Positions 1 through 64,000 of a stretch of 64,000 nucleotides of DNA are shown here, in pieces (within the stretch, counting starts at the first letter, position 1; every line of letters starts with the position of its first letter). A program made the position numbers and the translations under genes. Below the pieces are notes generated by a model. The model was not told where the DNA came from. It ran no database searches and saw nothing but the letters and a program-made list of their open reading frames with translations. Origin of the DNA: Ignavibacteria bacterium (GTDB lineage Bacteria; Bacteroidota; Ignavibacteria; Kapaibacteriales; UBA4661); the NCBI GenBank assembly GCA_014654705.1, contig JACVZY010000081.1:1-64000 (forward strand). Reading direction: 5' to 3'.

Positions 1-102
1 GCAGACTGGCTGCCGCTTTGATTGCTCTGATTTTTAACTTTTAATTGGCATTAATGGTCTAAAATAGTAAGGTTTGGTATTGATGAATATCAGTCGATCC
101 TC

Positions 103-1584
103 TCACTTCCCAAGCATTCCCGCCACCGCCACAATCCGCTCAAACGCCCGCCGCACGTGCTTCTCCGTCGTTTCCATGTTTCCCACAGCAAAGCGCAACG
201 TATAAACGCCATGCACTTTCGTATGCACCAAAAAGATGGCGCCCGAAGCGTTCAAGCGTTCTTCTAAGTCAGTGTTCAAGCGCTCTAGCAATCGCTCTCG
301 CGTGGCTTCGTCTGCATTGGGGAGATTTTGGGGACGGAAACGGAAGCAAACAAGACTAAATTCTACGGGCGAGGTGAGTTCAAAATCGGGATGCGCTTCC
401 ACCAAATCCCCGAAAAGCCGCGCCAATGCTATGTGTTCACGCAGACGTGCTTGCAAGCCTTCGATGCCAAAATACCGCATCACAAACCAGAGTTTCAGCG
501 AGCGGAAGCGCCGCCCAAGCTGTATGCCGTAGTCCATCATATTTTCCACGAGCGCGTCTTCGGTGGTCTTGAGGTATTCGGGAGTGAGGCTGAATGCCTG
601 CTTCAGCACGTGGGGCTTGCGGGTGTAGAGGATGCTCAAGTCCATCGGCACAAGCAGCCATTTGTGCGGGTTGATGACGATTGAATCTGCCTCTTCCCAG
701 CCGGCAAAGCGCCCTCGCCATTCGGGAAGCATCGCCACCGGTCCCGCGTAGGCTGCGTCCACGTGCAGCCAGAGTTTTTCACGTTTGCAAATCGCAGCAA
801 TTGTCGTAATTGGGTCGGAACTGGCGACGGAGGTTGTTCCCACCACGCCGACCACGCATATCGGCAGGTGTCCTGCTGCACGGTCGTCTGCAATCGCTTT
901 TTCCAGTGCTTCGGGAATCATCTGAAAACGCTCGTTGGCGGGAATTTTCACTAAATTTTCCGCTCCCAAGCCAAGCGTGATGCAGGCTTTGTCAATAGAG
1001 GAATGAACAAATTCCGACGCATACACCCGAAGGCGAGGCGTTGTGCGCCCCGCAAGACCTTTTTCACGTGCTTCCACGCCCGCTTCTTCCCGCGCACAGG
1101 CAATGGCTTGCATAGTGCTAATCGAAGCCGTATCGAAAATCATTCCCCACATCTCTGCGGGCAGCGCCAGTGCTTGCCGGAGCCAATCCAGTGTTACGTG
1201 TTCTAGTTCTGTGGCGGCTTGTCCGCTTTTCCAGACCATCGAATTATTGTTAATCGCTGCCGTCAGAAATTCCGCCAAGACCGCAGGAAGACTGGAGGAA
1301 TTAGCGAAATATGCGAAAAAATTCGGATGATGCCACTGTGTCAGATTCGGCAGAATGAGGCGCTCGAAGTCGTTCAGAAGTGCTGCCATTGCTTCGGGCG
1401 CTTCGGGTGCGCTTTGGGGCAATTGTGCAGTAATGCTTCCGGGCTGCACATCCGGCAAAACCTTGATGTTGTCAAGGTTCTGACGATACGCGGCTATCCA
1501 GTCAACAAGAGCGTGTCCATGCTGGCGAAATTCTTCCGTCGGCATATCGCCGAAGTGCTGTATTGGTGGGTTCTCTGGATTCAT
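103..1584 (-). CDS. PLP-dependent group II amino-acid decarboxylase (aromatic-L-amino-acid decarboxylase type)
   Basis: A 493-residue cytoplasmic enzyme of the pyridoxal-phosphate group II decarboxylase family (DDC/AADC, tyrosine/tryptophan decarboxylase), which removes the alpha-carboxylate of an amino acid to give an amine. Seen in the sequence: the cofactor lysine is Lys308 in INPHKWLL, the aspartate that pairs with the pyridine ring is Asp276 in HVDAAYAG, and the ring-stacking His194 lies in EFVHSSIDKA. The N-terminal helices (residues 10-110) and YFANSSS near 92 are typical of the AADC branch, and the length matches animal and bacterial AADCs (470-500). The ATG start fits the family N terminus. 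It lies 54 bp downstream of the nucleoside transporter gene on the same strand and could be cotranscribed with it. The exact substrate (Trp, Tyr, Phe, Dopa) cannot be read from the sequence. Confidence 0.9.
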   Translation of the reverse strand: MNPENPPIQHFGDMPTEEFRQHGHALVDWIAAYRQNLDNIKVLPDVQPGSITAQLPQSAPEAPEAMAALLNDFERLILPNLTQWHHPNFFAYFANSSSLPAVLAEFLTAAINNNSMVWKSGQAATELEHVTLDWLRQALALPAEMWGMIFDTASISTMQAIACAREEAGVEAREKGLAGRTTPRLRVYASEFVHSSIDKACITLGLGAENLVKIPANERFQMIPEALEKAIADDRAAGHLPICVVGVVGTTSVASSDPITTIAAICKREKLWLHVDAAYAGPVAMLPEWRGRFAGWEEADSIVINPHKWLLVPMDLSILYTRKPHVLKQAFSLTPEYLKTTEDALVENMMDYGIQLGRRFRSLKLWFVMRYFGIEGLQARLREHIALARLFGDLVEAHPDFELTSPVEFSLVCFRFRPQNLPNADEATRERLLERLNTDLEERLNASGAIFLVHTKVHGVYTLRFAVGNMETTEKHVRRAFERIVAVAGMLGK

Positions 1585-1638
1585 TACGCGAAATAGGTGA
1601 GTGAAATAGAACGTGAACTTTGAAAAAGGAAGGATGAA

Positions 1639-2922
1639 TTACATCAACATTCCCGCAATCGTTGCCGAGAGATACGAAGCCAATGTGCCGCAAATAAGAG
1701 CACGAATGCCGAGTTTAGCAAGGTCAGTGCGGCGCGAGGGCGCAAGCTCACCAATACCACCGATTTGAATAGCGATAGAACTCAAATTGGCAAAACCGCA
1801 GAGTGCAAAGCTCGCAATGACGAGCGCTTTGGGGGATAGAACACTTTTAGCAATCATACCGGACATATCGGAATAGGCAACAAACTCATTGATGACAAAT
1901 TTTGTTCCTAAAAGTGCCCCAACCCGCGTTATATCTTGCGAGGGAACACCCATCACAAAAGCAAATCCGGCAAAAATAATTCCCAGAATATCTTTGAGAG
2001 AAAGCGTAGCGAGGTTGATGCCAATGCCCGCAAGCGACCACCCAAAATTGTTGACGCAGAAACCGCCCACTGCACCCAAAAACGCATCCACCATAGCGAT
2101 GACAGCAATAAAACCGATAAGCATCGCAATAACATTGATGGAAACCCTCATCCCGTCGGATGCGCCGTGCGCAATCGCATCCACTAAATTCGCGTTTTCT
2201 TTTTTGATTTCGAGCTTTACTTCGCCTTTGGTTTCCGATTCCTCGGTTTCAGGATAGACGATTTTCGCAATAACCAATGCCGCCGGAGCCGCCATGAGAC
2301 TAGCCGCAATCAGGTACGGCGCAGGAACACCCATAGAAATATACACCGCCATTACGCCGCCCGCAATACACGCCATCGAACCCGCCATTGAAGCCAAAAG
2401 TTCGCTGTTGGTCATTCCGGCAACATACGGCTTTATCATAATCTGTGCTTCGACCTGCCCCACAAAAGCACTCGCCACGTTTGACAGGGCTTCCGAACCG
2501 CTTACCCCCATGAGGTAATAGACACCTTTGGCAATAATCGCCACCACGCGCTGCATGAGACCAATGTGGTACGCAACGCTCACCAGAACCGATACAAAAA
2601 TAATAGTTGGCGTAACCTTGAGCGCAAAAATAAAACCGCTTCCGGGACCAAAAACAGCATTCAACGTTTCGGGTTTGACGAGAATACCGAACACAAATTC
2701 AGCACCTTTATTGGAATAGTCCAGTAATTGCGCCACTCCCGCGCCCAGAGCGCCAAAAATCTGCTGCCCCAATGGCACTTTTAAGATAAACACCGCCAAA
2801 AGCAGTTGCAACCCCAGTCCTGTGAAAACAAGCCGTTTATTGATGGCTTTCCTATTATTGGAAAGCGCAAAGGCAAGTCCTAAAATACAGATAACGCCAA
2901 ATAGTCCCATGAATCGTTCCAT
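1639..2922 (-). CDS. Concentrative nucleoside transporter, NupC/CNT family
   Basis: An inner-membrane symporter of the CNT family, which imports nucleosides with H+ or Na+. It has about ten hydrophobic segments and begins with three N-terminal helices (GLFGVICILGLAFAL). The CNT signature regions are visible: GPGSGFIFALKVTPTIIF around residue 95, the scaffold segment GVSGSEALSNVASAFVGQ around residue 140, and the C-terminal segment with NEFVAYSDM and LCGFANLSSIAIQIGGIG, which carries substrate-contact residues in characterised members. I chose the ATG at 2922 (MERFMGLF) because AAAGGA lies about 8 bases upstream; an upstream alternative would add seven residues with no family support. It faces comF across a 383-bp divergent region and precedes the decarboxylase gene. 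Sodium or proton coupling is not decided by what I can see. Confidence 0.92.
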   Translation of the reverse strand: MERFMGLFGVICILGLAFALSNNRKAINKRLVFTGLGLQLLLAVFILKVPLGQQIFGALGAGVAQLLDYSNKGAEFVFGILVKPETLNAVFGPGSGFIFALKVTPTIIFVSVLVSVAYHIGLMQRVVAIIAKGVYYLMGVSGSEALSNVASAFVGQVEAQIMIKPYVAGMTNSELLASMAGSMACIAGGVMAVYISMGVPAPYLIAASLMAAPAALVIAKIVYPETEESETKGEVKLEIKKENANLVDAIAHGASDGMRVSINVIAMLIGFIAVIAMVDAFLGAVGGFCVNNFGWSLAGIGINLATLSLKDILGIIFAGFAFVMGVPSQDITRVGALLGTKFVINEFVAYSDMSGMIAKSVLSPKALVIASFALCGFANLSSIAIQIGGIGELAPSRRTDLAKLGIRALICGTLASYLSATIAGMLM

Positions 2923-3305
2923 ACTATTTCCTTTGCCACACACATTAAAAAATGATGATTGATTGTGATACTAAATACTGCTTTGTGAATTTCTTCTTGC
3001 GAAGATGAGGTATGCAATGCTATTTTGCAGCCGTCTGCTTGTGCTATGAAAGGCGCTACTATATTGTTTAGTTAGATTTTACGGTATAAAGGAGTACGGA
3101 GTTTTAATTCCGCAAAAGTATTTCTCACGAAACGGCGGAATTAAAATTCCGCACTCCGTGCGTCTAACCGTCATCATTCTTGAAACAAAGTACTCCTCCT
3201 CTAAGGAGATTCCTTCGTGAATTTTCTAAGAATTTCAATTGCAAGTTAGAAATTTACACTTTCGTTGTGAATTTTACGCTACAAAATTTGCGATACAATA
3301 AAGTT
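2923..3305. other. Divergent intergenic region between nupC-type gene and comF
   Basis: This 383-bp stretch separates two divergent genes and must carry both promoters. Its only clear structure is the large imperfect palindrome at 3071-3168 (separate entry). The reading frame continues upstream of comF to a TTG at 3180, but that extension (NFNCKLEIYTFVV and so on) does not look like the family N terminus. Confidence 0.6.
3071..3168. repeat. 98-bp imperfect inverted repeat, possibly a miniature element
   Basis: The left arm 3096-3113 (ACGGAGTTTTAATTCCGC) pairs with the right arm 3135-3159, which has the same arm plus a seven-base bulge made by a second GCGGAAT-like copy. The outer ends GTTAGA (3071-3076) and TCTAAC (3163-3168) also pair. 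The whole folds into a long hairpin with a 21-base loop. No transposase is nearby. It could be a miniature inverted-repeat element or a cis-acting structure between the two promoters. Confidence 0.55.
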
Positions 3306-4046
3306 ATGCTGCGTTTACTGTACGATAGCTTTTTAGATATGCTCGCTCCTCGCAAATGCCTTGTGTGTGAGTCTCTTCTTTCCGAACAATATTCCCACGA
3401 AAGCGGCGGCTTAGCGGACTATATCTGCGGGCGTTGCTTTGACCGCCTGCCGCCCGCGCCGCGCCCGAATGACCTTCTTTCCGGCGTGGCAAAGAATTTT
3501 CAAGGCGATACTTTGGCAATACACAGCCTCACGGCTCGCATTCAACGAGCAGAGGATGTTGAGAGTGATTCGACCTCTGTTACGCCGTTGCTCTATGCAC
3601 TCAAATATCACGGCATGCAGCATCTGGGGCGGTTACTGGGGCAGGAGCTGGGGCAATTACTGCTGATGCTTGGTGCAAACTCATACGATGCCATTATTCC
3701 TGTGCCTATTCACTCAGCCAGAGAGCGGGAGCGCGGCTACAACCAATCAAAACATATTGCCGAAGGTATAGCAGATATTTTGCACCTACCCGTCGAAACG
3801 CGCTGGATTCGCCGCCATACCTACACGCTTTCGCAAACAAATTTCTCCCGTGAAGAGCGAAAACAGAATGTTCACCGTGTTTTTATGATTGGCAAGGCGA
3901 AGGATGCAAGGAAGTGCATCAAAGGCTCATCAGTACTGCTTGTGGATGATATTCTCACTACCGGAGCGACGCTGAATGCCTGCGCTATGACGCTGTTGGA
4001 ATTAGGTGCCCGTCGCGTGGATGCGGCAACGGTAGCGAAAGCGTAA
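3306..4046 (+). CDS. comF: ComF family phosphoribosyltransferase-like protein
   Basis: A 246-residue protein of the ComF/GntX family, related to competence protein ComFC, which is needed for DNA uptake in transformable bacteria and is also conserved in non-competent species. The N terminus carries a zinc-ribbon type pair, CLVC near residue 18 and CGRC near residue 40. The middle has the family hallmark VPIHSARERERGYNQS, and the C terminus has the PRPP-binding loop VLLVDDILTTGATL of type I phosphoribosyltransferases. I placed the start at the ATG at 3306 (MLRLLYDSFLDML), which matches the usual ComF N terminus. The gene converges on the DUF4269 gene, with only 32 bp between the stops. The substrate of ComF proteins is not firmly established. 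Confidence 0.9.
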   Translation: MLRLLYDSFLDMLAPRKCLVCESLLSEQYSHESGGLADYICGRCFDRLPPAPRPNDLLSGVAKNFQGDTLAIHSLTARIQRAEDVESDSTSVTPLLYALKYHGMQHLGRLLGQELGQLLLMLGANSYDAIIPVPIHSARERERGYNQSKHIAEGIADILHLPVETRWIRRHTYTLSQTNFSREERKQNVHRVFMIGKAKDARKCIKGSSVLLVDDILTTGATLNACAMTLLELGARRVDAATVAKA

Positions 4047-4078
4047 AGTCAACGTGTCTGAAGATTGTCCTGAAAATT

Positions 4079-4720
4079 TCACAGTGTGTGAATAATTTGA
4101 CACTTATCTTGACAATTTTGTATAACTTTGTGCAAAACATCATCTTCCACGTCATACAAGTCCAGAAGCGCTTGATACGGTTCCCCCGTGATACCGAAAT
4201 ACTGCGCAAAAGCCGGTTCCGTCTTGATTCCCAGTGATTTTAGCCTACGAATCTGCACATGAGCCTCCTTGTGAGCCAGCCTCAAAAGCCGTGCTTCCAC
4301 AACCAAATGCCGATACGCATTTTGTTCCTCCACCGGAAGCGATTGCCCGAAGATTTCGACTGTTAGCGCTTGTGATACCTCATCGCACAAGACAAACTGC
4401 GCAAGCGTTACCGCTCGTTCCTGCACTTTGGAATATTTCATGGTAAATCCCTCGTGGCAGCCAAAACTCTCCCGTATTACTTGCTCGAATGCCTCGTGGT
4501 TATTGACTTCGCAAATAATATCAGCATCGCTTTCGGGTATGTCCACCTGGAGCGGAATTGTTCCGGCAAGGCACGGCGAATACTCACGAAGCGCATCGAA
4601 CAGACCTGCCGAAGAAAGTAGGCGATAAACCTCCTGTTGGCGGGGCGCACCTGCAAGCAAATATGTGGAGTCAAACCAGTTATGCGTGATATTCAATTGC
4701 TTCTGGCTATCAATTTTCAT
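4079..4720 (-). CDS. DUF4269 family protein
   Basis: A 213-residue cytoplasmic protein matching, by pattern, the DUF4269 family, found as a single-domain protein in Bacteroidota and Firmicutes. Recognisable parts are YLLAGAPRQQEVYRLL near residue 20, LAGTIPLQVDIPESDADIIC at residues 51-70, and KEAHVQIRRLKSLGIKTEPA in the C-terminal third. The DADIIC stretch after a GTxP motif resembles the acidic metal-binding core of nucleotidyltransferase-fold proteins, so a nucleotidyltransferase-like fold is possible, but this is inference. It has no signal peptide or membrane segment. It is convergent with comF and divergent from the small 74-aa gene. No function is known to me for the family. Confidence 0.8.
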   Translation of the reverse strand: MKIDSQKQLNITHNWFDSTYLLAGAPRQQEVYRLLSSAGLFDALREYSPCLAGTIPLQVDIPESDADIICEVNNHEAFEQVIRESFGCHEGFTMKYSKVQERAVTLAQFVLCDEVSQALTVEIFGQSLPVEEQNAYRHLVVEARLLRLAHKEAHVQIRRLKSLGIKTEPAFAQYFGITGEPYQALLDLYDVEDDVLHKVIQNCQDKCQIIHTL

Positions 4721-4837
4721 GACTTCACCAATACAATTCTAAAGAAAGTGAGAAATTTGGCACAAAAAATGCTTAGTACAATATCAGTGTAATAAACACT
4801 TTATTTTTTGTCAAATTTCTAGTGATGAGACAGCATC

Positions 4838-5062
4838 ATGATTAAGAAACTTGCTATCGAAGATGGGCGCAAAGTCGTCCTCAAGCGCGAAGAAGGTGAC
4901 CGCACATTCTTCACTCAGGGTGTTATTGCTTACGAGGGACGGCTCTGGTATGCGATTCTGCTCGAAAACGAAGCGCTTGTCAAAATACGCAAAAATAGCG
5001 GTAAAGAATACCGTGTAAAATACGGTGGGTGGACGCTTTGTGAAATTCATGCAACAAACTAA
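4838..5062 (+). CDS. Small hypothetical protein (74 aa)
   Basis: I do not recognise this protein. It is 74 residues, soluble, rich in charged residues, with a predicted beta-rich pattern (RKVVLKREEG, FFTQGVIAYEGRLWYAIL, KEYRVKYGGWTLCEI) that could form a small barrel. The plus-strand frame is favoured over the overlapping minus-strand frame of similar length, because it has an ordinary charged composition while the antisense one is an odd mix of Phe and Pro. No clear Shine-Dalgarno site precedes the ATG. A promoter-like TTTG (4756-4759) and TACAAT (4777-4782) sit upstream, but the match is weak. It stands alone between divergent and convergent neighbours. Confidence is mainly that it is coding. 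Confidence 0.5.
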   Translation: MIKKLAIEDGRKVVLKREEGDRTFFTQGVIAYEGRLWYAILLENEALVKIRKNSGKEYRVKYGGWTLCEIHATN

Positions 5063-5071
5063 ATTGGTGGC

Positions 5072-5233
5072 GGACGAACCGTAAGCGAAAATTGCTCGTC
5101 CTTCATCTATTGTTATAGATGGTATGGGCGGGTTTCAATCAGCGTTTTCCGCCCTCAAAGCCATATCGCGTAGTTCCTGCTACGCTGTCGGGTTTTCAGG
5201 TCTATATGCGCTTCCCCAGAAGCCGCTAGGCTT
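5072..5233. other. Cluster of five short hairpins in a convergent intergenic gap
   Basis: Five hairpins follow each other in 162 bases: GGACGA/TCGTCC (5072-5077 with 5096-5101), CATCTAT/ATAGATG (5104-5110 with 5115-5121, four-base loop), GGGCGG/CCGCCC (5126-5131 with 5149-5154), GCGTAG/CTACGC (5168-5173 with 5180-5185) and AAGCC/GGCTT (5220-5224 with 5229-5233). The gap lies between two convergent genes, so a terminator zone is the plain reading, but none is followed by a U-run. A structured RNA is possible. Confidence 0.35.
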
Positions 5234-5264
5234 TCTACCAAGATTCTTTCCGCAGCCCATCGTT

Positions 5265-8200
5265 TTACTCCAAAACAAACCGCGCCACTTGGTGCTGCAT
5301 AGCCTCAGTAAGTCGATGCAAATCCTGTGCTGCACGTGCAATCTCACCCACACCCACCGCCGCTCGCTCTGTGGCGCTGTGCATTGCCTCTATGCTCCGA
5401 AGACTTTCAGCGCTTTTGTCCGCTTGAGCGGCACTCATTTGCGAGATACGCCCCATTTGCTGTGCGTTGTCGTTCGCACTTGCGACTACTTTTTGCAGGG
5501 AAGTGCGCGTTTGTTCCGCCAGACTCACCCCTTCGTCCATTTGCTTTGCACCCTCCGAGAGCGAGGTAACGGCACTCTTAATTTCCTCTTGAATCGTTCG
5601 CACCGTTGAGCTAATCTGTTTGGTTGCCTGAGCCGTGCTTTCGGCAAGTTTGCGTACTTCATCGGCAACAACAGCAAAACCACGACCTTGCTCACCCGCT
5701 CGTGCGGCTTCGATAGCGGCATTGAGAGCAAGAAGATTCGTTTGGTCGGCAATGGATTGAATCACATCGGTAATTTCGCTAATGCGGTCGCTCAGCGAAG
5801 CCAGTTCCGCAACATTCCGCGAGGATTTTTCGACCAGTTTTGCAATATCGTGAATCTTCTCCACCGTTCGATTCACGATTTCCTCACCTGATTTTGCAAT
5901 GCGCCGCTCCTCATGTGCCAAAAGAAGCGAGGACTGCACGGTTGAAGCGTGCTCTGCGATTTCATTTGCACCTAAACGCATCGTTTCCGAAACTTCTCCG
6001 GCATTGCGATATTGCTCGTGAGCAAACGAAGCAAGTGTAGTTGCTGAAGTCGTAATATGCTCTCCCGATAATGCTACGGACTTGGCTGCCTCCATTACAC
6101 CGCCCACAATTTCACGCATCATCGTGATGGTGTGGTTAATGCCAACATACAAGTCGTGAATGTCGTCATTGGCGCTGTTTGCTTCCTGCTCCGATGAAAG
6201 GCTAATCGCTAAATTACCCTGCGCGACTTCATCCAGCGCTTGCAAAATGTACTGTACACTTTCCGCCAAATACAGACGCTTCTCCTCCACCGAGCGCTGT
6301 GCCATTTCGGCAATCTCCCGCAGGAGATGAGCTTCGGACAGCGCAAGTTCCGTTTTCTCTTTTTCCTCCGTGATAGATTGTGTGCGCTCTTGCACTAGCT
6401 CCATCAGTTCGCTCTCGCGCCTTTTTGTACGTTGTTCACGCCACCTGTAGGCGGCGGCGGCAAGCGCAATGACGCATAAAATCACAACGGTACGAAACCA
6501 CCACGTCTGGTAAAAAAACGGCTTCAGTTCAAAGGTTATTGCTGCATCATCATTGTTCCAAACGCCATCATTGTTGGCGGCACGTACGCGGAAGGTATAA
6601 GAGCCGGGCGGTAAATTCATATAAATTTCTTCGCGGCGCGTTCCCACATCGCGCCAGTCCGCATCAACACCGTCTAATTTCACCCGAAACTGTACGCGCG
6701 ACGGCGCAAGATAACTCAGTGCCGTGTATTCAATGGTAAACCGTTGCGTTCCGGCAGCAAAAGCTATCGGCTCAAACAAATTTGCCGTGTCGCGTTCTGT
6801 GGTGAAGCGCTCAATTTTTATCGGCGGTGCGAGGGTGTTGTATTGAATATTTGTAGGTTCTATTCCTACAATCCCACGCAGCGTTGGTATCCAGAACATT
6901 CCGCTTTTCGTTTTGCACGATACCGATGGAGCGCTTACCTGACTAGAGTTCATGCCGTCCCAGCGCCCGAATAGTCTTGTGGAGAAAGGTTTTTTCGAGT
7001 CCGCAAATGTATTCATGTCCTGCTTGGAAACGAGTTGTATGCCGTCGTTACCGCCCATCCACATCATTCCACGCTCGTCTTCGAGGATATTGTACACCGA
7101 TTCGCTTTGCAAGCCGTCTTTCAGCGTGAGCGCTGTCAGTATGCCGTTCTTGTAACGGTGGAAGCCCGCATTTGTGGCTATCCATACCGTGCCGTCGGCG
7201 TCTTCGTAGGAGTGCATGACTACGTCGGAGGCAAGACCGTTCTTGACCGTCAGTTGCTCTTTTACCCGACCGTCTGCAAAGCAGCACCAACCCTTGCCTT
7301 CGGTTGAAAGTAACAGCGAGCCGTTGCTTCCTTTTGCAATCCCAATAATGGACGCTCCGCGAAGTAATCCTTTGTCATCATCAACCACTGTCAATTTCTC
7401 GCCGTCTAGGCGTGCAAAACCCCCGTTTGTTCCTATCCACAGCACACCATCGGGTGCAAGAAAGAGAGAGCGAACGCGATTTTCCGGTAAACCCTGCTGC
7501 GTTGAAAAAACGGTAAATTTCCCGTCGCGGAAGCGGCACAAGCCCTGATATGTCCCAATCCAAACCGTACTGCCATCGGGGCTGCTGGTAATGCTTCTTG
7601 CCATATTATCCGGCAAGCCGTTTGCTTTGGTAAAATTCGTAAATGTGCCTTGGGAAAAACGGCTAACGCCTTCTGCCGTGGCTATCCAAAGGTCGCCGCG
7701 TGAGGTTTCGTGCACCGAGTAGGTGTAATCATCCACCAAACCTTCTTGCGTGGTATAGGTCAGGAATTTTCCATTTTTCAGTCTGTTCAAACCGCCTCTG
7801 TACGTCCCGATCCACAAACTCCCCTCACGGTCGGTCATCAGCGACCACACTTGATTGTCGGTCAATCCGTCTTTTTTGGAAAAATTGTCAAAAGCCGCAT
7901 TGATACTAGTGTTTGCTCGTTTGCGGGTGAGTCCGCCTGTTGTTCCTATCCAGAGCGTTCCCGATGCGTCTTCAGAGAGTGCCTGTACGCGGTTGTCCGA
8001 CAAACCGTTTTGTGTGGTGATTTGTTCAAGCACTTCTTGTCGTGCAGCAAATAAGCCTTTTCCTAACGTCCCAATCCAGAGTGTTCCGGCTTTGTCTTCA
8101 AAGAGCGCCTTGATAGGGGTTTTCGCCAAAGAATCAGAAAGCGAAGTATTGTTGTCTTGAAATGCCGACGAACACTTGCCACCGTGGGCGACAAACAAAC

Positions 8201-8834
8201 CTTGCGCCGAACCAATCCAGATTCGCCCCTGCTTGTCGGAAAGAAGCGCATTGATGGGCGTTGTCGGATAGCCTTGTTCCTTGCTTACTGCCGAGATAAC
8301 ACCCTTTTTCATCACGCATAGCCCCTTGCGCGTTCCAATCCACAGCGTTCCGTCCGCACCGATGCAGAGCGACAGCACGACGTCGCTCAACAAGCCAGCT
8401 TTGGTGCCGAATGTTGTGAAGGAGCCGTTTTCGTAGCGCATCAGCCCGCCGCCATTTGTTCCTATCCAGAGTGTTTGCTGGTTGCCCGTCATTTGCTCGA
8501 CGATGCACCACATTCCGTTGTTGGTAATTCCCTTCGTTACTGCTTTACTGAAAATGGTAAATTTACCACCGCCAAAACGCACCAAACCGTCGAACGTACC
8601 GAACCAGATATAGCCGTCAGATATTTGACGAATTGTCAGAATAGAATTGGAAGGCAAGTCTTCGTCGCGTGTCCACGTGTCGTGGTTGTACTGCGTGATT
8701 GCCTTAGCGGGATTAAGCGCAGGCGGCGCTTGTTGGGCATAAGCTGGCGGTGTAAGACAGAGCATCGTGAGTAGGAACACGATGGCAATGTTGCAAAATT
8801 TTGTTGTCGGGGGGAACAAGAGATGACACATCAT
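5265..8834 (-). CDS. Two-component-type beta-propeller sensor fused to a methyl-accepting chemotaxis signalling domain
   Basis: A 1,189-residue membrane sensor. Order: signal peptide (1-33, ending PAYAQQ); about fourteen reg_prop repeats of the WIGTxxGL type (40-650), enough for two seven-bladed propellers; a Y_Y_Y domain (about 685-770, with [17 protein letters not shown]); one membrane helix (about 777-798); a coiled coil; a HAMP-like segment containing GNLAISL; then a cytoplasmic MCP signalling domain whose hairpin tip (about 1018-1060) reads [17 protein letters not shown]. In Bacteroidota the reg_prop/Y_Y_Y periplasmic sensor normally feeds a histidine kinase in a hybrid two-component system; here the output is the CheA/CheW-binding MCP domain. 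I chose the ATG at 8834, preceded by GGAG nine bases upstream; a longer frame to 8918 would run into the terminator of the upstream gene. No che genes are in the window. Confidence 0.92.
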
Positions 8835-8857
8835 GTCGGAATTCTCCGGGATAGCGT

Positions 8858-8888
8858 AAAAAAGCCCACACACGAGAGGTATGTGGGC
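8858..8888 (-). terminator. Rho-independent terminator of the S41 protease gene
   Basis: Read on the minus strand, a GCCCACA/TGTGGGC stem (8864-8870 with 8882-8888) is followed directly by six U residues (8858-8863). It lies 36 bp after the protease stop codon and just before the start of the propeller sensor gene, so the two are probably separate transcripts. Confidence 0.8.
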
Positions 8889-8923
8889 GAATCTGCGAAA
8901 AGTTTTGGAGCGGTGCAAGAACT

Positions 8924-10531
8924 CTATTTCACTTTTGCTAATTTTTGTACTTCTGGGAAAAGCTGTAATGCTTTTTGCACTTGTTTGTCGGCGGTAATGT
9001 CCACCATCGTTTTTTCGTTGATATTCCAGACGCTTCGTGCAATTTGTGCTTTGATGTAGGTTTTGATGGAGCGCTCATCTGCTTTGAATTGCGCTTCGTT
9101 CCATTGTACGCCGCGCTTCTCCGCCATAGAGCGGAGCATTGCCACAGCGTCCGCACCGACTGTGAAGCCCGAAAGGAAGCGCGGAAACTCACTTTGATAT
9201 TGCTTGCGAATCGCATCGCCGTTTTCATTCATGTAGCGGTCGCAGAACTCGCGCAAAACCTTGCTTGCCAGCTCAATGAACAGCCTTGTTACCGTGTCAG
9301 ATTTGACAACGTAGTCCGGCACGATGCCGCCGCCGCCATAGACAGTGCGCCCGCCAAGCGTTTTGAAGGCAGGACGAGCCGAATCACCTTTTTCTTTATG
9401 GTCGAAATTATCGCCCTCTTCAGCAACCGTACGACCTTGCAGAGCGCGATACTTCTGAGCATCCTTGTAATCGCGCTGAATGGAACGCCCCGACGGAGTA
9501 TAGTATCTCGAAACAGTAAGTCGGTACGACGAGCCGTCCGCAAGTTCGTAAGGGCGCTGAACCAAGCCCTTGCCGAAAGATGTCTCACCCACAATTAAGC
9601 CTCTATCTAAATCCTGCACTGCGCCCGCCACAATTTCACTGGCAGACGCAGAACCCGCATCAATGAGGACAATAAGCGGAATATCTTCAAACTCACCGCC
9701 ACCGGTGGCAATGTAGTCATCGTCAAAAGAAGTTTGCCGCCCTTTGGTATGAACTATTTCTTTTCCGTCCTCAATAAAGGCATCTGACATTTCACGAGCT
9801 TGCTCCAAAAGACCGCCCGGATTGCCGCGCAAGTCCAGAATCATCCGTTTCATGCCTTCCGAGCGTAGTTTCCGTGCGGCTTGTACAAACTCGTCGAACA
9901 TGGTAGCGCGGAATTGATTAACAGCAATGTAGCCAATATCGGTGTTGGGAATGAGGAACGATGCACTCACGCTGTAAATCGGGATTTTGTCGCGGGTGAT
10001 GGTGAAGTCCACGAGGTCTTTCATTGCGCCACGTTTGATACTGACTGTCACTTGCGTCCCTTTCACGCCCTTGAGCCGCTTAATAACCGATGTGTCGGCA
10101 ATACCAACCGCGTTCTTGCCATCAATTTTCACAATCTTGTCACCCGCTCGGATGCCCAATTTTTCGCTCGGACCACCAATAATTGGCGTTACAACAGTGA
10201 TAGTATCGTTAATGATTTCAAATTGAACTCCGATGCCTTCAAAGCTGCCGAAGAGGTCTTCATGCTCGCGCTGCTTGAGCGAGGCAGGAATATAGACTGA
10301 ATGCGGGTCGAGTTCGTTGAGCATCCCTTTGATAGCGGCTTCGGTGAGTTTTTGTGTCGGCACATCGTCCACATAGTTCCGTTCGGCATTTTCCAGAATG
10401 GATTCAAATTTTTTGACCTGCTCCCGCGCAGAACTCCCGCCTGAAAAGCGAGGAAGAAAGCGGCTTGCAAGAATAACACCGAGAAGAGTACCGATGACGA
10501 TACCGAGTAGAATAAGGGCAATTTTTTTCAT
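8924..10531 (-). CDS. S41 family C-terminal processing peptidase (CtpA/Prc type) with PDZ domain
   Basis: A 535-residue membrane-anchored periplasmic serine protease. Residues 1-30 form an uncleaved signal anchor ([20 protein letters not shown]). An N-terminal helical segment (40-90) precedes a PDZ domain (about 95-180, with GIGVQFE and [13 protein letters not shown]). The S41 core follows: [11 protein letters not shown] near 245, nucleophile serine in [12 protein letters not shown] near 297, and the catalytic lysine in [11 protein letters not shown] near 322. The C-terminal 150 residues are typical of Bacteroidota CtpA-like proteases. Family members trim or degrade periplasmic and secreted proteins. 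It lies 11 bp downstream of the DUF5615 toxin-like gene on the same strand, so read-through from the toxin-antitoxin pair is possible, and it ends at a strong terminator. Confidence 0.95.
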
Positions 10532-10542
10532 AAAAACGAAGA

Positions 10543-10914
10543 TTATGGTCGAATTGGAAGCGTTCGCAGCCGTAGCGATTTTTCTGTTAGAGTTGCTATA
10601 ATCTGACTTTCAGCCATTGCTGCTTGCATTGACGGTAGTGCGCGTAAAAGAAGCGAATGAATAGTTTCTGGGTCAATTTGTGATAGCCTCAGGGTTAATA
10701 CCGATGGCGAAGAATGGTTGTTTAGTGCGATTAAATCTGAAAAGTCAAGGTCATTGGTCAATACAAAGCGATTTTCGGTTCGTGCATATTCAAGAATAGC
10801 GCTATCGGAGGCGCTTTGAGGTAGAACGGTAGAAACGCGAAGAGCATCATGTGCATGCTGTTGGAGAAAAGTAACTGTGAGCGGTGAAACATTCATATCA
10901 AGGATGAAACGCAT
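10543..10914 (-). CDS. DUF5615 (Mut7-C-like PIN) toxin-like protein
   Basis: A 123-residue protein of the DUF5615 family, a PIN-like/Mut7-C fold proposed to act as the ribonuclease of type II toxin-antitoxin pairs (VapC45-like). The typical N terminus MRFILDMNVSPLT carries an acidic residue for the metal site, SASDSAILEYARTENR matches the family helix (usually D-x-x-I-L-x-x-A), and VLTNDLDFSDL is the conserved second acidic cluster. It starts 6 bp after the stop of the DUF433 gene, which is the normal order for these pairs. Toxicity and targets are not known for this copy. Confidence 0.85.
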   Translation of the reverse strand: MRFILDMNVSPLTVTFLQQHAHDALRVSTVLPQSASDSAILEYARTENRFVLTNDLDFSDLIALNNHSSPSVLTLRLSQIDPETIHSLLLRALPSMQAAMAESQIIATLTEKSLRLRTLPIRP

Positions 10915-10920
10915 AGCAGT

Positions 10921-11142
10921 TTATGGAAGAGCAATAGAACGATCGGAAATTACCCAAGCCCCGTATTCGGCTGCTTGACTGATGTCATCGTCTTCCAGTT
11001 CAGGGTAGTACTCGCAAATTTTTGCATGACTATTCCCTGATGCAAGCAGTTTTAGAATAGTACTTGCGGTAATGCGTGTTCCTCGAATTGTGGGTTGTCC
11101 CAAGCAAATATCAGGATGAGACGTAATGCGTGGAAAGTCCAT
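10921..11142 (-). CDS. DUF433 family antitoxin-like protein
   Basis: A 73-residue DUF433 protein (VapB45-like), a small winged-helix DNA-binding family usually encoded directly before a DUF5615 PIN-like protein. The hallmark GQPTIRGTRIT (residues 15-25) followed by a helix and the motif YPELEDDDISQAAEYGAW is clear. Its likely role is to bind and neutralise the neighbouring toxin-like protein and to autoregulate the pair. The ATG at 11142 gives the family-typical N terminus (DFPRITSHPDIC). No Shine-Dalgarno site is visible, as for most genes here. Confidence 0.87.
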   Translation of the reverse strand: MDFPRITSHPDICLGQPTIRGTRITASTILKLLASGNSHAKICEYYPELEDDDISQAAEYGAWVISDRSIALP

Positions 11143-11234
11143 ATCTTTTGGCTCTAATGTGCAATGACTCTACTGCATGATTACGAACATAACATACAAG
11201 ATTTTCACCAAACAAGCAAGATTTCATCCCGAAT

Positions 11235-13289
11235 TTACCGCAAAACAACCCTGAACGACGCACGAATAGAGCGTCCCGGCATGGGAAAATTACGAATGAC
11301 CGCATATCGCTCATCAAACAAATTATCGCCTTGAAGTCTTGCCGTTGCTTGCGTACTGCCAATCATAAACGCCATTTCCGCAAATGCACCAACTATAACG
11401 AACGCGGGCAGTACGGATTCGGGCGCATTGGAAGGCAGGTAGAACCGCTCACCTGCAAATTGTGCCGTCAGCCCTGTTTTCACGCGAATATCCGGCGAAA
11501 TACTGCGCTTGAGCGCCAGTACGCCTGATGCACAATGCTGCGGCGTGTAAATAAGCTGTTTGCCGCGCACAAAACTTGACGGCGTTTCGTTAGTTGCGCG
11601 TTGGTAGGTGTAGTTGATTGTGAGCGTCGCTGCTTGCTGACGATCATCTTCCAATGCCGCTTGGAGGCTTGTTTCTATGCCATAGCTTTGTGCATCGGCT
11701 ATGTTCTGTGCCGAGACGGTAAATGGCGAAGTTTGCACGGCAAGAATTTGATTTTCCGTGCGATGATAGAAGCCGTCTACACTTGCATCCAGGCGAAGAA
11801 GTCCATACAAAATTTCACCATAGATGGTTTGTTGGGTCTTCCAGCTTGTGCCAAGACTGAAACAGTTAGCGCGTTCAGGTTTTAGGCGGCTGTTCCCGAA
11901 ATTGAGGTAGTACAATTCATTGAACGATGGCGGGCGAAAATTATAGCTCCATTCAGCTCGAAACGCCCATGCCGAATCAAGTATCCATGCGCCTCCGGCA
12001 AGAGGCGATAGTGCCGTGCCAACATCGGAATAAAAATCTAACCGCACCGCAGCATTCGCCGCAAAGTGCGTTCCCAACGCTTTCCACGCGACATCACCCT
12101 TGCCTGCAAAAGCAGTATTTGTGCGCTCCACGAATGTACCCACATCACGCTGAAGCATATTGCCCTTGAGAGTAGATGCGCTGTGCTCCACAAGCCATTC
12201 ATGCGAGACCTGCACATCTGGAATATTCGTACTTTCGTCGAAGCGCAAGCGCCCACTTATTGAGTAATCCTGCGCTCGAAAGCGCTCATCGATACCGTTT
12301 GCGCCAAATTGTCGTGCATCGGGGTCGAGGTAATGCAGCGTGTTCCATTTCCCGGAAGCCAAAAGGGTGAATAGTACTTGCTCCGCAGGAATATACGCCA
12401 TGCGGAGCGATAGAAGCACATCGTCTTCGCCCAGACGTGCACGCGCCATCTCGACATTCCCTTGCACAACGGCTCCCGGCGTGCCGCGCTCGCCCGAACG
12501 CGCCATGCAACGCGCTTGCAGACTGAAGCGTGAAGATTGTGCTGCGATAAGAGCATTAGCGGCAAGATTGCGAAAGTCAGCATTCATGCGCTCGAGAGTA
12601 ACATTTTGCCCAAAATCATTGAATGGGAAAGGATAGTTCCCACGGGCTGATTGGTATTCAGCACCAGCAAATATGCCACCTCTGCCATTGCCAAAGAGGT
12701 CAAACGGCAGTGCTCCCGAAAGTGCGCCGCGAAATTCTTGAAAGGATGCGGCTTCTGCTTCCGCCTGTGCTTCTGCCCTTGATGCGCTTGATTTTGTGCG
12801 GATATTGACCGCTCCACCCATAGCATTGCCGCCAAAAACGGCAGCACCGCCACCGCGCACGACCTCAATTTCTTCCAGCATTGAGGCGGGCAGTGTTGAA
12901 AAATCGAACTGTCCGCTTTGAGTAGATTGCAAGCGAATCCCATCCAGCAATACTGCCGTCTGCGAAGCACTCGCGCCACGTAGAGAGACCGTTTTTAAGC
13001 CGCTCAGACCGCCGTAATTCCTCACAAACACTCCGGGCATAAAACTGAGTGCGTCCGCAATCTGCCGAGCGCCCAGCGTCTTGATAGCCTCAGCCGACAA
13101 AGCAGTCGTGGAAGCCGAAAGCCGCGCAGAGCCTGTGCCGATACGCTGCGCGGTGATGTCCACCGCTGAAAAGCGCTTTGTGCGTATGGTGTCGGCGATT
13201 TCCTTGCGCGATTGCCCATAGAGCGCTGTTGTGTAGGCTTTGTAATCGAGACAAAGAAGCAAGAGAAAAGTGAAAAGTCGTGTTTTCAT
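11235..13289 (-). CDS. TonB-dependent outer-membrane receptor (BtuB/siderophore type)
   Basis: A 684-residue outer-membrane transporter. It has a signal peptide (1-26), then a plug domain (about 40-155) with SLRGASASQTAVLLDGIRL and EIEVVRGGGAAVFGGNAMGG, then a 22-strand barrel ending in NLFDERYAVIRNFPMPGRSI and a terminal aromatic-poor VVLR. Unlike the SusC protein elsewhere in the window it has no carboxypeptidase-like N-terminal domain, so it belongs with classical vitamin B12/iron-complex receptors. The substrate cannot be decided: no cobalamin riboswitch is visible in the 89 bp upstream, and no ABC transporter genes are adjacent. It is divergent from the hydroxy-acid oxidase gene. Confidence 0.9.
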   Translation of the reverse strand: MKTRLFTFLLLLCLDYKAYTTALYGQSRKEIADTIRTKRFSAVDITAQRIGTGSARLSASTTALSAEAIKTLGARQIADALSFMPGVFVRNYGGLSGLKTVSLRGASASQTAVLLDGIRLQSTQSGQFDFSTLPASMLEEIEVVRGGGAAVFGGNAMGGAVNIRTKSSASRAEAQAEAEAASFQEFRGALSGALPFDLFGNGRGGIFAGAEYQSARGNYPFPFNDFGQNVTLERMNADFRNLAANALIAAQSSRFSLQARCMARSGERGTPGAVVQGNVEMARARLGEDDVLLSLRMAYIPAEQVLFTLLASGKWNTLHYLDPDARQFGANGIDERFRAQDYSISGRLRFDESTNIPDVQVSHEWLVEHSASTLKGNMLQRDVGTFVERTNTAFAGKGDVAWKALGTHFAANAAVRLDFYSDVGTALSPLAGGAWILDSAWAFRAEWSYNFRPPSFNELYYLNFGNSRLKPERANCFSLGTSWKTQQTIYGEILYGLLRLDASVDGFYHRTENQILAVQTSPFTVSAQNIADAQSYGIETSLQAALEDDRQQAATLTINYTYQRATNETPSSFVRGKQLIYTPQHCASGVLALKRSISPDIRVKTGLTAQFAGERFYLPSNAPESVLPAFVIVGAFAEMAFMIGSTQATARLQGDNLFDERYAVIRNFPMPGRSIRASFRVVLR

Positions 13290-13378
13290 GGAGCAAAACT
13301 ACGATATTCCCGCGTTTTTTGGTAAATTATCGTTTGACTGATTGCCTTCATTGTAACCACAGTTGAGAATGTACCACG

Positions 13379-14455
13379 ATGACACCCGTAATTAACCTTG
13401 CCGATATTGAGCGAAAAGCTGCCGAGCAGATGAGCCATAATGCCCACGAATACTACATTGGCGGTGCAGCAGACGAAATAAGCATTGCTGAAAATGCCCG
13501 CTCCTTTCGGTCGCTTTCGCTTCTACCGCGTGTGATGCGCGATGTGTCCGTGCGGTCGCTGGAGACCACGCTTCTGGGGCAACCGTTCTCAATGCCGATA
13601 GGTATTGCTCCTACCGCCATGCAACGTCTTGCTCACGCTGATGGCGAGCTTGCCACAGCCCGCGCTGCGGCGGCAATGCGGGTACCGATGATTCTGAGTA
13701 CGACTTCCACCGTCGCCGTCGAGGATGTGGCGCGTGTGCCGGATGTGGCTCTGTGGTTTCAGGTCTATGTTTACAAAGACCGCGAAGCCACACGAGAAGT
13801 GGCTGAGCGGGCGGCAGCAAGCGGCTGCAAAGCGCTCGTGCTGACGGTAGATACGCCATACCTCGGAAAGCGGGAGCGCGAAATCAAGGTTGGGTTTCAT
13901 CTGCCACCCGGAATGGAATTGCCGAATTACCGTGCTTTGGGAACGACCACCGTGCCAGAAGGCAAGCAAGAATCAGGGCTGGCAAGACACTTTACAGAAA
14001 ATATTGATCCCGCGCTTACGTGGAACGATGTAGAATGGCTGCGCTCGCTCACAAATTTGCCGATTGTTGTCAAAGGTATTCTGCGGAGCGATGACGCGCG
14101 GATGGCTGTGGAGCATGGTGCAGCGGGCATTATTGTTTCCAATCACGGCGGCAGGCAAGTCGATACGGCATTGGCGACAATTCGTGCGCTGCCCGCTATT
14201 GCAGAGGCAGTTGATAATCGTCTGGAGATTATGCTTGATGGCGGTGTGCGGCGTGGTACTGATGTTGTGAAGGCGCTGGCGCTGGGCGCAAAAGCAGTCT
14301 TTCTGGGTCGTCCGATTCTCTGGGGGCTTGCTTGTAACGGCGAGCGTGGCGCAAGGCAGGTTCTGGAGATTCTTCGTGATGAATTTGACCTTTCGATGGC
14401 GCTGTGTGGTTGCCGAAATGTGGTGGAAATTACCCGTGATTTGGTAGTTGAGTAG
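13379..14455 (+). CDS. FMN-dependent alpha-hydroxy-acid oxidase/dehydrogenase
   Basis: A 358-residue soluble flavoenzyme of the (S)-2-hydroxy-acid oxidase family (lactate oxidase, glycolate oxidase, LldD, mandelate dehydrogenase). It oxidises L-2-hydroxy acids to 2-oxo acids with FMN. Family landmarks are FSMPIGIAPTAMQRLAH near residue 72, FQVYVYKDR near 127, the catalytic His256 in VSNHGGRQVD with the substrate-binding Arg in the same motif, and the FMN phosphate site LDGGVRRGTDVVKALALGA near 290. The length matches oxidases (about 350-370) rather than the membrane-associated LldD (about 380-396). The start ATG at 13379 gives the conserved N terminus with EYYIGGAADE. It precedes dnaG by 55 bp on the same strand. 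Confidence 0.92.
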   Translation: MTPVINLADIERKAAEQMSHNAHEYYIGGAADEISIAENARSFRSLSLLPRVMRDVSVRSLETTLLGQPFSMPIGIAPTAMQRLAHADGELATARAAAAMRVPMILSTTSTVAVEDVARVPDVALWFQVYVYKDREATREVAERAAASGCKALVLTVDTPYLGKREREIKVGFHLPPGMELPNYRALGTTTVPEGKQESGLARHFTENIDPALTWNDVEWLRSLTNLPIVVKGILRSDDARMAVEHGAAGIIVSNHGGRQVDTALATIRALPAIAEAVDNRLEIMLDGGVRRGTDVVKALALGAKAVFLGRPILWGLACNGERGARQVLEILRDEFDLSMALCGCRNVVEITRDLVVE

Positions 14456-14510
14456 TACGTCAATGTGAAACTGTAAGTGGATAGTCAATTTTGCAAATAA
14501 GCAAGTATTT

Positions 14511-16535
14511 ATGCGTATTCCCGAACATCTTATCGAACAAATCCGCCGCGACACTGATATTGTCGAGGTGATTAGTGATTTTGTTATGCTCAAAAAGCGG
14601 GGGCGCAATTACTTGGGGTTGTGTCCTTTTCACAGCGAAAAAACACCATCCTTCAATGTGCTGCCCGAAAAAGGTATCTTCAAATGCTTCGGCTGCGGCA
14701 AAGGCGGTGACGCGATAACGTTCATCCGCGAACACCAGAAAATGAGCTACGTGGAAGCTGTAAAATTACTTGCCGAAAGGCTTGGAATAACCCTTCCAGA
14801 CGACACAGGCGAACAGGCGCAGAGCGAAAATAACCGCTATGAAAATGCGTATAACGCTCTTCGCTTTGCGGGTAATTTTTTCTACAAAAATCTTTACGGC
14901 GACCTTGGCTCGGAAGCGCTCGAATACGTGCGAATGCGCGGTTTTAGCGAAGAAACCGTGAAAAAATTTGCCCTTGGCTATGCGCCGGATAGTTTCAATG
15001 CCACGATGAATGAACTGACGGCATTGGGTGTGAGCGAAGAAGCGCTTGTGGATGCAGGTTTGGTGAGTAAAAAAGAAGAATCGGGGCGCATTTACGACCG
15101 TTTTCGCGGACGGCTGATATTTCCAATTCAGAATCCCACAGGGCGCGTCATTGGCTTTGGTGGGCGACGAATGAGCGACGATGATAAAACGTCGGCAAAA
15201 TATCTGAATTCCCCGCAATCGCTAGTCTATAACAAAAGTGAAGTCCTCTATGGGATTTTTCAAGCAAAAGATGCGCTCCGAAAGCTGGAATACGGAATTT
15301 TGGTGGAAGGCTATGCAGACTTGCTGAGTGTCTCGCAAGCGGGTTTTCAAAATGTCGTGGCTTCGAGCGGCACAGCGCTGACGAAGGAGCAATTACGCTT
15401 ACTTTCACGCTTTTGCAAACGTCTGAAAATTGTCTATGATTCCGACAAAGCAGGTGTTAATGCTGCCTTACGGGGCTTGGATTTGGCGGTAGAAGAAGGT
15501 TTTGATGTCGAAATTGTTCGCTTGCCCGATGGTGACGACCCCGACAGCATTATCCAGCGCGATGGTGCAGATGCGTTCCAACACCGCCTCAAGACTGCAC
15601 TTTCGCTTGTGGATTTCAAAGGAGAAATTTTCCGTGAGCAGGGCTTGCTTGCTACGCCGACGGGCAAGGCAGAAGCCGTGCGCTCTATGATGGAAACGAT
15701 TGCCAAAGTCCCCGACCGCATCAAACGGGACTTTATGATACAATCCGTTGCCATGCGTTTTGCGCTCCGCGAAGAAGATTTGTACGAAGAATTAACGAAA
15801 ATCCTACGTCGCAATCAATTCACCGAAGCGAAAGAACGCGCAAAACCACAGAGCCGCGAGGCAAACGATGCGCTGCCGGCGACAGAGCCGCGAAAAACAG
15901 GTGAACAAGGTCAGCTCTTGCGTTTAGAAGAAGAACCTTCCAGAGACCGCACAAATACTCCGTTGTCCACGGCATTAACGCGAAGTGGTGAAAGCTCACT
16001 TGAGAAAACTTCATCTTCCTCACAATCTTTTTCACAACAGCCTTCACAGCAAATTTTCCCCGAAGAAGAAGAGCTGTTGCGGCTTGCGCTCACCGTCGAA
16101 GGAGCGTGTGCGTATATGAAGCAGAAAATGGGGATTTCGGAAGATTTTTTTCTGAGCGCCGAAGCAAAAGTATTATTTGTGATCATTGATGAGGCTTCAG
16201 AGCGCGGAAAGCCTCTTGAAGCCTTGCTTCGTGCATCAGCTGAAGGTGAAGATTTGCATTATGGAATTATGGGACTGGCAATACGCCGCGAGACACCAAG
16301 CGAGAGATGGCGGGATTTCAATGTGGATATTTCCGAAGACCTTGCGCGTATGATGCGAGATTGTGTCCATCGAGTGATGATGCGTACACTCGACCTCGAA
16401 CTTGCCGCTTTGCAGGACAGCCTCAAATATGCAGAAAATACAGATGATGGCGACAGAACATCTGCACTCCTCCGGCAAATACAGGAACTAGACACTAAAA
16501 AGCGTGATGTCCGCTTGCTTTTGGTAACGCATTAA
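14511..16535 (+). CDS. dnaG: DNA primase
   Basis: A 674-residue replication primase, which makes RNA primers on the lagging strand. The N-terminal CHC2 zinc ribbon uses Cys38, His41, Cys59 and Cys62 (CPFH...KCFGCGKGG). The RNA-polymerase core follows with YAPDSFNATM and the TOPRIM domain, containing ILVEGYADLLS (near 265) and VYDSDKAGVNA (near 308) with the metal-binding acidic residues. Between the core and the C-terminal helicase-binding helices is a hydrophilic low-complexity linker (about 435-515) rich in Ser, Gln and Glu, longer than in Escherichia coli. The ATG at 14511 starts the canonical RIPEHLIEQI. It ends 230 bp before the susC gene. Confidence 0.97.
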   Translation: MRIPEHLIEQIRRDTDIVEVISDFVMLKKRGRNYLGLCPFHSEKTPSFNVLPEKGIFKCFGCGKGGDAITFIREHQKMSYVEAVKLLAERLGITLPDDTGEQAQSENNRYENAYNALRFAGNFFYKNLYGDLGSEALEYVRMRGFSEETVKKFALGYAPDSFNATMNELTALGVSEEALVDAGLVSKKEESGRIYDRFRGRLIFPIQNPTGRVIGFGGRRMSDDDKTSAKYLNSPQSLVYNKSEVLYGIFQAKDALRKLEYGILVEGYADLLSVSQAGFQNVVASSGTALTKEQLRLLSRFCKRLKIVYDSDKAGVNAALRGLDLAVEEGFDVEIVRLPDGDDPDSIIQRDGADAFQHRLKTALSLVDFKGEIFREQGLLATPTGKAEAVRSMMETIAKVPDRIKRDFMIQSVAMRFALREEDLYEELTKILRRNQFTEAKERAKPQSREANDALPATEPRKTGEQGQLLRLEEEPSRDRTNTPLSTALTRSGESSLEKTSSSSQSFSQQPSQQIFPEEEELLRLALTVEGACAYMKQKMGISEDFFLSAEAKVLFVIIDEASERGKPLEALLRASAEGEDLHYGIMGLAIRRETPSERWRDFNVDISEDLARMMRDCVHRVMMRTLDLELAALQDSLKYAENTDDGDRTSALLRQIQELDTKKRDVRLLLVTH

Positions 16536-16570
16536 AGAAAATATTACGAATACTGGGAAGCATTTTGAAA

Positions 16571-16592
16571 AAATACTGAATATTCAGTATTT
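16571..16592. repeat. 22-bp perfect palindrome downstream of dnaG
   Basis: AAATACTGAATATTCAGTAT plus TT reads identically on both strands over 22 bases. It is too AT-rich and continuous to be a good terminator hairpin. Its position between dnaG and the susC promoter region suits an operator for a dimeric regulator. A second, shorter palindrome GAACAAATTTTGTTC lies at 16700-16714. Confidence 0.5.
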
Positions 16593-16663
16593 ACTTTTGC
16601 TTTTGGAATGACTATCTTATGGGTTGACAAAAACTCTCTTTTGAGCATTTGTTCGTTTTCTTG

Positions 16664-16694
16664 TTTGTTGTGTGTATCCTGCAAAGTATATCCC
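16664..16694 (+). promoter_or_regulatory. Candidate promoter of the SusCD locus
   Basis: TTTG at 16664-16667 and TATATCCC at 16687-16694 are separated by 19 bases, the same spacing as other candidate promoters in this window. The Bacteroidota vegetative consensus is TTTG about 19 bases before TAnnTTTG; the second box here matches only in TAnnT. The start codon is about 66 bases beyond the predicted start site. Confidence 0.35.
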
Positions 16695-16765
16695 CTACTG
16701 AACAAATTTTGTTCTATATCTTGACCTCAAATCCTTTTTTCTCAATTTTCATAAAGTAGTTGTGT

Positions 16766-19700
16766 ATGAAACGATTGTTTCTTTTTTGCGCTGCTCTGTG
16801 TGTAATGCTTACTGTGTTTTCGGGGATTCGTCTCCATGCTCAGAACCGCACCATTACGGGCAAGGTGATCTTTAAGGACACCAAAACGGCTCTTCCGGGG
16901 ACGAAAATCGTCGTCAAAGGGCGTAAAATCGGTGCTATCGCTAATCGCGACGGCGAATATAAAATTGAGGCTCCCGAAGGCTCTACGTTGGTCTTCAGCA
17001 TTATCGGACACGTGAGCCAAGAAATTAAAATCGGTGAAAAAACAACCATTGATGTCGCAATGGAGTTGGATGAAATTCGCCTTGAAGACGTTATCGTAAC
17101 GGCGCTCGGTATTGAGCAGAAGAAGCGTGCCGTCAACTACGCCATCCAGGACGTGAAAGCAGGTGAGATTGTCGAATCGCAGCAGGTGAACATCGTGAAC
17201 GCAATGCAGGGACGTATTGCAGGCGTGCAGATTACCAATTCGGGTGGTGCTCCGGGCGGTAATTCCAGCATCATCATTCGTGGCGGTAATTCGGTAGATT
17301 CTGATAATCAGCCGCTTTTCATCATTGACGGTGTGCCAATGGATAACTCCACGACCACCGAGACCGGTGCCGGCAATAGCGCCCTCAACGGGCAGCTTGC
17401 CCGAAGCGTTTCCAATACAAACCGCGCAATGGATATTAACCCCGAGGATATTGAAAACATCAGTGTTTTGAAAGGTCCTTCGGCTGCGGCGCTCTATGGT
17501 TCGCGGGCGGCAAATGGTGTTGTGCTTATTACCACCAAACGTGGCAAGGAAGGTACAACCAATGTTACCTACAATAACGCGTTTTCCTACGATGTTGTGA
17601 ATCGCCTGCCACAGCTGCAGGATGTTTACAGACAGGGAGTAAACGGCTTTGCAGACTTGACCACACGCCGCTCATGGGGACCACGCTTCCAAGCAGGCGA
17701 GACCGTCTATGACAATCTTGGTACATTTTTCGTCCCTGCTTTTAGCATGGTACATAACATTAGTGCTTCCGGCGCAAATGAAAATACAAACTTCCTTGTT
17801 TCCCTCAACCGCACTGATCAAAATGGTATCGTGCCAATGACCAACTGGAGCAGAACATCCATTCGGGTCAACGCCGGAGCAAAAGTGGCGGATAAATTGC
17901 AGTTTCAGGCATCTATCAACTACACCAATTCCGGTGGCGGTAGAGCATTGCAAGGTCCCGGATTGTTCGGAAGTTCAGGCGGTATCTTGATTAGCACGAT
18001 TTACTGGCCCCGGCATGATAATATGAAAGTGTATGAGAACCCCGATGGCTCGCGCAGGCGCTTAATTACTGATCTTGCCACCGATGCCGATAATCCGTAC
18101 TGGACGCTCAAGTACAATACCATTACCGACGATGTAAACCGTGTGCTGGGCAATGCAAAAATTATTTACGACCCAACGGATTGGCTGAACATTACCTATA
18201 TCGCAGGGACAGATATTACCCACGAATTGACGGAATCCGTGCGCTATCCGGGCACATCGCTTCGCAACTCATCTACGGGTGTCAGTTATGTTTTGGGTGG
18301 TCTTTCGCAATCGCAGAACCTGAATCGTATTCTCAACTCCCAACTTTTGGTAACGTTCAAAAAAGAGCTGATGGAAGGCTTGGACGGCGAGTTGTTGATT
18401 GGAAATTGGATAGAATCCACTCGCAATTACGCTCTGGACTACGCCAGCAATCAATTCATCAATGCCGACTTTGTGAGCATTAACAACACGCCAAACACGG
18501 AAAACCGTGTAGTGGAGCGTATTACCGAGAAGCGCCTTATCGGTTTATTTGCCCAAGCAAACTTGAGCTGGCAGAACAAACTCTTTCTTAGTCTTCGCGG
18601 TCGTAACGACTGGTCGTCAGCGCTGCCCATTGCTAACCGTTCGTACTTCTACCCTGCGGTAGATGTGGGCTATGTGTTCACGGAAGACTTCGGGCGTGGT
18701 GATATTCTGAGCTACGGTAAAATCCGTGCTTCGGTAGCACAGGTCGGTAAAGATGCCACTGCATATCGCACCAATACAGCGCTTACAAACAACACGTATT
18801 TGGGCAGCGGCTTCCGCAATGATTTTTGGGCGGGTAATCCAATTTTGAAACCGGAAATTACACAAGCCGCAGAGATTGGCGTCGATTTGCGCTTCTTCGA
18901 TGGTGCGCTCAATCTTGATGCAGCAGTGTATCAGCAGAACACCTTTAACCAGCTTATTGCTCCCCGCGTTAGTCAGGCATCCGGCTTTATTTTTGCCTAT
19001 CTGAATGGTGGCACGGTTGAGAACAGAGGTTTGGAGATAGCTATTAGCGGCACTCCAGTCCGTGCAGGTGATTTCCGATGGGATTTCAGCGCAAACTTTA
19101 CAGCGAATCAAAGCAAGGTAACGGAACTTCCGTCGGTATTAACAGAGCTGAACCAATCGGACGCATGGATTATTGACAACGTGCGTGGTTCTTCCTTCCC
19201 CGGACAGCCTTTGCAAGCAATCGCTATGAATGATTACAACCGTAATCCACAAGGCAAAATCATTATTGACAGCGCGACCGGCTTACCGACAGCGTTCAGT
19301 AGCGGCGTTTGGTATTATGGCGGCAACAGGCAGCCTGATGCAATTATCGGCATCAACAACAGTTTCCAGTTCGGTAGCTTAATGTTCTCGTTCTTGTGGG
19401 ATATACGTATCGGTGGCAAAGTAGTGAATGGTACTGAGTGGGATATGGTTCGCGCAGGTATGAGCCTTCGCACACTTGACCGCTACAAAAGTGCGGTGCT
19501 GGACGGCGTCGTACGTAACCGCGCTCAGGCAGATGCAAACGCGCCCGATGCATGGGTACCGAACACTCGTGCAGTTGAGTTGACGGAAAACTACTACCGC
19601 TTTACCTTTGCCGCAGCCGGCTCGAACTTCATCGAAGATGGTTCGTGGGTGCGCTTGCGGACGGTCAATCTGAGCTATCGCTTTACCAAAGAAGCCCTGA

Positions 19701-19900
19701 ATGCTGCCAATATACCACTTCGCGGGCTAGAGTTTTTTGTTACCGGTCGTAATTTGCTGCTCTTCACGCGCTATACGGGTATGGATCCTGAGGTCTCCGC
19801 ATCCGGTGCGGGTGTGCGCGGCGCAGGCTCCAACGGGCTTGATTATGGTGGCGTTCCCTCAACAATGGGCGTAACAGCAGGCTTAAAAGTATCATTCTAA
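16766..19900 (+). CDS. SusC/RagA family TonB-linked outer-membrane transporter
   Basis: A 1,044-residue outer-membrane importer barrel that works with the SusD lipoprotein encoded next. Order: signal peptide (1-27, ending RLHAQ); a carboxypeptidase-regulatory-like domain (28-105, ITGKVIFKDTKTALPGTKI); the TonB-box region; the plug (about 115-240) with the SusC signature LQGRIAGVQI-like AMQGRIAGVQITNSGG and LFIIDGVPMDN; then the 22-strand barrel to the terminal LKVSF. SusC/RagA proteins import oligosaccharides or peptides through a SusD-lidded channel. I chose the ATG at 16766 (MKRLFLF). No glycoside hydrolase, anti-sigma factor or hybrid regulator is adjacent, so the substrate is unknown; the peptidases in the window make peptides a reasonable guess. 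Confidence 0.95.
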   Translation: MKRLFLFCAALCVMLTVFSGIRLHAQNRTITGKVIFKDTKTALPGTKIVVKGRKIGAIANRDGEYKIEAPEGSTLVFSIIGHVSQEIKIGEKTTIDVAMELDEIRLEDVIVTALGIEQKKRAVNYAIQDVKAGEIVESQQVNIVNAMQGRIAGVQITNSGGAPGGNSSIIIRGGNSVDSDNQPLFIIDGVPMDNSTTTETGAGNSALNGQLARSVSNTNRAMDINPEDIENISVLKGPSAAALYGSRAANGVVLITTKRGKEGTTNVTYNNAFSYDVVNRLPQLQDVYRQGVNGFADLTTRRSWGPRFQAGETVYDNLGTFFVPAFSMVHNISASGANENTNFLVSLNRTDQNGIVPMTNWSRTSIRVNAGAKVADKLQFQASINYTNSGGGRALQGPGLFGSSGGILISTIYWPRHDNMKVYENPDGSRRRLITDLATDADNPYWTLKYNTITDDVNRVLGNAKIIYDPTDWLNITYIAGTDITHELTESVRYPGTSLRNSSTGVSYVLGGLSQSQNLNRILNSQLLVTFKKELMEGLDGELLIGNWIESTRNYALDYASNQFINADFVSINNTPNTENRVVERITEKRLIGLFAQANLSWQNKLFLSLRGRNDWSSALPIANRSYFYPAVDVGYVFTEDFGRGDILSYGKIRASVAQVGKDATAYRTNTALTNNTYLGSGFRNDFWAGNPILKPEITQAAEIGVDLRFFDGALNLDAAVYQQNTFNQLIAPRVSQASGFIFAYLNGGTVENRGLEIAISGTPVRAGDFRWDFSANFTANQSKVTELPSVLTELNQSDAWIIDNVRGSSFPGQPLQAIAMNDYNRNPQGKIIIDSATGLPTAFSSGVWYYGGNRQPDAIIGINNSFQFGSLMFSFLWDIRIGGKVVNGTEWDMVRAGMSLRTLDRYKSAVLDGVVRNRAQADANAPDAWVPNTRAVELTENYYRFTFAAAGSNFIEDGSWVRLRTVNLSYRFTKEALNAANIPLRGLEFFVTGRNLLLFTRYTGMDPEVSASGAGVRGAGSNGLDYGGVPSTMGVTAGLKVSF

Positions 19901-19933
19901 CATTCTATTGAAACCATACAATTTTTGAATACT

Positions 19934-21484
19934 ATGAAATCACGAATTTCCCTTGCGCTTCTTGTGGCTTTGAGCGTTAGCGCCAGCCTCATCAGCGCGT
20001 GCGATGCGTTCTTGGACGTTAATCGCAACCCGAACTATCCTGAAGATGCCTCGCCGTCAGCAAAGTTACCAAGCATCATTGCAAACGGCTTGCAGCAGCA
20101 ATCGGCACTTGGTGTGCTTGTAACGGCGCATTTTACGCAGCACATCGCAGGACGCACTGCGGCTAATGCAAACGACCAATTCTTCCTTTCGCCGCCGGCA
20201 AATCCATTTAACAATACGTATTTTCAGGGTGCAAGCAATATCCCACCGATGATTGAGCGAGCAACACGTGAGCAAGCATGGCACTATGTTGGCGCAGGCA
20301 AGGTGCTGATGGCTGCTCTCTTATTTCACTTGACCGATATTCACGGCAATATTCCTTACACCGATGCTTTTCGCGGTGCAGAAAACTTCACACCCAAATA
20401 TGATTCGCAAGAGTCTATTTATGCGGCGATGGACAAACTCTTGGATGAGGCTATTGTGGAGTTCGGTAAGACACAGCCCGCTTCAGCAGTTGCTTTTAGT
20501 GCCAGTGCTGATATTTTATTCGGTGGAAATGTACAGCGTTGGATTCGTTTTGCGAACGGCTTGAAAGCTCGTCAACTCAACCACTTGACGAAAAAATCGA
20601 CGTACAATCCGCAGCGTGTCTTAGAAGCGATTGATAAAGCGACGAACAACAACGCCGACGATGCTCAAGTGGCATTTAGTTCCGCGCAGGTGGGACATAC
20701 CAATTTCTGGGCATATCAACGAGTCAACGCCAACACTCGTACGTTTGGGCGCTACTTTATCAATATGCTGGACGGTACTACGCTTGGCTTCCGCGACCCG
20801 CGCTATGTCATCATCGCACCGGATACGAATCGTTCCAAAGGCGCAGTCAATGGTTCGGGGCTACCGACTTCTCCTGTAGGGATGACCTCAGCGGGTGTGT
20901 CGGATTTTTACGGACGCTATAACCTGACAACACCGATAACCTCGACCATCGCAGCGCCAACGGCAGCTGTGCAACCGGCAATCGAGGGCTGGTATGCCAG
21001 AACGGTTGGCGTACAGCTTATTCTTACCAATGCCGAAATGCGTTTTGTGGAAGCAGAAGCCGCATTCCGCGCAGGCAATCGAGACCGTGCATATACAGCA
21101 TTCAGAGCCGGTATTACTGCCCATATGGACAAATTGGGCGTTTCGGCTGCCGACCGCACTGCGTACTTAGCAAGTGTGGCTGTTCCGCAATCGGCAGCAG
21201 CACTGACGCTGGCAAATATTATGCAGCAAAAGTATATTGCTATGTTCTTGCACCACGAAGCGTGGGTGGATATGCGCCGTATGGATTACAGCCCAATGAT
21301 CTATACGAATTTCACTCCACCGACAAGCCCCAATTCGCAGCTTATGGGAGCATTCCCTCGTCGTTTCTTGCCCGGTTCGGCGGAATTGCTCTATAACCGC
21401 AGTAATGCGTACTCAGAGATTGACCCCGCAGGTGTAGCTGATGCGACGTGGATTGTTACGCCGATGTGGTGGGACAAGCCGTAA
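19934..21484 (+). CDS. SusD/RagB family nutrient-binding lipoprotein (SusD-like_2 type)
   Basis: A 516-residue surface lipoprotein, partner of the preceding SusC. The signal peptide ends in the lipobox ISAC, with lipidated Cys23. The mature start DAFLDVNRNPNYPEDASPS and the helical TPR-like body (WHYVGAGKVLMAALLFHLTD near 115, IPYTDAFRG near 140) match the SusD-like_2 family, which lids SusC transporters and binds ligand at the cell surface. The C-terminal region with YIAMFLHHEAWVDMRRM is also typical. The ATG at 19934 gives a proper lipoprotein signal peptide; an upstream TTG adds three residues only. It lies 33 bp after susC, so the two are surely cotranscribed. Confidence 0.94.
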   Translation: MKSRISLALLVALSVSASLISACDAFLDVNRNPNYPEDASPSAKLPSIIANGLQQQSALGVLVTAHFTQHIAGRTAANANDQFFLSPPANPFNNTYFQGASNIPPMIERATREQAWHYVGAGKVLMAALLFHLTDIHGNIPYTDAFRGAENFTPKYDSQESIYAAMDKLLDEAIVEFGKTQPASAVAFSASADILFGGNVQRWIRFANGLKARQLNHLTKKSTYNPQRVLEAIDKATNNNADDAQVAFSSAQVGHTNFWAYQRVNANTRTFGRYFINMLDGTTLGFRDPRYVIIAPDTNRSKGAVNGSGLPTSPVGMTSAGVSDFYGRYNLTTPITSTIAAPTAAVQPAIEGWYARTVGVQLILTNAEMRFVEAEAAFRAGNRDRAYTAFRAGITAHMDKLGVSAADRTAYLASVAVPQSAAALTLANIMQQKYIAMFLHHEAWVDMRRMDYSPMIYTNFTPPTSPNSQLMGAFPRRFLPGSAELLYNRSNAYSEIDPAGVADATWIVTPMWWDKP

Positions 21485-21486
21485 GG

Positions 21487-21527
21487 AATTACGGAAAAGA
21501 ATGGCGAATTTTCAATTACGAATTACG
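21487..21527 (+). repeat. Short heptamer repeat AATTACG
   Basis: Three copies of AATTACG lie at 21487-21493, 21514-21520 and 21521-21527, the last two in tandem, in the 66-bp gap between the SusD gene and the third lipoprotein gene. Short heptamer repeats are common in intergenic DNA of some bacterial groups; no function is implied. Confidence 0.4.
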
Positions 21528-21550
21528 AATCATTATTTGAACATAATTTT

Positions 21551-22024
21551 ATGAAAACTCTTATTTCATGCGCTCTTGTGGCAATTGCTCTGCTTGCGGC
21601 TTGCGAGCGGCAGTTCCCGACTACGCCGGGCGCAGTGTCGACAGACATTTATCCTATCATTCAAACATCGAATGCGTGGGCGTTTGGCACAACACAAGCT
21701 CCCGGACGGGTGGTAGAATTTGAATTGCAGTTTAACTCCTACGCTCCGGTCAAGGAAGTTAATGCGTATCAAGTCATCAATCGTACGGCAGCCGGTGTAA
21801 CGATGCGCGATACAACACGCTTTTACACCGGACAATATAAATCGGCATACTCTAAAATTAAGGGCGCCGATACGCTGCTTATCACCTATACTGTTCCGAC
21901 GATTGCTCGTCCTACCGGCACGACTGTGGCAGTCAATATCGTAGCGGAAGTAGTGAACCAAAACGGTTTATTCAAACGTCGTGCTTTTAACACGACGAAT
22001 GGGTTTACCGTTCCGGCACAGTAA
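21551..22024 (+). CDS. Small lipoprotein of the SusCD locus
   Basis: A 157-residue lipoprotein I cannot assign to a named family. Its signal peptide ends in the lipobox LAAC, with lipidated Cys18, followed by a mature part of about 140 residues rich in beta-strand patterns (RVVEFELQFNSYAPVKEV, TLLITYTVP, TVAVNIVAEVVNQNG), suggesting one immunoglobulin-like sandwich domain. It is the third gene after susC and susD, 66 bp downstream, and is followed by a strong terminator, so it is probably the last gene of the operon. By analogy with SusE/SusF-type accessory lipoproteins it may bind the same ligand at the surface, but that rests only on position. Confidence 0.75.
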   Translation: MKTLISCALVAIALLAACERQFPTTPGAVSTDIYPIIQTSNAWAFGTTQAPGRVVEFELQFNSYAPVKEVNAYQVINRTAAGVTMRDTTRFYTGQYKSAYSKIKGADTLLITYTVPTIARPTGTTVAVNIVAEVVNQNGLFKRRAFNTTNGFTVPAQ

Positions 22025-22056
22025 ATCACTGCGATACTGCTCTATCCGTACAAAAG

Positions 22057-22095
22057 AAAACGCCGCTTCAGATTTGGTCTGAGGCGGCGTTTTTA
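22057..22095 (+). terminator. Rho-independent terminator of the SusCD operon
   Basis: A 12-bp stem, CGCCGCTTCAGA (22061-22072) with TCTGAGGCGGCG (22078-22089), has one G-T wobble and a five-base loop. It is followed by five T residues, and preceded by A residues that would make it work in both directions. Confidence 0.9.
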
Positions 22096-22202
22096 CGTTT
22101 ACTGGGCGGGGATAGTTCAGCAAAGAATAACACAAACAAGGTAGCGATCGTGAAAATGAATGCGGCAGAAGCAGGTTCTAACAGCAAAAAAGTATGAAAA
22201 CC

Positions 22203-22233
22203 ATTGGAAAATCAAGACAAAACCGTATATTTG
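22203..22233 (+). promoter_or_regulatory. Candidate Bacteroidota-type promoter of the PpiD-like gene
   Basis: ATTG (22203-22206), 19 bases, then TATATTTG (22226-22233), an exact match to the TAnnTTTG box used by the vegetative sigma factor of Bacteroidota. Transcription would start near 22240, leaving a leader of about 130 bases before the ATG at 22367. Confidence 0.5.
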
Positions 22234-22366
22234 TAGTCTATGCCTTTTTGCATAGAAAATGCAATTTCGTATAACGCGTGGGAAATCAAGCGTTTACGCT
22301 TAAAAAGTCAGCAAAATCACATTTTACGCACACTTACTTCAGTATATTTGAAAGGGCAACCTGACA

Positions 22367-24568
22367 ATGGGTACACTCTCGAAAATGCGCACAATTTCAC
22401 CCTACGTTCTGGTAACAGTAGCGGTAACATTTATTGTGTTCATGGTCGTTTCCGACCTGGATGTTCCGACTATCACGAATTCCGGACAGAATCTCGCTTC
22501 TGCTGCTATCGGCAAGGTCAATGGCGAAAAAATCATGTACACCGAATTTGAGCGCCGCGTCAAAGAGCAAGTAGAAGCTGCTCGTGCGCAATCGCCCAAT
22601 GCCGAAGACTTCGATGAAGCACCGGTACGCGAACAGGTTTGGAATGAAATGGTGGACGAAATCTTGCTCCGCCAAGAATCAGACAAACTCGGCATTACCG
22701 TTAGTAACGATGAGATTTTAGACGTGCTGCTCGAAAATCCGCCGGATGTTCTGCGCCGTCCTTTTACCGATTCTACGGGACGTTTCTTGCGCGACGTTTA
22801 TCTTGACTATGTTACCAACCCCGACATTATTGCTCAACGTGCACAGCAGCAGGGTGGTCAAAAAGCAGCGCAGGACGCAGCAAAGCAAACTGCAGACTTC
22901 AAAAAATATCTTGTGCGCATCGAAGATGCTATCCGTCAAGATAAACTGCAAAATAATATGCGTGCAGCCGTCAGCGCGGCATTTGGCGCACTTGACCCTC
23001 TTTATTTAGAACGCCGCTACCAAGCTGAGAACTCAACGCTTGATGCAGATTTCATTGCATTGAATGCAAATCTTATCCCTGATAATGCTGTTGCGGTGAG
23101 CGAGCAAGAAATTGCAACCTACTACAATACGCATGAATCCTCGTTCAAACAAAAACCTGTTCGCAAACTCAAATATGCTTTATTGCCTGTTGTGCCTTCG
23201 CAAGCGGACTCGCAGCGCGTACAAAAGCGTCTTGAGCGTATCGTAAGCGACCTCAATGCAGCGCAGACCCCGGGTCAACGCGATACAGTGTTCGACCGTT
23301 TTGTCGGTGATTTTGGTGGGGTAACAAATGATTACAAATTCATTCAAGATATTGCTCCGCAAACGCTCATCATGCTCAACAATCTTCCCGTGCGGGGCGT
23401 TGTTGGTCCTATCCAGACCCAGCAAGGCATGACCTTTGTTCGTCTCGATGACCGCCGCAGTGGTGCAAATGTTATGACCAAAGCAAGCCATATTCTTATT
23501 CGTTTCACAGCAAATAATCCTGCTTCCAAAGACAGTGCAAAAGCTATTGCGCAAGGACTTTTGGAGGAAGCAAAATCGGGTAAAGACTTTACCGAATTGG
23601 CAAAGAAAAATTCACAAGACCAAAGCGTCTCCCAAAACGGCGGCGATTTGGGCTTCTTCGGCAAAGGTATGATGGTCAAGCCCTTTGAAGAAGCAGCTTC
23701 GGCAGCAGCTGTTGGTGCTATTGTCGGTCCGGTGGAAACGCAATTCGGCTGGCATGTTATTAAAGTAACCGACAAAAAAACTGACGAAATTAAATATAGC
23801 GAAATTACACTCAACCCGACTATCAGCCAAGCAACACGCAGTCAGCTCTTCCGCACTGCAGCTGCGCTCAAAGAAACTCTCAAGGGCGGCGTACAATTCG
23901 ACACTGCTGCAAAGCGGTTGGGCATTGTTGCGAGCGAAACCGCATATTTCCGCCGTGTTGCTACAATTTTGGGTTCACGTCAGCTCACAAATTTTGCGTT
24001 TGAGAGTAATGTCGGCGATGTTTCTGACCCGATTGAACTCAAAAATACTGGTATCGTTGTTGCTCAGTTAGCGCAAAGCCGTTTGATGGGTATTAAGCCA
24101 CTTGAAGACGCAAAAGACGAAATCAAGATGAAATTGATGACCGTAAAAAAACTTGATGCCTTGAAAAACAAAGCACAAGAGCTTTTTGCAAAAGTATCAG
24201 GCTTGGATTCGCTCTCGAAAGCAAAAACACTTGATTCTACACTAAATGTAGTCATGGCAAAAGGCGTTACCGACAACGGTCGAGTGCCGTCGTTTGGTTC
24301 CGATGTAGCGCTTACGTCTTCGCTCTTTAGCCAAGCATCTGCTTCTATGGGCAAAATTCTTGCTCCTATTCGCGGTGAGCGCGGTTACTACATTGCGCAG
24401 ATTAAAGCTAAAAAAGATGCTGACCCTAATGGCTTCGCTGCTGCTCGCCAAACGCTTGCACAAGGCGAAAAAGGAAAAGCACAAAGCACGCTCTACTTCA
24501 AATGGCGCAATGAACTCCGCGACCGTGCGGAAATTGAAGACAATCGCAATAAGTATTTCCGCGATTAA
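22367..24568 (+). CDS. Membrane-anchored peptidylprolyl isomerase, PpiD/SurA type
   Basis: A 733-residue periplasmic folding factor held by one N-terminal membrane helix (about 11-30, ISPYVLVTVAVTFIVFMVV). A SurA_N/PpiD-like chaperone domain follows (about 45-370; VNGEKIMYTEFERRV near 48 is the family start), then a parvulin-type PPIase domain (about 372-470) with ASHILIRF, NGGDLGFFGKGMMV and FGWHVIKV. A second, divergent parvulin-like or chaperone segment occupies 480-720. The parvulin core looks intact, so isomerase activity is plausible. Such proteins help outer-membrane and secreted proteins fold after export, which fits a genome rich in TonB receptors and T9SS cargo. A weak AAAGGG lies 14 bases before the ATG. 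It is followed by a terminator. Confidence 0.9.
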   Translation: MGTLSKMRTISPYVLVTVAVTFIVFMVVSDLDVPTITNSGQNLASAAIGKVNGEKIMYTEFERRVKEQVEAARAQSPNAEDFDEAPVREQVWNEMVDEILLRQESDKLGITVSNDEILDVLLENPPDVLRRPFTDSTGRFLRDVYLDYVTNPDIIAQRAQQQGGQKAAQDAAKQTADFKKYLVRIEDAIRQDKLQNNMRAAVSAAFGALDPLYLERRYQAENSTLDADFIALNANLIPDNAVAVSEQEIATYYNTHESSFKQKPVRKLKYALLPVVPSQADSQRVQKRLERIVSDLNAAQTPGQRDTVFDRFVGDFGGVTNDYKFIQDIAPQTLIMLNNLPVRGVVGPIQTQQGMTFVRLDDRRSGANVMTKASHILIRFTANNPASKDSAKAIAQGLLEEAKSGKDFTELAKKNSQDQSVSQNGGDLGFFGKGMMVKPFEEAASAAAVGAIVGPVETQFGWHVIKVTDKKTDEIKYSEITLNPTISQATRSQLFRTAAALKETLKGGVQFDTAAKRLGIVASETAYFRRVATILGSRQLTNFAFESNVGDVSDPIELKNTGIVVAQLAQSRLMGIKPLEDAKDEIKMKLMTVKKLDALKNKAQELFAKVSGLDSLSKAKTLDSTLNVVMAKGVTDNGRVPSFGSDVALTSSLFSQASASMGKILAPIRGERGYYIAQIKAKKDADPNGFAAARQTLAQGEKGKAQSTLYFKWRNELRDRAEIEDNRNKYFRD

Positions 24569-24593
24569 GCCCTTCGCTCTCATGGAAAACATA

Positions 24594-24642
24594 AAATCCC
24601 CGCTTGTACCGCACGAATGATGCAACACAAGCGGGGATTTTT
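24594..24642 (+). terminator. Rho-independent terminator of the PpiD-like gene
   Basis: A perfect 14-bp stem, AAATCCCCGCTTGT (24594-24607) with ACAAGCGGGGATTT (24627-24640), is followed by more T residues. It lies 25 bp after the stop codon and ends 45 bp before the trxB start. Confidence 0.9.
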
Positions 24643-24687
24643 CGTCTCTATCAGTGGCAAAATTACCATCCACCAATACTTTTTATT

Positions 24688-25635
24688 ATGTCGCATCATA
24701 AAGTAGCAATTATCGGCTCCGGTCCGGCGGGATTCACAGCCGCGCTCTATGCTTCACGCGCAAACTTGGACGTTACTATTTTCGAGGGACATCAGCCGGG
24801 CGGACAGTTGACGATTACGACCGAGGTAGAAAATTACCCCGGCTTTGAGCATGGTATTCAAGGTCCCGAACTCATGGATGTTATGCGCAAGCAAATACAA
24901 CGCTTTGGTGCAAAATCTGTCTATGAAACCGTTACAACACTTGATGCCGGAAAGAATTCCTTTACGCTGACGACCGACCGAGGAGTGACGCATCATGCCG
25001 ATGTTGTGATTTTGGCAATGGGAGCATCGGCAAAACTCTTGGGCGCCAAAGGGGAAAGCGAATACATGGGCTATGGCGTTTCTGCGTGTGCTACGTGCGA
25101 CGGCTTTTTCTTTCGCAACCAAGATGTCATCGTCGTTGGTGGTGGCGATACGGCTATGGAAGAGGCAAATTATCTGACGCGCTTCTGCAAGTCAGTGATG
25201 ATTGTTCACCGTCGTGAGGAATTTCGTGCCTCGAAAATTATGCTTGACCGTGTGCGCAAGAACGAGAAAATTTCGTTTGCACTTAATACCACCATTGATG
25301 AATTTAAGGGTGAAACGCTGGAAACGGGCATGAAGAAAATGACGGGCGTAGTCCTGCGCGATACCAAGACAAATGAAACCCGCGAAGTACCCATTGATGG
25401 CGCTTTCGTGGCTATCGGACATGAGCCAAACAGCAAACTTGTGCACGGCTTGGTGGAAATGGATGATAGCGGCTACATCCTCACACAGGGGAAATCCAGC
25501 TATACCAATGTTCCAGGCATTTTTGCCTGTGGCGATTTGCAAGATACCGTCTATCGTCAAGCAATTACGGCTGCCGGAAGCGGTTGTATGGCTGCGATTG
25601 ATGCCGAGCGCTGGTTAGAATCGCAAGGGCACTAA
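24688..25635 (+). CDS. trxB: Thioredoxin-disulfide reductase
   Basis: A 315-residue FAD/NADPH enzyme that reduces thioredoxin. The FAD-binding motif GSGPAGFTAALYA begins at residue 10. The redox pair is Cys134-Ala-Thr-Cys137 in CATCDGFF, directly before the NADPH-binding motif VVGGGDTAMEEA. The second FAD motif FACGDLQD lies near 275. Length and order match low-molecular-weight bacterial TrxB. I chose the ATG at 24688 (MSHHKVAIIGSG); an upstream TTG would overlap the terminator of the previous gene. No thioredoxin gene is adjacent. The reductant likely also serves the MsrA encoded 2.8 kb downstream through thioredoxin, though that link is inference. Confidence 0.97.
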   Translation: MSHHKVAIIGSGPAGFTAALYASRANLDVTIFEGHQPGGQLTITTEVENYPGFEHGIQGPELMDVMRKQIQRFGAKSVYETVTTLDAGKNSFTLTTDRGVTHHADVVILAMGASAKLLGAKGESEYMGYGVSACATCDGFFFRNQDVIVVGGGDTAMEEANYLTRFCKSVMIVHRREEFRASKIMLDRVRKNEKISFALNTTIDEFKGETLETGMKKMTGVVLRDTKTNETREVPIDGAFVAIGHEPNSKLVHGLVEMDDSGYILTQGKSSYTNVPGIFACGDLQDTVYRQAITAAGSGCMAAIDAERWLESQGH

Positions 25636-26009
25636 AAATCATGTTGCACTATTGAACAAACAGCAGAGCTATGGACCGGCAGAGCTATGACCGCTGCACC
25701 TAAACCTTGTGTATCGGAAGAGCAGTATTTAGCGCAAGAGCGCCTTGTACTGTACAAGCCCCAGTACTAAGTTCGTGAACAATAATTTTTTGGTGTTTTC
25801 TTTTGAGCAAGGCAGTATGCTGCCTTGTTTCTCATACCAGATTACTTTTGGTCAAGAACTTAAGATAGCGAATCTTGGCAATGGCAGGGGCTTCATCCAA
25901 ACGGTTTTTACAACGCTAACGGTGATGATTGATGATACGGTAGAAACTCTAAGACAACAACTCAATTCCTGAAATCAAATATTTTTCCACATCAATTCCT
26001 CCGCGTTGT
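25636..26009. other. Intergenic region with gene debris between trxB and the prolyl oligopeptidase gene
   Basis: This 374-bp gap contains the 5' remnant of a Uma2 gene (25687-25770) and, after it, an unrecognised open stretch ending at 25972. The phrase CAGAGCTATG is repeated just before the Uma2 start (25663-25672 and 25680-25689). A palindromic GCAAGGCAGTATGCTGCCTTG lies near 25808-25828. It looks like decayed coding DNA. Confidence 0.5.
25687..25770 (+). pseudogene. Remnant of a Uma2 family (DUF820) endonuclease gene, N-terminal fragment
   Basis: The 27 codons from the ATG at 25687 to the TAA at 25768 read MTAAPKPCVSEEQYLAQERL and then VLYKPQY. This closely follows the usual Uma2 N terminus, in which a variable head precedes S-x-E-E-Y-L-x-L-E-R-x-x-x-Y-K-S-E-Y. 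The frame stops exactly where the family continues into the EYFNGEI core, and none of the catalytic PD-(D/E)XK region is found downstream. Uma2 genes are often multi-copy and decay readily. I judge this a truncated remnant rather than a small gene. Confidence 0.55.
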
Positions 26010-28145
26010 ATGAAGCGCATTTTTTCTACAATTCCTACCTTGATGCTGCTTTTGACTGTTGTCGGCAGTATGACACTTTCCCCACTTTCCCTTATGAGCG
26101 ACACTCCCAAGCCCCCCGTTGCGAAGATTATTCCGAAACTTGACACCACGCACAAAGACGTGCGAACAGACAATTACTTCTGGCTACGCGATAAGAAAAA
26201 CCCGGAAGTGATTAAGCACCTCGAAGCAGAAAACGCCTACACTCAAGCAATGATGGAAGATACAAAGGGTTTGCAGGAAAAGCTCTACAACGAAATGAAA
26301 TCGCGCATCAAAGAAACCGACTTGAGTGTTCCGTATCAAAACAACGGCTATTTCTATTACTCCCGCACTGCCGAGGGCAAGCAGTATTCGATTTACTGCC
26401 GCAAAAAAGGCTCAATGGATGCGCCGGAGCAAATTACAATTGACCTCAATGCGCTCGCCGAAGGAAAAAAATTCATTCGCTTGGGTGCATACAGCGTCAG
26501 CCCCAATGCAAAATTGCTTGGCTATGGATTGGATTTCGACGGTTCGCGCAAATTCACGCTGTACGTGAAAAATCTGGAAACAGGTGAAATTCTCAAAGAC
26601 CAAGTGCCGGAGACGGCAGGCGCGTTCGCATGGGGCAACGACAACAAGACGATTTTTTACAACGTCTATGATTCATCGTTGCGTTCGTACAAGATTCTGC
26701 GCCACGAATTAGGCTTTGATGCTAAATCGGATGTAGAAGTATTCCACGAAAAAGATGAAAAATTTGATTGTTACGTGGGCAAGACCCGCAGCGATAAGTA
26801 CATTCTCATCAGTACCACAAGCAAAATAACTCGTGAGAATTGGTATCTTAACGCTGACCGCCCGAAAGATACTTTCCGCTGCATTGAACCACGCAAAACA
26901 GGGCATGAATACTCCGTTGACCACCACGAAGGAAACTTTCTTATTCTCACCAACGATAAAGCAAAAAACTTTCGCCTCATGTCCACGTCTGTGGACAAAC
27001 CCGCGATGAAAAATTGGAAAGAAGTCGTGGCGCACCGCCCGAAGGTGAAATTGGACGATATAGACGTCTTCGAGAAGTATTGGGCGTTTTCAGTGCGCGA
27101 AAATGGTTTGACGGCAATTGAAATTTACGATGTTGCCACAAAGCAATCACACAGAATCCCATTTCCTGAAGTCGCGTATCTGTCCTACACGAGTGTTAAT
27201 CCCGAATACAAGTCCACAAAACTGCGCTATGGCTATACGTCGCTCATCACGCCGAATTCGATTTATGATTACGATGTGGCAAAGCGCCAGTCGGAATTGC
27301 TGAAGCGCCAAGAAGTACCGGGCGGCTATAAGCCAGAAGATTACGCTGTTGAGCGCATTTTTGCCAAAGCAAAAGATGGCGTACTGGTGCCAATTTCGCT
27401 TGTGTACAAAAAAGGTATAAGGAAAGACGGTTCTAATCCGACTTTTCTGTATGGATATGGTTCATATGGTATTTCGATGGATCCCACTTTTAGCTCCGGT
27501 CGTGTGAGCCTATTGGATAGAGGCTTCATTTATGCCATTGCGCATATTCGCGGCGGCGGGGAAATGGGCAAACAGTGGTATGAGGACGGTAAACTGCTCA
27601 AGAAGAAAAATACTTTTACAGATTTTATTGCTTCTGCAGAACACCTCATTGCGCAAAAGTACACCACTCCGCAAAAATTAGTTGCCAATGGTGGCTCTGC
27701 GGGCGGCTTGCTCATGGGTGCAGTGATGAATATGCGTCCCGACCTCTTCAAAGCCATTCACGCTGCTGTACCGTTTGTGGATGTCATCAATACGATGCTC
27801 GACGAGACGATACCGCTCACGACCTCAGAGTATGAAGAATGGGGCAATCCGCACGAGAAAAAATCCTACGACTACATGAAATCGTATTCGCCCTACGATA
27901 ATGTTGCCGCAAAAGCGTACCCGACCTTGCTTTTGACAACAGGCTTGAATGATTCGCAAGTTCCCTTTTGGGAGCCGGCAAAGTTCTGTGCGAAGCTCCG
28001 CGCCATGAAGACTGACAACAATATGCTTATTTTCAAAATTGACATGGGCGTAGGGCACGGCGGCGCTTCGGGGCGCTACGATGCGCTGAAAGACCGTGCA
28101 TTTGAATACGCTTTTTTCCTCAAGACGCTTGGTATCACGCAATAA
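26010..28145 (+). CDS. Prolyl oligopeptidase, S9A family
   Basis: A 711-residue secreted or periplasmic serine peptidase that cuts after proline in short peptides. A signal peptide-like N terminus (1-30, hydrophobic LMLLLTVVGSMTL) precedes the seven-bladed propeller (about 95-430), and the alpha/beta-hydrolase domain fills the C terminus. The nucleophile is Ser563 in NGGSAGGLLMG, the acid lies in TGLNDSQVPFWEPAKF near 650, and the histidine in GVGHGGASGRYD near 685. The family signature GSYGISMDP and RGGGEMGKQWYEDGKL are intact. The length matches family members (680-720). It stands alone, after a gap with gene debris and before a possible small inverted-repeat element. Confidence 0.95.
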   Translation: MKRIFSTIPTLMLLLTVVGSMTLSPLSLMSDTPKPPVAKIIPKLDTTHKDVRTDNYFWLRDKKNPEVIKHLEAENAYTQAMMEDTKGLQEKLYNEMKSRIKETDLSVPYQNNGYFYYSRTAEGKQYSIYCRKKGSMDAPEQITIDLNALAEGKKFIRLGAYSVSPNAKLLGYGLDFDGSRKFTLYVKNLETGEILKDQVPETAGAFAWGNDNKTIFYNVYDSSLRSYKILRHELGFDAKSDVEVFHEKDEKFDCYVGKTRSDKYILISTTSKITRENWYLNADRPKDTFRCIEPRKTGHEYSVDHHEGNFLILTNDKAKNFRLMSTSVDKPAMKNWKEVVAHRPKVKLDDIDVFEKYWAFSVRENGLTAIEIYDVATKQSHRIPFPEVAYLSYTSVNPEYKSTKLRYGYTSLITPNSIYDYDVAKRQSELLKRQEVPGGYKPEDYAVERIFAKAKDGVLVPISLVYKKGIRKDGSNPTFLYGYGSYGISMDPTFSSGRVSLLDRGFIYAIAHIRGGGEMGKQWYEDGKLLKKKNTFTDFIASAEHLIAQKYTTPQKLVANGGSAGGLLMGAVMNMRPDLFKAIHAAVPFVDVINTMLDETIPLTTSEYEEWGNPHEKKSYDYMKSYSPYDNVAAKAYPTLLLTTGLNDSQVPFWEPAKFCAKLRAMKTDNNMLIFKIDMGVGHGGASGRYDALKDRAFEYAFFLKTLGITQ

Positions 28146-28226
28146 CACGTCTTCGGAACGCTCGTTTGGATGTGGACGAATGGAAGCGGACGTTATAGTT
28201 CTTGGCAAAGAAAAAAAAGAAAAATC

Positions 28227-28329
28227 GGTAGTGTTGAGTGGTAAGCTCAAAAGCCGACGAGACGCTAGCAATGAAAAGCCTTTAAGCATGATTCACTCAA
28301 AACGTAGCACTCGAACATTCAACACTACC
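28227..28329. repeat. 103-bp segment with 14-bp terminal inverted repeats
   Basis: The ends GGTAGTGTTGAGTG (28227-28240) and CATTCAACACTACC (28316-28329) are inverted repeats matching at 13 of 14 positions, with 75 bp between them. The interior also holds TTGAGTG/CACTCAA (28234-28240 with 28294-28300). It sits in the 266-bp gap between the prolyl oligopeptidase and msrA genes. It could be a miniature inverted-repeat element or a long hairpin; no transposase is nearby. Confidence 0.45.
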
Positions 28330-28411
28330 AAATAATCTATTCTCTGCCGCCATTCGTCCAACGTATTACTCCGTTCAGTAATTGGAATCTTTTTCACCAA
28401 ATAGAAGCATC

Positions 28412-29119
28412 ATGAAATTACTTCTTGCACTCGGCATCAGCACTGCATTTCTGGCATTCGGAACAACATCGTGTGCCGCAAAAACGGAAGCACAAAACAA
28501 CGCAGACAAGCAATCTTCACCACCAGCAGAAAGGACAATTCCTGTGGCAACAGTCAATGACCCCACACCGCCGCCATCAGGCAAAACAGAAGTAGCAACC
28601 TTCGGTTCGGGCTGCTTCTGGTGTACGGAGGCAATTTTTCAACGTGTGGACGGCGTAATCAAAGTTGTATCGGGCTACGAAGGCGGTACGGTCAAAAATC
28701 CGACCTACAAGCAGGTCTGCGAAGGCACGACCGGGCACGCGGAGTGTACACAAATCACCTACGACCCCGCAAAAGTTAGCTATGATGAGCTTCTCAAGAT
28801 TTTCTGGAAGACTCACGATCCCACCACGCTCAACCGTCAAGGAAATGACGTTGGTACGCAATACCGCTCGGTTATTTTTTACCACAATGAGCAGCAAAAA
28901 GCAACAGCTGAAAAGTATAAAAAAGAATTGGATGCGTCCGGCGCCTGGGATAAGCCGCTTGTAACGGAGATTACGGCAAGCACAACGTTTTATCCCGCAG
29001 AAGATTATCACCAAAATTATTTCAATGATAATCCTGGGCAAGGCTACTGCGCGTTTGTCATTCGCCCGAAAGTGGAAAAATTTGAGTCGGTCTTCAAGGA
29101 TAAACTCAAAAAGCAATAG
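28412..29119 (+). CDS. msrA: Peptide-methionine (S)-S-oxide reductase, exported
   Basis: A 235-residue protein that reduces methionine-S-sulfoxide in proteins. The catalytic Cys68 lies in FGSGCFWC, the family signature, followed by [30 protein letters not shown] and the C-terminal [15 protein letters not shown]. Unlike cytosolic MsrA it has an N-terminal export signal (1-20) and a linker of about 40 polar residues. Cys21 could be lipidated, but the sequence before it (TTSC) is a weak lipobox because it lacks the usual Leu at -3. I chose the ATG at 28412 for the signal peptide. No MsrB domain is fused. It probably repairs oxidised envelope proteins. Confidence 0.94.
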
Positions 29120-29151
29120 ACTGAACAACGGACGGACGAGCGCTCACTGAA

Positions 29152-29592
29152 TCAGGCAGTCAGCGGATTCGAGTAATCGCCCGTGATAATGCGCTCCAGC
29201 TTGTCAACCGCATGATTGTAAAAATAGACCCATACTTCAAGCGTTGTTCCTTCTTCAAGAAGGACAACGCTTGTTTTTTTACGGACGTAGAGCGCATCGG
29301 GCGTACCGTCGGCGGACTCGTATTCGTCAATAATTTTCCAGAGAAGACTGTTACGATGAGGGTTGGTGGTGAGTGTATAGACTTCGCCAAAGACTTCATC
29401 TTCGCTTGACTCCGAGGCAATCACGCCCGGATATTGCGATATGAAATACATCTGCCCCTTCAAAACAGCTTTGCTGAAAAATGTGGCGAATGATGTCAAA
29501 ACCCCGTGCATATGGTGTGGCGTGGTGTGTGGGTATGTCGTGCGTCCAAGTGTCCCGTAAACGAAAATATATTCTTGTTCGATGGTGTTCAT
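29152..29592 (-). CDS. Gamma-glutamylcyclotransferase-like (AIG2/GGCT) protein
   Basis: A 146-residue cytoplasmic protein of the GGCT-like fold. It begins with the substrate-loop signature VYGTLGR at residues 12-18, continues with FSKAVLKGQMYFISQYPGVI, and contains GEVYTL followed by the conserved acidic residue region IIDEYES, where the catalytic glutamate of the family normally lies. Family members release 5-oxoproline from gamma-glutamyl amino acids or related amines, but many bacterial members are uncharacterised. It starts 21 bp after the acetate kinase stop and is probably the last gene of that transcript. Confidence 0.85.
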   Translation of the reverse strand: MNTIEQEYIFVYGTLGRTTYPHTTPHHMHGVLTSFATFFSKAVLKGQMYFISQYPGVIASESSEDEVFGEVYTLTTNPHRNSLLWKIIDEYESADGTPDALYVRKKTSVVLLEEGTTLEVWVYFYNHAVDKLERIITGDYSNPLTA

Positions 29593-29613
29593 AAAATGTA
29601 TGGTGTAGTGAAA

Positions 29614-30873
29614 CTATCGCGGTGACTCCAGCCCCATCACGCAACGGAACGTGTCGCGGGCTATCATCAGCTCTTCATTAGTGGGAATGACCCACGCTTC
29701 TAAGCGGCTTCCATCATGAGAAATTTTCCCTTCTTTCCCCCGTGTGGTCGTTTTGTTGCGCTCTTCGCTTAGTTGTACGCCCATCCACTCAAGGTCGCTT
29801 GTAATCTTGCTTCGCACGTAGTCCGAATTTTCACCGATGCCTCCGGTGAAAATGATTGCCGCAGCGCCGTTCATGGCGGCGAGATACGAGCCGATATATT
29901 TTTTGATACGATACGCAAAGACTTCAATTGCCAGTTTTGCACGGCGGTCGTCGTTTTCAACAGCTTCAGCAACAAGTTCACGCATATCGTTTGTCAAACC
30001 CGAAATGCCGAGCAGCCCCGATTGCTTGTTCAGCACTGATTCTACCTCTGCCATTGAATAGCCCTCTTTGTGCGCCAGATGCTCCAAAATTGCGGGGTCA
30101 ATATCGCCGGAGCGCGTTCCCATCACCAAGCCCTCAAGCGGGGTCATGCCCATAGACGTATCCAGCGAGCGTCCGCCCTTGATAGCGCAGATGGAGCAGC
30201 CGTTCCCAAGATGAATCGAAATAACGTTCACATTTTCGCGCTCTAAGCCCAAGAGCGTTCGATAGCGAAACTGCACGTACCGATGCGATACACCGTGAAA
30301 ACCATAACGCCGAATTTTGTGCCGACGGTAGAATTGGTAGGGAATCGCATAAAGATATGCATAATCCGGCAATGTGTGATGAAATGCCGTATCGAAGACA
30401 GCAACTTGCTTTGCCGTGCCGCCGAATACTTTTTTGATTGCATAAATTCCCTTGAGATTCTGCGGATTGTGCAGAGGTGCAAGGTCAATACAATCCTCAA
30501 TTTGCTTGATAACCTCGTCGTCAATTAGCATAGATTTCGTCAGTTCTTCGCCCCCGTGCACAACTCGATGCCCCACAGCAGCAATGTCCGTGTACGACGT
30601 AATTCCCGGAATATTCGCCTCGGAGGAAATAATCCATTGAACAATTTTCTCAATGGCGGCGGAATGGTCTCGAAGTGGCACTGCTTCTCGTTGCGAGCGC
30701 GATGTGCCGTCGGGATTCACCACCGAAAAATTCACCAGCGCAGGTCCGCCAATGCGCTCAATGACGCCGAAGGCAAGGCGTTTATCTGTATTCTGCTCAA
30801 TCAGTTGTTGGTCTGTGGCAATAAGTTGAAATTTAACCGACGAGCTGCCGCAATTTAGAACAAGAATATTCAT
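29614..30873 (-). CDS. ackA: Acetate kinase
   Basis: A 419-residue enzyme interconverting acetyl phosphate + ADP and acetate + ATP. It starts with the ASKHA phosphate-loop sequence MNILVLNCGSSSVKFQL. Other signatures are VFDTAFHHTLPD near residue 160, RRYGFHGVSHRYV near 188, ISIHLGNGCSICAIKGGRS near 220, GMTPLEGLVMGTRSGDIDP near 240 and FTGGIGENSDYVR near 340. The length is slightly above the usual 400. No phosphotransacetylase gene is in the window. It is 74 bp downstream of modA and 21 bp upstream of the cyclotransferase gene on the same strand. Confidence 0.97.
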   Translation of the reverse strand: MNILVLNCGSSSVKFQLIATDQQLIEQNTDKRLAFGVIERIGGPALVNFSVVNPDGTSRSQREAVPLRDHSAAIEKIVQWIISSEANIPGITSYTDIAAVGHRVVHGGEELTKSMLIDDEVIKQIEDCIDLAPLHNPQNLKGIYAIKKVFGGTAKQVAVFDTAFHHTLPDYAYLYAIPYQFYRRHKIRRYGFHGVSHRYVQFRYRTLLGLERENVNVISIHLGNGCSICAIKGGRSLDTSMGMTPLEGLVMGTRSGDIDPAILEHLAHKEGYSMAEVESVLNKQSGLLGISGLTNDMRELVAEAVENDDRRAKLAIEVFAYRIKKYIGSYLAAMNGAAAIIFTGGIGENSDYVRSKITSDLEWMGVQLSEERNKTTTRGKEGKISHDGSRLEAWVIPTNEELMIARDTFRCVMGLESPR

Positions 30874-30947
30874 AGGGTATTTGTGCGGAAAATTTGAGGT
30901 ACAATGTGTGCTGTGAAACGTTTGTAGTGGACTTTATGCTCAATAAC

Positions 30948-31742
30948 CTACTGTGAGAAACCGTACCGAGCCAGAATAGATGCTCCCTCCGGCGAACAAA
31001 TGTACTGAAGAAACTCATCAGCAAGAGCAAGGTGCACAGAGCGCTTCAGCACAACGGCGCACTGCTCAAGCGGTTTGTGGAGTTTTGCATCAATAAGTGC
31101 ATAGCTCCCAGCATTCTGCATGGCAGGAGAGAGTGCTAATGAGAGCGAAATTATCGCTGCGTCCACATTCAATGTTTGGGCAAACTGTGCTGCTTGCGCA
31201 ACGTTTTCTGCTAAGACAAGCCGTTTCTCTACTGTGTTCCAGAGCTTACTTGCTTGTAGTGCTTCTTTGGCACGCTCGCCGTAAGGCGCGTGGGCGGGAT
31301 TGGCGATTGCCAGGCGGCGTAGGTGCGGTGAGTTCAGAAGAGTCAGCCCTTCACGACGCACGTCGACATCAAAATTCTTGTGGGCAGTTTTTCCTACCCA
31401 CAAAACCAACTTTCCAAGCGCATAGCGGCGGGGTTTACTTGTGGTTAGTCCTTTTGTGAAGAGGTTTTCGGGATAGCGCATATCGGCAGAGAAAAAAATA
31501 TCAAAGGGAGCGCCACTCTCGATTTGCGCCACAAAATTTCCCGACGAGCCATAGACCACATCTATACGAGCGTTTGGGTGCGTTGTGCGGAATGCTTGTA
31601 CTAGGTCTGGTAGTGCTTGTTGCAGGTCGGCAGCGGCTGCTACGCGGAGCGATTGGGCAAAAGCGCTCACAGGCAATGCACAAGCAAGTATGACCATCAT
31701 TGCACACGACAGCGTTAGTGCGCCTTTAGATGGTACACGCAT
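30948..31742 (-). CDS. modA: Molybdate ABC transporter substrate-binding protein
   Basis: A 264-residue periplasmic binding protein that captures molybdate or tungstate for an ABC importer. After a signal peptide (1-29, ending SAFAQ) comes the ModA core: SLRVAAAADLQQALPDLVQAF, VYGSSGNFVAQIESGAPFDIF (with the oxyanion-binding serines) and FFSADMRYPENL, then LAIANPAHAPYGERA in the second lobe. I chose the ATG at 31742 (MRVPSKG), which does not overlap the upstream gene; an ATG at 31766 would overlap it by 11 bp. No modB or modC gene is next to it, which is unusual. The gene lies 13 bp after the UmuD-like gene and close to XdhC, so it could serve a molybdenum hydroxylase. Confidence 0.93.
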   Translation of the reverse strand: MRVPSKGALTLSCAMMVILACALPVSAFAQSLRVAAAADLQQALPDLVQAFRTTHPNARIDVVYGSSGNFVAQIESGAPFDIFFSADMRYPENLFTKGLTTSKPRRYALGKLVLWVGKTAHKNFDVDVRREGLTLLNSPHLRRLAIANPAHAPYGERAKEALQASKLWNTVEKRLVLAENVAQAAQFAQTLNVDAAIISLSLALSPAMQNAGSYALIDAKLHKPLEQCAVVLKRSVHLALADEFLQYICSPEGASILARYGFSQ

Positions 31743-31755
31743 TTTGCCAATTATG

Positions 31756-32181
31756 CTACTGAACATTGCGGAATACGCCCGTAACAACCCCATGAATCAC
31801 AAAATGATCGAATTCACCGACGACCATAGGCTTGTAGTTTGGGTTTTCCGGCAAGAGCATAATGCGTTTGCCGACAGCAAACAGGCGCTTTACTGTCATG
31901 TCACCGTTCAAACTTGCCACAACGATATTGTTATGACGTGCTTCGGCAGCATGGTCAACGATGATGAGGTCGCCGTCCAAAATATGCGCTTTCTGCATCG
32001 AATCGCCCACCACGCGCAGCAGATAGCAGTTTTTCGGGTGCGGTACAATATCAGCAGGAACGCGCAGGGTTTTTTCAACCGAATCGTCAGCATTGACGGG
32101 CTTTCCGGCACGAACGCTGTACATATAAAGCGGGAGCTCGACAAAATCGTTGTCGCCGCGAATGTCAAGAACTTCTACCAT
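31756..32181 (-). CDS. umuD: UmuD-like S24 autoproteolytic protein
   Basis: A 141-residue member of the LexA/UmuD S24 family without a DNA-binding domain. Nucleophile Ser61 in VVGDSMQKA and Lys98 in MTVKRL sit one position after the Ser60/Lys97 pair of Escherichia coli UmuD. The expected self-cleavage site is Ala25-Gly26 in YSVRAGKPV, again one position from Cys24-Gly25. UmuD is cleaved with RecA help and joins UmuC as error-prone polymerase V. The usual partner umuC is not adjacent: the gene lies between xdhC (41 bp upstream) and modA (13 bp downstream). No LexA box is obvious upstream. Either umuC lies elsewhere, or this copy has another role. Confidence 0.9.
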   Translation of the reverse strand: MVEVLDIRGDNDFVELPLYMYSVRAGKPVNADDSVEKTLRVPADIVPHPKNCYLLRVVGDSMQKAHILDGDLIIVDHAAEARHNNIVVASLNGDMTVKRLFAVGKRIMLLPENPNYKPMVVGEFDHFVIHGVVTGVFRNVQ

Positions 32182-32222
32182 GATTGTATTGTGAAAAGGT
32201 GATAGATACTGGGTTTTTAAGT

Positions 32223-33362
32223 TTAATGTATTTTCTGTTGCTTGCGTTTTTTCAAAAAGCCGCCGGAGCGTTTGCTCATTACCGCTTGAATCTCGGCGAT
32301 AATGGAGAGGGCGACTTCTTCCGCTGTCTCGGTGCCAATATCCAGACCAATCGGATTGTGCAAACGCGCTCTATCATCGTCGGTCGGCGTGAAGCCTTGT
32401 TCTTGTAGCAAAGCGAAAATTTTCTCTAAGCGTTGTTTTGGTCCCAGAAGTCCGATATAACGGGCTTTTGAAGCAAATGCTTCACGAAGGAATGCAGCGT
32501 CGAAGGCAAGATTATGCGTCATAATCACAAGTGCAGTTTGGGCAGAAAAAGCAAGATGCTGCGCTGTTTCGGCAATATTTTCTCGTGTTATGCGTGTGAG
32601 CGTGGAGGCTTTGGGAAATCGCTCCGTGCTTAAAAGCGCCGGGCGATGGTCGAGAACAGTTGTTCGCCAGCCAAGCAGTGCTGCGTATTCCACGAGCGGC
32701 AAAGCATCGTAACCCGCTCCGGCAATGACCAATTCTCGCTGAGGCTGAAGCGATTCGATGAGAATATGCGCTTGCGCCTCTGCATCGTCAAACTTGAGGT
32801 GTTTGTGCGTGCGCTCCGCTCGTAGCGCTTGCACGGCATGAGTCCAGACAGCATCACGAAGGCGGCTTGCAAAAGCGCTCTCACCGAAATTATCACTCGC
32901 TTCATCATTGGTGTAGAGAAAAAAATGGTGCCCTTCGAGTACGGTTTCGTGCGGTTTCGTTCCTTCGATCTCATACACCGTTGCTATTGCGCCACGCTCG
33001 CGTTCCCGAAAGCAGTGCCGAAGAAAAGCGCAAAACGGGTCGTCTGCACCCGTGAGATGTTCCAGAAAAACAGTTGTAATACCATTGCAGCCCATTCCCA
33101 AGCCAAAGATAGGGTCGTCAGAAGAGCCGTCATAGACGACCATTGCCGGAGTGCCAGTCTGCAAAACACGCTGAGAGCGCTCCACGACATCGCTTTCCAA
33201 GCATCCGCCGCTTATTGCACCAACGGAAGTGTTATCGGCAAAAACGAGTAAACGTGCGCCTGCGCGGCGATACGTTGAGCCTTCGGTATGAACCACTGTT
33301 GCCAGAACGCACGGTTCATTGCGCTTTTCAAGAGTAGTGAGAATTCGTTGAAAATCGTTCAT
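32223..33362 (-). CDS. XdhC/CoxI family molybdenum-cofactor insertion protein
   Basis: A 379-residue cytoplasmic protein. XdhC/CoxI proteins bind molybdenum cofactor, help its sulfuration and insert it into xanthine dehydrogenase-type enzymes. The N-terminal domain has EPCVLATVVHTEGSTYRRAGA (residues 17-37) and VGAISGGCLESDVV near 60. The C-terminal Rossmann domain has ELVIAGAGYDALPLVEYA near 235, MTHNLAFDAAFL near 290 and YIGLLGPKQR, ending in the signature HNPIGLDIGTETAEEVALSI. I chose the ATG at 33362 (MNDFQRIL); the frame upstream to 33503 is not typical. No molybdenum hydroxylase is in the window. It is divergent from the FAD oxidoreductase gene (115 bp). Confidence 0.92.
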   Translation of the reverse strand: MNDFQRILTTLEKRNEPCVLATVVHTEGSTYRRAGARLLVFADNTSVGAISGGCLESDVVERSQRVLQTGTPAMVVYDGSSDDPIFGLGMGCNGITTVFLEHLTGADDPFCAFLRHCFRERERGAIATVYEIEGTKPHETVLEGHHFFLYTNDEASDNFGESAFASRLRDAVWTHAVQALRAERTHKHLKFDDAEAQAHILIESLQPQRELVIAGAGYDALPLVEYAALLGWRTTVLDHRPALLSTERFPKASTLTRITRENIAETAQHLAFSAQTALVIMTHNLAFDAAFLREAFASKARYIGLLGPKQRLEKIFALLQEQGFTPTDDDRARLHNPIGLDIGTETAEEVALSIIAEIQAVMSKRSGGFLKKRKQQKIH

Positions 33363-33477
33363 AGCGTAAAAGCCGTTGACGGGAGCAAGATTTAGAACGG
33401 ACGACGAGGTTAAAACCAAGTTTGAAATGGTGCAAATTTCCTGCACAATATACGCACAAACGTCGTAATTTCCTGCC

Positions 33478-34566
33478 ATGAAAAATTTCCCCTCGAACAC
33501 CACAGATTACCTTATTATCGGCGGCGGTCTGGCGGGCTGTATTCTAGCCTGGACACTGCGGCAGCGCGGCTTGCAATGTCAGCTTATGGATACGCCGCTT
33601 TTGAGCAATGCTTCCCGTATCAGCGCGGGCATTATCAATCCCATTTCCGGTAAGCGTTTTTCTCCTTTGTGGGAGCCGGACGTTACCACGAGTGTAGCCC
33701 GGCAAACGTACAGAGAGTTAGAAGTACATTTCGGGCAGTCTTTCCTCCGCGAAATTCCTGCTTTGCGGCTTTTTACCGATGCGGATGAGCGAGATATATG
33801 GCTCACCAAGCGCGCGGAAACACTCAGGTTTGCGGAGATTCTTACACCGTCAGAGATTGCGCCGCGTTTTGTACAAGACTGCGGCGGTATCCGCTACATG
33901 GCGTGGCACGTGGACGTAGAAGCCGTTGTTCTACGGCTTCGCGCATGGCTTCGTGATGAAGGATGTCTTGTGGAAGAAGAATTTGATGACACTTGTCTGA
34001 GTTTTACAGGTACTGAAGCGGTGTACAAGGCGAAAGGTCAGCATATTCGCGCAAGACGAATCATAATGTGCAATGGCTGGAGGACTCTCCGCTCGGAGCT
34101 TTGGAAGGAGTTGCCGCTTACTCCGGCTAAAGGCGAATTGCTTATTGTTCGTGCCGATGCTCCGCCGGTACAAGAACTTATCGTGAAAAGTGTGTTTTTG
34201 CTGCCGCTTGAGAATCATGCTTTGGAGGGCAGTATTATGCGCATTGGAGCAAGTTATTCATGGGAGCATTTAGACGAAACGCCAACGCCGGAGACCGCAC
34301 AAATACTTATCCGCAAGGCACAAGAGATTTTGCCCGTGCCAATGACCATTCTTCGCCATGATGCCGGAGTGCGACCCGCCGCGCAAGACAGTAAGCCAAT
34401 CGTAGGCGTTCATCCGCACGAAACGCTTTTCGCCATCATGAATGGTTTTGGCTCGAAGGGCGCTGCCTACACGCCGTTTTGTGCTGCGGCACTGATTGAT
34501 TTTTTGGAAGAGGGAAAGCCAATGGCGGAGTGGTGCTCACTTGCACGGTGGAAAGCATGGCGGTAA
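33478..34566 (+). CDS. FAD-dependent oxidoreductase, DAO (glycine/D-amino-acid oxidase) family
   Basis: A 362-residue flavoprotein of the DAO superfamily. The dinucleotide-binding motif YLIIGGGLAGCILAWTL begins at residue 11. The middle domain holds GIINPISGKRFSPLW (about 57-71), seen in a Bacteroidota subgroup related to the MnmC oxidase domain. The C-terminal FAD contact reads GVRPAAQDSKPIVGVHP and NGFGSKGAAYTPF. It has no signal peptide. The substrate is unknown: amine or amino-acid oxidation is the family activity. The start ATG at 33478 is divergent from xdhC, and the gene converges on the transglutaminase-like gene with 56 bp between stops. Confidence 0.88.
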   Translation: MKNFPSNTTDYLIIGGGLAGCILAWTLRQRGLQCQLMDTPLLSNASRISAGIINPISGKRFSPLWEPDVTTSVARQTYRELEVHFGQSFLREIPALRLFTDADERDIWLTKRAETLRFAEILTPSEIAPRFVQDCGGIRYMAWHVDVEAVVLRLRAWLRDEGCLVEEEFDDTCLSFTGTEAVYKAKGQHIRARRIIMCNGWRTLRSELWKELPLTPAKGELLIVRADAPPVQELIVKSVFLLPLENHALEGSIMRIGASYSWEHLDETPTPETAQILIRKAQEILPVPMTILRHDAGVRPAAQDSKPIVGVHPHETLFAIMNGFGSKGAAYTPFCAAALIDFLEEGKPMAEWCSLARWKAWR

Positions 34567-34622
34567 CATAAAGTATGCTCCGTTATTTTCTATCAATAGA
34601 ACTTTTCGAGAAACGGAATACT

Positions 34623-36131
34623 CTATTTCATTGACTGACCGTAGTAGGTTAATTCTATTCGCGTGGGAATCCCTACAATACCCGCACTATTTACGCCCGT
34701 CACCACAAGCGTATTTTTACCCTTCACCAAGTGCCACGCATAGACATTTGTTGATTGTTGTGTTATGTGAGCATTTGCTTCTATAAGGTACTTTGCAAAC
34801 CACGGCATAGAATTTTGTAAGTTGAGTGTCAGAACGTTAGAAGGCTCCTGAAAACGCTCTTTTATTGTGCGTGATGATGCTTGCTGCACATCAATCTGTA
34901 CGCGGTTCTGCACGGTGTACATTTGCCCATTTCGTTGCGTAAAATGAATCGGTCGTATGCCCCCTTGATATGCCAGTTCAGGTGTTTGGAGTTGTGCTAA
35001 AAGATTTGTCATGGGTAGAAATTCAGGGGAAATGCGGTTGCTGCGGCTGTCGGTCTGATAAAACAAGTGGTGGAAATAAGGAATCCATTCCTCGCTACGA
35101 AAAGCCTGAATGCTACGCCAGCGAGATTGTACTAAACTCGCTTGGAGGCGTAGCGATGTGCTGTCACGCGGGGACGAAAGCAAGAGTCTGATTTCTAATG
35201 CGTTTAGGGGGATTGTAGCTGAAGAAGAATACCAGAAAAGATTGTTTTGCGGGTCAAGCAATATCCATTTTTGTAAGCCATTATTCCACACTTCCACTAC
35301 AAAATGGCTTTTGCCAATACCGAAAGAAATCCCTTCTCGCCCAAGTTCAACTATACGGGCAGGAAAACCCACTGCTTGGAGTGCTTCGGATAAAACAATT
35401 GAATACTCCTGACAGCGAAATGCCTTCCCTTTTTTCACACTCGCCAAAATTTCTGTTGCACGGCAGTCCGTGGCAAAGCCGCTTGCCGAGTGCTCCCATA
35501 GATTATGTGCCCACGACATCAAGGCACATTGCTGTTCCAGTTCGCTCTTCTTTCCTGCGATAAGACTTGCAAGATGGTATTCAGAGCGGAGTTTCTGCGA
35601 ACTGGGGCTATGATAGTCTGCAAATCGAAGGAGTGAGCCACCTGCAATGCTTGGATTTTGCCACGTGTGCACATCATACACTTTCAACACAGCAGCATTA
35701 TGTTTCATTGCTGCAAGAATTGACTTGGCTTCGGGGGTATCGGCGGTATAGTGAAATGTCTTGAGCATGCGTTCACTCTCCTCCCACTCTGCGTATCCGG
35801 CATCTGCCGCCAGATGGAGCGCTTGGAAGGCTGCTAAAGAATCCTGCCGATAGCAGTGTACATTTGCAATCCACGAGTAGATATAGCCTCGCATGACAGA
35901 TTTGACGGGCGGTTGCACCTCTAAAATACGCTGAAACTGTTGGAGCGCCTCGGCGTATTGCCTACGTGTGCAGGCTTGTATTCCAGCGTTAAGCCACGAT
36001 TGTACACGTCGAGAGTACTCTTCTTGAAAGACATGAGTATGAGAATTATCTACAACGGTTTTTTTTTCAGACGGAGATGGTCTTGCGCCCAACGAAAAAA
36101 AACATAACAAAATAAATACGGTACAGTTCAT
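34623..36131 (-). CDS. Exported TPR and transglutaminase-like protein
   Basis: A 502-residue exported protein. After a short signal peptide (1-16) come tetratricopeptide-like helices (about 40-145, with RRQYAEALQQFQRILEVQP). A transglutaminase-like cysteine-protease fold follows with an apparently intact triad: Cys240 in GKAFRCQEYSIVLSEAL, His276 in GKSHFVVEVWN and Asp293 in WILLDPQNN. The C-terminal 150 residues look beta-rich and end in VNSAGIVGIPTRIELTYYG. Bacterial proteins of this superfamily are mostly peptidases or cross-linking enzymes; the substrate here is unknown. It is the last gene of a minus-strand series and converges on the FAD oxidoreductase gene. Confidence 0.75.
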   Translation of the reverse strand: MNCTVFILLCFFSLGARPSPSEKKTVVDNSHTHVFQEEYSRRVQSWLNAGIQACTRRQYAEALQQFQRILEVQPPVKSVMRGYIYSWIANVHCYRQDSLAAFQALHLAADAGYAEWEESERMLKTFHYTADTPEAKSILAAMKHNAAVLKVYDVHTWQNPSIAGGSLLRFADYHSPSSQKLRSEYHLASLIAGKKSELEQQCALMSWAHNLWEHSASGFATDCRATEILASVKKGKAFRCQEYSIVLSEALQAVGFPARIVELGREGISFGIGKSHFVVEVWNNGLQKWILLDPQNNLFWYSSSATIPLNALEIRLLLSSPRDSTSLRLQASLVQSRWRSIQAFRSEEWIPYFHHLFYQTDSRSNRISPEFLPMTNLLAQLQTPELAYQGGIRPIHFTQRNGQMYTVQNRVQIDVQQASSRTIKERFQEPSNVLTLNLQNSMPWFAKYLIEANAHITQQSTNVYAWHLVKGKNTLVVTGVNSAGIVGIPTRIELTYYGQSMK

Positions 36132-36501
36132 AGGTAGATTCTTTTCAAAATTGAACAGAGACGCGCGGGTACGTTAGTCTGGAGAAGACAATCGGCAATT
36201 ATTGAATACAAAAGACAACGCTACAACAATAGATAGTAACAGGGCAACAAAAAGTATCTAATAGGTAGAGTCGCTGATATTTCATAGTAACCTCAGAATT
36301 TCGGTTTAACCTTCTTTACATCTTTTCACCTTAATAACACAACTATCCGATAAACGTTACAGCCTAGCATAGAAAACGGAAATATTTTTTTACAGTTGCT
36401 TACCACTTTTTTTGACTCTTGATTTCAAGGCTCAAACGCTCCGCCGTTCGCAATTATAGAAAACGTTGAATAACTTCAAGACACTTTACAATCTCAATTT
36501 T
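36132..36501. other. Intergenic region upstream of the transglutaminase-like gene
   Basis: This 370-bp AT-rich stretch lies between two minus-strand genes. I see no reading frame, RNA gene or terminator. The only structure noticed is a short palindrome CTTGATTTCAAG at 36418-36429. It should hold the promoter of the downstream gene, but no box stands out. Confidence 0.5.
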
Positions 36502-37869
36502 TCATCGTTGAATATGTACCAGATGCGTAAAGATAGAATTCCGTTGGGTTTGGGCACGAAGAAAATATAACCCCGCAGGAAGTGCTAATATACCAATTGT
36601 TGCGGATGGTTCTTCCACACGCTGCGTCATAACTACTTGTCCCAGCGTGTTTGTGAGCGTTAGAGTATATTCGCCCTCTATGCCTTGAATAGAAATAAAA
36701 TTTGATGCGGGATTTGGTGAAATGACTATGTTCGGCTCGCTGGGATGTGCTTCTACACTCGTTACGCGGTCAAGTGTTTCCCGAATAATTTGCTTCATGC
36801 GTAAATACGTCGGCTCGACTGTCAAAAGTTGGCTTTGCACCGAGAACACGCCCACCAAATTGCGCCGCCAATCAATCCACGGCGAAAAACCGAATGCACC
36901 TTGCGATGACGATTCCAGTACTTCTCCGCTAGCAGCATCAACGACTTCCCGCCAGTGCCCAAGAGCGTAGCGGGTGTTTCTGTTCACACCGGGAACAAAG
37001 GGCGCAAGCGACTGGTACGGCGAATACAAAATCGGCGCACCGCCCGTCTGATCGCGCTTCATTTCATTGATAATGCTTTCGGAAAGAATACGTTTGCCAT
37101 TCCACACGCCGCCATTTAAGAGCATTTGCAGGTAGATTTTATATTCATTCGCCGAAGTAACCACGCTTCCTGCCACACCCGGATTCTTTGCATTCACGAA
37201 AAACGTCAGGCGTAGCCCCAGCGGGCGCGACACATAGCGGGCAAAGAGTGTGTCCCACGCATCGCCCGTCGGTAGAGTGAGTTTACTGGCTACTTCCGCA
37301 CAGCGCCCTGCCACGTGCATCCCGCGTCCGCCATATGCCATGCTGCCGCCGGGCGCAGTTGCAAGGGGAAGTGAGAGAATTGCACGTGCCGCAGAATCTA
37401 GTGTGATAGCGGAGTTTCGCAAAATGTCATCTTCAACGCTGTTGCCGTCTTCTGCAATGCCGGAAGTCATAGAGAACATCTGCCTTACCGTCATGCGTGC
37501 TTTGTCGCCGATGGCATAGCTCAAGAATTTTCCTGCCGAGTCGTCAAGCCGCCACGTACCGTCGTCCACCATGCCCATTACCACGCCCGCCGAGAGCCAT
37601 TTGCTTGCTGAGGCGATAGGTACGATGCGGTCGCCAGAGAAATTTTTGCCGGGCGCGGTGAATGTTTTATTGTAAATCTCGCGCCCGTCTTTGACGAGAA
37701 CAAGTGTGTATCCGCCAGCTGTGCCGCTGATTTTGGCGACAGAATCTTGCAAGAGGCGGTCAAGCGCCGAGAAATTGTAGGAAGATTGCGCAAGCGCTGC
37801 ATTGCTGAGGGCAAGCCACAAGCAACACACGAACGCACCCACCAATGCAGAGCGAAAAAATGCACTCAT
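36502..37869 (-). CDS. Secreted beta-lactamase-fold serine hydrolase with T9SS sorting domain
   Basis: A 455-residue exported protein. A signal peptide (1-28, ending NAALAQ) precedes a class C beta-lactamase/DD-peptidase-like domain (about 35-365). The catalytic SxxK motif is Ser87-Ala-Ser-Lys90 in PIASASKWLS. The second motif, normally YxN, reads YGG in SMAYGGRGMHV, so activity may differ from a true beta-lactamase; esterases of this family often vary here. Residues about 385-455 form a T9SS type A sorting domain (VISPNPASNFISIQG, LTNTLGQVV, LPAGLYFLRA), so the enzyme is moved across the outer membrane and attached or released. It is flanked by intergenic gaps on both sides. Confidence 0.88.
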   Translation of the reverse strand: MSAFFRSALVGAFVCCLWLALSNAALAQSSYNFSALDRLLQDSVAKISGTAGGYTLVLVKDGREIYNKTFTAPGKNFSGDRIVPIASASKWLSAGVVMGMVDDGTWRLDDSAGKFLSYAIGDKARMTVRQMFSMTSGIAEDGNSVEDDILRNSAITLDSAARAILSLPLATAPGGSMAYGGRGMHVAGRCAEVASKLTLPTGDAWDTLFARYVSRPLGLRLTFFVNAKNPGVAGSVVTSANEYKIYLQMLLNGGVWNGKRILSESIINEMKRDQTGGAPILYSPYQSLAPFVPGVNRNTRYALGHWREVVDAASGEVLESSSQGAFGFSPWIDWRRNLVGVFSVQSQLLTVEPTYLRMKQIIRETLDRVTSVEAHPSEPNIVISPNPASNFISIQGIEGEYTLTLTNTLGQVVMTQRVEEPSATIGILALPAGLYFLRAQTQRNSIFTHLVHIQR

Positions 37870-37913
37870 AATGACAAAAATTGTGGTGAAATAGGGCGAA
37901 TCTCAGCACGAAA

Positions 37914-37990
37914 GGGCTTTCGCAAAAAATCGGAGTGTGGAATTCATCGCACGCTCCAAGAGCGTTAATTTCTCACATTTGCGAAAGCCC
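37914..37990. repeat. Perfect 13-bp inverted repeat enclosing a small hairpin
   Basis: GGGCTTTCGCAAA (37914-37926) and TTTGCGAAAGCCC (37978-37990) are perfect inverted repeats 51 bp apart. Inside is a second hairpin, ACGCTC/GAGCGT (37951-37956 with 37960-37965). It lies between the end of the repeat-protein gene and the start of the serine hydrolase gene, both minus strand. A terminator-like two-way junction is likely, but no U-run follows directly. Confidence 0.5.
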
Positions 37991-37998
37991 CACTTTAT

Positions 37999-38328
37999 TT
38001 ACTTGCTTTCGTTTCTCCGCTTTTCGCGGTTTTCTTTCATTTTGGCTTTTGCTGCCTCGCGTTCTTCGGGGGTCATTTTGCCCCATCGTGTTTTTGCATT
38101 TTCTTTGAATTTCGCTTTTGCGGCGTCGCGCTCTTCAGGGGTCATTGCTTCCCATTTTTCTTTCGCTTTTTCCTTAAACTCTGCTTTTAGCGTTTCTTGT
38201 TGTGCGGGAGTGAGCGATTCCCATTTTGCCTTTGCTTGAGCGCCTTTGCTTGCGGTTTCTTGAGCGAACGCCGTGTATCCGCCGAATACGGCAATCACAA
38301 ACGCAGCAGCAATCATCATTGTACGCAT
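37999..38328 (-). CDS. Small exported protein with three 23-residue W-TPEE repeats
   Basis: A 109-residue exported protein I cannot name with certainty. The signal peptide (1-22) ends in TAFA. From Trp36 it consists of three tandem 23-residue repeats (36-58, 59-81, 82-104) of the form W-x-x-M-T-P-E-E-R-x-x-A-K-A-K-x-K-E-N, then a basic tail. The repeats should form charged amphipathic helices, like DUF3106-type periplasmic proteins, in which WxxLTPxQR repeats recur. It could be a stress or envelope protein binding other proteins or metal, but no function is established. It lies 92 bp after the LptF/G-type gene. Confidence 0.7.
   Translation of the reverse strand: MRTMMIAAAFVIAVFGGYTAFAQETASKGAQAKAKWESLTPAQQETLKAEFKEKAKEKWEAMTPEERDAAKAKFKENAKTRWGKMTPEEREAAKAKMKENREKRRNESK
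38017..38223 (-). repeat. 69-bp coding tandem repeat, three copies
   Basis: Three in-frame 69-bp units encode the 23-residue repeats of the small exported protein. The second and third copies are closer to each other than to the first, suggesting a recent duplication. Confidence 0.65.
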
Positions 38329-38420
38329 AACTATCCTTTTGAAAAGTGAGAAAGAGAGAACTTACAATCTCGCATTAGACAATACCATCGAAAAATATAT
38401 TCAACTCTTGTGCAATTTTT

Positions 38421-39857
38421 TTAGGAGCGTTTTGGGCGGACTCGTCGCATGAAGGCAGCGTACCATCTGTACAAACGAGTCATGTCCAGAAGCGGTAAAT
38501 CCCGTGAAACACGCCACATAAGAAATAGCCCGAACGTGCCGAGAACAATGTCAGCAAGCCACATTGCTAACCACGGGGGCATCAGCCCACGGTCGGCAAG
38601 GCGCTCACCGGTCATCAGGAAAATCCAGTAAATCACATAGAACACCAGCGTAATTGCGCCACTGATACCGAAATTCCCGCGCCGTGTCATTATTCCAAGC
38701 GGACAGCCAATAAGTACAAAGACCAGACAGGCTGCGGGAATGACGTACTTTTTGTGGATTTCGACCAGATATTTGTTTGCTGTCATTTGGCGGTCGCGGA
38801 TTTGAAACATATCATTGTCCAAACTTGAAAACGTACCCGATACGCGGCTTTCCACGCGCCACGACGCTTCTTTGCGTGAGATTGGTTTTGCAGCGAGCGC
38901 CTTTGCAACTGCATTGGCAGCTGAATCCGTCGTAATGGCTATACCGCGCAATTCCGGTTGTGTGCTATCCCGAATACCATACAAATGCTTGGTTTGGGCA
39001 GTCATCATTTTTGCTACGTTCTGCTGTGAAAGCGCAATACTTTTTTCACTTTCATTCACGATATTCTGCATCTCAGCTATGCGCATCGTGCGGTCGCCGC
39101 GTGAATAAAATCGTTCGTCGCTGCGGCTAAAGGCAAAGCCATTGGCATCCATGATAATACGGTGCTGCTCGAATTTAATGCGCCTGTAATCGCCCATATT
39201 CAATTGGTTCATCTGATGAATCTCACCATTGGTCAGCATTAACACGATTTTGGTGTAATCGGTTGAAAAATTAATACGCCCCGTGTCAGCGGAAACCACG
39301 TTCATCATGTCTGGCGACGTATTGTCGTAAATCGTTACACCCAGCATACAACCTTGTGTGGTATCAATGCTCCGCGACAAAATACTGTATCCCTCAATTT
39401 GCGTTGAGAACTGCCCTCGGTCAACCACAAACGTTGGTTTCTTGCGTTGTATGTCCACCATCAGCATCTGTGCGCGGTAGTTTGCGTCGGGCAGCACTAC
39501 GTCGTTGAACCAATAAAGCCATAGCGACATCAGCACACCCACAATCAGCATCGGGCGCATCATGGCAAGCAGACTGCCGCCGCCGGAGCGGATAATCGTG
39601 ACTTCGTTTGTCGAGCCCAAATTTCCAAAAGCCATCAGCGACGCAACCAGAACCCCCATCGGTACAGCAAGTGTGACCATCCAAGCAAGATTTAATGCAA
39701 TAAGCTGGATGATAATCCAAGCACCTAAGCCCTTACCAACAAGCTGTGGTAAAAAATTGATTAAAAATTGCAGTAAGAAAATGAACATCACTGTCAATGC
39801 CCCGAAAAGAAAGGGACCGACGTGTGCGCGAAGAATATAACGGCTAATGTGGCTCAT
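38421..39857 (-). CDS. LptF/LptG family lipopolysaccharide export permease
   Basis: A 478-residue inner-membrane permease of the YjgP/YjgQ family, which with LptB draws lipopolysaccharide out of the membrane. The N terminus (ISRYILRAHVGPFLFGALTV, then two more helices) carries the family-typical NEVTIIRSGGGSLLAMMRP near residue 85. A periplasmic jellyroll domain fills about 125-360 and includes an insertion (about 260-330) rich in Gln and Ala. Three helices end the protein. LptF and LptG cannot be told apart by eye, and Bacteroidota often have single, divergent copies. The gene lies 50 bp downstream of exonuclease III. Confidence 0.9.
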   Translation of the reverse strand: MSHISRYILRAHVGPFLFGALTVMFIFLLQFLINFLPQLVGKGLGAWIIIQLIALNLAWMVTLAVPMGVLVASLMAFGNLGSTNEVTIIRSGGGSLLAMMRPMLIVGVLMSLWLYWFNDVVLPDANYRAQMLMVDIQRKKPTFVVDRGQFSTQIEGYSILSRSIDTTQGCMLGVTIYDNTSPDMMNVVSADTGRINFSTDYTKIVLMLTNGEIHQMNQLNMGDYRRIKFEQHRIIMDANGFAFSRSDERFYSRGDRTMRIAEMQNIVNESEKSIALSQQNVAKMMTAQTKHLYGIRDSTQPELRGIAITTDSAANAVAKALAAKPISRKEASWRVESRVSGTFSSLDNDMFQIRDRQMTANKYLVEIHKKYVIPAACLVFVLIGCPLGIMTRRGNFGISGAITLVFYVIYWIFLMTGERLADRGLMPPWLAMWLADIVLGTFGLFLMWRVSRDLPLLDMTRLYRWYAAFMRRVRPKRS

Positions 39858-39907
39858 ATTTTTAATTGCTCCGGTCTATTGTCAGGGAAGCCGAATAGAT
39901 TTTTTGT

Positions 39908-40684
39908 TCAAAATTTCAGCACAAGTTTGACGGGGCAATGGTCGGAACCCATGACATCGGACTGAATCGAAGCGCTTTCGAGGTGCGGCAGGAGGTCTTT
40001 GCTGATGAAAAAATAATCAATGCGCCAGCCGATATTTCGCTCACGCGCCATCTGACGGTAGCTCCACCACGAGTAATGACCACCTTCTTGCTCAAATTCC
40101 CGAAAGGTATCGACATATCCCATGTTCACAATTTCGTCCAGTTTCTCGCGCTCAATGGTCATAAAACCTGATGTATTTTCGTTTTCTTTTGGGCGAGCAA
40201 GGTCGCGCTCAGAATGTGCGGTGTTATAGTCGCCGCAAACAACCACTTTGCGACCTTCTTTGCGCAAACGCTCTGTATAGGCAAAAAGTGCATCGTAAAA
40301 ATCCAATTTGTACTGCAAACGCCCTTTTTCTTCCATGGAGCCATTGGGAAAATACACATTCACAAGCACAAAATCACCGAAATCCGTAGCAATCATGCGC
40401 CCTTCAGAGTCGAACTCCGATTTGCCCATCGTGCGCTCCACCGAGAGTGGTTTTTCACGAGAAAACGTTGCCACGCCGCTATATCCCTTGCGAATGCTAC
40501 ACGAATGGAAGTTCGCATCGAAATCGTCCGGCTTCCTAAGCGAGTCGTCAAGCTGCTCTGGTAGAGCTTTGGTCTCTTGAAAGCAGATTGCATCGGGCTT
40601 CTCATGGTCGAGGTACTCAAAGAGTCCTTTGTTTTGAATAGCCCGAATACCGTTGATATTCCATGAAATAAGGTTGTAGAGCAT
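39908..40684 (-). CDS. xth: Exodeoxyribonuclease III (AP endonuclease)
   Basis: A 258-residue Mg-dependent DNA-repair nuclease of the ExoIII/APE1 family, which cuts at abasic sites and degrades 3' ends. Motifs in order are ISWNINGIRA (metal-binding Asn), ICFQETKA (catalytic Glu), VYFPNGS, CGDYNTAHSERDLARP (Asp and Asn), GWRIDYFF and SDHCPVKL (catalytic Asp-His). I chose the ATG at 40684 (MLYNLISW), the family start; the frame extends about 50 codons further upstream without family support. It follows rsmD by about 100 bp and precedes the LptF/G-type gene on the same strand. Confidence 0.95.
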   Translation of the reverse strand: MLYNLISWNINGIRAIQNKGLFEYLDHEKPDAICFQETKALPEQLDDSLRKPDDFDANFHSCSIRKGYSGVATFSREKPLSVERTMGKSEFDSEGRMIATDFGDFVLVNVYFPNGSMEEKGRLQYKLDFYDALFAYTERLRKEGRKVVVCGDYNTAHSERDLARPKENENTSGFMTIEREKLDEIVNMGYVDTFREFEQEGGHYSWWSYRQMARERNIGWRIDYFFISKDLLPHLESASIQSDVMGSDHCPVKLVLKF

Positions 40685-40784
40685 AGTGTGTAAGCTGTTT
40701 GGGGGTGTTTTGATGATGCCGGAAAATAATGGAAATATGTACTGTGTTTGCGCACTTTCTTTGCGCACTTTGCGTGAAATGTCT

Positions 40785-41360
40785 CTAAAGCGCGAGTGTC
40801 GTTTTTTGAAAAAATTCGACAATTGTTTCTCCAAAATGCCGCTCTGTCAGCTTTTGCCAACCTGTTGGCAGCAAAACTGTTTCGCGCACATCGTGTTCGG
40901 CGATAAAAATGCAATCTTTCGAGCAAATTTCTGAGGATGCAAGTGCTGCGAAGACAGGATTGATGAGCTTTGCAGCGTAAGGCGGGTCGCAGAAAATTAG
41001 GTTGAAATTCTGACCCTCAGCGTTCTGCCCCTGAAGTGCTGCGATTGAACGGACGGCATCGTCGCAGACAACCCGCACCGCGTCTTGAATGGTGAGCGTT
41101 TTCAACGATTCTGCCAGATGAGTACAATTTTTACGACTTTTCTCAACCAAGACCGCTCGCGCCGCTCCACGACTTATTGCTTCGATACCCAAAGCACCCG
41201 AACCGGCACATAAATCAAGTACCGAAACTCCGTCCAAATCACAATGATTGAGGAGGATATTGAATATCGTTTCGCGTGCACGGTCAGTCGTGGGGCGTAT
41301 GCCCTGAAAGCCGCTTGTGCTCAACGTTCTACTGCGAAGTCTGCCGCCGGTGATGCGCAT
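40785..41360 (-). CDS. rsmD: 16S rRNA (guanine(966)-N(2))-methyltransferase
   Basis: A 191-residue SAM-dependent RNA methyltransferase modifying G966 of 16S rRNA. The N terminus MRITGGRLRSRTL and RPTTDRARETIFNIL are the family hallmarks. The SAM-binding motif VLDLCAGSGALGIEAISRGA (residues about 49-68) and the catalytic IFCDPPYAAK (usually NPPY/DPPY) follow. I chose the ATG at 41360; an upstream TTG at 41402 adds 14 residues without support. It lies in a minus-strand housekeeping run with ygfZ upstream and xth downstream. Confidence 0.94.
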   Translation of the reverse strand: MRITGGRLRSRTLSTSGFQGIRPTTDRARETIFNILLNHCDLDGVSVLDLCAGSGALGIEAISRGAARAVLVEKSRKNCTHLAESLKTLTIQDAVRVVCDDAVRSIAALQGQNAEGQNFNLIFCDPPYAAKLINPVFAALASSEICSKDCIFIAEHDVRETVLLPTGWQKLTERHFGETIVEFFQKTTLAL

Positions 41361-41408
41361 ACTATGGGTTGTTGAGTGAGGTTTGTCAGATTTGTACTCC
41401 AACGCACC

Positions 41409-41449
41409 AATGCTAGAATAGCGCCGATGCTAGAGTAGCGCCGATGCTG
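41409..41449. repeat. 17-bp tandem repeat, about 2.4 copies
   Basis: AATGCTAGAATAGCGCC, GATGCTAGAGTAGCGCC and a partial GATGCTGG follow each other in the short gap between ygfZ and rsmD. It is probably slippage-derived spacer. Confidence 0.6.
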
Positions 41450-41463
41450 GAATATATGCGTTT

Positions 41464-42501
41464 TTACATCACAAACGGTAGTTTCACTATTGTCAATTGT
41501 GCGGAATATCCCTCAGACGATGCTTCCACGCTGGCATCGGGGTTGGCGAATGCCGAACGAATGTAGCCAAGGGCAATATGCTTGCCCAGTTCGGGCGAGA
41601 ATGTGCTGCTTGTTACGCCACCAATGTCTGTGCGCTTTCCGTCCGACTCGTCGAAAAAGCGGGCATTCTGGGGAATGGGCGTATCGCTTACAAAGCCGGA
41701 AAGCCGCACTTTGACTTTATTGTACGTGTCCAGCCGTGCGATGACTTCCTGCCCGATGTAACATCCTTTTTTGAAATCAACCAAGCCCACCAAGCCTGCT
41801 TCAAGCGGATTGCGCTCTTCTGTCCACTCCGTGCCGAGTTTGCCCCATGCCGCTTCAATGCGTAAGGTGTCAAATGTGGAATCATCCACTTCGGCAACAT
41901 CTTCTAAAGCGTTTAGAATATCACAAAGCGTGGTTTCGTGCGCCTTAGGCACAAGTAACGTATAGCAAAAGCCGCATAAAGGCTGCTGTTTGATGATGAC
42001 GGCATCAATGCTGCCTTGAATTGTGATGTTCTGCCATGACGACAAACGCATATCAAGAAGTGATGCGCCCGTCAGCTCTTCCAAAAGCTGCATACTGCGT
42101 ACGCCAAAAATAAGAAACGATGCGTATTCGGCGCTCACATTGCGTGCTTGAAAATCGTCAATGAACGTGTATTTATCCAGCCACTGAATCACTTTGTCGC
42201 CCATGCCACCTGAGAAGAGCAAGAGAACGGATTCTTGGCGAGCAAGCACAGTAAAAACGTCAATTATCCGTGCTTTGTCAGTAATAAGAACATTTTGAGC
42301 GCCCGTGCCGCTTGTGTTCGTGCCCTTTAGCGTAAGAACATCATTCGTGGTCATGCGCTGCAAAAGGTCGAGACGGTCGTTCCCACGAGCTTCGAGAATA
42401 TCAATCGGATGCTTTCGCCAGCCGACGCTGTTTTTTGCAAGCGCATAAGTGTCTTTTTCTATAGTACTTTGCGGGGATTGTCCGTTTGTGTGATTGGTCA
42501 T
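41464..42501 (-). CDS. ygfZ: YgfZ/GcvT-like folate-binding protein
   Basis: A 345-residue cytoplasmic protein of the YgfZ/CAF17 family, which uses tetrahydrofolate to help maintain certain iron-sulfur enzymes, including the radical-SAM tRNA modification enzyme MiaB. The decisive motif KKGCYIGQEVIARLDTYNKV (about 246-265) contains the family-defining K-G-C-Y-x-G-Q-E. The N-terminal GcvT-like fold is visible in ARGNDRLDLLQRMTTNDV. It is divergent from the subtilase gene across 96 bp and leads the minus-strand run with rsmD and xth. Confidence 0.92.
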   Translation of the reverse strand: MTNHTNGQSPQSTIEKDTYALAKNSVGWRKHPIDILEARGNDRLDLLQRMTTNDVLTLKGTNTSGTGAQNVLITDKARIIDVFTVLARQESVLLLFSGGMGDKVIQWLDKYTFIDDFQARNVSAEYASFLIFGVRSMQLLEELTGASLLDMRLSSWQNITIQGSIDAVIIKQQPLCGFCYTLLVPKAHETTLCDILNALEDVAEVDDSTFDTLRIEAAWGKLGTEWTEERNPLEAGLVGLVDFKKGCYIGQEVIARLDTYNKVKVRLSGFVSDTPIPQNARFFDESDGKRTDIGGVTSSTFSPELGKHIALGYIRSAFANPDASVEASSEGYSAQLTIVKLPFVM

Positions 42502-42537
42502 AATGCGTGAAATTTGTAGCTTGTGGTCTTACATGAA

Positions 42538-42567
42538 TTTGCTTGGTGCTGTCAAAGCATAATTGAA
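42538..42567 (+). promoter_or_regulatory. Candidate promoter of the subtilase gene
   Basis: TTTG (42538-42541) and TAATTGAA (42560-42567) are 18 bases apart, resembling the TTTG / TAnnTTTG pattern. The start site would be near 42573, about 25 bases before the ATG. Confidence 0.3.
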
Positions 42568-42597
42568 TATGCAAGTTCCCACAATTTGACGAAAAAA

Positions 42598-44691
42598 ATG
42601 AGAAAAAATTTCATACTTCTTGGTATTATTTCTTTTTGTGTTCTCCTGAACGCACGTTTTGATGCGCTCTATGGGCAGCAGTTTGTGAGTGCCACAGCCT
42701 CGACCTACCGCGTGTTTTTGCGCGATAAAGGTACGGAACCGTTCTTGCGGGGAAGTGCGCTCTATGCCAGAACCGAAGCTCTTTTCACCGCTCGTGCGCT
42801 GGAGCGTAGGCGAAAGGTGTTTGGTGGTGATACAATTCTCACCATTGCCGATGCACCATTGTACGCGCCGTATGTGGACAGTATTCGCCGCACAGGAGCA
42901 ACACTGGGACATAGTTTGCGCTGGCGAAATTATCTCCTCGTAACCTGTTCGACGGTGCAGTTGGAGCAGATACGGCGATTTTCCTTTGTTCGCGGTGTGC
43001 AGCCATGCACGGCACGGCTTCTTCCGCAGGGATTTTCAAGTGCCTCGGAAAATCTTCAGCCCCGAAAAATTTCTGATGCCATGCGGGCATTGGAACGTGT
43101 CTCTGTGCAGGATGTGAATTGTGGCACGCTTCAGTACGGCGATTCGCGGCGGCAACTTGAGAGTATTACCATCCCGCCCGTCCACGAACTTGGTGTGGCA
43201 GGTCAGGGCGTACTGATTGGCGTGATGGATGCGGGCTTTCGCTGGCGAGCGCAGGTGTCGCTCAAAAGCGCATCGGTACTTGCCGAGCGAGATTTTATTC
43301 AAAATGACAGCACAACAGCAAACGAACAAAAACCATATATCCCTGACCTTCCCGATCAAGATGAACATGGGACAAAAGTGCTATCGGTGATGGCAGGTTA
43401 TTCGCCGCAAAACCTGATAGGTGCTGCCTTTGGAGCGAGTTATCTTCTTGCCAAAACTGAAGACCTCCGCTACGAACGGCACATTGAGGAAGACAACGCC
43501 GCTGCAGCGCTGGAATGGATGGAATCGCAGGGTGTAGATATTGTCAATGCTTCGCTTGGATATGGGGTATTCGACCAACCTGATGAAAGTTATTTTTATA
43601 GCGAGCTGAACGGCAAAACAACGATTGTGAGCCGTGCAGTGAACGATGCCGCAGCACGTGGGGTGCTCTGCGTCATCTCGGCAGGAAACGACGGGCGTGC
43701 GGGTTATCGAACTATCAATTCGCCTGCTGATGCCGATAGCGCCTTTGCCGTAGCCGCGCTCAGAGCCGATTCTGCGGGCGTGGTGAATTTTTCGTCGCGT
43801 GGTCCGCGCGGTGATGGTGCTTTGAAGCCGGATATTGCAGCTCAGGGCGATACCGTCGTGGCGGCTTCGCCGATAGGCAAGGAATATCAACTCGTGCGGG
43901 GAACATCGTTTGCCTCGCCTCTTATAGCTGGTGGTGCAGCGCTTGTGCTCTCAGCGTTTCCCGAACTAAAACCCTGGGAACTGCGCAAACTCATTACGGC
44001 AACTGCCTCGCAGGCAAATTCACCCGACTACGTGCTTGGTTATGGCGTTGCGAATATTTTTGCTGCCCTGCGCCGCGCCGGAACGATTATCGCGCCGGAA
44101 TTGGTTTCGTACCCGATGCTTGGTGTGCAGCGTATGGGCATATCTGTTCTATCGCGTGGAATGTCGCTTCGGGCAACGCTCTTTGTGCGTTTTGCGGGAG
44201 AACAAAGTTTTTCGTCTTTTGAATTACGACCATTTCTGCCGAGTCAATTCTATCTTACCGATGTCCCAGTGGAACGCTTTGCAGGAAAAGCTGCCGAAGT
44301 CTATGTGACAGTGGAGGACGGTCTGCTACCAAGGCGGATTCCTGCATCGGGGGCGGTTTTGCTTCGCTCCGGCATTTCGTCGGTTCCGTGTGGTATTCTG
44401 TCTGCTTCGCTTCCTATTGCCAAGCCCGACGATGTGCGTGAAGGCATTGTGCCCTCGCCCGTGAGCAGGGAAGAAGGTACGGCAACACTCCTTCTGACAA
44501 CTCCCGAAGCAACGAACCTTGATTACATCATTTATTCCAGCTATGGTAGCCCTTTGATGAGTGATACGGTGCAGGTTACGTCCGGCATTAGCACAATTCC
44601 GATTCGAGTTAGTACGCTGGCTCGCGGGGTGTATTTTGTGCAAGTGCGCTATAACGGAACGATGCAAATGTTTCGCTTTATTGTCAATTAG
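42598..44691 (+). CDS. Secreted S8 subtilisin-like peptidase with T9SS-type C-terminus
   Basis: A 697-residue exported serine protease. A signal peptide (1-26, ending DALYGQ) precedes a propeptide-like segment (about 30-190), and the catalytic domain follows with Asp211 in IGVMDAGFRW, His257 in DEHGTKVLSVMAG and Ser437 in GTSFASPLIAGGAAL. The triad and oxyanion region (ISAGNDGRAG near 362) are intact. The C-terminal 80 residues (EGIVPSPVSREEG, LDYIIYSSYG, LARGVYFVQV) resemble a T9SS sorting domain, so it is probably a surface or released peptidase. I chose the ATG at 42598 because it gives a clean signal peptide. It converges on the DMT transporter gene (30 bp between stops); a hairpin ACGCAGC/GCTGCGT lies at 44710-44736. 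Confidence 0.93.
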   Translation: MRKNFILLGIISFCVLLNARFDALYGQQFVSATASTYRVFLRDKGTEPFLRGSALYARTEALFTARALERRRKVFGGDTILTIADAPLYAPYVDSIRRTGATLGHSLRWRNYLLVTCSTVQLEQIRRFSFVRGVQPCTARLLPQGFSSASENLQPRKISDAMRALERVSVQDVNCGTLQYGDSRRQLESITIPPVHELGVAGQGVLIGVMDAGFRWRAQVSLKSASVLAERDFIQNDSTTANEQKPYIPDLPDQDEHGTKVLSVMAGYSPQNLIGAAFGASYLLAKTEDLRYERHIEEDNAAAALEWMESQGVDIVNASLGYGVFDQPDESYFYSELNGKTTIVSRAVNDAAARGVLCVISAGNDGRAGYRTINSPADADSAFAVAALRADSAGVVNFSSRGPRGDGALKPDIAAQGDTVVAASPIGKEYQLVRGTSFASPLIAGGAALVLSAFPELKPWELRKLITATASQANSPDYVLGYGVANIFAALRRAGTIIAPELVSYPMLGVQRMGISVLSRGMSLRATLFVRFAGEQSFSSFELRPFLPSQFYLTDVPVERFAGKAAEVYVTVEDGLLPRRIPASGAVLLRSGISSVPCGILSASLPIAKPDDVREGIVPSPVSREEGTATLLLTTPEATNLDYIIYSSYGSPLMSDTVQVTSGISTIPIRVSTLARGVYFVQVRYNGTMQMFRFIVN

Positions 44692-44721
44692 CATACCGTA
44701 GCTCGCAAAACGCAGCAGGCA

Positions 44722-45648
44722 CTACTTTCGCTGCGTAAGCAATACCCCCGCCAGTACCAGTATGCCCCCCAAGAAAAACAGCAGCGATGGCGAAGTGCCA
44801 AACACGATGACCGTCGCAATCGTTACCAAGACAGGCTGGAGATTACTGAATACCGCAACATTGCTCGCCGGAATCCGTGCCAGCGCGTAATACCACAACC
44901 AATAACCCAGAACCGATACCAGAAGCCCCAAATACGCTGTATAGAACAGCGTCATGCCGGAGATGCCCATAAGCGGCGTGGTGGTAGGCAAGAAAGGGAA
45001 AATGAGGGAATACCAAGCCATACCGCTTATCATCGTCAGTCCTGTGGCGTATATTGCCCCGTATTTTTGCGCAAGGCGCTGCCCTAGCAAGCTATACCAA
45101 GCCCATGAAATAGCGGCTGCGAGTTCGAGTATATTCCCAAAGAAAAAATCCGACGTGAGGTCAATGCCACGCTCGAATAGAACTAAAATTGTTCCGAGGA
45201 AGGCAATCGCAATGCCGATAGTCTTACGAGCGGTAGTTTTTTCGCCAAAGAACAAGACTGAAAAGACCAACACAAATGCGGGTACAAGTGCATATGCCAG
45301 AGCAGCATTGGCAGGAACGGTAAAGCGCAAACCCGACACAAATAGCACTTGATTGAGCGGGATATTGAGTGCGCCCAAAAGAAGAATGAGCTTCCAATCC
45401 TCACGGTCAATGGCGCGAAGACTTTTGCGCTGCCAAAATAGTATCACCGCAAATGCCATGACGCACATTACACCACGCAGAAAGACGATGGTGAACGGGT
45501 CTGCGCCTTCATTGGCAAACTTGGCGATAAAATGTGTGCTGGCTGCAATGAGTTGTTGTATGACCATCACCCCATAAACACCTGCAAGCGGGTTCTTGAG
45601 CAATGATTCTTTATGCGTGGTGGATGCTTGGCGAGTCATAGATGCCAT
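44722..45648 (-). CDS. EamA/DMT family transporter (RhaT-type drug/metabolite transporter)
   Basis: An inner-membrane permease of about 308 residues with ten predicted helices arranged as two EamA repeats. Repeat one contains FTIVFLRGVMCVMAFAVILF and repeat two contains LELAAAISWAWYSLLGQRLA; the C terminus ends with the usual FLGGILVLAGVLLTQRK. EamA proteins export or import varied amino acids, nucleosides and metabolites, and the substrate is unknown. I chose the ATG at 45648, though one at 45639 is equally possible. The longer frame to 45732 runs into the tRNA terminator and is not likely. It is convergent with the subtilase gene. Confidence 0.88.
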   Translation of the reverse strand: MASMTRQASTTHKESLLKNPLAGVYGVMVIQQLIAASTHFIAKFANEGADPFTIVFLRGVMCVMAFAVILFWQRKSLRAIDREDWKLILLLGALNIPLNQVLFVSGLRFTVPANAALAYALVPAFVLVFSVLFFGEKTTARKTIGIAIAFLGTILVLFERGIDLTSDFFFGNILELAAAISWAWYSLLGQRLAQKYGAIYATGLTMISGMAWYSLIFPFLPTTTPLMGISGMTLFYTAYLGLLVSVLGYWLWYYALARIPASNVAVFSNLQPVLVTIATVIVFGTSPSLLFFLGGILVLAGVLLTQRK

Positions 45649-45703
45649 TCCAAAACAAGTGGTGAAGTGTGAAATACGTGCTGCCGAAAAGAATGTTACC
45701 CCA

Positions 45704-45741
45704 AAAGCAAAAACCCGCACGGAAGCAACCATGCGGGTTTT
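45704..45741 (-). terminator. Terminator of the tRNA-Phe gene
   Basis: On the minus strand a ten-base stem AAAACCCGCA/TGCGGGTTTT (45710-45719 with 45732-45741) is followed by a T-rich tail, five bases after the tRNA 3' end. Confidence 0.85.
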
Positions 45742-45745
45742 GAAG

Positions 45746-45818
<73 letters not shown>

Positions 45819-45868
45819 CCGATTGATGACAAGCAATTGGTACGACGTGCTTGCCAAAACAGACTTGC

Positions 45869-45897
45869 AATATACATGAATTTGAAACGGTACGCAA
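45869..45897 (-). promoter_or_regulatory. Candidate promoter of the tRNA-Phe gene
   Basis: On the minus strand TTGCGT (45892-45897), 17 bases, then TATATT (45869-45874), a good sigma-70-like pair. Read as Bacteroidota boxes it is TTGC, 19 bases, TATATTGC. The mature tRNA starts about 43 bases beyond the predicted start site. Confidence 0.5.
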
Positions 45898-45909
45898 GTA
45901 TTTTTTTCG

Positions 45910-47385
45910 TTAAGCAAACATTGTACCTCGTCCAAAGAGTCCTTTGGGGTCGAGAACCCGCTTCAATGCTGCAAAGTCGGACATTGCCTCTGCGCCGTAC
46001 ATATCGCGTAAATAATCGCGTTTAATTTTTCCCACTCCGTGTTCGGCAGAAACCGTACCACCCAGCTCAAGTGCTTTCAGGACGCAACGGTGATAGACAC
46101 TTTTAGCGTGGTCAAATTCTTCGGGCGTGGAAGCAAAAATATTTGCGTGAACATGGCTATTGCCAATATGCCCGAAGATAATGTATCGAAGCCGCTCTTT
46201 GGCAAATTCTTCCGTATAAAAATCGTACAGCGCCCGGAAATGTGCGTCCGGCACAGCCATATCCGTCCCGATTTTGCGCTGTTGCAGTTCCCGTATGCGC
46301 TCGTAGGTTTTGGCGGGGACGGCATGACGAAACGCGCGTAATTCTTCTTGGTCTTTTTCGGTAATGGCAAACCACGCCTCGTCCATGAACGGCGTGTACT
46401 TGCCGATAAGCTCGTACCACAGTTCCAAGAGTCGCTCTTCGCTTGCATCCGTAACTTCTTGCTCGAACCACACTGCTGCTGCCGTAGCGGGCGGTATATT
46501 CGGGTATTCGTCGCGGATAAAATCAAGTGCATTGCGGTCAAAATACTCCAATGCGCGAGAATCGATGCCTACCTCAACGTTTGATTGGGTGCGGGTCTTG
46601 AGGGACGCTGCCCGTGCTTCATTCACAAAGTGCATGACATTATCAAGGGCATCAAAGAAAATTACCCCCGCAATAATACGATCCGGCTGTGGTAGAAGCC
46701 GCACTTCAATTTCTGCAATCGCGCCCAATGTTCCCTCAGAGCCGATGAATAGGTCTATTGCGTCCATGTCGGGTTTGATGAAATAGCCCGCAGCGTGTTT
46801 GATAGCTGGCATTTGAATCGTGGGGAGCGGAAGTGTGTACTCTTTACCGCTTGTGGATGTCAGTGTCAACGTATTCCCCTTTGCAAACACCGCACCGCGA
46901 CGAATGTTCAATTCCTCGCCGTCGGGCAAAAATATCCGCAGTCGTTCAATAAACTCACGAGTAGCACCGTACTTGAACGTCCGTGCTCCGGATGAGTTAC
47001 ACGCTACCGTCCCGCCCATAGCGGCGGCGCGTTCGGTGGGGTCGGGGGGATAGAGTAGCCCTTGTTCTTCGACGGCTGTCTGGAAGTCGAGCAAACTCAC
47101 ACCCGGTTCCACCACAGCACGAAGACGTTCGGCATCAATGCTCACAATCTTGTTCAGCCGTTCGGTCGAAATGACCGTCCCGCCGAGTGGAACTCGCGCC
47201 CCGGTAAGTCCCGTCCCGCTTCCGGCTATCGTGATAGCTTGTCCCTCGTGTGCGCACATCTGTACAGCTGTGCGGAGTTCGGCTTGTGATTCGGGAATAA
47301 GAATCCTCTCGGCACTGCCGCCAGGCATATTCGATGCGTCCGAAAGATAGGATTGGAGCGTGTCTTGGTCGGTTTTTGTGAGCAT
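45910..47385 (-). CDS. FAD-linked oxidase, D-lactate/glycolate dehydrogenase (GlcD/DLD) type
   Basis: A 491-residue flavoenzyme of the FAD_binding_4 (PCMH) superfamily, which oxidises D-2-hydroxy acids such as D-lactate. The PCMH FAD-binding motif lies at residues 45-60 (TIAGSGTGLTGARVP), followed by VVEPGVSLLDFQ and LLYPPDPTERAAAMGGTVACN. The C-terminal lobe ends with GGTVSAEHGVGKIKRDYL and the closing PKGLFGRGTMF, both typical. It lacks the iron-sulfur extension found in some fused DLDs. I chose the ATG at 47385 (MLTKTDQ); the upstream extension is a poor match. It is divergent from the giant gene. With the hydroxy-acid oxidase at 13.4 kb, the cell would have enzymes for both lactate isomers, if the substrates are as inferred. 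Confidence 0.9.
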   Translation of the reverse strand: MLTKTDQDTLQSYLSDASNMPGGSAERILIPESQAELRTAVQMCAHEGQAITIAGSGTGLTGARVPLGGTVISTERLNKIVSIDAERLRAVVEPGVSLLDFQTAVEEQGLLYPPDPTERAAAMGGTVACNSSGARTFKYGATREFIERLRIFLPDGEELNIRRGAVFAKGNTLTLTSTSGKEYTLPLPTIQMPAIKHAAGYFIKPDMDAIDLFIGSEGTLGAIAEIEVRLLPQPDRIIAGVIFFDALDNVMHFVNEARAASLKTRTQSNVEVGIDSRALEYFDRNALDFIRDEYPNIPPATAAAVWFEQEVTDASEERLLELWYELIGKYTPFMDEAWFAITEKDQEELRAFRHAVPAKTYERIRELQQRKIGTDMAVPDAHFRALYDFYTEEFAKERLRYIIFGHIGNSHVHANIFASTPEEFDHAKSVYHRCVLKALELGGTVSAEHGVGKIKRDYLRDMYGAEAMSDFAALKRVLDPKGLFGRGTMFA

Positions 47386-47701
47386 GAAATGGAAGAAATG
47401 TTGAGTTTGGAATGTTGAATCCTGCGCTCTGCATGAATAGTAGGGAAAAGACGCTACAAATCTAGTACATTTGTTTTTTGAAAGCAAATAAGTGTGGTAA
47501 AGTCGGATTTGGTTAAATGGTCGCAAATGTGTAAGTTTCGGGGTGTTTTCACGCACTGGATTATGACTTTTTGTCATGGAAAAATGTGACTTCCCGCGCT
47601 TTGATGCGTGGTGAAACTTCCGTATTTTACGACTTCCGTCGTTATTGTTGTACTATTTTCTCCAATTTGGTTTTGCAGGATATTTATTAGGGTATATCGC
47701 T
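47386..47701. other. Divergent intergenic region before the giant gene
   Basis: This 316-bp gap separates the D-lactate dehydrogenase-like gene and the giant secreted protein gene. It contains a short repeat AATGTTGA (twice around 47398-47420), the candidate promoter at 47600-47630, and otherwise nothing I can name. Confidence 0.5.
47600..47630 (+). promoter_or_regulatory. Candidate promoter of the giant secreted protein gene
   Basis: TTTG (47600-47603) and TATTTTAC (47623-47630) are 19 bases apart. The second box matches four of six fixed positions of TAnnTTTG. The start codon lies about 66 bases beyond the predicted start site, the same distance as for the SusC candidate. Confidence 0.4.
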
Positions 47702-50700
47702 ATGAACACGTTACCTCTCTTCTCTCGTTATTCTTCTTTTATCGCTCTTTCACTGCGAAGAAGTGTCATCGTTTTTCTGCTCTTCTTTTGCTGTTTTGCT
47801 CAAACGATGTGGGCAGGGCAATATTGGTGGCGTTCAGCACCAGCGGATAATGTTTGGACAAATCCCGCAAACTGGTCAACAGTTGGTTTTGCTAGCGGGG
47901 TGAACGGAGGAACATTTCCAGGTCCGGCAGACACCGCTAGATTTGGCTTGTTAGCCGAAACCACCGCGCCTATTACCTTTATGGGCATTCCGCTTGCAGG
48001 CGTTGGGGCTATCTTCGCTCAAACATTGCAGCGCGTGATTACGATTCCAGCGGGAGAGACCTTGACAATCGCCGGAATGGGAAGTGATGCGGGCGGAAAT
48101 GCGAATATCACTATTGCAGCAGGTGCAACTATGAGAATTATGCCCGGCGCGACTGTGCAGGGAGCAGGTGGAGCTTTCCGATGGAATATTGCCGGTACGT
48201 TGGAAATCGTTGATAACGGTGCTGTTATTAGTAGTGGAATGGGGTTTTATCCGGGTTCGACCTTAAGATATACCGGTACACAGGCAAAAACAACAGGATT
48301 TGAACTGTTTGACGGGAATACAAATCTTCCATATGCAGGTGGCTTCCCAGGAGATATTATTGTCAATAAATCAGTAAACGCACTGACCCTCGGTAGCGAC
48401 CTATTTATTACCGGTAATTTTACTACAATGGCTGGAACGCCAGACGTCATTATTCCATCGCCACGCCGACTTATTTTGGGGAATACAGCAACATTGTTTT
48501 TAGCTCCTGGCAGACTTCTAGATGCGCAGCCTGGCTCAATTATGGAAATGCGTCGTACTACCTTGCAGGCTTCTTGGTTTGTGGGGCAACAAGTAGGCAG
48601 CTTAGAAATTAATAATCCTGCTGATGTTGTCCTGACCAATAGTTTAACTATAAGAAACACACTAATTATGACCAATACTGGTAACCTAGTTGTTGGCGCA
48701 AATACACTTACTTTAGAAGGAAATGGATCGAATCACGTAATAGGCGCGGGAGCGGGCAGAGTAAATGCTACGAATGTTGCCTCAGTTGTGCTTCTGACTG
48801 GTAACCCACAAATTGATGCTGCAAAATTTGTCTCCCCCATTGCCACTCTTCGCACAGGAGCAACACCCGTTGCCGCACCCACCATTAATGGTGGACCCGT
48901 TGCGGTAAATAATCTTGACCATGCAAATGGCACCTTGGGCATTTCCGGCACTGTGCGTTTAGTTGCTGGCGGTACGCACACAGTGTCTGCCGGTCCACCT
49001 CTTCGTACACTTAACATCAATTCGTTTGGTCGTCTGATTGTCGAAAATGGAGCTACCCTTACGAACAACGGTATTATTGATGTCGGCGGCGCAGGAACAT
49101 TGGAAATACAAGGTAATGGCATTGTGAATGGTGCAAATGACGTAACGTATTCCGTGCCCAATGCTGTTCTCGAATATACGGGTGCCGTTGCGAAACTTCC
49201 CACAGGGAGAGAATTTCCCAATGCCATGCCCGGCTCGGTGAATGTAGCCAATACGGCTGGTGTTACTCAGGCTGCCGGAACGACAAAAACGGTCGCCGGT
49301 ACCTTCACTTTGGTCGGTGCCGGTGTCTATTCAATCAACGGCATGACGGGCAATAGCTTGATTCTGAACGGACCGCTGGTCAATAGCGCAGCAGGGTTTT
49401 TCCAAGCGTTTAATAATAATTTTACCATCAATAATACTGTTACGGGCAACCTTCGCTTTGGTCCGACTGCTGCGGAATGGAGACTGAATAATTTCGTCCT
49501 GAACTCGCCAAGTGCAATCACGCTTGGTAACAATCTTGATGTTGCGAATCAACTGAATGTGGCAACAAGCTCTTTGGCAACAGGTGCTTTTACGCTGAGT
49601 TTACCCGGAGGTGCAACACACCTTATCGCTGCACCTGCGGCATTGAATGTGAGCGCCAGCGGTAGGCTGATTGTCAGCCCAACCGCTACGATTACGAATA
49701 ATGGAACGTTGAATGTGGCAGGCACGGGGACATTGGAAATTCAGGATAATGGAACCGTAGCAGGTGCAAATGATGTTGCGTACGCTGCAGCTACTGCAAT
49801 TTTACAATATACTGGTACGAATGCAAAGACAATGAGCCGAGAGTTTCCCGCAGTGATGAATGGTTCGGTGCTTGTTCAAAACACGGCACAGGTCTTACAA
49901 ACGGGTTCAAAGACAGTGAATGGAACTTTTACACTCAATGGCGGCGGAAATTTTTCTCTCAATGGCGGTGGAAATACGCTGACGTTTAATAATCAAGTGA
50001 ATGTCGCGCCGGGGTCAAACTTTCTTTCGTCCAATGTTAATAGCATGACGTTTGCCGGTGCTCTGCCCAGTACCATCAGCTTTGCAGCCTCATGGCAGCT
50101 TTTGGACAATCTTGCTATTACCGGAGCCGGTAGCGTCACACTCAATTCACCTGTTACAAACCTTTCTGGTGCATTAGCGTTGAATGGTGGGAATCTGATT
50201 ACTACTTCTACAAACACGCTCACAATTACCAATGCTATTCCTGGTTCTGTTACGCGGACAAGTGGTTTTGTGGACGGACCGCTTAATCGCGCAATGACCG
50301 GAGCCGCCGTGTATGATTTTCCCACAGGTAAGGGCGGACAATATCTACCCTTTACTATCTCTAACCCCGGAGGAGCCTGTACGGTGTCGGTGGAAGCCTT
50401 TAATGCAAATGCGGGCGGCGCAGCAGGCGCGGGCATGGGGACACTATCGACGGCAGAATACTGGCGTACACAAACTATCGCCGGTGCATGGACAGGCGGG
50501 CAGGTTGCCTTGCAGCCGATTACCGCACCAACCGCCGGACACGTCGTCGGGCGCTTTGATGGGATGTCTCCTGCGGGAACCTATACGAGCATAGGTGGGA
50601 ATGTCACCGCTCCTACTATTGCCAGTACTGCTCTCACGCCTCCGGCTCCGGCAACGTCAATGTATTTTCTTAGAAGCACCTCTCTTCCTCTACCGACTAC

Positions 50701-53700
50701 GGCGACAACCATTGCATTTTCAGGAGTCACATCAACAGATTTTTCAGGAACGTTTGCTCCGGCGACATCAGCTACTACCGGATATTTAGTTGTACGTCGT
50801 CCGGCTGCATCTACGGGAACCTCCCCTGTCAATGGTATGACATATACTGTTGGTGTGGGACTTGGAGCCGGAACGGTTATTGTGGCTAGCTCGACTACGG
50901 CATTTGCCTCTGCAAGTTTATTACCAAATACCAGCTATACAGTTGATGTATATTCCTACAACGGTGCGGGTGCTTCAATTGTCTATTCTGCTTCTCAACT
51001 CTCTGGCACGGTAACGACACTCTCCGGCGCAGTACCCTGCACGACGGGAACAATTACCCTTCCAGTAACAAGAACAATCTTGGAACGGAATATACAATTT
51101 ACAGCACTCAGTTTTACCGGAGCAGGTGTGTTAAGCGGTGCAGGTACGAATACGGCGTATGTTAATCCCGGCGGGATGTTTCAGTTGAATTATACCTATA
51201 ATACAACTCCTGCCGGTTCCTATTGTCCGGGCTGTGTAACGCAAATTTACATCGGGATTAATGGCAACTTTACTCATTGTATTGCTTCACACGTACCGCA
51301 AACGTCGTCTCCCGTGCCAGCTTCAACACCAACATTCGCTGCTCCTCTTACGCCCGGCATCTATTACGTTGCTCTCAATGGCTCATGGGATTATTCATGT
51401 TATTCGACAGTCGGCTTTTCGACCAATCCGGCGGATGCTATTGCGACGCTGATAGTGGGTGCGCCCTGTCAGTCAAACGTCAGCGATATGGTGCAGCCTG
51501 CATTTGCCTATTCGTCGCCTGTTTCATATGTTACAAACACGAATAGCCCTGTCAATGTTGCAAATCCTGCCGTGTGGGCTCTTCGTGTCCGCGATGGTGG
51601 TATGTTGGGAGACGCAGATGTCCTGCCTACGGTCATAACCGGAATGACCATCAACATTACGGACGTAAATAATGTTCTTGCTCGTGTGGCACTGTACGAC
51701 GCAATGGGAACAACGAAACTGGGCGAATTTGCTGCTGCCCCGACGCTCACTTTTAGCGGACTTGATGCTATTGGCGGACCGCTTGTAACTGCACCGGATA
51801 ACGGAAGCGTTGATTTTATTCTCAAAGCCACATATAAAACCTCTCCTATCATAGACAACAGTCAGTTTGCCTTCACGGTCACGGCAGTCACGTCTCGTTC
51901 CGACCGTTCGGGTATGGGCGGGTTTATGACCGTAGGACCAAGTTCAACAACTGGAAACAATAACAGGATTGATGTTGTTGCCGACAGACCTTCGTGGACG
52001 ACGACCGGAACTGTTCAACCGACAAACGTAGGGCTGAGTTCTCTTCAAGTTAGCCCTGCGCCTGTTGTAGCGGCGGTGGATATCAATGGGAACATAGACC
52101 TTGGTTATACCGGAACCGTGCAGGTATCAAATCCACCGTCGCTCTTTGGCGGACCTATCAATCTTAACGCTGTTGGCGGTTATGCGACTTTTTCTGGGGC
52201 AAGTGCCATACGGCATACTACCTCTGGTACAATGCAACTCACGGCGACCATTATGGGTAATACCGCTCTGAGTAATGCCTTTACGGTGCAGCCTGCAATT
52301 CTTTCTGCCACGCCCACTCTCCTCAATTTCGGGAGCGTGGCGGTGGGCGAATTTATTGAACAGTCTTTCACGCTGAATGGTTCGGCTCTTCCGACAAACG
52401 GTCTTCTTCAGTTCAGTGTGGCTAATACCACTGCTTCAATTTCGGCTACGGGCGGAGGAGCGTTTGCAACTGCTGCCACGATAGCCCTTAATCCTACGCC
52501 CCTTGCGCCAAGCTCTCCCGGAGGCAGTACGATTGGGCAAACATTTTACGTTCGCTACAAACCGACGACGAATTTACCGATGAACGCCCAGTTATCCGCC
52601 ACGTTTCCCGGAAGTACCTCAGCGGCAATTAACCTTCAAGGGCAGGGTATGGCTACGACGGTAACGACCAGTACGCTTGCCATGAATTTCGGTACTGTCT
52701 TTGTAGGCAGCAATAGTGACCTTCCATTTTTGGTGTCGGCAAATAGTATCTCCGGACCACTCACGATTACAGCAAGCACCGGCGTCACAATTTCTTCAAC
52801 CGGGACAGCACCGTTTTATTCGTGGTTTCCTCTGAATCCGGTAGGTAATCAAATTAACCCGCAGCTTATTACCGCTCGATTTACCCCAGTTGCATCGGGT
52901 GTGACGGTGATGGGAACGATAACGCTTACGAATCCTTTCACAAGTGCTACGGTGATTTCGTGGCAGGGTACAGGGGCAAATTCTGTGCCGGTGGCATTGG
53001 GTTTTGCTTCCAGTGCCGAAACATCCAGCACGGCTACGGGCGGTGTTCCGGGCGGCGTACTGGATGCAACGCCTTTTGCGGTTCAAGCAGCCTCTTTCCG
53101 TGCCGACGGTGTGATTGCCAATGTCAGCACAGCAAGCCTACAATTGCAAGTTGCACCGCTTCCGGGCGGCACAGCAACGTTTTCGCTTTCCGGCGGCGCG
53201 GCTAATTTTGCTGCTGCCAGTAGGGTAACATTGCCCAATGTTGCTATCACGTGGACAAATGCACCCCTCGCAGGCGGCGTTACGCAGGCTGTGGTAACGT
53301 TAGTGCGGACAAGCGGAGATGTGCTTCAATCGACGCAAGCAATCATCAGCATCAATAAAGGACCAGTCATTCCGACTATTACCGGCATTAGCCCTTTGAT
53401 TATCGGATCGGGTTCGACGGTAACGATTAGCGGCACGAATTTCTTCAGTTCGACCACTGTTACATTTGGTGGCGTTCCGGCGGCAGGTTTTACCATCAAT
53501 TCTGCCAATCTCATCACGGCTATTGTCGGCACCTCCGGCGCAAGCGGTGACGTAGAAGTGCGTGCACCGGGCGGAATAGCAAGGACACGTACGGCAAGCA
53601 ACAGCACCGATACCGTGCGATTCTTTGGTCCGCCTACCATTACGGATTTTAACCCGAAAGTCGGTAAAGCAGGCGATATCGTTACCATTCAAGGAACAAA

Positions 53701-56700
53701 TTTCGACCCCTCAGCGCTTGCGTTTTTTGGTGGTTTTCAAGCAGGTTCTGTGACGGTCAATAATCCTTCGGTGATGAATGCCGCGCTGTCTGCAAACGGC
53801 GATAATGGTCTTGTTTTTGTGCGGTCTGTCGGTGGCACGACCACAAGTTCCGTGTCATTTTCGTTTGTCCGACCGCCTGATATTCAGGGGCTTGGTACAA
53901 AATTTGGAACACTCGGGACGGAAATTATTGTTACTGGCGCGAATTTCAAATCTATCAGTGAAGTATGGCTCGGTCCAGTGCAAGTAACCTTGTCCACAGT
54001 CACAGTTGATTCTCCGCAGCAGCTACGTTTCCGCGTACCGGCACCCGTCAGCGGACCAATTACGGTACGGAATATTGCCGGAACAAGCATCAGTGCGGAT
54101 GTCTTTACCTTCGTTTTTCCACCACAAATTACCTCCATGACCCCGGACAGTGGTAGTTTGGGCAATCAGGTCGTTATTCGCGGGCAAAACTTTATTTTGG
54201 TGACGAGCCTGACCATCGCAGGAGCCACGCCACTTCAAACATTTGTTACCTCCACAACACAAATTGTGGCAATATTAGGACGTGGCGAAACCGGTACTGC
54301 TCCTGTTATTCTTCAAACGATTGGCGGTGTTACTGCTTCAACGCTGCGCTTTACGTTTATCAATCCGCCACTTATCTCGTCCATTCGTCCGCTCGTTGGT
54401 GGACCGCGTACACTGCTGACCATCACGGGCGCGAACTTTAGCGCTATTGACCGCGTGACCGTCGGTGGACTTGATGTACGGAGTTATGAAGTGATTTCTA
54501 CCACGCAAATTGTGGCAGTTGTTTCTGATGCAGGCGGTAGTGGTAGCGTACAAGTCTTTAACCGACTCGGCGGTGCATTTTCCGGTGAACGTTTTACGTT
54601 CTACTTCCCACCAAATGTGCAGAATTTTGACCCTCTCGAAGGCTCAACGGGTTCGACGATAACAATTACGGGCGAAAATTTTGTAAATTCTACTTCAACG
54701 GTTGTTACGATTGGTGGTGTTCCGGTAGCAGAGTTTGAGGTGCCGATGGCAAGTCAGATTATCGCTGTGGTCTCGACCGGTGCAACAGGAAAAGTCGGTG
54801 TACGAACCGATGGCGGGTATTCGGAAAGTCTTATGTCGTTCCGTTTTGTGCCGCCCCGCCAAGTGCCAGCGCCACGTATTACGAACTTTGCACCCGATTC
54901 CGCATCGGTTGGCGATATTGTAACAGTGGATGGTCTCAATTTTGTCAACGTCCGGCAAGTGAGGGTTAGTGGTGTAACGGTTGCATCCTTTACTGTCAAT
55001 TCTCCGACATCGCTCAGTTTCTTGCTTCCACAAGCAACGACCGGTACGATTGAAGTACAGACGACAACGGGCACAGCAATTGCGCGGCGCGAACTTGTGA
55101 TTGTGCCGCCTCGCCTCCAGCTTACACCGCTTCAGCGCGACTCGGTAGTGGCAGTGCAAATCTATAATGCTACCGATGGCGCAAACTGGACACGTAGGCG
55201 TAATTGGCTTACCACCGTGACCATTGACCGTTGGCAGGGAGTTACGGTTGAAGGAGGGCGTATCACGCAACTTACGCTTGATAGTGCGGGTGTACGCGGG
55301 ACGTTGCCGATTGTCATCAGTAGTTTGACAGCTCTCAAAGCCTTACGTGTACGCGGCAATAGTCTCGAAGGGGCTTTTCCGTCCGGTATTCTCTTGCTTC
55401 CACAACTACAAGAATTGGCGCTGTCCAATAACCAGTTCTCCGGCGAGATACCGAGCGGTATTGGTTCTATGACGAGCCTTACGTCATTACGGTTGGACGG
55501 GAATCGCTTCACAGGGCAAATTCCGGCGGAAATGTGTTCACTCATCGGCTTAAAAGAAATTGTGTTGGCGAATAATCAGCTTACTGGTACCATACCATCG
55601 TGCTTTGCACGAATCCCGGTACTGGAGCGGCTTGACCTGAGCAATAATCGTTTCTCCGGTGGTATTCCGACTGAATTTGCCGCACTGCAGCTTTTGCAAG
55701 ATTTGCTTGTGAATAACAATTTCCTTGTTGACCAACTGCCACGCACGATTTGGGGCAGTGCCACGGCGACGGTTGCCGGTGGGAAGAATGATGGACAAGT
55801 AACTGCAACAGGCTTACGGTCACTGGTGCGTCTCAACATTAGCAACAATCAAATTATTGGTGAAATTCCAACGGAGATGGTCAATGCCACGACGTTGCAA
55901 GAATTTATCGCATCAAACAATCAATTACGCGGTTCGCTGCCAAGCGCATTGGGCGCACTCGTAAACTTGCGTGTGCTGGATGTTTCCAACAACAGCCTCA
56001 CGGGGCAGATACCAAGCAGTGTACGCGACTTGCGTCTTGTGGAGCGTTTTGCAGTCGGTCGGAATAATCTTTCCGGCACTATTCCACTTGAGATAGGGCA
56101 AATGGTCAACCTGCGTGTGCTGGCGCTGGACAGCAACAATTTTTCGGGGGCTGCGCCCGAAGCGTTGACGACGCTTGCGCGATTGCAAATACTACGCCTT
56201 CAGAAAAACCAAATTACGACTATTCCAAACCTCAGTGGTATTACGCCGTTGACCATACTGGCTGTTGAAAATAACCGTTTGCAATTCGAGGCGCTTGAGC
56301 CGAATGTTCGTTCCTCGGCAACTTCCTTCACCTTCACCTATTCGCCGCAAGACAGTATAGGTACGGCGCGGGATACAGCCGCCGCCGTGGGGCTGCCGTT
56401 TACGCTCTCGTCGCGTTTGCTCAGTGACAACAATGTTCATACGTGGTTCAAAAATGGTCGAGAAGTGCCCGGCGTACTGAGCCGTGCGCTTACGTTCCCT
56501 GCGTTTGCACGGCTTGATACGGGTGTTTACAATGCTCGTGTGACCAATAGTGTAGTGCGTGGTTTGACGCTCTTCACGCGCCCCGTGCGTGTGTTGGCTT
56601 CCACCGCACCTGCCCCGTCCAGTCCGCCAACACTCCTTGCCCCCGCAAATCAAGCGGCTAATGTTTCCTTAAACGGTACCTTTGAGTGGTTATCGGTCTT

Positions 56701-58273
56701 AGGTGCTGGTAGTTATGATGTGCAGATTGCCACCGATGCTGCGTTCAGCACGCCAACACTTGATACGAACGTTGTTGGGACGCAGGTACGACTTTCTGGA
56801 GGAACTCTGAAAAGCTTTACGAGTTATTTCTGGCGCGTTCGGGCACGAAATGAAAGCGGTGTGAGTGAGTGGTCATTATCGCGGACATTTACGACGATTG
56901 ATGCCGGAGCGCTTGTGGTCATTCCGCAAAGTGATATTGGGCGCACGGTGGTCGGACGTACAAAATCTGGGACGGTTGAGGTGGTAAGTGTGAGTGATGC
57001 ACCGGTGCAGATAGTCGGAGCACGTTTGGAAGGAACGGACATAACAGCATTCCGCATAGATACAACTACAACATCAGTGCGTGACGTAACAATTCCTGCT
57101 TTTGGCAAATACCAAATTCGTATCAATTTCAATCCCGCGTCCTTGGGTGTGAAACAAGTGCGTTTGGTGCTGACTCTCAGCAATGGCGGCGCAACGACCA
57201 CCGAACGAAGTGGGATTGTGCGTGGTACGCCGACGTTTGTGGATGTGAATAATCTTGATTTTGATACGGTTCTGACTGATTTTGTCAAAGTGCGTAATCT
57301 TGCAGTTGCGAATTTTGGGCGTGACACTATTCGTATTCGTGAAAGGCTCATTTTCTCGGATACGACAACTACAAAACTTGACCCGGCAGCCCCGCAGTTT
57401 CCTTATACTATTCTCCCGGGCGAAACGATGTATTTGCCAGTCCAAATGAAATCATCACGTATCGGAGAGACTTCCGGAACAATAAGTATTGTTACAGCAC
57501 AAGACACTATTGTTGTTATGACCAAAGCCTTTATCCGCGAAAAAAATGACCAGGATGTCAGCTTTAGTGTTGGAATAGAGGCGATTCCAAATTTTGCTGC
57601 ACCGGGTAGCAGGGTAAATCTAAGACTATTCGGTATTGCTGATAAAGGTAAAAGTATGGCTGGAACTCTGCGTGAGATTTTTCGTGAAGGTAATCCTTCC
57701 TTTTCGGTAACAATTTCTATGAATCGTAATGTACTTGTACCATTAGCAACAGAATCTAAAATGACAACAACAGCTACTCCGGGTGTTTATCGTATTGTTC
57801 AAGAAAGGCTCAATGACCCAAGTGATTCTACTTTCATACCCACTATTGAGTGTATTGCAGTAGCCGGGGTAACGGATTCCACTGGGATTGTTATCACCGA
57901 GCGAGCATGGAATTCGCCGAGAATCTTTGTGGGAGCAAAAGATGGGGCATTTAAGGCAAATGTCTCACGGGCAGGCGGCATGCGGCTTATAGCCCCCGCC
58001 AAGACGACGACTAATCTCATCACGGCGCTCAAACCGAATCCTTCAAGCGACGAGGCTGTCATTGCCTACACAATACAGCAAGACGAGCCGCTTGAAATTG
58101 CGGTCTTCGATGCACGTGGTATGAAGGTGCGGACGCTTCTGACGACTAATGAGCAAAAATCAGGAGCGCATACTATTACTCTACGCACCAGCGACCTTGC
58201 AAGCGGTCAGTATCGCATCATGCTCATAGCGCCGTCGGGCACGGTACAAGAGCAGTTGAATGTGGTGCGGTAA
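47702..58273 (+). CDS. Giant multi-domain secreted protein (beta-solenoid, IPT/TIG, LRR, Ig, FN3, T9SS sorting domain)
   Basis: One uninterrupted gene for about 3,523 residues, probably a cell-surface adhesin. Domains in order: signal peptide (1-39, ending MWAGQ); a beta-solenoid-like region (40-865) with three long repeats beginning GTLEI(V/Q)(D/G)NG near 164, 464 and 676; a Ser/Thr/Gly-rich middle with fibronectin-like parts (865-1530); two choice-of-anchor modules (about 1533-1760, LNFGSVAVGE and MNFGTVFVGS); seven IPT/TIG domains (about 1888-2465); an LRR cap and about thirteen plant-type LxxLxxNxLxGxIP repeats (2478-2865); an Ig-like domain (2870-2965); FN3 (2973-3065); a choice-of-anchor module (3075-3275); and a T9SS type A domain (3435-3523, with LKPNPSSDEAVI and GMKVRTLL). 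I chose the ATG at 47702 for the signal peptide. It ends at a strong terminator. Confidence 0.95.
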   Translation: MNTLPLFSRYSSFIALSLRRSVIVFLLFFCCFAQTMWAGQYWWRSAPADNVWTNPANWSTVGFASGVNGGTFPGPADTARFGLLAETTAPITFMGIPLAGVGAIFAQTLQRVITIPAGETLTIAGMGSDAGGNANITIAAGATMRIMPGATVQGAGGAFRWNIAGTLEIVDNGAVISSGMGFYPGSTLRYTGTQAKTTGFELFDGNTNLPYAGGFPGDIIVNKSVNALTLGSDLFITGNFTTMAGTPDVIIPSPRRLILGNTATLFLAPGRLLDAQPGSIMEMRRTTLQASWFVGQQVGSLEINNPADVVLTNSLTIRNTLIMTNTGNLVVGANTLTLEGNGSNHVIGAGAGRVNATNVASVVLLTGNPQIDAAKFVSPIATLRTGATPVAAPTINGGPVAVNNLDHANGTLGISGTVRLVAGGTHTVSAGPPLRTLNINSFGRLIVENGATLTNNGIIDVGGAGTLEIQGNGIVNGANDVTYSVPNAVLEYTGAVAKLPTGREFPNAMPGSVNVANTAGVTQAAGTTKTVAGTFTLVGAGVYSINGMTGNSLILNGPLVNSAAGFFQAFNNNFTINNTVTGNLRFGPTAAEWRLNNFVLNSPSAITLGNNLDVANQLNVATSSLATGAFTLSLPGGATHLIAAPAALNVSASGRLIVSPTATITNNGTLNVAGTGTLEIQDNGTVAGANDVAYAAATAILQYTGTNAKTMSREFPAVMNGSVLVQNTAQVLQTGSKTVNGTFTLNGGGNFSLNGGGNTLTFNNQVNVAPGSNFLSSNVNSMTFAGALPSTISFAASWQLLDNLAITGAGSVTLNSPVTNLSGALALNGGNLITTSTNTLTITNAIPGSVTRTSGFVDGPLNRAMTGAAVYDFPTGKGGQYLPFTISNPGGACTVSVEAFNANAGGAAGAGMGTLSTAEYWRTQTIAGAWTGGQVALQPITAPTAGHVVGRFDGMSPAGTYTSIGGNVTAPTIASTALTPPAPATSMYFLRSTSLPLPTTATTIAFSGVTSTDFSGTFAPATSATTGYLVVRRPAASTGTSPVNGMTYTVGVGLGAGTVIVASSTTAFASASLLPNTSYTVDVYSYNGAGASIVYSASQLSGTVTTLSGAVPCTTGTITLPVTRTILERNIQFTALSFTGAGVLSGAGTNTAYVNPGGMFQLNYTYNTTPAGSYCPGCVTQIYIGINGNFTHCIASHVPQTSSPVPASTPTFAAPLTPGIYYVALNGSWDYSCYSTVGFSTNPADAIATLIVGAPCQSNVSDMVQPAFAYSSPVSYVTNTNSPVNVANPAVWALRVRDGGMLGDADVLPTVITGMTINITDVNNVLARVALYDAMGTTKLGEFAAAPTLTFSGLDAIGGPLVTAPDNGSVDFILKATYKTSPIIDNSQFAFTVTAVTSRSDRSGMGGFMTVGPSSTTGNNNRIDVVADRPSWTTTGTVQPTNVGLSSLQVSPAPVVAAVDINGNIDLGYTGTVQVSNPPSLFGGPINLNAVGGYATFSGASAIRHTTSGTMQLTATIMGNTALSNAFTVQPAILSATPTLLNFGSVAVGEFIEQSFTLNGSALPTNGLLQFSVANTTASISATGGGAFATAATIALNPTPLAPSSPGGSTIGQTFYVRYKPTTNLPMNAQLSATFPGSTSAAINLQGQGMATTVTTSTLAMNFGTVFVGSNSDLPFLVSANSISGPLTITASTGVTISSTGTAPFYSWFPLNPVGNQINPQLITARFTPVASGVTVMGTITLTNPFTSATVISWQGTGANSVPVALGFASSAETSSTATGGVPGGVLDATPFAVQAASFRADGVIANVSTASLQLQVAPLPGGTATFSLSGGAANFAAASRVTLPNVAITWTNAPLAGGVTQAVVTLVRTSGDVLQSTQAIISINKGPVIPTITGISPLIIGSGSTVTISGTNFFSSTTVTFGGVPAAGFTINSANLITAIVGTSGASGDVEVRAPGGIARTRTASNSTDTVRFFGPPTITDFNPKVGKAGDIVTIQGTNFDPSALAFFGGFQAGSVTVNNPSVMNAALSANGDNGLVFVRSVGGTTTSSVSFSFVRPPDIQGLGTKFGTLGTEIIVTGANFKSISEVWLGPVQVTLSTVTVDSPQQLRFRVPAPVSGPITVRNIAGTSISADVFTFVFPPQITSMTPDSGSLGNQVVIRGQNFILVTSLTIAGATPLQTFVTSTTQIVAILGRGETGTAPVILQTIGGVTASTLRFTFINPPLISSIRPLVGGPRTLLTITGANFSAIDRVTVGGLDVRSYEVISTTQIVAVVSDAGGSGSVQVFNRLGGAFSGERFTFYFPPNVQNFDPLEGSTGSTITITGENFVNSTSTVVTIGGVPVAEFEVPMASQIIAVVSTGATGKVGVRTDGGYSESLMSFRFVPPRQVPAPRITNFAPDSASVGDIVTVDGLNFVNVRQVRVSGVTVASFTVNSPTSLSFLLPQATTGTIEVQTTTGTAIARRELVIVPPRLQLTPLQRDSVVAVQIYNATDGANWTRRRNWLTTVTIDRWQGVTVEGGRITQLTLDSAGVRGTLPIVISSLTALKALRVRGNSLEGAFPSGILLLPQLQELALSNNQFSGEIPSGIGSMTSLTSLRLDGNRFTGQIPAEMCSLIGLKEIVLANNQLTGTIPSCFARIPVLERLDLSNNRFSGGIPTEFAALQLLQDLLVNNNFLVDQLPRTIWGSATATVAGGKNDGQVTATGLRSLVRLNISNNQIIGEIPTEMVNATTLQEFIASNNQLRGSLPSALGALVNLRVLDVSNNSLTGQIPSSVRDLRLVERFAVGRNNLSGTIPLEIGQMVNLRVLALDSNNFSGAAPEALTTLARLQILRLQKNQITTIPNLSGITPLTILAVENNRLQFEALEPNVRSSATSFTFTYSPQDSIGTARDTAAAVGLPFTLSSRLLSDNNVHTWFKNGREVPGVLSRALTFPAFARLDTGVYNARVTNSVVRGLTLFTRPVRVLASTAPAPSSPPTLLAPANQAANVSLNGTFEWLSVLGAGSYDVQIATDAAFSTPTLDTNVVGTQVRLSGGTLKSFTSYFWRVRARNESGVSEWSLSRTFTTIDAGALVVIPQSDIGRTVVGRTKSGTVEVVSVSDAPVQIVGARLEGTDITAFRIDTTTTSVRDVTIPAFGKYQIRINFNPASLGVKQVRLVLTLSNGGATTTERSGIVRGTPTFVDVNNLDFDTVLTDFVKVRNLAVANFGRDTIRIRERLIFSDTTTTKLDPAAPQFPYTILPGETMYLPVQMKSSRIGETSGTISIVTAQDTIVVMTKAFIREKNDQDVSFSVGIEAIPNFAAPGSRVNLRLFGIADKGKSMAGTLREIFREGNPSFSVTISMNRNVLVPLATESKMTTTATPGVYRIVQERLNDPSDSTFIPTIECIAVAGVTDSTGIVITERAWNSPRIFVGAKDGAFKANVSRAGGMRLIAPAKTTTNLITALKPNPSSDEAVIAYTIQQDEPLEIAVFDARGMKVRTLLTTNEQKSGAHTITLRTSDLASGQYRIMLIAPSGTVQEQLNVVR

Positions 58274-58330
58274 TTATCAAGTAATAGTCTTCAGCCTAAA
58301 TGCTGTCGCACATCCCACAGTAAAACGACA

Positions 58331-58376
58331 ACGGCAGCGTGTTTCTTTGCAAACAAAGAAATACGCTGCCGTTTTA
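58331..58376. terminator. Bidirectional terminator between the giant gene and PPK2
   Basis: ACGGCAGCGTGTTTCTTT (58331-58348) pairs with AAAGAAATACGCTGCCGT (58355-58372) with one G-T wobble and a six-base loop. On the plus strand TTT follows; A residues precede it, so it can serve both converging genes. Confidence 0.85.
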
Positions 58377-58438
58377 CTATACTTTGCACACCGCACCAAT
58401 ACAAGAAAAGAAACCTTTTTAGGACACAACCGCAACCA

Positions 58439-59311
58439 TTAGTTTTTTTCCTTGAGCAGTGTTTCTTTTGCTTCCTGAAGTGCCGCTCTCTGCTCTTTGC
58501 TAATTTCAGGATAATGCAATTTTAACTTTTCCAGTGTGTCGGTAATAACATCGTTCAGAACAATGCGGGTGAACCATTTGTTATCAGCAGGAATGATATA
58601 CCAAGGAGCGAATTTCGTACTGGTATTCGTGAACACGTCTTCGTAGGCGCGTTGGTAATCGTTCCAATACCCGCGCTCTTCCACATCGGAAAGGGCAAAT
58701 TTCCAGTTTTTATCGGGGTTGTCTATGCGCTCCAGAAAGCGGCGTTTTTGCTCACCTTTGGAGACATTCAAGAAAAATTTGAGAACAAGAATGCCATTCT
58801 GGACAAGGTGTTTTTCAAAAGCGTTAATCTGCTCAAAGCGGTCTTGCCAGATGTGTTTATGGCGTGCTTCATCGGGGAGTTGTTGGTTTTCTAAAATTTT
58901 GGGATGCACTCGTGCAATTAAGACTTCCTCGTAGTACGAGCGGTTGAAAATGCCAATGCCGCCTCGTTCCGGCATATCTTTATGCGCCCGCCAGAGATAA
59001 TCGCGGTCAAGTTCAAGCGCCGAAGGGGCTTTGAAATTTACCACCGTGCAACCCTGCGGATTCACCCCCGAAAAAACGTGCTTCACGGCACTGTCCTTGC
59101 CAGCAGCGTCCATTGCTTGAATGATGATAAGCAGTCCATAGGTGTTTTGGGCGTAGAGAATATCCTGCAATTTCGCCACTTTTGCGATACCTTTTTGGAG
59201 TTTCTCGCTGGTTTCTTCAGCGTTTTTGTACTTGCCGGTAAAGGTGGGGTCATACTTGCTTAGTTTTACTGGTTTCCCATCAGTGGGAACAAGGAATGGG
59301 GAGTGTTTCAT
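58439..59311 (-). CDS. ppk2: Polyphosphate kinase 2 family protein (polyphosphate:nucleotide phosphotransferase)
   Basis: A 290-residue cytoplasmic enzyme that phosphorylates AMP, ADP or GDP with inorganic polyphosphate. The Walker A motif IIQAMDAAGKDS places the lysine at 72. The nucleotide-acceptor region follows with FSGVNPQGCTVVNFKAPSALE (about 80-100), and the Walker B/lid reads GIFNRSYYEEVLIARVHP near 140. The single-domain length fits class I or III PPK2 proteins; class cannot be settled by eye. It is convergent with the giant gene and divergent from the chemotaxis receptor gene. Confidence 0.92.
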   Translation of the reverse strand: MKHSPFLVPTDGKPVKLSKYDPTFTGKYKNAEETSEKLQKGIAKVAKLQDILYAQNTYGLLIIIQAMDAAGKDSAVKHVFSGVNPQGCTVVNFKAPSALELDRDYLWRAHKDMPERGGIGIFNRSYYEEVLIARVHPKILENQQLPDEARHKHIWQDRFEQINAFEKHLVQNGILVLKFFLNVSKGEQKRRFLERIDNPDKNWKFALSDVEERGYWNDYQRAYEDVFTNTSTKFAPWYIIPADNKWFTRIVLNDVITDTLEKLKLHYPEISKEQRAALQEAKETLLKEKN

Positions 59312-59626
59312 GGTAATCGTGGAATTGTATGCAAAGAGAAGTTAGGGATTGTTCTCGAAAAATGGACAATTTTTTTGGAATATCAAATCAATTTTTGCCA
59401 GTGAGAAGGTCAATGTTACGATTTGGTAATATTCTGTTTTATTGCCTCTTCCAAAGTCTGTGCTTTTATATTGCGGCAACTGTTCAATACGCAGTTCTAC
59501 TCTGCATTGGTTGAAAATGCAAGTCTTTCAACCTCCTTGCACGATGTGTAGTAGAATCTGGGGGAACTTAAAAAGGAGACTTCCCTGTGGTGTATCGCAC
59601 CCAAATACTCAGGAAACGGAGAATTG
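59312..59626. other. Divergent intergenic region before the chemotaxis receptor gene
   Basis: This 315-bp gap holds the promoters of ppk2 and the receptor gene. A promoter-like TTGC (59442-59445) and TATATTGC (59467-59474), 21 bases apart, point to the receptor. Overlapping hairpins TTGAAA/TTTCAA (59511-59516 with 59526-59531) and TGCAAG/CTTGCA (59518-59523 with 59536-59541) lie in its leader and cannot form together. Confidence 0.45.
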
Positions 59627-61684
59627 ATGAACCAACTGCGACTATCGCTGTACCAAAAAATTGTTGGGCTGGCGTGTATAATTCTTGCCTGTAGCGGAGT
59701 GATTATGCTCCTTAATTCCACCCAACGGGAGGCACTCAATGAGCAAGGTACAATGCGCTTGGCAAAGATTTTTTTCTTAGAAGCACGTTCCGCCGAGAGG
59801 GATTTTCTTGCAAAGCGCGATACAGCGCTTATTCGCATTCTCGACAATAATGTGGAAGCGCTTGTGCGGACGCTCAGTGTGCATGATGACCCCGCAATAG
59901 TACGTGTTGTGGGTTGTATTGCTGGCTACCGCACCGATGCTCGTGCGCTTATTGCCGATGTGAAAAAGCGTGGACTAACGCAAGATTTGGGGGTAGAAGG
60001 AGAGTTCCGAAAGCAGGTTCATGCGGTAGAAGAAGCCACAAAGAAGTCTGGTCAAATAGGGCTTTTAGCGGAAATGTACCTCGCACGGCGGCATGAAAAG
60101 GACTTTATCAATCGTGGTTCTACAAAGTACATCCAAAGCGTTAACGAGACTGTTACGTCCTTTCTTGAGAAACTTGATAAAACCTCCCTTGGAAGAGCCG
60201 AAAAAGAGTACCTGCGCTCGCTAATGCTAACGTATCAAAGCGGCTTTCGGGAGTATGTGAGCGTGAGCAACAGTATCAATGCTGCGCGAGTACGTTTGGA
60301 CAGCATGAGCGCAACTCTCACGCCGCAGATGGATGCTATCGTGCAAGACCGCGACTCAAAAGCAGAGCGTTTCCAGACGTTCACGCGCATCGCAGGTGTG
60401 GCGCTTTTTGTATTGGCATTGGGCATTGCTCTGTATCTCGCACGGCGTATCACCGAGCCAATGGAAATGCTGACTCGTGCCGCCAACAATATTGCGTCGG
60501 GCAAAAGCGAAGTGCAGGTGGAAGTGCGCACCAATGACGAAATTCAAGCGCTGGCAGAATCATTCAATGTCATGGTTCATAGCTTGCGTACTTCGCTCGA
60601 AGAAGTTCGCGAAAAGAGCGCGGAGGCGGAGCGCTCCGCAGAAGAAGCACAACTAACGCGGGCAATAGTCGAAGAGAACGGTGTCCACTTGGCGCAAAGC
60701 ATACAGAGGATGCTGCTTGCAATGCAGAATTTTGCAATGGGCGACCTGACGATAAAGCTGCCCGAAGACAGCGACACTGCTATCAATAACCTCTTTCGTG
60801 GCTTTAATGGTGTGGTTGAGGATATTGGGCTGCTGGTCTGGGAAGTGGTGAGCGCTACACAAGCAATTACACTTGCGTCGTCGCATATTGCTCGCAGTAC
60901 AGGTGATATTGCTGTCGGGATGGAAACACAAAAAGAACGCACCGCCGAAATTGCTGCTGCCGTAGAAGAAATTAGTGCGACGATTGGCGAAAACACAAAG
61001 CAAGCGGCGTTTGTGGCTCAAGAAGCGCAAGAAGCTAGTGCTGTGGCGGCGCATGGCGGAGAAAGTATGCGGCAAATGGTCAGTAACGTTGAGAAAGTTG
61101 CCAAAGTAGTCATGGATTCTTCCACTGCAATTCAGCACTTGGGCACATCAAGCGAGGAGATTGGTGTAATTGTGTCAGTCATCGAAGAGATTGCCGACCA
61201 GACAAACCTTCTGGCATTGAACGCCGCTATCGAAGCAGCTCGTGCAGGAGAGCAAGGGCGCGGCTTCGCTGTTGTTGCCGATGAAGTGCGCAAACTCGCC
61301 GAGCGAACACAAAAAGCAACCAAAGAAATTTCAACGATGATAGCCCAGATACAAAAGAACACCCTTCAGTCGGTACGTTCTATGGAAGCAGCAACTATTC
61401 TTGTTGAAGAAGGCAGCCAATTTGTAGGCGAGACTACTGCCGCGCTCTCAGACATTATCGCCAAAACACGCACCGTTGCTAGCTTTATGACCCAACTTTC
61501 TGATACCACACGCGAAGAAGCAAAAACGAGTTCCATGATAGCCGAGCGTATTGGTTCGGTGAACACGCTCACCGAGCAGTCTAATGCAAAGGCGCACAGT
61601 ATTGCCGATGCAGCAGATGAGCTTGCGGACTTGACAGAAAAACTACAGGCAGTTGTCAGCAGATTTGTGCTGGTAAATAATTAA
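59627..61684 (+). CDS. Methyl-accepting chemotaxis protein with HBM-like sensor domain
   Basis: A 685-residue transmembrane chemoreceptor. TM1 (about 10-29) and TM2 (about 252-272) enclose a helical periplasmic domain of about 220 residues. Its paired motifs [13 protein letters not shown] and [12 protein letters not shown] are those of helical bimodular (HBM) sensors, which in characterised cases bind organic acids such as TCA intermediates and acetate. A HAMP domain (about 273-325, [15 protein letters not shown]) follows, then a second HAMP-like segment with [10 protein letters not shown], then the MCP signalling domain with tip [17 protein letters not shown] near 535. It signals to CheA/CheW, which are not in the window. 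The ATG at 59627 has GGAG five to six bases upstream, one of the few clear Shine-Dalgarno sites here. Confidence 0.95.
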
Positions 61685-61772
61685 ATTGCCAAAGTGCAGT
61701 TCATTTCCATTTGGGACATACCCCATGATTGGAATTATTATCATGATTTCTTTTCCGCGCTTATTTTGTTTG

Positions 61773-61803
61773 TTTGCCGCGTAGCAGAGTGAGGATAATT
61801 ATC
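61773..61803 (+). promoter_or_regulatory. Candidate promoter of the partial TonB receptor gene
   Basis: TTTG (61773-61776) and TAATTATC (61796-61803) are 19 bases apart. Four of six fixed positions of TAnnTTTG match. The ATG is about 27 bases beyond the predicted start site. Confidence 0.35.
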
Positions 61804-61835
61804 GTCCTTTTTTTTTACTATTCACATAATCCACT

Positions 61836-64000
61836 ATGAAAAGATTGATCCTTTGTCTTGGCGCTTGTGTCGTGCTTTTTAGCAATGCCGCGCCAATAGC
61901 GCGTGCGCAAGGTGTAACTACCTCCGCACTTTCCGGTGTCGTTTCCGATGGCACAGATTACTTGAGACAGCTTGATGAGGCACTCGCGGGAAAAATTACG
62001 ATGGAACAAGTGAAATTGCGTGGTCTGTCCGGAGCGCGTATTTCTGTTGTTCACGTGCCGTCGGGTACGCAGTACAACGCCATTGCTCGTTCGGATGGAA
62101 ACTATAACTTGCGCGGGTTGCGTGTGGGTGGTCCTTACACGATTACCGTTACGTTGCTGGGCTATAAAAAAGAAGAATTGAAAGATATTACGCTGGGGTT
62201 GGGTGAAAATCGCCGCGTGGATATTTCAATGATCGCACAAGAAGTAACATTGCAAGGTGTGCAGATAACCGCCAATCGTGAAAAGGCTGCCTCGCGCATT
62301 GGTGCGGGGAGCGAGATTTCGACAGCACAGTTGGAACGTACGCCCAATATCTCGCGCTCATTCCAAGAAATGACCCGTACAAATCCCCTTGTCATCGGCT
62401 CTAATGTTGGTGCAGGTGATAATGTGGGCGGTATAAACATTGCCGGGCAAAATAACCGTTACAATAATATCCAAGTGGACGGCGCGGTGATTAACGACCT
62501 TTTTGGTCTTTCCAGCACAGGAGCGCCCGGCGGGCAGGCAGCAGCGCAGCCGATTAGCCTTGACGCGATTGAGCAAATGCAGGTCTCTGTAGCACCTTTC
62601 GATGTACGCCAGAGCGGTTTCACCGGCGGCTTGGTGAATTCTGTAACGCGCTCCGGCACAAATACACTGACTGGTTCCGGATATGCACTCTACCGCAATC
62701 AAGCATTGGCGGGGCTTAGTCCCAGTGAAAACGCCGCACAGCGCACACCACTTAGCACCTTTAGCGATTTCACTGTCGGTGCACGTTTAGGCGGAGCACT
62801 GGTGCAAGACAAGCTCTTTTTCTTTGCGAATCTGGAAACACGACGCGTGTCCCAGCCTGCAGAATTATCTATCAATCAGCCGGGCGCAGCTGTAAATTTT
62901 CCTGTGCCCCGCGCCACCATTGACCGTATTATTTCGATTGCGAAAACAAAGTACAATTACGATCCGGGCAATTACGACACTTTTACCGCGCAAATCGGCG
63001 ACGTGAAAGGTTTCTTGCGCCTCGACTGGAATATCTCCGATGAGCATCGCCTGACCGTGCGGCACAATATTGTCAGCGCGACGCAGGACAGAGGTGTGGA
63101 CAGAACACCTGCCAATCTCTCGCTTTCTGGCTTGAAGTACGTGTTTTCAAGCCTTCAAAACAACACCGTTGCGCAGTTGAATAGTAGCTTTGGAAGCGAT
63201 GCAGCAAACGAGTTTCGCGTTTCAATTATGAACGTAAACGACCGTCGTGGTGATTTTGCGGGTGGTGTGTTTCCGTTTGTTAGTATTGCTGCCGGTCCGA
63301 ATGGCGAGGTAGTAACAATGGGCGTAGAGCCGTTCTCGCAAGCCAATTCACTGAACCAAACGATTATCGAACTTACGGATGACTTTACGATGTTCTTGGG
63401 TAGTCACTCGCTTACTATTGGCACGCACAATGAATTTTACTCCTCAGCAAACGTTTTCTTCCCATGGTATTTTGGCAATTACCTCTTCGGTAGTGTGGAT
63501 GATTTCGAGAAAGGTGCACCCTTTGGCTACATAAACCGTTATAGCACCGATGTTGCAAAATATGGCAAAACACCAACGGCGAATTTTGCTTCGATTCAGC
63601 TTGGTTTGTATGTGCAGGACGAGTGGGACGTAAGCAAACTGCTTCGTATCACGATGGGTGTGCGCGGTGATATGTTCCTCCTGCCCACACAGCCGTATTT
63701 GAACCCCGCCGCACAGCAAGCATTTGGAAAGGCAACCAATGTTGTTCCTAATGCTGCGCTGCTCATTGCGCCGCGCATTGGGTTTGACCTCGATTTGTCC
63801 GACGGCAATCGCCAAACGAAACTGCGTGGCGGCTCAGGTGTCTTCAATGGTCGCTCGCCGCTTGTCTGGCTCTCGAATCAGTACAGCAATACAGGCGTTG
63901 ATATTTCCACGAATTTTATTTTTGACGGCTCGGTTACAAGCACACGCTATCCGGGGCAGTTTATGAATCCGAACAATCCGCCCGCACAGCAAAGCGGTTT
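61836..64000 (+). CDS. TonB-dependent receptor with carboxypeptidase-like N-terminal domain (Oar-like), truncated by the window edge
   Basis: The first 721 codons of an outer-membrane receptor that runs past the right edge with no stop. A signal peptide (1-24, ending IARAQ) precedes a carboxypeptidase-regulatory-like domain (about 28-130, with GARISVVHVPSGTQYNAIA and YNLRGLRVGGPYTI), then a plug (about 140-260, with GGINIAGQNNRYNNIQVDG and SVAPFDVRQSGFTGG), then barrel strands. The plug signature matches the Oar/OmpA-related TonB receptors common in this phylum. Oddly, the first strand of the N-terminal domain is interrupted by about 25 charged residues (YLRQLDEALAGKITMEQVK). The ATG at 61836 was found by reading the sequence directly. 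Confidence 0.92.
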   Translation, partial: MKRLILCLGACVVLFSNAAPIARAQGVTTSALSGVVSDGTDYLRQLDEALAGKITMEQVKLRGLSGARISVVHVPSGTQYNAIARSDGNYNLRGLRVGGPYTITVTLLGYKKEELKDITLGLGENRRVDISMIAQEVTLQGVQITANREKAASRIGAGSEISTAQLERTPNISRSFQEMTRTNPLVIGSNVGAGDNVGGINIAGQNNRYNNIQVDGAVINDLFGLSSTGAPGGQAAAQPISLDAIEQMQVSVAPFDVRQSGFTGGLVNSVTRSGTNTLTGSGYALYRNQALAGLSPSENAAQRTPLSTFSDFTVGARLGGALVQDKLFFFANLETRRVSQPAELSINQPGAAVNFPVPRATIDRIISIAKTKYNYDPGNYDTFTAQIGDVKGFLRLDWNISDEHRLTVRHNIVSATQDRGVDRTPANLSLSGLKYVFSSLQNNTVAQLNSSFGSDAANEFRVSIMNVNDRRGDFAGGVFPFVSIAAGPNGEVVTMGVEPFSQANSLNQTIIELTDDFTMFLGSHSLTIGTHNEFYSSANVFFPWYFGNYLFGSVDDFEKGAPFGYINRYSTDVAKYGKTPTANFASIQLGLYVQDEWDVSKLLRITMGVRGDMFLLPTQPYLNPAAQQAFGKATNVVPNAALLIAPRIGFDLDLSDGNRQTKLRGGSGVFNGRSPLVWLSNQYSNTGVDISTNFIFDGSVTSTRYPGQFMNPNNPPAQQSG

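Follow-up and report, generated by a model that had tools for sequence, protein, structure and literature searches.

Known chemoreceptor sensor domains mostly bind small molecules. Bacteroidetes detect degraded plant or animal sugars with large outer sensors, and the hybrid two-component sensor BT4663 senses heparin and heparan sulphate. Sensors of the propeller/Y_Y_Y type found in such hybrid two-component systems (HTCS) bind specific oligosaccharides (PMC3243724), and a scissor-like signalling movement has been reported for BT4663 (PMC8534201). This sensor is known to be modular, as plasmid records join it to kinases, to diguanylate cyclases and, in one case, to an adenylate/guanylate cyclase. 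None of the best 10 of 83 matches in the plasmid collection (kinases, cyclases and unspecified propeller proteins) was annotated as an MCP, and a literature search, with protein-architecture databases outside its scope, found no paper in which Reg_prop or Y_Y_Y is paired with an MCP.

The gene described here, P0001, encodes such a pairing, and its product is classed here among the chemoreceptors, as one whose sensor is of the HTCS type. It lies in the window (the whole 64 000-nucleotide stretch analysed, from contig JACVZY010000081.1 of Ignavibacteria assembly GCA_014654705.1) as a single minus-strand frame of 1189 residues, whose product is ordered as signal peptide, 14 propeller blades, Y_Y_Y domain, one transmembrane (TM) helix, coiled coil, putative degenerate HAMP and MCP hairpin (Table 1). 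The first-pass annotation had proposed about fourteen reg_prop repeats, a Y_Y_Y domain and one membrane helix, with a complete MCP signalling hairpin as the cytoplasmic half in place of a histidine kinase, and the analysis agrees with it on each point. Pfam identified Reg_prop (1.5e-57), Y_Y_Y (PF07495, residues 708–769, 6e-15) and MCPsignal (residues 973–1153, 2.3e-42; 145.2 bits against a cut-off of 34.6), each well over its cut-off. One internal TM helix is present. Fourteen blade motifs were counted at regular spacing between residues 76 and 646, an even arrangement that fits two seven-bladed propellers. Pfam matched neither HisKA nor HATPase in P0001, so a histidine kinase at the C-terminus is rejected; two of 17 aligned relatives do carry both domains, and the MCP architecture itself is conserved in relatives.

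Table 1. Features of the P0001 gene and its upstream flank, with positions in the window.
Feature	Position	Strand	Basis
Complete gene P0001, ATG to stop, 1189 aa	5265..8834	-	Open frame and orthologues
Signal peptide, residues 1–34 (hydrophobic core 9–34, AYA-QQ)	8733..8834	-	Hydropathy, sequence
Two tandem 7-bladed beta-propellers, residues ~45–668	6831..8702	-	Pfam, blade count, AlphaFold, Foldseek
Y_Y_Y domain, residues ~690–771	6522..6767	-	Pfam PF07495, modelled beta strands
Single transmembrane helix, residues ~779–803	6426..6500	-	Hydropathy; helix 778–807 in model
Kinase-type coiled-coil linker (ERTQ...), residues 804–862	6249..6425	-	Alignment to histidine-kinase paralogues
Putative degenerate HAMP, residues ~863–925	6060..6248	-	Pfam HAMP in relatives; PDB match 3zx6
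MCP cytoplasmic hairpin, residues 926–1189	5268..6059	-	Pfam MCPsignal; Tsr 1qu7, TM1143 2ch7
Hairpin tip, predicted CheA/CheW binding, residues 1028–1061	5652..5753	-	Likeness to Tsr tip
Terminator-like hairpin of upstream S41 peptidase gene	8864..8888	-	Sequence

P0001 itself has no Pfam match to HAMP. We infer a degenerate copy because Pfam finds HAMP in six of the 17 aligned relatives and in Rhodothermus, and because a PDB sequence match to the HAMP-Tsr fusion 3zx6 starts at residue 865. The C-terminal half matches Tsr (1qu7) and TM1143 (2ch7) by sequence, with a hairpin tip near-identical to both. Methylation sites of the strict consensus are absent and only two relaxed matches were found; CheR and CheB are encoded in the genome.

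In an AlphaFold model built with 16 sequences, confidence is high over residues ~45–770, with the propellers at pLDDT ~90, and low in the MCP part (mean pLDDT 72.5). Its best Foldseek matches are the BT4663 sensor chains 4a2m and 4a2l, the latter with a TM-score of up to 0.84, normalised by target, over the whole length of 4a2l. As modelled, then, the periplasmic half of P0001 is predicted to share the BT4663 sensor fold along its full length.

Judged from the sequence, the most plausible start is the ATG at 8834, because a GGAG motif lies just 5' of it and because the frame from a longer TTG start at 8918, which we rejected, would cross the terminator of the preceding gene (stem 8888–8864). 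Placed in this way downstream of the S41 peptidase terminator-like hairpin, and with its own GGAG, the receptor gene is probably transcribed alone. Orthologues 65–82% identical to P0001 occur in five other genomes of its genus, Candidatus Kapaibacterium (Ignavibacteria; eight genomes, G000–G007). When orthologue neighbourhoods were compared, the P0001 gene proved to lie outside any che operon or sugar-use locus, and neighbours were unconserved around most orthologues, a common neighbourhood being found only in the two closest genomes. Since neighbours are not shared, the receptor gene seems to stand on its own, and no polysaccharide-utilisation locus adjoins it. A SusC/SusD-like pair, judged from sequence and with no adjacent regulator identified, lies 8 kb away in this genome (16760–21484, +); no homologue of it was found beside the orthologues. 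The same window also holds an ordinary HAMP-MCP chemoreceptor (59624–61681, +) and a 3542-residue protein (47645–58270, +) that combines TIG, fn3 and leucine-rich repeats and carries a T9SS sorting domain at its C-terminus.

Where the two halves were joined can be approached by alignment. The alignment of P0001 with two kinase paralogues (L081, L082) runs through the TM helix and has no gaps at the start of the coiled coil. Since most kinase matches to P0001 stop at ~880–895 and the MCP-only matches start at ~812–840, the fusion point lies inside the coiled coil, roughly at residues 830–890. One parent would thus have given the sensor, the TM helix and the kinase-type linker, and the other the HAMP and the hairpin.

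Whether other proteins share this architecture was a question raised in the first-pass annotation, and they do so well beyond the orthologues. A paralogue on another contig of this genome (C4) has the same architecture, is 36% identical to P0001 and belongs to a subfamily present throughout the genus; G005 and G006 have a third subfamily of the fusion, and G001 a divergent fourth. We then searched 395 genomes of the phylum with a profile of the Y_Y_Y-to-HAMP region, scoring six candidates per genome, and full-length profile matches joined to an MCP were found in at least eight of them: four of the genus, one from a distant member of the Ignavibacteria (G122) and three of genus g81 (Rhodothermus). 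Among Rhodothermus genomes the fusion is present in three of seven; in R. marinus DSM 4252 (G068), whose second contig is identical to plasmid NC_013502.1 over its first 6 kb, the receptor gene has an in-frame stop in blade 2, and in the complete Rhodothermus genome G063 the gene is intact.

Maximum-likelihood trees, one for the sensor half with 56 rows and one for the MCP half with 60, in which the genome's own other Y_Y_Y and MCP proteins were included, show that this distribution has more than one origin. On the sensor half, a topology that places all fusions in one clade, as a single ancestral fusion would require, is rejected (AU p = 1e-6), and the branches with good support call for three changes or more: one for S1/S2/G122, one for S3, which sits next to a paralogue, and one for Rhodothermus. 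These three sets are likewise apart on the MCP-half tree, where the partner of S2 is an ordinary MCP (96/92) rather than S1. S1 and S2 as one clade were not rejected on either half (p = 0.29 for the sensor, p = 0.13 for the MCP), nor were S1, S2 and G122 together on the sensor half (p = 0.21). As read from these trees, independent fusions number at least two and probably three, and four or five are possible.

The first-pass annotation had itself named two findings that would tell against a genuine fusion, namely two genes joined by an assembly error and a kinase at the C-terminus, and neither was found. The assembly is a draft of 118 contigs and most of the relatives found are metagenome-assembled, which leaves some room for a chimera of two separate genes; yet in four of the five orthologues, from independently assembled genomes, the frame continues unbroken across the same junction (65–71% identical by BLAST; in the fifth, 82% identical, the gene is split over two contigs). 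The same architecture is present in complete Rhodothermus chromosomes and GC is flat along the gene, at 50–52%, and we regard a chimera as extremely improbable. A degenerate or decoy fusion that plays no part in signalling is a less remote possibility for P0001 but still quite unlikely. The degenerate HAMP, the poor methylation sites and the in-frame stop in the DSM 4252 homologue would fit such a reading, but the orthologues point to strong purifying selection on both sides of the junction: in both halves Ka is ~0.2 while Ks is close to saturation, and Ka falls to 0.07–0.08 around the CheA/CheW-binding hairpin tip, the lowest protein-changing divergence in the gene. That the fusion formed independently more than once likewise argues against a decoy.

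As to partners of the receptor, cheA and cheW, which the first-pass annotation had proposed to check for elsewhere in the genome, are both there. The main che cluster encodes CheB, CheA, CheZ, two CheY proteins, CheR and CheW; a second CheA lies beside a CheW, an 827-aa MCP and several response regulators; and a CheW-receiver protein and 47 MCPs are encoded as well. CheW and a long CheW-domain protein (CheA-like) were found in all eight fusion-carrying genomes tested. A CheZ-like protein (12001–13119 of sequence L152, -) scores 30.9 bits against a cut-off of 30.7 and ends in two DIDALF repeats that resemble the FliM peptides to which CheY binds; FlhA is absent from this genome.

Taking together the domains, the fold, the intact tip, the conservation, the presence of CheA, CheW, CheY, CheR, CheB and CheZ, and the repeated independent fusion, we consider it likely that P0001 is a transmembrane chemoreceptor that signals to CheA in response to a large ligand in the periplasm, probably an oligosaccharide. 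Points that tell against this reading are the unconserved neighbourhood outside any che operon or sugar-use locus, the loose methylation-site matches, the low confidence of the modelled MCP part, and the lack of a flagellum in the genus and of a pilus motor in this genome. A periplasmic ligand, most likely an oligosaccharide, would bind the propellers, upon which the dimer would close scissor-like at the Y_Y_Y domains, as described for BT4663. The motion would travel along the single TM helix and through the coiled coil to HAMP, and HAMP in turn would alter the packing of the MCP four-helix bundle; this repacking would alter the activity of CheA held by CheW at the hairpin tip, with CheY-P as the output of the pathway. 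What ligand is bound, which way the response goes and which organelle or process it governs are inferences in this scheme.

What the pathway controls is a separate matter, as the first-pass annotation allowed for when it named motility or another CheA pathway. FlhA is absent from this genome and from the seven congeners searched (none of eight in the genus), no PilB or PilT pilus ATPase scored above cut-off in this genome, and GldM gave no match here in a search without an informative positive control. Because of the missing FlhA and pilus ATPase, gliding or another CheA pathway is at least as likely as swimming to be the output in this genus; in Kapaibacterium that output would perhaps be T9SS gliding or a non-motility pathway. 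This genome thus combines a full Che system and 47 MCPs with the lack of FlhA and of a pilus ATPase, and the four genomes of the genus tested for them (G000, G003, G005, G007) all keep CheW and CheW-domain proteins despite the absence of FlhA in the genus. A CheA pathway unconnected with movement, with gene expression, second messengers or the cell surface as its target, would still regulate physiology, with an MCP array replacing the histidine kinase. The flagellar, pilus and gliding searches and the second CheA, with its adjacent 827-aa MCP and response regulators, are in keeping with such a pathway, whereas the main che cluster, with its CheZ, CheR and CheB, belongs to the classical chemotaxis type, the GldM result lacks its control, and both Rhodothermus and G122, which share the architecture, have FlhA; we hold this alternative possible but rather unlikely. 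In Rhodothermus marinus, the type strain of which is described as non-motile, FlhA and the long CheW-domain (CheA-like) gene are ~9 kb apart, and the output of the fusion receptor in Rhodothermus would be the flagellum.

Regardless of output, each half of the chemoreceptor proposed here is a textbook module; what is new is their combination, its conservation and its repeated origin. Because the fusion arose repeatedly, it seems that HAMP-MCP can read the propeller/Y_Y_Y signal just as kinases and cyclases can, and the repeated origin also bears on how very large sensors are accommodated in chemoreceptor arrays. A receptor with an HTCS sensor would let a cell react through its behaviour, within seconds, to the same large glycan fragments to which gene expression otherwise responds over minutes. 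Only tentatively would we go further and suggest that conversion of sensor to chemoreceptor, repeated probably at least three times, has given taxis to specific polysaccharide fragments and, in Kapaibacterium, control of a movement or behaviour without flagella or type IV pili. The Rhodothermus homologues, in a culturable genus with flagellar genes, make the receptor reading testable.

Compared with described systems, P0001 resembles several in part. PorZ of the T9SS, matched by both NCBIfam and Foldseek, has two propellers and a Y_Y_Y-like domain but neither TM helix nor MCP domain; a PorZ-like role was rejected, as NCBIfam NF052228 reaches 77.6 bits against a cut-off of 260 and the topology is wrong. 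With the Bacteroides HTCS (BT4663, BT3049, BT4673), P0001 shares a double seven-bladed Reg_prop propeller, a Y_Y_Y domain and one TM helix, but it has an MCP hairpin as output and lacks their histidine kinase, receiver and DNA-binding domain. With MCPs such as Tsr, TM1143 and the PcaY type, it shares a putative HAMP-like segment, a complete hairpin and the conserved CheA/CheW tip; in contrast, its ligand-binding part consists of ~740 residues of propellers where usual MCPs have a four-helix, Cache or PAS domain, a signal peptide and a single internal TM helix stand in place of two TM helices, and a kinase-type coiled coil precedes HAMP. Finally, the Reg_prop/Y_Y_Y diguanylate and adenylate/guanylate cyclases (Granulicella, Salinivibrio, Treponema saccharophilum) combine the same kind of sensor with a non-kinase output, but theirs is a second messenger, whereas that of P0001 would be CheA.
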